A stretch of DNA of 24,919 nucleotides from a virus, in the IMG/VR virus record IMGVR_UViG_3300042466_000282, positions 1 through 24,919 of that record; one strand, given 5' to 3'. Positions 1 to 24,919 of this stretch are shown in pieces; the first letter of the stretch is position 1; every line of letters starts with the position of its first letter. Below the pieces are notes generated by a model. The model worked only from the letters and a program-made list of their open reading frames with translations, was not told the origin of the DNA and did no database searches. A program made the position numbers and the translations under genes.

Positions 1-349
1 TTAAATCTTCACCTACATATATTCCAACGTGACCGCCACCGTTTCTTCTAAATGTTAGTATATCGCCTAACATCGGTTCGCTTACAGGATTACCCCAATT
101 ACTCCACGATAACGCCCATAATGGTTTATCTACTACGTCTAACCCTGCCATTTTACAGCAATAAGCAATAAATAAACCGCACCAAGGTATTTCGTCTGAA
201 TTATAAACACTTGCTAATTTAAGTTCTTTAGCCCAACCTAATATAACGGGGTTGTGTTCTTTGCCTACTATTTCAGTTACTCCAAGTTGTTTAACTGCCT
301 GAACTAAAACACGGGGTGCTTTTTCTTGTTTTAACCAATCGTAATTCAT
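1..349 (-). CDS. Endolysin-type NlpC/P60 (TIGR02594-like) peptidase, 3' end outside window
   Basis: Cell-wall peptidase likely to act as the endolysin that opens the host peptidoglycan at lysis. Translating from the ATG at 349-347 gives about 116 residues and no stop before base 1, so the gene runs off the window. The motif EIPWCGLFIAYCC near residues 54-66 carries the expected catalytic Cys. GGGHVGIYVGE near the visible end carries the His. LSWSNWG and PMLGDILTF lie between them in the order expected for the TIGR02594/NlpC-P60-CHAP group. The start codon overlaps the stop of the upstream holin-like gene (ATGA), which couples their translation and suggests a lysis cassette. A role as a tail-associated wall hydrolase is possible, but the position beside a small membrane-like protein favours lysis. 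The family call is firm; the role is inferred. Confidence 0.8.
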   Translation of the reverse strand, partial: MNYDWLKQEKAPRVLVQAVKQLGVTEIVGKEHNPVILGWAKELKLASVYNSDEIPWCGLFIAYCCKMAGLDVVDKPLWALSWSNWGNPVSEPMLGDILTFRRNGGGHVGIYVGEDL

Positions 350-561
350 TCGAGTTCTATTAATTCGTCTTTCGGTACCACAGCAAAATTAGTAGTGTCA
401 TTAATTGGCTTTGAAGCCGTGTTATTATTTTTCCCATAACAATCATATAAACGATGTTTTAAATCTTGAACATCTGAATGAGTATACCATAACCACATCG
501 CTAAAACTCCCGTTGCTCCCTGCTTTTTGATTATTTCTAAAACTTTGCTAATATCAATCAT
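346..561 (-). CDS. Small holin-like protein upstream of the endolysin
   Basis: A 71-residue protein with one short hydrophobic stretch (GATGVLAMWLWYTHSD, about residues 15-30), followed by a charged region with a DVQDLKHRLYDCY motif and an acidic C-terminus. Its position immediately before the endolysin, with a 4-nt ATGA overlap, suggests a holin or other small lysis protein. The hydrophobic segment is short for a canonical transmembrane helix and no second one is visible, so the holin role is an inference from context. It could also be a small structural or regulatory protein. A 1-nt gap separates it from the preceding gene, so it belongs to the same late transcript. Confidence 0.5.
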   Translation of the reverse strand: MIDISKVLEIIKKQGATGVLAMWLWYTHSDVQDLKHRLYDCYGKNNNTASKPINDTTNFAVVPKDELIELE

Positions 562-562
562 T

Positions 563-826
563 TTATCTTTGACTTGTTAATTCTACAATACGTTCTAACC
601 AACTTCCGTTTAATGGTTCAATTCTCTGATTATTTGCAAGTTTAAAAGCAATAGACTGATAAAGATTACCGTTTGTATCTGAAGCTCTTAATTTAATTGC
701 GATATCTAATAAAATATTATCGTTTACTTGAATAACATCGTATGCTCGTGCTATTGCATCCATCCAAGAACCATTCGTTATTCGAACCGCTCCTACATTA
801 TTCGCCCATTGTTCAATTAAACTCAT
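563..826 (-). CDS. Small conserved phage protein with two NGSW motifs
   Basis: An 87-residue protein of unknown function lying between the DUF6712-like adaptor gene and the lysis genes. It contains the tetrapeptide NGSW twice (residues 18-21 and 73-76), each followed by a similar short helix-like segment (WMDAIARAYDV and WLERIVEL), suggesting an internal repeat or two-fold structure. There is no signal peptide or membrane segment. Its ATG overlaps the stop of the upstream gene (ATGA), so it is translationally coupled to it. Placement after portal and adaptor suggests a minor structural or head-tail joining role, but nothing in the sequence proves that. Confidence 0.6.
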   Translation of the reverse strand: MSLIEQWANNVGAVRITNGSWMDAIARAYDVIQVNDNILLDIAIKLRASDTNGNLYQSIAFKLANNQRIEPLNGSWLERIVELTSQR

Positions 827-1377
827 AATATAAGTATTTGGTTATTATATCCGTTTCCATTTTCATAATTGCAAGTTCCGTGACAGCACCCCGAACACCC
901 GTGACATTCAATCATTGGTCTTAAATCCGTGTCACGATTAGTTTCCGATATGAATTCAGGAAAAAGATTTTTGTTTTTGATTAACCATTTAATTAATCGT
1001 TGTTCGAAGAACGCTGCCTTTTGTGCGTAGTGTTCCATTCCGAAAGCTACTTCACGTTGACTTACTGAACTTGAAAAATCCCCGTTTTGTGTTTGAAGAC
1101 CTTTGTTTTTAAGTTGATATGTTAAACCGAATACAGCATCTTCAGCACTTCGCCAAGCAACAATCGGTTGAATAAATTTAATTAGTGTTTCTTCATCGGG
1201 ATTAGCTGTTTGTGTGTTATACACGTTCAGCATATAATTAAAGAACGTAGTTCCTAAAATTGGCATTATGCGTAATTGTGCTTGTGTAGCAATATATGGA
1301 GTTACATCAGTTACATCTACGTTAGCTGTTATAGGTGTGTTCGTCTTTAAGTAATTTTCGGTTATAAAGTAAAGCAT
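823..1377 (-). CDS. DUF6712-like head-tail adaptor protein with Cys-rich C-terminus
   Basis: A 184-residue protein whose N-terminal two thirds (for example YIATQAQLRIMPILGT, near residues 28-43, and a helical segment with IKFIQPIVAWRSAEDAVFG) resembles the DUF6712 proteins found after the portal gene in Bacteroidetes phages, a position usually held by head-completion or adaptor proteins. The start overlaps the portal stop by one base (TAATG). Unusually, the C-terminus carries a compact cluster, CHGCSGCCHGTC (residues 158-169), with five Cys and two His, which could bind a metal or form disulfides. The family assignment is from memory of the pattern, and the adaptor role comes from position. 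Confidence 0.6.
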   Translation of the reverse strand: MLYFITENYLKTNTPITANVDVTDVTPYIATQAQLRIMPILGTTFFNYMLNVYNTQTANPDEETLIKFIQPIVAWRSAEDAVFGLTYQLKNKGLQTQNGDFSSSVSQREVAFGMEHYAQKAAFFEQRLIKWLIKNKNLFPEFISETNRDTDLRPMIECHGCSGCCHGTCNYENGNGYNNQILIL

Positions 1378-2672
1378 TACGCTGTTGGTGTTTCAGGTTT
1401 AACAATAGGTTTTAACGATGCTAAAGAACGTATTTCATCCGCTGTCATATTTTCTAAAACTTTTGCAAGTAACTCGGGATTCAAAGAACTTAATCGTGTT
1501 GCTAAAGCCGAAGCATCTTCGTCAACTTCTACTATCGTTTCGTTAATGATTTGAAAGTTATTAATAACTAATTCGCCTTTTACTTTAGCAATATGCAATA
1601 ATTCGTTGAATATATCTTGGACAATCTCACGCAAAGGTTTAACAACGTTCTTTTCGAAGATTACATACGCTTGTTTAATGTCGCTTCCCGAACCTAATGC
1701 ACCCGTAGTTCTAACACCCATTAAAATAGGGTCAATCGTGTGAGCAAAACAAATTTGTTCCGTGTTTAAAGCTGATGCTTCTTGAAATAGCTTATCGTTT
1801 GAATTAGTCGGTAAACTTTCAATCTTAGGCATCTGCTCGGGTGAGTTAGCAAAGAATGCAACTGCTTTTCCTGCGTTTTCAGCACCTTTCAACTTGTCAA
1901 TGGTTCGTCTTAATACATTCTTTTCTTCTTCGCTTTGCGGACGCTTAGGGAACATCATAGCAAATGAAGGGAATACAGCGTTCTGAATGTTTGATTTCGC
2001 TAAATAACTTAATTCACCACTTAAAAAAGCAAAGTTTAACGCTGAAGAATACTGCGGTAATGGGTAGTAATCTTGACCGATGCAAGGTAATTCATAAATA
2101 TAAAGCTGTTCGTATTCATTACTTAACGGGTGATATGGTGTAATTTCAAAAACATCTATTCTTGAAGCCCAATCTTCGCATATAAAGTAGGTTTTCCCGT
2201 CTTTAGAACGTCTTAATTTCTCGGGCGATAGGTTTTCTACTTTTGTAAGTTTTCCACGTTCTGAAAAGCATAATTTAAAGTAAACTCTATTATGAATTAC
2301 TAACTGCTTCGTAACAATCGCTGCAACCTTTTTTAGTTTTATCTTTTTCTCAAATGCGTATAACTCTAATTTTTCTTCGTTAGTTAGTTTTTCCGTTTGA
2401 ATCGTAAATCCACCACCGATAACTGCATTCACTTTGTAATCTACTATCGCTCCGTGTAATGGTGATGAGTAGTACATTTGATTTAATGTTTCCGGGTAAA
2501 GGTTATCTTGTCCGAATGGAATGTAACCTGCAACTTGATAGCGTCCATTTACATAAGGTAATGCAAGATTTGCACCGCCCACTTTATAAAAAGGTGTGCT
2601 AAAACTTTGATAGCCTTCCACGACTTCAATATTTTGTTTTTCACTTTGTCTAAATATATCGTACCAAGCCAT
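1377..2672 (-). CDS. Portal protein
   Basis: A 431-residue protein matching the Bacteroidetes-phage portal type: an early YIPFGQDNLYP segment (about residues 50-60), then a YYSSPLHGAIVDYKVNAV helix leading into the conserved glycine turn IGGGF, a long alpha/beta wing, and the distal DPILMGVRTTGALGSGSD segment (about 315-332), which looks like the crown-side loop region of HK97-type portals. Portals form the dodecameric ring at one capsid vertex through which DNA is packed and ejected. It sits three bases after a small structural gene and runs directly into the adaptor gene. It lies in the same strand cluster as capsid and protease, but far from the terminase genes, which is unusual. Confidence 0.8.
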   Translation of the reverse strand: MAWYDIFRQSEKQNIEVVEGYQSFSTPFYKVGGANLALPYVNGRYQVAGYIPFGQDNLYPETLNQMYYSSPLHGAIVDYKVNAVIGGGFTIQTEKLTNEEKLELYAFEKKIKLKKVAAIVTKQLVIHNRVYFKLCFSERGKLTKVENLSPEKLRRSKDGKTYFICEDWASRIDVFEITPYHPLSNEYEQLYIYELPCIGQDYYPLPQYSSALNFAFLSGELSYLAKSNIQNAVFPSFAMMFPKRPQSEEEKNVLRRTIDKLKGAENAGKAVAFFANSPEQMPKIESLPTNSNDKLFQEASALNTEQICFAHTIDPILMGVRTTGALGSGSDIKQAYVIFEKNVVKPLREIVQDIFNELLHIAKVKGELVINNFQIINETIVEVDEDASALATRLSSLNPELLAKVLENMTADEIRSLASLKPIVKPETPTA

Positions 2673-2675
2673 AAT

Positions 2676-3017
2676 TTAATCGTATATTGAATTTACAATA
2701 GCACCCGAAACAACCATTCGACCTTCTTCGATTACTTCGCCCGTAGTATCTTCGATTGTTATAGGTGGGATAAGTGATTCATAAACTGAATAAGAATATT
2801 GACCTTTGCTCAATTCAACATCTACGGGTTCATCTAACAAGAACTGATTAAACCTTTCAGGGTATGTTGATATGTCGGTAGAAGTGAATAAAATAGGTGC
2901 GCTTTCGGGATTCATTTCGTTCTGAAACACGAACAAATAATAAGGATTCGTTAACGTGCTTACTTCAGTTAGCGTTAAAACTATATTATTTACTTCGTCT
3001 TTATTTATGTATATCAC
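2676..3017 (-). CDS. Hypothetical structural protein (GTG start)
   Basis: A 113-residue, mostly beta-type protein of unknown function between the tail-tube-like gene and the portal. The start codon is GTG at 3017-3015, read here as Met; no better ATG lies nearby upstream in frame. The start is preceded at one base by AATATAGT, a motif also found before the genes starting at 5627 and 7319. It is the first gene after the intrinsic terminator at 3049-3074, so it is expressed by read-through or from an unseen promoter. Genes of this kind occur in Bacteroidetes phage structural modules, but I do not recognise a named domain. Confidence 0.6.
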   Translation of the reverse strand: MIYINKDEVNNIVLTLTEVSTLTNPYYLFVFQNEMNPESAPILFTSTDISTYPERFNQFLLDEPVDVELSKGQYSYSVYESLIPPITIEDTTGEVIEEGRMVVSGAIVNSIYD

Positions 3018-3018
3018 A

Positions 3019-3028
3019 ACTATATTAA
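3019..3028 (-). promoter_or_regulatory. AATATAGT leader motif next to GTG start
   Basis: Minus-strand TTAATATAGT ends one base before the GTG at 3017. The same box lies three bases before the ATGs at 5627 and 7319, with a variant (TAATATTGT) before 15691. It is the reverse complement of the ACTATATTAA box in the plus-strand promoter at 5631. It may be a translation-initiation element or an operator. Confidence 0.3.
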
Positions 3029-3048
3029 TTTAGTTCGTCTTTTTGTTT

Positions 3049-3074
3049 AAAAAAAAAGCACCCCGAAGGATGCT
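3049..3074 (-). terminator. Intrinsic terminator after the tail tube gene
   Basis: On the minus strand AGCATCC-TTCG-GGGTGCT forms a 7-bp stem (one U-G pair) closed by a stable UUCG tetraloop. It is followed directly by a run of nine T residues. It lies 25 bases after the stop of the 3614-3099 gene, so it should reduce transcription into the portal-lysis genes. Confidence 0.85.
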
Positions 3075-3098
3075 AATTTATTATGGAGAAACAGGGAT

Positions 3099-3614
3099 TT
3101 AGATAACCGCAGTTACAGCAGCTTGAGTTACTTCATAAGCTAAAAATTCATTTTCAGCAGTTAAAGTTACGGAATACTTAGAACCATCCGCACGAGCCGT
3201 TCCCGAACCTTCAGCAGCACCCGTTAACTGCATATATGGGAAATACCAATATTTTTCGTTTGCATCTTGAATGATAACCGCTAAATATTGTTGACCCGCT
3301 CCAAGAACTTTAATAGCTTGTGACTTAGATTGGTCACGTCTATGGAACATCAACGTAATGGTTTGAGTATAATAAGAAGAACCATTTACAAGGTCGATTG
3401 CTGCTTCTTCAGTATACGAACCCGTATTTCTTCTAATTTCAAACTCCGTGAAATCCGTTGGAGTTACTAAAGTAATTGAATCAATCGTCCAAGTTAATGT
3501 TGGGTCTAAAGTGATTTGGTCTATTTCATCTTGTTGGTTTATCCACACTTTGTAGATACCACCCGAATTGTTGTCACACGACTTAACAATTCCTTCTAAT
3601 GCTTCACACGACAT
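3099..3614 (-). CDS. Probable major tail tube protein
   Basis: A 171-residue beta-rich protein. Features seen: an N-terminal MSCEALEGIVKSCDNNSGGI segment, a central WTIDSITLVTPTDFTEFEIRR stretch divided by turns, and a C-terminal half ending in TLTAENEFLAYEVT. In Bacteroidetes phages this pattern, in a mid-size protein immediately after the capsid gene, fits a tail tube subunit or a closely related abundant structural protein. It is bracketed by intrinsic terminators (3641-3667 upstream, 3049-3074 downstream), as expected for a gene whose dose is set separately and high. The leader is strongly A/T-rich with no Shine-Dalgarno. The tail tube role is inferred from size, fold type and position; a head decoration protein is the alternative. 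Confidence 0.55.
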   Translation of the reverse strand: MSCEALEGIVKSCDNNSGGIYKVWINQQDEIDQITLDPTLTWTIDSITLVTPTDFTEFEIRRNTGSYTEEAAIDLVNGSSYYTQTITLMFHRRDQSKSQAIKVLGAGQQYLAVIIQDANEKYWYFPYMQLTGAAEGSGTARADGSKYSVTLTAENEFLAYEVTQAAVTAVI

Positions 3615-3640
3615 ATTTTTATATTTTTTTTATGTTTTAC

Positions 3641-3667
3641 AAAAAAGGGTGAGGTTATCCCCACCCC
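3641..3667 (-). terminator. Intrinsic terminator after the major capsid gene
   Basis: Minus-strand GGGTGGGG-ATAA-CCTCACCC forms an 8-bp stem with one G-U pair and a 4-nt loop, followed by six T residues. It lies 25 bases beyond the stop of the capsid gene and upstream of the tail-tube-like gene, so that gene depends on read-through or an unrecognised promoter. Confidence 0.85.
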
Positions 3668-3691
3668 TTAAACCTATTTATTAATTATTGA

Positions 3692-4624
3692 TTAATCAAA
3701 ACAAGCAGCCCAAACAGCGATTTGCTCCGGGTTTGTATGAAAAAATCCTGCTTTAACATTCGCACGTGTACGGATATATGGTTCAGCAACCGTGTCAGTT
3801 AAGTTAACTGCTTTCAACGCTTTAGAATCACCTTCAGCATCAAACGCATAAACTAAATCATCTTTTAAAGAAGCTACGATTGTGTTATCCGGCATACCTT
3901 CACAAACGATTACTTTAATTCCTAAGTAAGTCATTTGCAATGGAGCAGTAACATATGTTAAAGTGTTACCCGAAGCAGCAGCAAGTTCGTAAGCAGCAGC
4001 AACGTTAGAAGAAACACGGATTCTTAAATCAGCTTTTTTGAATCGAACTGAAGCAGGTAAACCACCAACAACTGAATTCAATGTAGTAAGTACGTTACCG
4101 CTGTTTACAGCACCACCATTTGAATAAGCTAAGTTAGCACCATCAGCACACAATTTAACTAAGTGACCATCACAAAGTTCCAAAAGCGGGTTTTCGCTTG
4201 TTGTGTCACCTTGCCATCTAATCAATTCGATATCTTCTTCGATTTGACTTGCCATTATACCCCAATAGTAGTTCATAAAAGAAGCTACGGTGAAATCACC
4301 GTTAGAACCTTGTGTCATTTGCAAAGCAACAAAAGATTGCTCTAAATCGAATTGACAAATTTGAGCCATTGCCGAAAACGCACAAACATCGATTTCGATA
4401 GCGTCAAGCGTATCATTTGGAGCGTTGAAGTTACAAGTAGATGCTTGTAAGATTGAACCGAAAGCAACGTTAGCCAATTTAGTTTTTGACTTAATACCCG
4501 GCAATGCACGATATGAATCTGCAACGTCAGCTGTTAAATAAGCACGAGAATAGAACTCGTTAGGGTTAGGACAAAGCAAAGCGTTGTTCTCAATGTCAAG
4601 GTCGAATTTTAATTTTCTTTCCAT
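3692..4624 (-). CDS. Major capsid protein
   Basis: A 310-residue protein with the make-up of an HK97-fold capsid subunit in a Bacteroidetes phage. It has a short N-terminal arm (MERKLKFDLDIENNALLCPN), an alpha/beta core, and a C-terminal domain with the FHTNPEQIAVWAACF ending typical of capsid proteins whose last strand returns to the core. It directly follows the protease-scaffold gene (19-nt gap) and is followed by a strong terminator, the usual arrangement for a highly expressed capsid gene. The translation start has an A-rich leader (AAATAAAAACAAAA) and no Shine-Dalgarno, typical of Bacteroidetes. Long open frames inside it on either strand are shadows. No separate decoration protein is seen. 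Confidence 0.75.
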   Translation of the reverse strand: MERKLKFDLDIENNALLCPNPNEFYSRAYLTADVADSYRALPGIKSKTKLANVAFGSILQASTCNFNAPNDTLDAIEIDVCAFSAMAQICQFDLEQSFVALQMTQGSNGDFTVASFMNYYWGIMASQIEEDIELIRWQGDTTSENPLLELCDGHLVKLCADGANLAYSNGGAVNSGNVLTTLNSVVGGLPASVRFKKADLRIRVSSNVAAAYELAAASGNTLTYVTAPLQMTYLGIKVIVCEGMPDNTIVASLKDDLVYAFDAEGDSKALKAVNLTDTVAEPYIRTRANVKAGFFHTNPEQIAVWAACFD

Positions 4625-4643
4625 TTTTGTTTTTATTTGATTT

Positions 4644-5627
4644 TTAGTTATTACTTAATTTATTTAATGCGCTGAATTTTTCAGCAATACTCATTTTAAC
4701 TTCAGACTTCATTTCGATTTCATCTTCCGCTTTTTCCGCTAACATTTCTTCCATTTGGGTTCTTAAGTCAGCAATGATTTTTAAAAGGTTGTTAACTTGT
4801 TCTTCAAGTACAGGAGCAACGATTGCCAAAACTGCTTCCGCATCCGTAGCAACGTCAACCGCCATTTCTTCTTCTTTAACAACTTCTTCAAGTTCTTCAG
4901 GTGCGGGTTGTTCGTCAATTGGTTCAGTTTCGGTAGTTACTTCTTCTTCGACTACTGAATCTTCCATCGCAACCTCTTCTTTGGGTGCATCCTTAATCTC
5001 GATAATCTCACCGCCTTTTACAACGTAGATTTTACCTTCGATTAGGTGTTCACCATCGGGTAATTTGTTCATATTATATGTGTTTATTTGATTACTTAAT
5101 TTAAGACCTAAAAACCCTTCAATAGAAAACCCAACTTGTTCGGCTTTTACTAACTCGTTGTAATAGTCTTTGTCAGTTACTTGCGCTGTTATCATTAACG
5201 TACCTTTAGGAACTTCAATTCCAAACGTGCTAAATGCTTTATCTTGTTTTGGGTTATCTACAATCCAAGATTCTAAAATGTATGCAGGGACTTTTTGCTC
5301 TTGGTCGTGTTCTAAATTAAAGATATCACGATTCTTTAAATCCTGCATAAACTTTGCGTGGATTTGCTCGATTGTTTCAGCAGTAAATTGAACGTAATAT
5401 TCGCCCGTTTCGTCATCCCTTCTATAAATTTCCATTGGAATCATAGCCGGTGCAGTCACACGATATTTTAAGTCATCCGCAAAAACCAAGTATTCTTGAT
5501 TGAATGCCATTCCTTTTATCTTAATAGCGGGATTAGAAGTGAACGCAATTTGTTCAATTCCTAAATCTTCGCCATCGGAATATTCGGGGTCAATAGTGAT
5601 TTTATATATAGGTAAATCCTTTGTCAT
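4644..5627 (-). CDS. XkdF-like prohead protease fused to an acidic scaffold domain
   Basis: A 327-residue two-part protein. Residues 1-180 resemble the XkdF-like putative serine protease group (IEQIAFTSNPAIKIKGMAF near 24-42); candidate catalytic residues are His107 in NLEHD and Ser168 in VGFSIEG. Residues about 185-327 are very acidic (runs of EEE around 215-255), then form a predicted coiled coil (VLEEQVNNLLKIIADLRTQM) with a basic, amphipathic end, like capsid scaffolds. Such a protein would template procapsid assembly and then clear itself and the scaffold by proteolysis. The gene lies just before the capsid gene. An internal ATG at 5072 (Met186) exactly at the domain junction could give a free scaffold, as with lambda C/Nu3. 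Divergent from the plus-strand gene at 5673. Confidence 0.7.
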   Translation of the reverse strand: MTKDLPIYKITIDPEYSDGEDLGIEQIAFTSNPAIKIKGMAFNQEYLVFADDLKYRVTAPAMIPMEIYRRDDETGEYYVQFTAETIEQIHAKFMQDLKNRDIFNLEHDQEQKVPAYILESWIVDNPKQDKAFSTFGIEVPKGTLMITAQVTDKDYYNELVKAEQVGFSIEGFLGLKLSNQINTYNMNKLPDGEHLIEGKIYVVKGGEIIEIKDAPKEEVAMEDSVVEEEVTTETEPIDEQPAPEELEEVVKEEEMAVDVATDAEAVLAIVAPVLEEQVNNLLKIIADLRTQMEEMLAEKAEDEIEMKSEVKMSIAEKFSALNKLSNN

Positions 5628-5630
5628 CTC

Positions 5631-5656
5631 ACTATATTAAATTTTATTTATATTTG
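5631..5656 (+). promoter_or_regulatory. Plus-strand Bacteroidetes-type promoter (copy P4)
   Basis: ACTATATTAAA is followed by TATATTTG (5649-5656), the Bacteroidetes -7 element TAnnTTTG, and then by TTCAAAAATTATAATT and the ATG at 5673. Box and -7 element are arranged as in the three minus-strand copies (19579, 22394, 22827), but box-to-element spacing is 16 instead of 18 nt and the leader is shorter. It drives the two plus-strand genes. The box overlaps the leader of the divergent protease gene. Confidence 0.6.
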
Positions 5657-5672
5657 TTCAAAAATTATAATT

Positions 5673-6215
5673 ATGATTGAAGTACTTGGGCGCAATATTG
5701 CCAATAAAATGAATGAAATAACTATCGAAGAATTCGAAAAGATTTCTAACATTCACAACAATTCAGAACTCGATAACATCGAAAAACAAATCAAAGTTTT
5801 TGAAGTAGTCGGAATCGAAGAAGATGAATGGGATGATTTTAAATACTTCGTTGAAAAGACAAAAGAATTTAACACGGATAATTACGAGCCTAAAGACCCT
5901 ATCGGTGAAATAGAAATAGACGGATTTACTTATAAAGCGGAATTAAAACTTTCAGTAAAAGATACGAAACTAATCGAGAAAATGATTACTAAAGAAAATA
6001 AACATTCCGTATCCGATATTATGGCTTTGATGTTTAAACGAACCGATTTAAGTAACACGGAACACTACGATTCAGCGCACTTAAAACACAAATCTAAACT
6101 ATTTAGAACTCAAGTAGCTGAAATAGCAATCCCTTATCTTAACTATGTCACAAACACAATCTCTGAACACGCTAAAAAACAAGCTGCCGAAAGCGTGGAA
6201 TCAAATAACGATTGA
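5673..6215 (+). CDS. Candidate tail assembly chaperone, first gene of inverted pair
   Basis: A 180-residue acidic protein, one of only two plus-strand genes in the window. Residues 13-21 (MNEITIEEF), the IEKQIKVFEVV segment and the following acidic helix match in arrangement the start of the next protein (NQITIETFIEL, YQIDVLCTLL), so the two share a domain. It overlaps the next gene by 71 nt in a different frame, with an A6 run (6174-6179) in the overlap: the layout of lambda G/GT-type tail chaperones, which help the tail tube polymerise round the tape measure. Their place between the tail and head modules fits. The overlap and shared domain are seen in the sequence; the chaperone role is inferred. 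An alternative start is Met13 (5709). Expressed from the promoter at 5631-5656. Confidence 0.5.
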   Translation: MIEVLGRNIANKMNEITIEEFEKISNIHNNSELDNIEKQIKVFEVVGIEEDEWDDFKYFVEKTKEFNTDNYEPKDPIGEIEIDGFTYKAELKLSVKDTKLIEKMITKENKHSVSDIMALMFKRTDLSNTEHYDSAHLKHKSKLFRTQVAEIAIPYLNYVTNTISEHAKKQAAESVESNND

Positions 6216-6909
6216 AACATTTATAGAACTAAAGACCCTATCCGATGAAGATGGGGTTTTTAATTATCAAATAGATGTTCTTTGCACGTTGTTAGACTGC
6301 TACCCCGAAGATATTGAAGAACTTGCTATCGAAGAACTTGAAGAACTACTACTATCGGTTAAGTTTATAAGGGATGAACCACCCAAAAACTACAAATCGG
6401 AACTTGGCGAATATAAACTAAAGCCATTTAACAAAATAACGTTAGGTGAGTTTATAAGTTTAGAATCATATTTCTCGGATAACTACATTTTAAAGCTACT
6501 TAATATCGTTGCAATACTTTATAGAAGATTTCGTGTTAATGAATGGGGGGATGAAACATTAGAACCTTATAACTATCATTCGTCAGATAGGTTAGATTGG
6601 TTTTTAGATTTTAAGATAACCGATGTTTTTGGATTACTTCCTGAATACATCAAATTTCGTGAAGGTATAATAGACCAATATAAAAACCTAATGACCGAAA
6701 CATATGAAGATGACTTCGAAATCGATTCTAATATGGATGCCGAAGATTTAAAAGCAGCTGAAGAAGAAAAGAAACAACAAAAATGGGGATGGGAAACTTT
6801 AATATGGAATTTATGCAACGAAGACTTAACTAAGTTTCACGCTGTTTGTGACCTTCCGTTAATACTCGTGTTTAACTTTCTTGGAATGAAAAAAGAATTG
6901 AATGTCTAA
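6145..6909 (+). CDS. Candidate tail assembly chaperone, second gene (possible frameshift partner)
   Basis: A 254-residue protein starting inside the preceding gene in the +1 frame. Residues 18-130 contain ITIETFIEL, a YQIDVLCTLL helix, SVKFIRDEPP, and a second similar block, KITLGEFISLESYF, followed by IVAILYRRFR; this repeated pattern also occurs in the first protein. It could be made from its own ATG at 6145, or as an extension of the first protein if ribosomes slip at the A6 run 6174-6179 (+1, or -2, shift). A strongly charged EEEKKQQK segment and a Trp-rich helix precede the C-terminus. Its stop (6907-6909) overlaps the stop of the convergent gene ending at 6906, leaving no space for a terminator. 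Role inferred from context. Confidence 0.5.
   Translation: MSQTQSLNTLKNKLPKAWNQITIETFIELKTLSDEDGVFNYQIDVLCTLLDCYPEDIEELAIEELEELLLSVKFIRDEPPKNYKSELGEYKLKPFNKITLGEFISLESYFSDNYILKLLNIVAILYRRFRVNEWGDETLEPYNYHSSDRLDWFLDFKITDVFGLLPEYIKFREGIIDQYKNLMTETYEDDFEIDSNMDAEDLKAAEEEKKQQKWGWETLIWNLCNEDLTKFHAVCDLPLILVFNFLGMKKELNV
6174..6180 (+). other. Candidate programmed frameshift site (A6C)
   Basis: In the first plus-strand gene the codons GCT AAA AAA CAA contain six consecutive A residues. A +1 slip from the first AAA or a -2 slip from the second places the ribosome in the frame of the gene starting at 6145, continuing AAC AAG CTG. The heptamer is not a canonical -1 signal, and the frame relation does not allow -1. 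No strong downstream hairpin was found by eye. Confidence 0.35.
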
Positions 6910-7319
6910 TATTCCAATGCTCCCCAAAACTCACCGAATAACGGATTAAAGTCATAGATTACATTTTGCTTTTTACGAAGCATTCCCGCAACTTGAACAA
7001 GCGGATATTTACCCGATAACCATTCGATATATTGTGCGTACATTTCCGAGATTATCCCTTCGCTTTCTAATCGTTTATTGAATTGTCTAACTAAGTTATA
7101 AGGTTCTATTGATATTGTTCCGTTATTTAGAAACCCGAAGTAATAAGCAGCAAGTATTTCGATTCGTAGATTACCTTCGGTAGTGAATTTAGCATTAATA
7201 CGTATTGATTCGTAAAGCGTTCCCGTGTCTATTAACGCATCTTCTTTGATTACACGCTTTAATGTTTGGGCTGCTTTGTTCCGTATCTTATACTTTAGTT
7301 TAAATTCTTTATCAGGCAT
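6906..7319 (-). CDS. HK97 gp10-like head-tail/tail completion protein
   Basis: A 137-residue protein. The N-terminal half carries the pattern DTGTLYESIRINAKF (about residues 31-45), then a short beta stretch and YYFGFLNNGT, which is the signature region of HK97 gp10-like minor tail/completion proteins (D-T-G-x-L followed by a Y-x-x-x-x-x-x-G turn). These join the tail to the head connector. It follows the tail-terminator-like gene by 15 nt. The ATG is preceded at three bases by AATATAGT. Its TAG stop overlaps the TAA stop of the opposing plus-strand gene, so the two transcripts meet here. Confidence 0.55.
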   Translation of the reverse strand: MPDKEFKLKYKIRNKAAQTLKRVIKEDALIDTGTLYESIRINAKFTTEGNLRIEILAAYYFGFLNNGTISIEPYNLVRQFNKRLESEGIISEMYAQYIEWLSGKYPLVQVAGMLRKKQNVIYDFNPLFGEFWGALEY

Positions 7320-7334
7320 ACGACTATATTATTT

Positions 7335-7787
7335 TTAATCTTCGTTTTGTTTAGGAACTTGACAATCAGTGTAGTTATTTATTGAACACGTTAAAGTCAT
7401 TGTCCACCCCGCTGCATAATCTAACAAGTCATTATTTAAAGGTGTCATTGTTGGTTGACCTACGATATCAAAATCAAAATCATCTGAATATAAAAACCAA
7501 TTGTATAAGTCGTTTAAGATTAAATGGCAATCACTTAAAATTACGTTTATGTTTGCTCGGTCTTTTTGTATAATATCAAAGCAATAAATCTCTAAATTTA
7601 TTTCGGTAGTAAAACCCATTTCGCTTGGAATCGCATCTACAGGACAAATAAAAACTAAAGGATATTTTTCGTCTTTTGTAGCGAAGTTTTCTAATTGCTC
7701 ACGAAAATCTGAACCTACTTTTTTAACTTGTAAATGGCTATCGTAGAAGTCAATTATCTTATTTACTAAACTTATATAACTTATCAT
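7335..7787 (-). CDS. Tail terminator-like protein
   Basis: A 150-residue alpha/beta protein of the size and type of phage tail terminator/completion proteins: an N-terminal helix (VNKIIDFYDSHLQV), a YPLVFICPVDAIPS strand-turn, an INLEIYCFDIIQKDRA strand, and a following helix (LSDCHLILNDLYNWF). The alternation helix-strand-strand-helix fits the lambda gpU-like fold, whose hexamer caps the finished tail. The start overlaps the tape measure stop (ATGA). It comes after the tape measure in transcription order, the reverse of the usual order in siphoviruses. Family assignment is by architecture, not by a clear motif. Confidence 0.5.
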   Translation of the reverse strand: MISYISLVNKIIDFYDSHLQVKKVGSDFREQLENFATKDEKYPLVFICPVDAIPSEMGFTTEINLEIYCFDIIQKDRANINVILSDCHLILNDLYNWFLYSDDFDFDIVGQPTMTPLNNDLLDYAAGWTMTLTCSINNYTDCQVPKQNED

Positions 7788-9937
7788 AGTGTTGCGTTTT
7801 GATTTATTTTAGCGACTTTGTTTTGTGTTTTTGTTAGTTCGGTTTCACTTACTACAGCATTCACGGTTATCTCGGTTTGTTGTGATTGTGAACCACCTAC
7901 GTTATTCATATTGTTCCCTGCTCCAAACAAGTTAAATGAAGGTGTAGCCGTTCCCGTTGTAGAACTCGATGATGCACTCGGTAAGGTTGGTGTTTCGTTA
8001 CCACCACCACCGCCTGTAGAAGTAAATTGTGTAGATGCAATCTTTGCGATGTTAGCCGCTGAAGTTGCAGCCGTTGCTACAAGTGCAGCAATTCCGCCCG
8101 GACTTGGAACACCTAAAATTGTTAAAGGTGAAGCAGCTAAAGATGCCGTTATTGCTTTTCCTGCATCAATGATAGCACCCGACAACTGCATAGCTTTGTT
8201 AAACTTAAATTGTTTCTTGGCTAACTCTTCTTCTTCTTTACTTCCCTTTTTAACCTTCGCCATTTTAGCACCGAAAGCTATATCTCCTACTGCTTGAATT
8301 GCTTTTGTAGAATCTTCAGCAAGTTTCAAAGCAGCGTTTGCCGTGTCTAAATTTGCTTGCCGTTTTTTCTTTTCTTCATCTTCTTTTATTTTAACACGAG
8401 CATTAGCAGCGTCTTGGTCAATCTTGTTTAAGTCGTTTTGAAATTTCGTTGTTAACGCTTTTATTAATTCTTCGTTTTCACCCGCTGCTGCAATTTCTGC
8501 TTCATATTTTAATTGAAGTTGTGTTTTTTCCCATTCGGTTTGAGATTGGGTTAATTCCTGAAGTTTTAAATATTGTTTATCTTGTTCTTGGTATTGCTTA
8601 ATTAACCCCGCATTATATTCTTCAAGAACCTTTTGTTGTTTAGCCTTTTCAGCGTCTATAACGGTTTGTTCTTGTTTCTTTAAATCAACTTGTAATTGTT
8701 GGTTATAAAGTTCGGCTAATCGTGTTTTTTCTGCTGCTGTTAATGCTTCGTTTTTTTGTAAATCCTGCATTTGTCGTACATACTTTTCATTAAGCGTAGC
8801 AATTTCACGTTCATTATCGTTTGCAATTAATGCGATTTCTAAGTCTGCTATTGTTCTTTGAGCGTTTATCCTATCTTCAGCAAATTTTTTAGCTGCATCC
8901 GCTGCTTTTTTAGCTGCATCCGCATTCGCTTTAGCTATCTTTTCGTTATTTTGCTTTTGTTTGTCAAGTTCTTTTTTTGCGTCTTCATCTTTTTTAACCG
9001 CATCTTCAGCAACAATAGCGTTACGCTCCCTTCTTTGATTTGTAATTATAGTATTTTCTTCTGTAATTTGCGCTTTTAATTTCTTAATCTCCTTTTCGTC
9101 CGCATCATCGCCAAGTTTTTGTTGTGCTTTTAACGCTTTTTCTGCTGATTTTAATCGTGTTTTTGCTTCAGAACCTATCGCTTTACTTTTTGCTAACTCT
9201 AAATCCAAAGTTTCTTGACCATAGATTTTAGCCATTCGGATTTCATAATCGAAATTACCGACAATCGTTTCTTGACGTGCTTTAGAACTTTCCATTATTT
9301 GTTCATTCGCTGCTAACATCTTTTCGGCATTTTCTTCAGCGGCAAAACTTGTAATTCCTAACCAATCCGTTAAATCTTTAAACCCTTGAATTAAGTCGTA
9401 AATAGGTTTCATTAAAAAGTCAATAATCTTTTTTAGAATCCCCATTTTATTCAGTAACAAAAGAATAGCTACTACGATAGCCGTGATTACCGCAACCAAT
9501 AAAAAGATAGGGTTTGCAAGTAACGAAATACCAAAAGCGATAAACTGCTTCATAGCTGCCCCAACTGCTGAACCTAACCCTAACACCGTTTGACCAAAGC
9601 CTTTAAATTGTGCGGCTAAATCCGCAGGGTTTATTCCTTTTATTGCATTCGTTAATAGTTTTGATTTTTCAGCAGCTTCGGCAAAGTCTAACGACATTAT
9701 AGAGCTTTTAATAGAACCTAATCCGTTACTGACTTGTTCGAATTTAGAACCTGAAGCAAAAATATTTACTTGTTCGTTTGCGTCTGCTAATTGGTCTTTT
9801 AGTTCACCCGCTCTTTGTGATAACTTGGCAACTTGTTCGGAATCCGTAGCATTTGCAATTTCGCCTTTTAGTTCACGCAATTCTTTTTTAATTGCACCTA
9901 TGCCGGTTATCTTTAATGGAACTTCTATTTCATTCAT
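7784..9937 (-). CDS. Tail length tape measure protein
   Basis: A 717-residue protein with the expected build: a heptad-rich N-terminus (IKKELRELKGEI near 16-27), a strongly hydrophobic region of about 30 residues near 131-163 (IAFGISLLANPIFLLVAVIT and beyond), a very long charged coiled coil rich in K, E, A and Q from about 205 to 560, and a small-residue hydrophobic C-terminal segment (IAALVATAATSAANIAKIAS) before a Gly/Ser/Thr-rich tail. Tape measures fix tail length and are ejected with DNA; the hydrophobic parts may enter the host membrane. It starts three bases after the baseplate-type gene. A repeated AADAAKKAADAAKK-like stretch around 340-355 is low-complexity coiled coil. Confidence 0.85.
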   Translation of the reverse strand: MNEIEVPLKITGIGAIKKELRELKGEIANATDSEQVAKLSQRAGELKDQLADANEQVNIFASGSKFEQVSNGLGSIKSSIMSLDFAEAAEKSKLLTNAIKGINPADLAAQFKGFGQTVLGLGSAVGAAMKQFIAFGISLLANPIFLLVAVITAIVVAILLLLNKMGILKKIIDFLMKPIYDLIQGFKDLTDWLGITSFAAEENAEKMLAANEQIMESSKARQETIVGNFDYEIRMAKIYGQETLDLELAKSKAIGSEAKTRLKSAEKALKAQQKLGDDADEKEIKKLKAQITEENTIITNQRRERNAIVAEDAVKKDEDAKKELDKQKQNNEKIAKANADAAKKAADAAKKFAEDRINAQRTIADLEIALIANDNEREIATLNEKYVRQMQDLQKNEALTAAEKTRLAELYNQQLQVDLKKQEQTVIDAEKAKQQKVLEEYNAGLIKQYQEQDKQYLKLQELTQSQTEWEKTQLQLKYEAEIAAAGENEELIKALTTKFQNDLNKIDQDAANARVKIKEDEEKKKRQANLDTANAALKLAEDSTKAIQAVGDIAFGAKMAKVKKGSKEEEELAKKQFKFNKAMQLSGAIIDAGKAITASLAASPLTILGVPSPGGIAALVATAATSAANIAKIASTQFTSTGGGGGNETPTLPSASSSSTTGTATPSFNLFGAGNNMNNVGGSQSQQTEITVNAVVSETELTKTQNKVAKINQNATL

Positions 9938-9940
9938 ATC

Positions 9941-12736
9941 TTATGGGTATACTCTTATTTCTATTGTATTGTCAGTTAACATATTATCTTGACCAACATT
10001 CGTTAAATCATAAGTAAATATATCAATATCATTTACTGAAGTTACTACGATAGCATTTTGATTATTTAACTTACTATTGCTTAAATGTAGATATACTTTA
10101 TCAGCATTTGGAAAAGCATTCGTTAAAGTTCCTCGATATACACCGACACCGATTCGCGCCCAAACAATATCGCCTAACGTGTTTTCAAGTATTGTAACAA
10201 CGGGGTCTAAAATTCCCGCTTGGCTAATTGTCGCAATATACTTTTGATACGTTGGAAGCATCTCGGTAATCGGTCTGCCATTTAGCGTTTCAGTTACTCG
10301 TAAATTATTTGTCGTTATTCCGTCTTCAGTTACGCTTTGATTATCACCTACAACCATTCCTCGTAAACTCGGAGCGATTACGTTACCCGTTCCAAAGACT
10401 TGAAAGTTACCAAAACTTAAATTGATATTAGATAAAACGTTATTGAAATTTATAACACCACCCGTAGCAATTGAAGTAGTCGGGTTACCTACATAAATCG
10501 GTGCAGCTATTGGGAAGTTTACTAAATTGATTTCAGTATCTACACTTATTAATTCGACTTTTGTTAAGACTTCATCGTTAGCGTTATAATCAATTACCTT
10601 GTTAATATTCCACCAACTATTATCGATGCGTATTTTGTCGTTTAACTTTAACGTTTGAATGTCTGCTTCGTTTAATAAGAAGGAAGCGATTAACATTTTA
10701 CCGACATTGATTTGATTAACGGTTCTTCGCCAATATAAATTATAAAGATTGTTGTTTGTTAATACGGAAGTTTGGTAGAAGTAGTAATCACAAACCCCGA
10801 AATTAATATCAAAGGTTGGTGTTAACGCATCGTTAAAATGACCCGTTTGTAAATAACTTGTTATTCCTGTAGTTCCTGTAGTACCTTGTTCGTAGATATT
10901 GAAAGGTTGGCAAGTCTTTACACCACCATCATACAAGATTCTTATGTTCGTGTTTGCAGCTATTCCGTTAATCATTGGAAGATATGCATCGAATAAAGTT
11001 CGACCTACGGGAGTAGGGGAAAATAGAAGTTCTTTTGTGTCAGTATCTTTGACGTACTCGTTATCGAAAGTGTATTCGATTTGTCCGTATGTTTCTGCAG
11101 TTGCTTGTGTGTAAACTACGTTTGGTGAATCCGTATCGGGTTTGTATGTTAGTTTTAATTTCTTTTTGCTTAAATCGGGTAAGAAGATTAGTTCTTGTTC
11201 GATGTTCTTTGCAAGTTTAGTACTCCAATCTTTTTCTTGTCCCGAATCATACCATTCGTCACGATGAACTAATATAAGTTCGTTAGGTTGGTTCGTGTTT
11301 GGGTATGCATAAAGATTATACATTTGAAATATCGCCTTAACGAAATCCGATTGTTTAATCTTCTGCGGGATGAATTGATTAACTACTTGAACACCCGTTA
11401 ATATTTGAATGTTATTTGATGGAACGATGTCAACACCTAACGAAGTAAAATTAATTTGCGGATTAACTTGAACGTTCGAACCTCCCGTTGTAGCGTTTGT
11501 ATCTCGCCAAACTGCATCAACTCCAAAATTATATAACGATGTTACATTAATACCCGCTTTTATTTCGATAATATCCGAAGCTGTTATGTTTATAGGAACG
11601 GGAATCGTAGTAGTACCCGAAGCAGTTAAAACGGAAGTTGAACCAACAGGCAAAGAATAAGTAGTAATTCCATCACCTACTATTATATCGTCTATTGCTT
11701 GAACAAACCCTACACCCGAACCATTAACTATTAACTCAAATTGAAGATTATATTGTATTTGTGCATTTTGATATAATAAAGTAGAAGGGTCTTGTACTTT
11801 TAAATAAGCAGTTGCAGGGGGTGATGTGCTTGCGTTATCTAAAATTATTTCGTAAGCGTAAACAAAATTAAAAAAGTAGGTTTGACCTTGTGCCGTGTCC
11901 GTATTAAATGGTGCGTTATACTCCCCCGTTGATGGATTGAATAAACTTTGAACATCGAGCGTTTCCGTCCAAGTTACTATTTGTTCCGTGAAACTTTCAT
12001 TGTAACCCGGATTAGGTTGTGCATATGCACTTAAAAAAGTAGTGTCCGCAGTTACCCGATAATCCGTGTAATCAAAGTTATTTACATCGCCATTATAAGG
12101 AATCAATAACTTATCAAAGTGCGCAGCTGCTAAACTTGACCAATTATAAGTAAAACCACTATTTGAAAAAATCCTATCGAAATAAGACTTCGCATAAATG
12201 GCGGGTTTAAATTGATTAACCGTATAATTTGGAGTATCGTTATACGGCATTATGTATTTGTAATGGTCTGCTTGCGTATGTGACCAACTATTCGTAATTG
12301 CACTTATGTCGAACGTGTGGTCTAAATCGCTAAAGTCTAAATCGGTTAATTCTAAATTTGTTATTGCCGTGTAAAATTCCGCTTGTGAATCACGAATCAA
12401 AACTTCGTATTCTAACCCTTGTTCGTAAGCATCGGTTAATTGAACTTTTTTAACATTGACTAACTGAAGTAACGCATCGGTAACGATAGGGATTCCATTT
12501 TGCAAAATAGAACATCTTGTTAACGTGTTTATGTTGAATGTTCCTTCTACTATGTTAACGTCATAATAATTGTTTAGAAGCAAGTTATTATTCTTCGTTC
12601 CGCTTAGTGTTATAGACTTCGAGAAAGTTCCTTTACGCTGTGTTAAATCACGAATATCGCCTACTTGAAAATTCAAAGGTAGGTTAGTTCCTTCTTTGAC
12701 ATCTAAATAACCCGTTTCAATTTGTATTCTAACCAT
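9941..12736 (-). CDS. Large baseplate/tail hub-type structural protein
   Basis: A 931-residue beta-rich protein, the largest in the window. Its N-terminus (MVRIQIETGYLDVKEGTNLP, then DIRDLTQRKGTFSKSITL at about 28-45) is typical of large Bacteroidetes phage tail proteins encoded next to the tape measure. By position it should sit at the distal tail (hub or Tal-like), contacting the cell and possibly carrying the host-recognition parts. The middle (200-500) has many N, T and Y residues and short repeats of beta strands. The last 120 residues, with ITEMLPTYQKYIATISQAG, look like a separate end domain. No peptidase or lysozyme motif is seen. It overlaps the upstream gene by 8 nt. Confidence 0.65.
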   Translation of the reverse strand: MVRIQIETGYLDVKEGTNLPLNFQVGDIRDLTQRKGTFSKSITLSGTKNNNLLLNNYYDVNIVEGTFNINTLTRCSILQNGIPIVTDALLQLVNVKKVQLTDAYEQGLEYEVLIRDSQAEFYTAITNLELTDLDFSDLDHTFDISAITNSWSHTQADHYKYIMPYNDTPNYTVNQFKPAIYAKSYFDRIFSNSGFTYNWSSLAAAHFDKLLIPYNGDVNNFDYTDYRVTADTTFLSAYAQPNPGYNESFTEQIVTWTETLDVQSLFNPSTGEYNAPFNTDTAQGQTYFFNFVYAYEIILDNASTSPPATAYLKVQDPSTLLYQNAQIQYNLQFELIVNGSGVGFVQAIDDIIVGDGITTYSLPVGSTSVLTASGTTTIPVPINITASDIIEIKAGINVTSLYNFGVDAVWRDTNATTGGSNVQVNPQINFTSLGVDIVPSNNIQILTGVQVVNQFIPQKIKQSDFVKAIFQMYNLYAYPNTNQPNELILVHRDEWYDSGQEKDWSTKLAKNIEQELIFLPDLSKKKLKLTYKPDTDSPNVVYTQATAETYGQIEYTFDNEYVKDTDTKELLFSPTPVGRTLFDAYLPMINGIAANTNIRILYDGGVKTCQPFNIYEQGTTGTTGITSYLQTGHFNDALTPTFDINFGVCDYYFYQTSVLTNNNLYNLYWRRTVNQINVGKMLIASFLLNEADIQTLKLNDKIRIDNSWWNINKVIDYNANDEVLTKVELISVDTEINLVNFPIAAPIYVGNPTTSIATGGVINFNNVLSNINLSFGNFQVFGTGNVIAPSLRGMVVGDNQSVTEDGITTNNLRVTETLNGRPITEMLPTYQKYIATISQAGILDPVVTILENTLGDIVWARIGVGVYRGTLTNAFPNADKVYLHLSNSKLNNQNAIVVTSVNDIDIFTYDLTNVGQDNMLTDNTIEIRVYP

Positions 12737-14225
12737 TTACGTTATCTTGATTTGCTAAACGAACTACTATTGAATGTTTAATTAAGTTCTTGTTTCTTTG
12801 TTGGAACACTTCGTAATTCGTGTTTGTAACGATTACGGGTTGATATTGTGTTGATTCGGGAATCCTCAAAGGACATCCGCTTTCATCTTCAGGGTAAAGC
12901 CAAGATTCCGTGTTTGTATACGATGCCAACTTCAAATAAACTTGTGGTGACGTAATCAATTCTTCGAAATATCGATTCATTTCTTCAGTCATCCAATTCG
13001 TATTTAATTCAATCGTCTTTCTAACGTTTATGTTGAAAGTCTTAAACCCTTCTTCTAACGTTGAATAACTCCATTGGTCAGGTGATAAACTTGTGTCTAC
13101 GAATCCTGTAACATCTTTGTTATATTCGTCACGTGTAACTTCACCACGTTCGTAATTCTTCAACTGAAAAGCGAATGAACTAAATGAACCTAACCTATCC
13201 AAGAACAAACAATGGTATTCAGAAATTTGAACCCGTGTATCTAATTGAATTTTATATCGTGCGCTTAATGGTGCAAGTGTTATTAAATCGTTTGAATAAT
13301 AAAAAAAGTAAAAAGTAGTGTCCGTTTTTATCATCGGTAACGTTGCAGCTCCTATCGGGGTTAATACACCATAGTTATTCGGACCAACTGCGATTTGATT
13401 TATCGTACTTGTTCCCGTAATTGATTTGTAATACTGCTCCCCGTTGCTATTGGCAAAAATTAAATAATCGGGTGTTCCTGTTGGATTTAACGCATTCAAA
13501 TATATATCTTGTCCTAACGTACTATAAAAAGTTGTAGGTTGGTTTGTAAGAAGTCTTTTCGTGTTTGCGTCTAATGTGAAATCATCGTAATCGTAAGCAG
13601 CAAAATCTAACCATCTAAACACCCCGTTAAAAACAATGGCTTGGTATAATGAACCCGTTACATAAGTCTTACGATTGTCAGCATAAGTAATAGTTCCGTT
13701 AATCGATGCATCCGTTACAAGTGACCACAAAGAATTAACTACAATATACGAACCCGTTGCGCTTATAATAGTAAACAATCCTTCCAAGTATGGATTTGCT
13801 ACACCCCCATCATCTTGGGTAATGTTTATTTGGTCACCCGCTACAAAGCTATTCGTTACGTTTATTCTTACGTTTCCTGAACTATCTACTAACGTGTTTG
13901 TGTAATTTACGAAAGTCGTGTATTCTTCACCCGTTTCTAATCGATATGTATAATAAGAATTAGTTGCCGGGTAAAAGTTAGTTGAAGTAGTGTCTAAATC
14001 AAACGTGACATAATTACTTAATAACTTCGAAAGGTCTTGTTCACCATAACCCGTTCCGTATGTCGGCAAAAGTCTATATTCAGCAATTATGTTACTTGAC
14101 CCATCTTTTACTTTAAAGACATAACGAAAACCTTCATAGTTTTTTATGTTCGAATCTACAATCCATTTTATAGGATTATAAGCGGGCGTAATATCTTGCG
14201 GGCGTGCTATTAATGTTAATGCCAT
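12729..14225 (-). CDS. Tail/baseplate structural protein
   Basis: A 498-residue beta-rich protein that begins MALTLIARPQDITPAYNPIKW, a start seen in Bacteroidetes phage tail proteins that accompany the large hub-type protein. The central region (100-330) has many T, N and Y residues in short strands, including a Gly-rich turn VTDASINGTITYADNRKTYV. The C-terminal 150 residues (NYERGEVTRDEYNKDVTGF, then VIVTNTNYEVFQQRNKN) are more charged and mixed. It is likely a component of the tail tip. Its ATG overlaps the stop of the 78-residue gene by one base, and it overlaps the hub gene by 8 nt, so the tail tip genes are coupled. No enzymatic motif seen. Confidence 0.6.
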   Translation of the reverse strand: MALTLIARPQDITPAYNPIKWIVDSNIKNYEGFRYVFKVKDGSSNIIAEYRLLPTYGTGYGEQDLSKLLSNYVTFDLDTTSTNFYPATNSYYTYRLETGEEYTTFVNYTNTLVDSSGNVRINVTNSFVAGDQINITQDDGGVANPYLEGLFTIISATGSYIVVNSLWSLVTDASINGTITYADNRKTYVTGSLYQAIVFNGVFRWLDFAAYDYDDFTLDANTKRLLTNQPTTFYSTLGQDIYLNALNPTGTPDYLIFANSNGEQYYKSITGTSTINQIAVGPNNYGVLTPIGAATLPMIKTDTTFYFFYYSNDLITLAPLSARYKIQLDTRVQISEYHCLFLDRLGSFSSFAFQLKNYERGEVTRDEYNKDVTGFVDTSLSPDQWSYSTLEEGFKTFNINVRKTIELNTNWMTEEMNRYFEELITSPQVYLKLASYTNTESWLYPEDESGCPLRIPESTQYQPVIVTNTNYEVFQQRNKNLIKHSIVVRLANQDNVNG

Positions 14226-14461
14226 TATACTTCGAATTGTTCAATCCATTTATTAACCATTGTCGGAATGTCATCGTCATCCCACGAATATTCGTAAGGC
14301 ATATCACTTGCCGTTACCCCAAAAGTTGCACTATCCGTAGTTAATAGAATATCTATGCTTAATAGTTTATCGATTGCTTTATCTTGAATCGTGTTTAAGT
14401 CTATTGTAATAGTCGGATTAACTATTTCTATTTTGAATTGCTCAAATTTATAAGTTGCCAT
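14225..14461 (-). CDS. Small hypothetical tail-region protein
   Basis: A 78-residue acidic protein with no recognised domain: N-terminal MATYKFEQFKIEIVNPTITI, a middle with DKAIDKLLSIDILLTT, and an acidic patch SWDDDDIPTMVNKWIEQFEV at the end. It sits between the DUF1566 adhesin and the tail protein, four bases after the former and overlapping the latter by one base, so it belongs to the same tail operon. A role as a small chaperone or linker for the adhesin is possible, but only from position. Confidence 0.6.
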   Translation of the reverse strand: MATYKFEQFKIEIVNPTITIDLNTIQDKAIDKLLSIDILLTTDSATFGVTASDMPYEYSWDDDDIPTMVNKWIEQFEV

Positions 14462-14465
14462 AATT

Positions 14466-15080
14466 TTATGTTAAGGTTGTTCCTGTTACCGTGAATGTTC
14501 TTACGGGAAAATAAGTATATGCCACTGATGTTGTTTTAGCCACTTGAGCTGTCATACCTACATTAGTCAAAACATAAGCATTTGCAGTTCCTGCTACATT
14601 GGTATTTGAACTCCAATATACTCTACCAACAGAAGCTAAATTTATAGGAGAATAATTTAAAAAATTACTTGGGTCATTAGCGAAATTAACAAAATTGTAA
14701 ATCTCTTTCATATTTGGCAATCTCCATCCACTTGTGAATGTTCCAATGGAAAAAGCAAGTGAATTGTCTATAGCTTGGTTCCAAGTATTACCCGTTGCAA
14801 TATTAACACGTGAAAGACCTAACACGTTTGTTCCGTTGTATGTCGACCAATCTATTACGATATTGTTTGTGTAAGTTTGTGTTCCTAATTCTGAAGTAAA
14901 ACGATTCGTGTTTCCGAATGGATTGTTTTCCGCTAACGTTGTAAAAGAAACGGAACGACCCGCTTCAATATCGCCATCGTCACCCGTTCGGTAACTTGTC
15001 GTTTGTCCCGTTTTCATTAACGTAGCAGTTGACCGACTTACTGCCGTTGCTCTCGCTTTAATATACAAATCACTTATCAT
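14466..15080 (-). CDS. DUF1566 (Lcl-C type) putative receptor-binding protein
   Basis: A 204-residue protein whose residues about 25-195 match the DUF1566/Lcl-C pattern: TGQTTSYRTGDDGDIEAGR near the start, RFTSELGTQTYTNN, then the hallmark GWRLPNMKEIYNFVN (about 118-132), a YWSSN strand, and YFPVRTF near the end. This domain has a C-type-lectin-like fold and is common in adhesins. In a phage tail operon it suggests host-surface recognition. It overlaps the preceding fibre-type gene (ATGA). The part coding residues about 97-186 (14521-14790) is nearly free of CpG, while the N-terminal half and neighbours are rich in it, which suggests the binding portion was exchanged by recombination. No reverse transcriptase or template repeat is seen. 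Confidence 0.7.
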   Translation of the reverse strand: MISDLYIKARATAVSRSTATLMKTGQTTSYRTGDDGDIEAGRSVSFTTLAENNPFGNTNRFTSELGTQTYTNNIVIDWSTYNGTNVLGLSRVNIATGNTWNQAIDNSLAFSIGTFTSGWRLPNMKEIYNFVNFANDPSNFLNYSPINLASVGRVYWSSNTNVAGTANAYVLTNVGMTAQVAKTTSVAYTYFPVRTFTVTGTTLT

Positions 15081-15691
15081 ATTCTTGTAGCGTTTAAAGT
15101 TACAACGGACGCCGTGTTTGCTGTTATAGTAATTTTACTTCCTGAAGCTATCGTGTTCCCAAGTGTATAAGCTGCTCCATCGTCTTGAATCGTAATAGTA
15201 GGTGCGTTTAAAATGTTTGTTACTGAATCAATACTTAAGTTATAAGGTGCGTAAAAGTCAGTAGTTAACGCATCGATTAATTCTATTGTGTATTTAGGTC
15301 GGTGAACTATTACGTCTTTATTTTTGATTGTGAATATCTCATCGCCATCGTTATGGTCTTTAACTGCAAAGCTATGATAGTTAGCGTCGCTTCGAACTTC
15401 GAACGTTATGTTATCCGTGTTATTCTTGTGTGAGTGAACATTGAATTGACCCATTGTCTGAAACAATAGAACCTTATTATCACCCGTTAGAGTTCTATCA
15501 CCCGTTAACGTGCCATCACTATTATAGATATTAACACCACTACCTACAGCATCAATGATTTCTTGACCCGTAATGGATTTGGTTTGATAACTTCCGCTAA
15601 CTAATTCACTTATCTCTATTAAATCCGTAGAAGCTAAGTTAGACCCTTTCGGGGTCATTTGACTAATCTTTTGTCTTTCTCGATATGCCAT
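15077..15691 (-). CDS. Tail fibre/appendage-like structural protein
   Basis: A 204-residue protein. Its N-terminus, MAYRERQKISQMTPKGSNL followed by STDLIEISE and YQTKSITGQEIIDAVG (to about residue 50), is a recurrent attachment-type start of Bacteroidetes phage fibre proteins. The rest is beta-rich with a repeated TLTGDRTLTGDN turn (about 60-72) and an HSH-rich segment, suggesting a short fibre shaft or collar. It comes first in the tail cluster after the large terminase and is coupled to the DUF1566 protein, so the two probably form an attachment device together. ATG is preceded by TAATATTGTT, a variant of the leader box before 5627 and 7319. No lyase or hydrolase motif seen. Confidence 0.55.
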   Translation of the reverse strand: MAYRERQKISQMTPKGSNLASTDLIEISELVSGSYQTKSITGQEIIDAVGSGVNIYNSDGTLTGDRTLTGDNKVLLFQTMGQFNVHSHKNNTDNITFEVRSDANYHSFAVKDHNDGDEIFTIKNKDVIVHRPKYTIELIDALTTDFYAPYNLSIDSVTNILNAPTITIQDDGAAYTLGNTIASGSKITITANTASVVTLNATRI

Positions 15692-15720
15692 AACAATATT
15701 AAGTTTTTCCGTGTTTATGT

Positions 15721-16872
15721 TTAGAAGGCAAAGTAACTATCATCGGTGTAATATTCCTGTCTGATATTAGTAACCGCGTAACGAATCGCATCCATTGCAT
15801 CGTCAAATAATTTGATAGGTTCATCCGTGATTATGTCGCCTACCTTTTTCCATTTGTAGTTATCGTATTCCTTTTTGATTTCTTTAGAATCTTCACAAAA
15901 AACCCCGAACGTTTTAATATTATCAATTCCTTTCTTCACCACCTTGTTTGCGTTTTGTACGTCAAACCCCGCATTATTCATTTCAGCTATTATTTCGGGT
16001 CGTGAGTAATCCGCTAATATCGTAACGTGTTTTTCTACCCCTAACTGATTCATCTTGTCGATTAAGTTCGTAGTAGTAAGATAACTTTCATAGATTACCT
16101 TTTCGATGAAGATGTCATTGTCTACCCAATAGACCCGAACCAATGCAGTAGGGTGATTATACCCGAAGTCTAACCCATAAACATAGTTAACGAATCGTGC
16201 CGGGCGATGGTTAATAAAGTTCCAATTCGAATAAATGTTTGATTTGCTAATGGCTTTTTCTCCAAGTGCATAGATTTGATAAAGTGCTTCATCGGTTCGT
16301 TTTAAATCCTCGATTTGTTTCTTAATGCTTTCAGGTAAAAAAGGATTGTCACGATAAGTTGACTTAATTAATATGCTTTCGTCTTTCGGTAACTCGTAAA
16401 GCCAACTTGAACTCTCGGATGGATTATAATCAAATATCAACTTAAACTCGGTTCGCATATTTAATTGCGTGAAGTCATCGTAATACAATTCATTGGCTTC
16501 ATTGCACCAAGCGACATCACGTTTGCGCCCTCGTATCTTTTGTTCATCGTCAACACTGAAGAATTCAACTATCGAACCATTATCGAACGTGTAGATATGT
16601 TCCGATTTGTTATGTCGTTCCTGTGAATAGATGTTAAGTTCTTTTAGGATTTCGAAGAAGTCACGCATAACCGTCGCTCGTAAAGCAGGGAAAGTCTTTC
16701 GAATAATGCTAACTACCTTCTGCGGATTTTGTAAACTATAAACGATTAGTAATTGACAAAGTGAATAGGTTTTACTTGAACGTGAACCACCTTCGTTAAT
16801 CACAAAACGCACCCCTTTATTCTGAAGTGCGTTAAAGTTCTTTTCGAATATAATTGTGCTGTTTAACTCCAT
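15721..16872 (-). CDS. terL: Terminase large subunit (PBSX type)
   Basis: A 383-residue packaging motor protein, complete in length for the PBSX/Terminase_3 group. The ATPase half has a Walker A variant, GGSRSSKT (residues 28-35), a Walker B-like region ending in the catalytic Glu (DVAWCNEANEL, 119-129), and the coupling-like FDYNPSESSSW. The nuclease half has GLDFGYNHPTAL (Asp235), ILADYS (Asp288) and FDDAMDAIRYA (near 357-366), the three acidic groups that bind metal. It cuts concatemeric DNA and drives it into the procapsid through the portal. The 53-nt gap after the small terminase contains an imperfect dyad (minus TAGGGTAAGTATAACCTA) but no T-run; it may be an operator. Confidence 0.9.
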   Translation of the reverse strand: MELNSTIIFEKNFNALQNKGVRFVINEGGSRSSKTYSLCQLLIVYSLQNPQKVVSIIRKTFPALRATVMRDFFEILKELNIYSQERHNKSEHIYTFDNGSIVEFFSVDDEQKIRGRKRDVAWCNEANELYYDDFTQLNMRTEFKLIFDYNPSESSSWLYELPKDESILIKSTYRDNPFLPESIKKQIEDLKRTDEALYQIYALGEKAISKSNIYSNWNFINHRPARFVNYVYGLDFGYNHPTALVRVYWVDNDIFIEKVIYESYLTTTNLIDKMNQLGVEKHVTILADYSRPEIIAEMNNAGFDVQNANKVVKKGIDNIKTFGVFCEDSKEIKKEYDNYKWKKVGDIITDEPIKLFDDAMDAIRYAVTNIRQEYYTDDSYFAF

Positions 16873-16925
16873 TTGCTCACTTTATACACATTTAGGTTAT
16901 ACTTACCCTATAGATGCGTTTACAA

Positions 16926-17366
16926 TTAATTCGTGTTTGTGTCACTTGGTTTTATGATATTGACTTTGATTTCGTTTATCGATTCACCATTTGTAGTTAC
17001 ATCGCTGCTATCTTTTATTCCAAGTTTACGAGCAATTAGATTAGGGTCAAACAATTTTACTGCTGCTCCTTTGAAATTGTGAACGTAACAATGTTTCCTT
17101 ATATACGCAATGATGGGGGCATATTCAGAATATCTGCCTTCTTTATTCTTTGAGTAATCACCTAAATCGTTTATAATTTCTTGGTTATAAAGGTATACTT
17201 CGAATCCGTCAAAGGTTATAGGTGTTTCAAGTGGGGTTTTAACTTGCTTACCTTCTTTACCAACGTAATCTACTCTATACATTGGGTTTTCTGATTCGTG
17301 TTTTACATACTCTTTGAATAACTGAAGTAGTTTTTCAGGTGTTTCTATTAGTTTAGGTTTTGGCAT
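16926..17366 (-). CDS. terS: Terminase small subunit (gp3-like)
   Basis: A 146-residue protein beginning MPKPKLIETPEKLLQLFKEY, an N-terminal DNA-binding-type helix pair, followed by a conserved block TPITFDGFEVYLYNQEI (about 48-64), YAPIIAYIRKHCYVHNFKGAAVKLFDPNLI (positions about 82-111) and an ARKLGIKDSSDVTTNG C-terminal oligomer-end motif. This arrangement matches small terminase subunits of the P22 gp3-like type, which recognise the packaging site and regulate the large subunit. Directly followed by the large terminase gene. One base separates it from the upstream small gene. Confidence 0.8.
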   Translation of the reverse strand: MPKPKLIETPEKLLQLFKEYVKHESENPMYRVDYVGKEGKQVKTPLETPITFDGFEVYLYNQEIINDLGDYSKNKEGRYSEYAPIIAYIRKHCYVHNFKGAAVKLFDPNLIARKLGIKDSSDVTTNGESINEIKVNIIKPSDTNTN

Positions 17367-17367
17367 T

Positions 17368-17568
17368 TTAATTAGGGTTATATTTATATGTTTCGAATTC
17401 GTCTTTTTCTACTGCGTGAATTTCCATAGCATACAACTTGTAGTCTATGAACACACAATAGTTTATTTCAGCTACTTTCATAATTAATCTTAAAGCATTC
17501 CATTCACTCTTATGTTTAGATGGATTCATAAACACGATGTAATAGTCGCTTTGTAAATATATGCTCAC
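17368..17568 (-). CDS. Small hypothetical protein, GTG start
   Basis: A protein of about 66 residues of unknown function between the 156-residue protein and the small terminase. I place the start at the GTG at 17568-17566, which overlaps the upstream stop as GTGA (4 nt). An in-frame upstream ATG at 17601 would extend it over 33 nt of the previous gene. The protein starts SIYLQSDYYIVFMNPSKHKS after Met and has a central VAEINYCVFIDYKLYAMEIH stretch of alternating hydrophobic residues, suggesting beta strands. It is placed just before the packaging genes. Confidence 0.5.
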   Translation of the reverse strand: MSIYLQSDYYIVFMNPSKHKSEWNALRLIMKVAEINYCVFIDYKLYAMEIHAVEKDEFETYKYNPN

Positions 17569-18035
17569 TTTCTTATTTGTTCGAGTTTTCGTTGCGCCCA
17601 TTCTATTCCGGCATCACCACCCCAAGCTAACCACATTAAACGTCCGCATCCATCACCAAGTTCTTTTTGTGAATTTTGTCTATGTCGTTCAAAACTTGCC
17701 ATTCTTGAAATCGTATCTTCGCTTATTGGTTCGCCTTTTGCTAACTGATTTGCTCGTGCTTTACCTACAGGAGTTCCGCAGCTTCCCCACCCGAACTCTT
17801 CAGCATATCTTAAAGCTATCTTTGCGTTTTCCGTTGCTTGTTCCGGGTAATCATTATAGGTCTTTTGGAATGATTGACGATAATTCATTAATGCTTGTGT
17901 TTTATCGTCTTCCCAAATGGAATTACAAACAGCATATCTTTGAGCGTTATCGGGATAGTCATTATTCGCCTTTTCGCTGCTCATACAACGTTTAATAAAT
18001 TCGTCTTTTGTTTCGTTAGGCTTAGGATTTGGCAT
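17565..18035 (-). CDS. Conserved phage protein with YP-x-x-A-Q and GWGSCGTPVGKARA motifs
   Basis: A 156-residue protein of two parts. Residues 1-42 (MPNPKPNETKDEFIKRCM and YPDNAQRYAVCNSIW) form a short helical element found in many phage proteins, including some attached to prohead proteases. Residues about 77-150 hold a conserved block: GWGSCGTPVGKARANQLA, then ISEDTISRMASFERH, and GDGCGRLMWLAWGGDAGIEWA. The second block is widespread in phage proteins but has no assigned activity that I know. Several invariant Cys, Gly, Arg and Trp suggest a specific fold or metal site rather than simple filler. It lies between the sigma-like protein and the small terminase. Function unknown. Confidence 0.6.
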   Translation of the reverse strand: MPNPKPNETKDEFIKRCMSSEKANNDYPDNAQRYAVCNSIWEDDKTQALMNYRQSFQKTYNDYPEQATENAKIALRYAEEFGWGSCGTPVGKARANQLAKGEPISEDTISRMASFERHRQNSQKELGDGCGRLMWLAWGGDAGIEWAQRKLEQIRK

Positions 18036-18264
18036 TCTTTCTTCGTCTTTTTGGCTTTTCTTCGATAGGTTCTTCGATTTCTTCTTGTTCTATTCCCGTG
18101 TAACTTATTGCTTCAGGTTCAAACAAGTAACCTAATCCGATTGACTGATAGTAATTGAATCGTTTAGGGTCAAGTTTATCGACTTCAATTCGTCTTTGTC
18201 CCAATACGGAATCATATTTAATAATCACTTTCCCTTTGTGTTCGTCTTTAATTTTCATTTTCAA
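18022..18264 (-). CDS. Small conserved phage protein
   Basis: An 80-residue protein, with either Met1 or Met3 (18258) as start. N-terminal half is beta-type (KGKVIIKYDSVLGQRRIEV), followed by a conserved DPKRFNYYQSIGLGYLFE segment (about 32-49), an acidic EEIEEPIEE stretch and a basic KPKRRRKN tail, the last suggesting nucleic acid or acidic-protein contact. It overlaps the sigma-like gene by 17 nt and the following gene by 14 nt. Small proteins of this pattern occur near the terminase genes in Bacteroidetes phages. Function unknown. Confidence 0.6.
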   Translation of the reverse strand: MKMKIKDEHKGKVIIKYDSVLGQRRIEVDKLDPKRFNYYQSIGLGYLFEPEAISYTGIEQEEIEEPIEEKPKRRRKNAKS

Positions 18265-18841
18265 GTTTTATTCGTTTTAAATCTTCTTTTATTTCTTTAA
18301 TCCAATAATGCGCTGTAACGTACGGAAGGTTAAAATATTTACCCATTGCTCTTGAAGTAGTGTAACCTTTATCGTAGTATGCTTCAAATATAATTAACTT
18401 AATCCTATCTTGAATCGTGTTTCTATAGATTTCAATGCAGGATTTATGAAGTTGATATTTTCGTTCCTGTTCTATCTTATATATTAAATCGCTATCGTCA
18501 TTTGTTTCGTTATTCGTGTATTCGATAGCCGTGACTGATTCGTCTTTATTAGATTGTGAAGTGTTCCACAATATTTGCTTTTTGATTGTGTTTAATAGAT
18601 AGCTTTTAACTTCGTTTTCCGTGTTTATATCGGGGTTTAGTTCTACTAAGTAAAGATAAGCGTTATTGATTACTACATCGGCTGTAATAGTGCTATTCAT
18701 TCTCACCAAGAAATAATTAGTGTACTTGCGTATTTCAGCGTAATTCGTGTTTATGTACCGGTCAAGTATTGCTTTCAAACCACGACATAAAATCTTTGAA
18801 CCAAACCCGCCTTCGAACGTTGGAGCAAAAACATTCTCCAT
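18248..18841 (-). CDS. Sigma-factor-like DNA-binding protein (putative late regulator)
   Basis: A 197-residue protein resembling a short sigma-70-family factor. Residues about 28-98 look like region 2 (helices YAEIRKYTNYFLVRMN, TADVVINNAYLYLVE and KSYLLNTIKKQILW). Residues about 138-190 look like region 4: helix DRIKLIIFEAYYDKG followed by helix-turn-helix TTSRAMGKYFNLPYVTAHYW and a basic tail. It lies just before the packaging and structural genes, the position of late-transcription regulators in many phages. The ATG start at 18841 gives an 80-nt overlap with the preceding gene; a TTG at 18778 (MKAILDRYINTN) would reduce that to 17 nt. Region 2 is degenerate, so a phage-specific DNA-binding protein is the alternative. 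Confidence 0.55.
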   Translation of the reverse strand: MENVFAPTFEGGFGSKILCRGLKAILDRYINTNYAEIRKYTNYFLVRMNSTITADVVINNAYLYLVELNPDINTENEVKSYLLNTIKKQILWNTSQSNKDESVTAIEYTNNETNDDSDLIYKIEQERKYQLHKSCIEIYRNTIQDRIKLIIFEAYYDKGYTTSRAMGKYFNLPYVTAHYWIKEIKEDLKRIKLENEN

Positions 18842-18965
18842 CCTTTTTTCCCGTTTTTAGTTCCTTAATCTTTTTTAACTTATTCAAACTAACCTTTGAA
18901 TACTTAATGACATCTTCTGAAGCGTTTATCTCGTTGATTACTTCAAGTTCAACTTGTTCAAACAT
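18762..18965 (-). CDS. Small Cys-containing conserved phage protein
   Basis: A protein of about 67 residues from MFEQVELEVINEINASEDVI to the stop at 18762. The longer in-frame start at 19001 adds only 12 residues encoded inside the preceding gene. The C-terminal part has ELKTGKKDGECFCSNVRRRVW then FKDFMSWFE, a recurrent pattern of small Bacteroidetes phage proteins, with a CFC pair that may bind metal or disulfide. Its 3' part overlaps the 5' part of the sigma-like gene in another frame. Its 5' part overlaps the membrane protein gene by 28 nt. Function unknown. Confidence 0.5.
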   Translation of the reverse strand: MFEQVELEVINEINASEDVIKYSKVSLNKLKKIKELKTGKKDGECFCSNVRRRVWFKDFMSWFESNT

Positions 18966-19192
18966 ATATCTATAGTAAAAGCAATTAACGCACCTAAACA
19001 AGCTAACTGAAAGCTACCGGTATAAATTAAGGTTGACCAAAACGACCAACATTTCCAACATCCTAAAGACGAATGAATATAGTTCGATAAATGGGTAACT
19101 TTAATTTGAGTAAATATAAAATCAAAAAGCAGCTGCAGGGGTTCGAAGTTAACAAACCACCAAGCAACTGCTACAATCAGTATTAAATTCAT
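18938..19192 (-). CDS. Small two-segment membrane protein
   Basis: An 84-residue hydrophobic protein with two likely membrane spans: residues 1-14 (MNLILIVAVAWWFV), continuing after a short break into LQLLFDFIFTQI, and residues about 52-77 (STLIYTGSFQLACLGALIAF). Between them lies GCWKCWSFW, a CxxC motif flanked by Trp. No catalytic site is visible. It is not beside the lysis genes, so a holin role is less likely, though possible; it may modify the host membrane or exclude other phages. It follows the zinc-ribbon gene by 3 nt and so shares the promoter at 19579-19607. Confidence 0.55.
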   Translation of the reverse strand: MNLILIVAVAWWFVNFEPLQLLFDFIFTQIKVTHLSNYIHSSLGCWKCWSFWSTLIYTGSFQLACLGALIAFTIDICLNKLNLK

Positions 19193-19195
19193 AGC

Positions 19196-19555
19196 CTAAT
19201 TTTCGGCTAATTTATACAATTTTTTTTGATAGTTCAACAAACGACCTAAAGCACGAGCGCAAGTGTCTAACCTATAAACGTATTTATCCGCTAATTCGTG
19301 TAACAAACCTTTCTTACAAGTCATTATCATATCTGAATGTAACCTCATTCGTGTTTGCATCCCTTGTATCATATCTTCTATTATTCCCATACGGTCTTCT
19401 ACTTCGTCTTTATCTAAGGCTACTCCTTTACCATCGCAAGACATACAAGTAAAGTCAACAGGGTTTTGTTCATAAGGTATATGCGTATCGTTTAAATCGA
19501 TTGTTACATAACCATCTCCATCACATTCAGGGCAATTCATAAATAAATTTTTCAT
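19196..19555 (-). CDS. Zinc-ribbon protein with DnaJ-type CxxCxGxG motifs
   Basis: A 119-residue protein. CPECDGDG (Cys8, Cys11) and CMSCDGKG (Cys37, Cys40) match the DnaJ central CxxCxGxG repeat, forming one zinc site. Residues 50-119 are helical and charged (DRMGIIEDMIQGMQTRMRLH, then LLHELADKYVYRLDTCARAL), likely coiled coil. The start is MKNLFMNCPEC; MNCPEC at 19540 is an alternative. The promoter at 19579-19607 lies just upstream. The first codons (ATGAAAAATTTATTTA) are identical to those of the ERF gene. It is the first gene of the middle transcript. Function unknown; no J-domain. Confidence 0.65.
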   Translation of the reverse strand: MKNLFMNCPECDGDGYVTIDLNDTHIPYEQNPVDFTCMSCDGKGVALDKDEVEDRMGIIEDMIQGMQTRMRLHSDMIMTCKKGLLHELADKYVYRLDTCARALGRLLNYQKKLYKLAEN

Positions 19556-19578
19556 AATAAATAGTTTTAATTGTTGAA

Positions 19579-19607
19579 CAAATATAATTATATTTTTTAA
19601 TATAACT
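19579..19607 (-). promoter_or_regulatory. Repeated phage promoter, copy P1
   Basis: Minus strand: AGTTATATTAA is followed 18 nt from the TATATT start by TATATTTG (19586-19579), the Bacteroidetes -7 element. Then comes TTC, AACAATTAAAA (19575-19565) and the ATG at 19555. It restarts transcription after the terminator at 19613-19648. Copies P2 (22394-22423) and P3 (22827-22855) have the same layout. Confidence 0.75.
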
Positions 19608-19612
19608 ACAAA

Positions 19613-19648
19613 AAGAATAAAAAAAAGCGGAATTTTTTACGTTCCGCC
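19613..19648 (-). terminator. Intrinsic terminator of the early block
   Basis: Minus-strand GCGGAA-CGTAAAAAA-TTCCGC forms a 6-bp stem with a 9-nt loop, followed by eight T residues. It separates the early block ending with the HTH gene from the middle block beginning at promoter P1. Confidence 0.8.
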
Positions 19649-19658
19649 TTCCGACCGT

Positions 19659-19727
19659 GTTACCACAATCCAAAAATGATTCAGTAAGTGTTCTAATGGT
19701 AACTATCTGAATACGTTATTTACTGAA
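19659..19727 (-). ncRNA. Possible pseudoknotted RNA element 3' of the HTH gene
   Basis: Two inverted repeats interleave. TTACTGAA (19720-19727, in the HTH coding end) matches TTCAGTAA (19680-19687), and TGGTAAC (19697-19703) matches GTTACCA (19659-19665). An additional 6-bp pair is ATTCAG (19679-19684) with CTGAAT (19707-19712), an alternative to the first. In the minus-strand RNA this gives an H-type pseudoknot topology just before the terminator. Repeats of this length may occur by chance. Confidence 0.25.
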
Positions 19728-19919
19728 GAACTCCCCGAGTCGTTCTATTGACTTACTCGATAGGTTACTTCCGCTCATAAATTTATGAAGATTAGGTTGT
19801 CTTATACCTACTTCTTTTGAAAAAGCGTTTAAGCTGATTTCGTGTTTTTGTAGGTAGTGTTTAACCATTGACCGTGTTACTTCATTCGCTTCGCTTAAAA
19901 CCTTTGCTTGCTCTCTCAT
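19716..19919 (-). CDS. Small XRE-like helix-turn-helix protein
   Basis: A 67-residue protein with a helix-turn-helix typical of XRE/Cro-type regulators: ISLNAFSKEVGIRQPNLHKF (about residues 28-47), then MSGSNLSSKSIERLGEFF. It probably controls phage transcription as a small repressor or Cro-like factor. It is the last gene of the early block, with its ATG overlapping the previous stop (ATGA). Its 3' end and the next 55 bases contain interleaved inverted repeats that could be operator dyads or an RNA fold. No dimerisation or cleavage domain is present, so it is not a CI-type cleavable repressor. Confidence 0.7.
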   Translation of the reverse strand: MREQAKVLSEANEVTRSMVKHYLQKHEISLNAFSKEVGIRQPNLHKFMSGSNLSSKSIERLGEFFSK

Positions 19920-20161
19920 AAGTTACCTAAAAAATCATCAAAACCTTTGTTGTTATAACTTGGTCTTCCTGTTGGCTTTGCTTGTTCCTGAACGGGTTTA
20001 AAACTTAGACTCTGAAATTTTCCGTTTTTACCTTCCTTAACCCAACTGCTAACGTAATATTCTACTCCGTTAATTGTAGCTTTCCCGTTGTAATGGGGGT
20101 GCGTTTCTTTTTCTCGCTTGTCGTTAGTGAATAACGCTCCGCTGTTTTCTCTTTTTTCCAT
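19916..20161 (-). CDS. Small conserved phage protein
   Basis: An 81-residue protein starting MEKRENSGALFTNDKREKE at 20161, a typical start in this family: 1 nt after the stop of the previous gene. A longer frame from 20200 would overlap the upstream gene. The middle has HPHYNGKATINGVEYYVSSW and EGKNGKFQSLSFKPV, a compact beta pattern common to small proteins in the replication/recombination region of many phages. The C-terminus, GRPSYNNKGFDDFLGNL, ends in a short acidic/hydrophobic motif of the type that docks to single-stranded-DNA-binding or clamp partners. That interaction is only a suggestion. Confidence 0.65.
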   Translation of the reverse strand: MEKRENSGALFTNDKREKETHPHYNGKATINGVEYYVSSWVKEGKNGKFQSLSFKPVQEQAKPTGRPSYNNKGFDDFLGNL

Positions 20162-20162
20162 T

Positions 20163-20348
20163 TTACTTTGTTTTAATATATAACCTTTTAAATCTTTCAA
20201 CCGAACAACAAAACTCTGTTATAGGGTTTGTTTCATATTGTCTTATAGTTTCGTACCAAAGTTTATCCTTTTTAAAGTCTTTGATTTGTACTACTTGCTC
20301 TCGGGTCGTGTTTTTGTAGTAACCCATTACTTTTAAATCTTCATTCAT
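20163..20348 (-). CDS. Small hypothetical protein
   Basis: A 61-residue basic protein of unknown function between the exonuclease and the 81-residue protein. It contains LKVMGYYKNTTREQVVQIKD and two Cys (FCCSVERF), with no recognised domain. The ATG overlaps the upstream stop (ATGA), and the stop is one base from the next ATG, so it is part of the same coupled operon. Short, but supported by both overlaps. Confidence 0.5.
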   Translation of the reverse strand: MNEDLKVMGYYKNTTREQVVQIKDFKKDKLWYETIRQYETNPITEFCCSVERFKRLYIKTK

Positions 20349-21016
20349 AATTCTAAAATTAAATTGTTATAATATTCTCTTGCTAACTCTATTCGTTCTT
20401 TAATTTGCTCTATTACACTTTCGTCTTTTGCTATTTTAAAGACCTTGACACGCTTTTCTTTTGGTATGTGGTCAAAGTTATGTTTCTTCTGCACAAAATC
20501 TCTTACATCTAAACTTTCATCTATTAACCCTTGTTTCCAATGTTCACGCCTTACCTCATCTTCTACAATCTGAAAAGGTGTGTTTACAAGGCAGTAACAA
20601 AGTAACGCTTCTTCTTTTCCCGTTAACCACATATATCCCTGAAGTTGATAGTAATAATCTTTGTTAGGGCATTCAGTTTCAAAAAATGGAAACGTAGTTG
20701 CATCCCAACTGCATTTAACATCCAAAAGAATTTCATTCGTGTTTACGTCGGGTGTTCCTGTTAAATAATCGTTGGTTAGGTTTTCTTCATTCTTGTAAAT
20801 AAAGCCTAAGTTCAACACATCGTTAACAAGTACTATGCCTTCGTCTTCTACTTCGTTACCTTTGTCCGTGTACCTACTCCAGAACTCCTTACGTATTCCG
20901 TATTTATGTTCGATTGCAAGTTCCTGAATGTAGGTTTTAGTAGTTTTAGAAAGAACTTCCCCTTTTGTTTTAGGGGAAGTCATCAATTTTCCTATTTGTG
21001 AAGCTCTTATTTTCAT
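20345..21016 (-). CDS. YqaJ/lambda-exo-type recombination exonuclease
   Basis: A 223-residue PD-(D/E)XK nuclease. Seen: MKIRASQIGKLMTSPK at the start (YqaJ-type), the acidic helix DKGNEVEDEG (51-60), GTPDV with Asp90, the core LLDVKCSWD (Asp99 and Lys101), and the QxxxY helix YYYQLQGYMWLTG (Gln124/Tyr128). Together these form the metal-dependent 5'-3' exonuclease that digests one strand of double-stranded ends. Its partner is the ERF annealing protein two genes upstream, so the pair is a lambda Red/RecET-like recombination system. The start overlaps the ParB-like stop by one base. Confidence 0.85.
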   Translation of the reverse strand: MKIRASQIGKLMTSPKTKGEVLSKTTKTYIQELAIEHKYGIRKEFWSRYTDKGNEVEDEGIVLVNDVLNLGFIYKNEENLTNDYLTGTPDVNTNEILLDVKCSWDATTFPFFETECPNKDYYYQLQGYMWLTGKEEALLCYCLVNTPFQIVEDEVRREHWKQGLIDESLDVRDFVQKKHNFDHIPKEKRVKVFKIAKDESVIEQIKERIELAREYYNNLILEL

Positions 21017-21837
21017 TAGTATCTAAGGCTTACTTTGTTTCTACTCTTATAATTGTAAATATCTTCAATTAAAGTTTTGTATTGTTCACGATTAGCACAA
21101 TCTACCATTGCTGTTGGTTGTAATCTTATTTTATGCATAAAATCATTAAAATCAAATGTTTCTTTTTGAAGTAAACCCATCATTGTTTGAACAAAACTTG
21201 AACGATTATAGTTAGAATAATAAGATTTTATCATTCGTATTTTATTAGCCATATCTTGTGCTAAATCAATATCTCCACATCTCCAAGTTCCTTGTTCAAA
21301 TATTTGAGCGTTTGAATCTAATTTTACACCTTTAGATATTTGTAACGCCAAACTTCTTGACGAACCACTACCAGTATTTTGACATAATGCAATACAATCA
21401 GTAAAAACATAATCATCATTTTTATTTGCGAATTCTCGAAGTTTAATATAAGATTCTATTCCCATATTGGCATATCCCTCCATAAAATCTTTTTTAGTCC
21501 AATTCTTTTGGTTAAGATTTAATGTGTGAACTTCGCTTAATGAATATCCATTTACAATAATGTAATAAACAAATGATTCAGCTTCTTTGGCAGCCATTAA
21601 ACGATGTTGCCCGTCTATTACTTCCATTCGTTCATTAACTAAAATTGGGTTACACTTCATTCCATAAACACGAATTGAATCAGCTAATCGCTTAATGTGT
21701 TGTAAATTTGGAACTCTGTTTCCGTCAATCTGTTTAAAAATTGATAAATCACTTGTTTGATAAACCTTGTTTACCTCTTTTGCTGTTTGCACGTGGTTAC
21801 TGTACTTCGCCATTGGTGCTGCTGTTGTGTTATACAT
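21016..21837 (-). CDS. ParB/Srx-fold protein
   Basis: A 273-residue protein with a ParB N-terminal-type domain. IDGNRVPNLQHIKRLADSI (about 37-55) leads to NPILVNERMEVIDGQHRL (63-80), where DGQHR is the ParB/Srx signature (GExR-like; Gly76, Arg79). The rest is mainly helical (KKDFMEGYANMGIESYIKL and the SGSSRSLALQISKGV segment). In phages such proteins are DNA-binding or nuclease-like factors associated with replication or methylation. Lying between ERF and the exonuclease, it may act in recombination or replication. It follows ERF after 9 nt. Met9 (21813) is an alternative start. Confidence 0.7.
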   Translation of the reverse strand: MYNTTAAPMAKYSNHVQTAKEVNKVYQTSDLSIFKQIDGNRVPNLQHIKRLADSIRVYGMKCNPILVNERMEVIDGQHRLMAAKEAESFVYYIIVNGYSLSEVHTLNLNQKNWTKKDFMEGYANMGIESYIKLREFANKNDDYVFTDCIALCQNTGSGSSRSLALQISKGVKLDSNAQIFEQGTWRCGDIDLAQDMANKIRMIKSYYSNYNRSSFVQTMMGLLQKETFDFNDFMHKIRLQPTAMVDCANREQYKTLIEDIYNYKSRNKVSLRY

Positions 21838-21846
21838 AGCTTTTAA

Positions 21847-22371
21847 TTATATAAGTAATAATGCTTTTTGTTGTACTTCATTTAATTCGAACTTTGTTTG
21901 TAGTTCTTCGGCTGTAAATTCACCGTTACGGATAGCTTCTACTGCTTTTAAGAATCGTTCACCTTGTATCGTTGGTTTCTTTTCCGTCTTTACGGCTTTT
22001 ATTTGTTCTCCAGCTGCGTCAACATCTTTGTCGGTTACAATACCTAAAATCGAAGATAGTGCGTAACGTCTTAAATAAGTAATTGCAGAACCTAAAACCT
22101 GAAAGTCATTCATCCCTTTAAGTTGAACACCTTGAGGAATATCCGTTTGGCTGTCTATTTGTTCACCGCTTTCGCAATGAAATAAACAAGTTACTATTTG
22201 TTGCCCGTTAATTAATTGGGTAAATCCTAATCCGTGTTTTTGTAATAACGGGTTAATTACTTCAAAGATTTTCGGAAGGTCTGCATACGAATATCCGTAG
22301 CCTTGCGTTCCTTTGTGAATTACTGGCACTTCTTGTTGAAATGCTGCTAAACTTTTAAATAAATTTTTCAT
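21847..22371 (-). CDS. ERF-family single-strand annealing protein
   Basis: A 174-residue protein of the ERF superfamily. YADLPKIFEVINPLLQKHGL (29-48) and the core motif GSAITYLRRYALSSILGI (94-111) are hallmarks. It binds and anneals single-stranded DNA during phage recombination. The N-terminus is MKNLFKSLAAFQQEVPV, sharing the exact first 16 nucleotides with the zinc-ribbon gene at 19555. The C-terminal 50 residues are a small acidic helical tail. It has its own upstream promoter (22394-22423). Confidence 0.85.
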   Translation of the reverse strand: MKNLFKSLAAFQQEVPVIHKGTQGYGYSYADLPKIFEVINPLLQKHGLGFTQLINGQQIVTCLFHCESGEQIDSQTDIPQGVQLKGMNDFQVLGSAITYLRRYALSSILGIVTDKDVDAAGEQIKAVKTEKKPTIQGERFLKAVEAIRNGEFTAEELQTKFELNEVQQKALLLI

Positions 22372-22393
22372 AATATAAATTTTAATTGTTTTA

Positions 22394-22423
22394 CAAATAT
22401 AACTATTCTTTTTAATATAACAC
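22394..22423 (-). promoter_or_regulatory. Repeated phage promoter, copy P2
   Basis: Minus-strand GTGTTATATTAAAAAGAATA is followed by TATATTTG (22401-22394) with 18 nt from TATATT to the -7 element, then TAAAACAATTAAAA and the ATG at 22371. It is very close in sequence to P3 and drives the ERF-ParB-exonuclease genes. Confidence 0.75.
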
Positions 22424-22437
22424 TAAAAAAAAAGAAA

Positions 22438-22803
22438 TTATATAAACTTTTTTAACCCTTCAGCGCATCGTTGAATTGAATTAGCACGTTCTTGAAGGCT
22501 TTTAATTTGCTCAGAGATAGTTTCCTTGCAATCGCTTGTAAAATAGCCGTTAGAGGTAGCTATTAATGGTATAATACCGTTTGTGCGAATGTAGTTTACT
22601 ATCTTACGCAATCTCGGTTGAGTCATTTTTGGGTGTAAATATGGATGCTTTTCTAAATAATCGTTTAACCTACTAACGATTAATTCTGCTTTAATCGGAT
22701 TTTCCTTTTTGTAATTACGAAATCCGTGAACTACTATTGGAAGAATCTCCATTTCATCGCTTGTGAGCTCGTGTGTGAACTCTTCAAAATTTGTTACTGA
22801 CAT
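22438..22803 (-). CDS. Conserved phage protein with winged-helix-like region
   Basis: A 121-residue protein of a type frequent in Bacteroidetes phages. It has MSVTNFEEFTHELTSDEMEI at the start, then a helical part (NPIKAELIVSRLNDYL), a TQPRLRKIVNYIRTNGIIPL segment (about 61-80) that reads as the recognition part of a winged helix, IATSNGYF as the wing, and a C-terminal amphipathic helix (EQIKSLQERANSIQRCAEGL). It might bind DNA in replication or regulation. It has its own promoter copy (22827-22855), and its 3' end is followed by the promoter of the ERF gene. Named function unknown. Confidence 0.6.
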   Translation of the reverse strand: MSVTNFEEFTHELTSDEMEILPIVVHGFRNYKKENPIKAELIVSRLNDYLEKHPYLHPKMTQPRLRKIVNYIRTNGIIPLIATSNGYFTSDCKETISEQIKSLQERANSIQRCAEGLKKFI

Positions 22804-22826
22804 AATTTAAGTTTTAATTGTTTGGT

Positions 22827-22855
22827 CAAATATAGTTATTCTTTTTAATATAACT
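22827..22855 (-). promoter_or_regulatory. Repeated phage promoter, copy P3
   Basis: Minus-strand AGTTATATTAAAAAGAATAA is followed by TATATTTG (22834-22827) with 18 nt spacing, then ACCAAACAATTAAAA and the ATG at 22803. The upstream half (22845-22855) is inside the final codons and stop of the NinG gene, so promoter and coding end are superimposed. Confidence 0.75.
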
Positions 22856-23369
22856 CTAATTGTTTAATCTTTTTTTTATAGGTATTAATTATTTCCTTTA
22901 ACTCTTCCTTTGTAAACTTCCGTGTTTCCTTGCTTTCAGCTTCTAATATGTTAAATCTTTCAATGCCTATCTTTGAAATAAGTCGCATTCTATACTCCAG
23001 AAGATTGCCAGACAAAAACTGATTGCACGTAATGCAAGAACTATGTACGTTATCTTCATTAAATCGAACGTTGTAATGGTTGTTAGCATTCCAAAAATGC
23101 GAAGCGTTTACACGTCCTGTAATTGGTTTATCGCAGCTTATACAAGGTAACCCCTTATCTCGTAGGTTTATCCACTTGTTAAAGACTTGTTGGGTTAATT
23201 TAAGGTAATCACTCAAAGTCATTAAATCCAACTTCGCTTTTGCTTTCGTTTTTTTCCAAACCTTCGCCTTTTCGGATTCTACCCAAACACGGACGCATTC
23301 AGATTCTAAACAAAATTTTTGATTAAAGCGGATAGGTTCGAATTTCTGCTTACAATTCTTGCATTTCAT
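22845..23369 (-). CDS. ninG: NinG/Rap-type recombination protein
   Basis: A 174-residue protein matching the lambda NinG (Rap) family: an N-terminal zinc site CKNCKQKF (Cys3, Cys6) with Cys20 and Cys25, a helical middle, a second site CISC (76-79), then NASHFWN (His91), NVHSSCITCNQFLSGNLLEY (107-126) and KIGIERF. The order C-x2-C, H, H-x2-C-x2-C is the HNH-like NinG signature. Family members are Holliday-junction-type nucleases that help resolve recombination intermediates. The start overlaps the methyltransferase stop (ATGA). The last codons form part of promoter P3. Confidence 0.85.
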   Translation of the reverse strand: MKCKNCKQKFEPIRFNQKFCLESECVRVWVESEKAKVWKKTKAKAKLDLMTLSDYLKLTQQVFNKWINLRDKGLPCISCDKPITGRVNASHFWNANNHYNVRFNEDNVHSSCITCNQFLSGNLLEYRMRLISKIGIERFNILEAESKETRKFTKEELKEIINTYKKKIKQLELY

Positions 23370-24622
23370 AAGTTTAAATTTTTAATTATCTTATAAAGAA
23401 CATTTACTACTATTGAATTACCCGCTTGTTTGTATGCTTGACTATCTGAGCAAATCCAAGTAAATGTATCAGGAAAATCCATAAGCCTAAAACATTCACG
23501 GGGTGTTAATCTACGTATTTTGTAGCTGTTATATATTAACCCCTCTTTTTGTGGGTTTGGATTAGCAATTATTGTATCAAAATATTCTTGTTTTTTTAAT
23601 ATTAAACTTTTATCCTTAAAAGAACCAGAATCTTTACCAGTTTTTTTGTAATGTTCTTTTCTTCGTTTTTTTTCTTCATCTGACCTACCAAAACCTATTA
23701 CCATCACACCTTGATTACAAGACGTATCTAATGTTTGAGCCACTTGCTTGCCAACTCTTCCTCTTCGTGTTTCTGAATTAGGAACTAAAAAATTAATACT
23801 ATCCTCATCTGAAGCCTCATCATAACCTTTTGCCGTGGCTGATTTAATTTTTAGATATTGACCATCTGTTGGTGTTTTATGATATGAACTAATAATACAA
23901 TTAGCGTGATTTTCATTTCCATTTGCAAAAGGTAAAGCTCTTTTGTCTTGATTTTTTACCAAATAATCTACCATTTTTTCACTCAAAAAATACTTATCAT
24001 CCACATCACCCTCCAGAACATCCTTCAGTTTTTTACTAAGATGCTCTTCTCTTGGAAATTGAAAGTTGTTATCTGAATCATCACGAATTCCAATTAAAAA
24101 AACTCTCTCCCTATTCTGTGGGACCCCATGATGCTTTGCGTTCAACACTTGCCAATATAAATGATAAGGAACTGATTCCTCATAAGGGAATATAACTGAA
24201 ACCCCGTTAACTGATTTACCACCTAACATATTTACCCACTCTTGGAAAGTCTTACCATTATCGTCTGAAAGCAATCCTTTGACATTTTCAAAAATAAAAT
24301 AACGTGGTTTATTCACTTTGATAAACTCGTGCGAATTAAAAAACAATATTCCTCGTTTATCGTCTTTTCCTAATCTTTTACCGGCTAAACTAAATGCTTG
24401 ACAAGGGGGTGATGTCATATAGATGTCAAGTGATTCAGATGGAATCTCACGTTCATAAACGTTTGTTGGATAATATTCAGGTTCACCATAGTTATGGATG
24501 AATGTTTGTCGTGCGTACTTATCCATATCACAAGCGAATAATTCTTGATATTCAATCCCTAATCTGATTAAGGCTTGATTGAATGCGCCAACACCGCTAA
24601 AATCACTTCCTACTTTTATCAT
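23366..24622 (-). CDS. C5-cytosine DNA methyltransferase
   Basis: A 418-residue Dcm-type enzyme with the conserved motifs in order: I DFSGVGAFNQAL (7-18), IV SPPCQAFSLAG with catalytic Cys74 (71-81), VI ENVKGL (112-117), VIII QNRERVFLIG (169-178), IX RLTPRECFRLMDFP (near 370-385), X QAGNSIVVNVLY (near 398-410). The target-recognition region, about 200-360, is highly charged. It transfers a methyl group from AdoMet to C5 of cytosine. No restriction partner is adjacent, so it is likely an orphan phage enzyme protecting DNA against host restriction. The central part (23581-24300) has few CpG dinucleotides compared with neighbours, suggesting acquisition. The start overlaps the previous stop. Confidence 0.9.
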   Translation of the reverse strand: MIKVGSDFSGVGAFNQALIRLGIEYQELFACDMDKYARQTFIHNYGEPEYYPTNVYEREIPSESLDIYMTSPPCQAFSLAGKRLGKDDKRGILFFNSHEFIKVNKPRYFIFENVKGLLSDDNGKTFQEWVNMLGGKSVNGVSVIFPYEESVPYHLYWQVLNAKHHGVPQNRERVFLIGIRDDSDNNFQFPREEHLSKKLKDVLEGDVDDKYFLSEKMVDYLVKNQDKRALPFANGNENHANCIISSYHKTPTDGQYLKIKSATAKGYDEASDEDSINFLVPNSETRRGRVGKQVAQTLDTSCNQGVMVIGFGRSDEEKKRRKEHYKKTGKDSGSFKDKSLILKKQEYFDTIIANPNPQKEGLIYNSYKIRRLTPRECFRLMDFPDTFTWICSDSQAYKQAGNSIVVNVLYKIIKNLNL

Positions 24623-24912
24623 AAGTTTATACCCTTAAATTGTAACTGATTTTTTAAATCTATAACCTTAAATTTTTCTTCCTGAAGCAGTCGTTCTAAA
24701 CGAAAAGACGATTGAACTGCTGCTCTTAATTCTTTTTCCATAGCATCGTAACTAATTTTTACTTCTTGTAAGTCTGCTAAGCTACGTTCCATTGAGTTAA
24801 TTAAATCAGTTCTATGTTCGTGTTTTTGTTTGATTTCTTCCAAACTTATTTTAATTTTTAAATAAGTAGTGTCTAATAACACTTTGCCTTTTATAATAGT
24901 TAATTCATCCAT
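24619..24912 (-). CDS. Small coiled-coil protein
   Basis: A 97-residue, highly charged helical protein (IKISLEEIKQKHEHRTDLI, then MEKELRAAVQSSFRLERLL) predicted to be coiled coil almost throughout. It has no motif of known function. Its stop overlaps the methyltransferase start (ATGA), so it is the first gene seen of the operon; upstream sequence is outside the window. Small coiled-coil proteins at this position often accompany phage replication genes, but that is context only. Confidence 0.55.
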   Translation of the reverse strand: MDELTIIKGKVLLDTTYLKIKISLEEIKQKHEHRTDLINSMERSLADLQEVKISYDAMEKELRAAVQSSFRLERLLQEEKFKVIDLKNQLQFKGINL

Positions 24913-24919
24913 AATTCGT

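Follow-up and report, generated by a model that had tools for sequence, protein, structure and literature searches.

Probable replacement of the tip of a DUF1566/Lcl_C-like phage adhesin gene by recombination among environmental phages

The adhesin locus and its CpG content

The window, that is, the whole stretch of 24,919 nucleotides analysed here (IMG/VR virus record IMGVR_UViG_3300042466_000282, positions 1 to 24,919), carries a gene for a probable adhesin on the same strand as the terminase genes (15721-17366) on one side and the tape measure gene (7784-9937) on the other, a placement among structural genes that fits a phage receptor-binding protein. The features of the locus are listed below, with related viral contigs designated L003, L004 and so on.

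14225..14461, minus strand: next gene, 78 aa, first codons MATYKFEQFKIEI; the start is common to homologues
14466..15080, minus strand: gene of a DUF1566/Lcl_C-like protein, probable phage adhesin (receptor-binding protein); open reading frame of 204 aa
14476..14819, minus strand: segment (about residues 88-202) whose source was very probably an L003-like phage, delimited by identity to L003 versus L004/L005
14478..14489, minus strand: GTAACAGGAACA, 12 bases at the distal border that encode residues 198-201, with codons more fixed than anywhere else in the family
14505..14792, minus strand: CpG-poor stretch with one CpG (at 14681), delimited by CpG positions
14790..15080, minus strand: proximal half, residues 1-97, as CpG-rich as the rest of the genome (24 CpG); protein conserved among phages, synonymous sites diverged
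15077..15691, minus strand: gene upstream of the adhesin, 204 aa, probably encoding a tail or virion protein; no convincing family match, outside the exchanged piece

The Lcl C-terminal/DUF1566 profile (PF07603) matches residues 97-188 of the adhesin (E 7.2e-7), and its score of 29.9 bits lies below the Pfam gathering cut-off of 34.9 bits, so the protein does not qualify for the family by profile. No match to the adhesin was found among solved structures by sequence profile at E 0.1, in the PDB by Foldseek at E 0.001, or among 50,697 phage records of isolated phages by tblastn at E 0.01. A structural model with 71 relatives as its basis is confident over about residues 70-204 (pLDDT block means of 74-97 over residues 71-204), and it aligns best with the C-terminal domain of Legionella Lcl (8q4e; Z 11.7, rmsd 2.6 over 113 residues, 24% identity), whose fold it shares by this alignment; it was this structural realignment, rather than the profile search or Foldseek, that named Lcl. 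The second match is Bdellovibrio Bd2740 (Z 11.2), followed by lower matches to C-type lectins and the phage protein Mtd (1yu2; Z 9.2, 118 residues, 14% identity). The model thus predicts a lectin-like Lcl/DUF1566 fold for the distal half, and fold and genomic context suggest that this half contacts the receptor. The N-terminal ends before the shared domain vary among relatives (L012, L023, L014 and others; for example MANDIGWGEG, MSTRIDIKP and MISALNFKIGGGG), as expected of phage-specific anchors.

A reading of the sequence alone had reported one CpG in about 240 bases of the distal half (14521-14760) and more than 20 in the next 300 bases. Both counts hold, with one CpG in 14521-14760 (at 14681), still one in 14521-14790, and 24 in 14761-15060, in a window whose overall CpG observed/expected ratio (o/e) is 1.36; the true extent of the CpG desert is 14505-14792. 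The raw count is nevertheless no proof of an unusual event, because equally low counts are reached by simulation: among 300 first-order Markov simulations of the whole window, 96 held a 240-base stretch with at most one CpG. Stretches of 240 bases with three CpGs or fewer form seven clusters in the window, and the CpG-free gap of 177 bases in the distal half is exceeded by two others (179 and 178 bases). A synonymous control, in which the protein was kept fixed and codons were drawn from the window's genes in 5000 resamplings, gave 14.6 CpGs expected in residues 101-204 versus 3 observed, a number as low in none of the 5000 resamplings, whereas residues 1-100 hold 24 versus 15.6 expected (as high in 0.9% of the resamplings). 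The sliding-window analysis of CpG and codons that the sequence-only reading had proposed agrees, since residues 101-190, with 1 CpG versus 11.8 expected, rank lowest of 503 90-codon gene windows. The next lowest CpG is found in a DNA methyltransferase gene (23366-24622), with 2 versus about 9.5 expected in several 90-codon windows; this gene may be another recent arrival.

Identity breaks and their borders

We collected relatives of the adhesin from viral contigs, taking the best 80 of 168 found with the whole protein, 23 found with the distal half and the best 80 of 303 found with the proximal half. Including the window these make 153 entries, 152 of them with a complete gene end, and 78 distinct genes after L108 (gene cut by the contig end) and 74 duplicates of other entries' genes were dropped; the alignment A1 left out 7 of the 78. 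The distal half of the window (residues 98-204) is 94% identical in nucleotides and 95% in amino acids to that of L003, a CpG-poor phage with a genome o/e of 0.17, and contains a long perfect run, versus 73% nucleotide identity in the proximal half (residues 19-97). Fourfold sites are equal at 43 of 51 positions distally and at 16 of 33 proximally (P = 0.0006, Fisher's exact test). The closest genome relatives, L004 and L005, show the reverse, with 87% nucleotide identity in the proximal and 81% in the distal half, although their half-to-half differences at fourfold sites are not significant alone (P = 0.46 and 0.80). Along the gene, identity to L003 is 55-83% upstream of about 14819, then mostly 93-100% as far as about 14476 (the exceptions being two 30-base blocks at 83% and one at 89%), and 50-78% beyond. 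L004 and L005 are collinear with much of the window, with flanks mostly at 80-100% and several blocks at 56-80% between 14756 and 14540.

The trees of the two halves agree with these profiles. The distal half of the window groups with L003 (SH-aLRT 96) and then L007 (92), and the proximal half groups with L004, L005 and L058 (90); the alignments are short (79 proximal and 107 distal columns), and most branches in both trees are therefore weak. Because L003 and L007, which are kindred CpG-poor phages, share the distal type and the kin of the window do not, the sequences are more simply read as a transfer into the lineage of the window, which is the likelier direction. The swap of the receptor-binding end by recombination that the sequence-only reading had proposed is supported by this base-level contrast between L003 and L004/L005, and by other phage pairs as well. 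Its border at about residue 97 does lie inside the gene; the transferred piece begins about 8 residues earlier, near residue 88, and includes two CpGs common to L003 ahead of the CpG border. The CpG border itself sits inside the lectin-like fold, past the first two predicted strands and just ahead of a helix at residues 100-109.

Similar breaks are evident in other pairs, which were picked for contrast out of 3003. L049 and L012 differ at one position in 237 bases of the proximal half (99.6% nucleotide identity, 41/41 fourfold sites equal) and are 75% identical in the distal half; their flanks are mostly at 93-100%, except that identity drops to 78% in a single downstream block of 60 bases and is lower beyond about 480 bases upstream. 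L048 repeats the gene of L049. The pairs L103/L056 and L033/L043 resemble L049/L012, though they are less identical outside. Conversely, L118 and L146, whose genomes have o/e of 0.78 and 0.12, share distal halves of 99% nucleotide identity and proximal halves of 82%, and L016 and L036 likewise have near-identical distal halves in diverged genes. Identity between L036 and L053 shows no sharp downstream recovery, the upstream flank is incomplete in L060/L055 and L045/L020, and L003/L007 was added to judge direction. These sequence comparisons suggest that the same kind of exchange, with nearly the same borders, takes place in many related environmental phages.

Base-level alignment of three pairs places the proximal border at residues 88-101 and the distal border at residues 199-202, with homology at both, as expected of an Erf-type mosaic. 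At the distal border, residues 198-201 (the first base of the codon of residue 198 being 14489 in the window) are encoded by GTA ACA GGA ACA with codon shares of 73/78, 60/69, 76/77 and 78/78. When the 52 conserved columns with four or six codons are ranked by this measure, these residues take four of the first five places, and the exact 12-base sequence occurs in 56 of the 78 genes. Of the 78 distinct loci, 76 have a next-gene start that fits a TYKF-type motif, and many loci cease to match the window at about 14412. The conserved 3' end and the start of the next gene could therefore serve as homology arms; this is a lead and not proof, since the relatedness of the sequences inflates the constancy of the border. 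A scan with the 3' border sequence and the next-gene start found at least 119 stretches, of which 118 loci were examined: 109 of these carry both gene halves, 6 are cut with the distal half visible, two (L191 and L252) are unrelated, and L162 consists of a stub of 17 residues that ends in the same way. The idea that the border sequence also ends unrelated proteins was dropped, as no new partner domain appeared among the 118 loci. The 78-aa gene itself varies more among relatives beyond its conserved start and has no family match; it could conceivably encode a chaperone or partner of the adhesin.

Composition across the family and alternative explanations

Genome CpG o/e ranges from 0.12 to 1.53 among the relatives. 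In the 78 distinct genes, CpG of the proximal half tracks that of the genome (slope 0.83, rho 0.76), and CpG of the distal half hardly does (slope 0.20, rho 0.40). Among 49 CpG-rich phages (o/e of at least 0.9), all 49 have a distal half poorer in CpG than the proximal half. The 50 further distinct genes obtained through the 3' border sequence, among the matches listed, give slopes of 0.68 proximally and 0.17 distally, and the distal half is poorer in all 14 of their CpG-rich phages, again among the matches listed. When expectation was based on each phage's own codon usage (75 of the 78 genes, 3 being dropped for too few codons), CpG observed/expected was 1.05 proximally and 0.38 distally in 47 CpG-rich phages, 0.97 and 0.38 in 8 intermediate phages, and 0.73 and 0.62 in 20 CpG-poor phages. 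Very low genome CpG (o/e of about 0.12-0.17) is found in L003, L007, L014, L016, L023, L112 and others, which have the gene in common with phages of o/e up to 1.5.

Between phages of contrasting CpG, median protein identity is 81% in the proximal and 51% in the distal half, in line with the pattern of conserved proximal and diverging distal halves that the sequence-only reading had looked for in orthologues. The same reading had named even conservation with uniform composition as evidence against a swap: conservation is uneven, but low distal CpG is common to the orthologues, so the feature is family-wide and not special to the window's phage. At fourfold sites, identity between CpG-rich and CpG-poor phages is 0.576 in the distal half versus 0.459 expected from composition, and 0.385 versus 0.336 in the proximal half. 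Distal fourfold identity exceeds proximal at P < 0.001 in 68 of 3003 pairs, and the reverse occurs in 1. The proximal protein follows genome CpG loosely in its relationships (rho 0.40), and its nearest neighbour belongs to the same CpG class in 44 of 78 cases (41.6 by chance). This mixing between classes implies that the whole gene, and not the tip alone, has moved between phages, the proximal half apparently over longer times.

These results could also be explained if selection or codon context kept the distal half CpG-poor anywhere, in which case the composition step would be no trace of transfer. We consider this rather unlikely, although a CpG-poor distal half is found in nearly all homologues regardless of genome, and many of these lack a close CpG-poor relative in the sample: in 22 of the 49 CpG-rich phages the distal half is CpG-poor with no CpG-poor distal relative above 70% nucleotide identity. 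Recency of import explains low distal CpG only weakly, nearness to a CpG-poor relative having rho of -0.20 (P = 0.17), or -0.32 (P = 0.03) relative to the genome. The amino acids do not, however, force low CpG, as seen in the synonymous control for the window and in the distal ratio of the 47 CpG-rich phages; distal halves with o/e of 1.05-1.36 exist (L024, L089, L152, L199 and L209); the distal half likewise shifts towards intermediate codon choices where no CpG is involved, in CpG-rich and CpG-poor phages alike; and the identity breaks would be left unexplained. A mild constraint on the distal half may act despite the CpG-rich examples. The sequence comparisons point to import from a CpG-poor phage in the window, and make it likely in a few others.

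Mtd is the target of a diversity-generating retroelement, and the match of the adhesin model to its fold raises the question of whether the distal end is varied by such an element, which happens in other phage proteins with a lectin-like fold; DUF1566 is also mentioned in excerpts of papers on these retroelements. This is highly improbable here, for the exchanged piece spans about 100 codons with clean borders, unlike scattered adenine changes. A search for reverse transcriptase (PF00078) found none in 51 records, possible fragments, whereas a control search of 14 known genomes detected it in 3. Nor is there a near-copy of the gene's 3' end, as a template repeat, among 20 of 40 direct families and 11 inverted pairs of repeats listed for the window, a contig that may be partial. 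Capture of the distal half from a DUF1566 gene of a bacterial host, rather than from phages, is very unlikely as well. Such proteins occur in a wide range of prokaryotes, according to an excerpt of PMC11162425, but a scan of genome contigs with the distal half, with a reach of close relatives only, gave 31 pattern matches and no confirmed one, whereas the same query found 23 in viral contigs. Chance fluctuation of CpG with no history behind it would suit the 96 simulations with raw counts as low; against the synonymous control, the family-wide repetition and the identity breaks its probability is next to negligible, and the mosaic comparison refutes it. Replacement of the adhesin tip (about residues 88-202) through homologous recombination by a piece from a CpG-poor phage related to L003 is thus very probably the correct explanation. 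The window and several of the pairs are mosaics with similar borders, and across the family distal composition is decoupled from that of the genome.

Candidate recombination genes and implications for phage adhesins

The window bears its own candidate agents of such an exchange:

20345..21016, minus strand: exonuclease, probable partner of Erf (phrog_5715, E 2.2e-61)
21847..22371, minus strand: Erf-family single-strand annealing recombinase, candidate agent (PF04404, E 2.9e-26; phrog_2324)
22845..23369, minus strand: NinG/Rap junction endonuclease, recombination accessory (PF05766, E 4.4e-41; phrog_171)

An Erf-family recombinase is therefore encoded in the window itself, and one is present in 22 of 47 records; it was not found in the other 25, that of L003 included, all of them possible fragments. 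According to PMC3945230, the phage D3 Erf protein and its exonuclease performed about as well as Red in recombining 78%-identical sequences in lambda-based assays, and rap contributes to mosaic formation. The gene content of the window suggests that the phage's own Erf, with the exonuclease and NinG/Rap, acted as the exchange agent. A 55-base A+T-rich repeat lies in three copies beside gene starts (19553-19607, 22368-22422 and 22801-22855); similar sequence is found in several related contigs, and the copies are possibly promoters or operators.

In the proposed mechanism, most of the lectin-like fold, from residue ~88 to residue ~202, would give way to its counterpart from a CpG-poor relative of L003. 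Erf, the exonuclease and NinG/Rap would carry out the exchange, with the conserved proximal half as one arm and the conserved 3' end plus the next-gene start as the other. At the borders are the first strands and the last strand of the predicted fold, all of them conserved, so that a new centre could fit the old frame, and low CpG would mark the import from CpG-poor phages. Tip exchange of this kind may change host range.

Exchange of phage attachment parts is in general already known. The excerpt of PMC10579305 reports tail-fibre modules shared between Alteromonas phages, and the present case is similar in that a host-recognition part is common to unrelated phages and exchanged by recombination; in the Alteromonas phages, however, the module consists of fibre and chaperone, whereas the piece that appears to be exchanged here is a run of about 105-115 codons within a single folded domain, and composition marks its donor. 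The case also resembles the Rad52-like relaxed recombination described in part of PMC3945230, in which mosaics form between diverged phage sequences with Erf and Rap implicated; that process was demonstrated by experiment in lambdoid phages, whereas here the agent is deduced from the genes. Lcl, which has the same fold by structural alignment, is described in part of PMC11162425 as a bacterial surface adhesin with a collagen-like stalk, whereas the protein here belongs to a phage and has no stalk. A search of the open-access literature found no paper on tip exchange in a DUF1566/Lcl_C-like phage adhesin family. Bordetella phage Mtd is likewise a phage protein with a C-type-lectin-like fold and a variable end, but it is varied by a retroelement, whereas here variation would arise by recombination of whole segments.

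Overall this is a real and well-supported tip exchange of a generally known kind, and its unusual aspects are the borders within one predicted fold, the compositional tracer and the recurrence across the family. The differences of about tenfold in genome CpG imply that the phages involved probably have different hosts. We put forward, tentatively and at somewhat less than even confidence, that environmental phages about tenfold apart in CpG draw on a common pool of adhesin tips, with near-fixed borders within one folded domain, a 12-base distal border kept at the DNA level as a recombination arm, and exchange too fast for the tips to adopt the composition of their genomes. If this is true, the tip pool would be a recombination-based counterpart of retroelement-driven variation in the same fold. 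The CpG contrast between phages provides a built-in tracer of the inherited and the borrowed part of the gene across more than 100 metagenomic homologues. L049 and L012 form a natural pair that differs mainly in the tip around the adhesin gene, so the effect of the tip on host choice is directly testable. These results suggest that one lectin-like fold has been diversified by two routes, retroelement mutagenesis and the exchange of segments.
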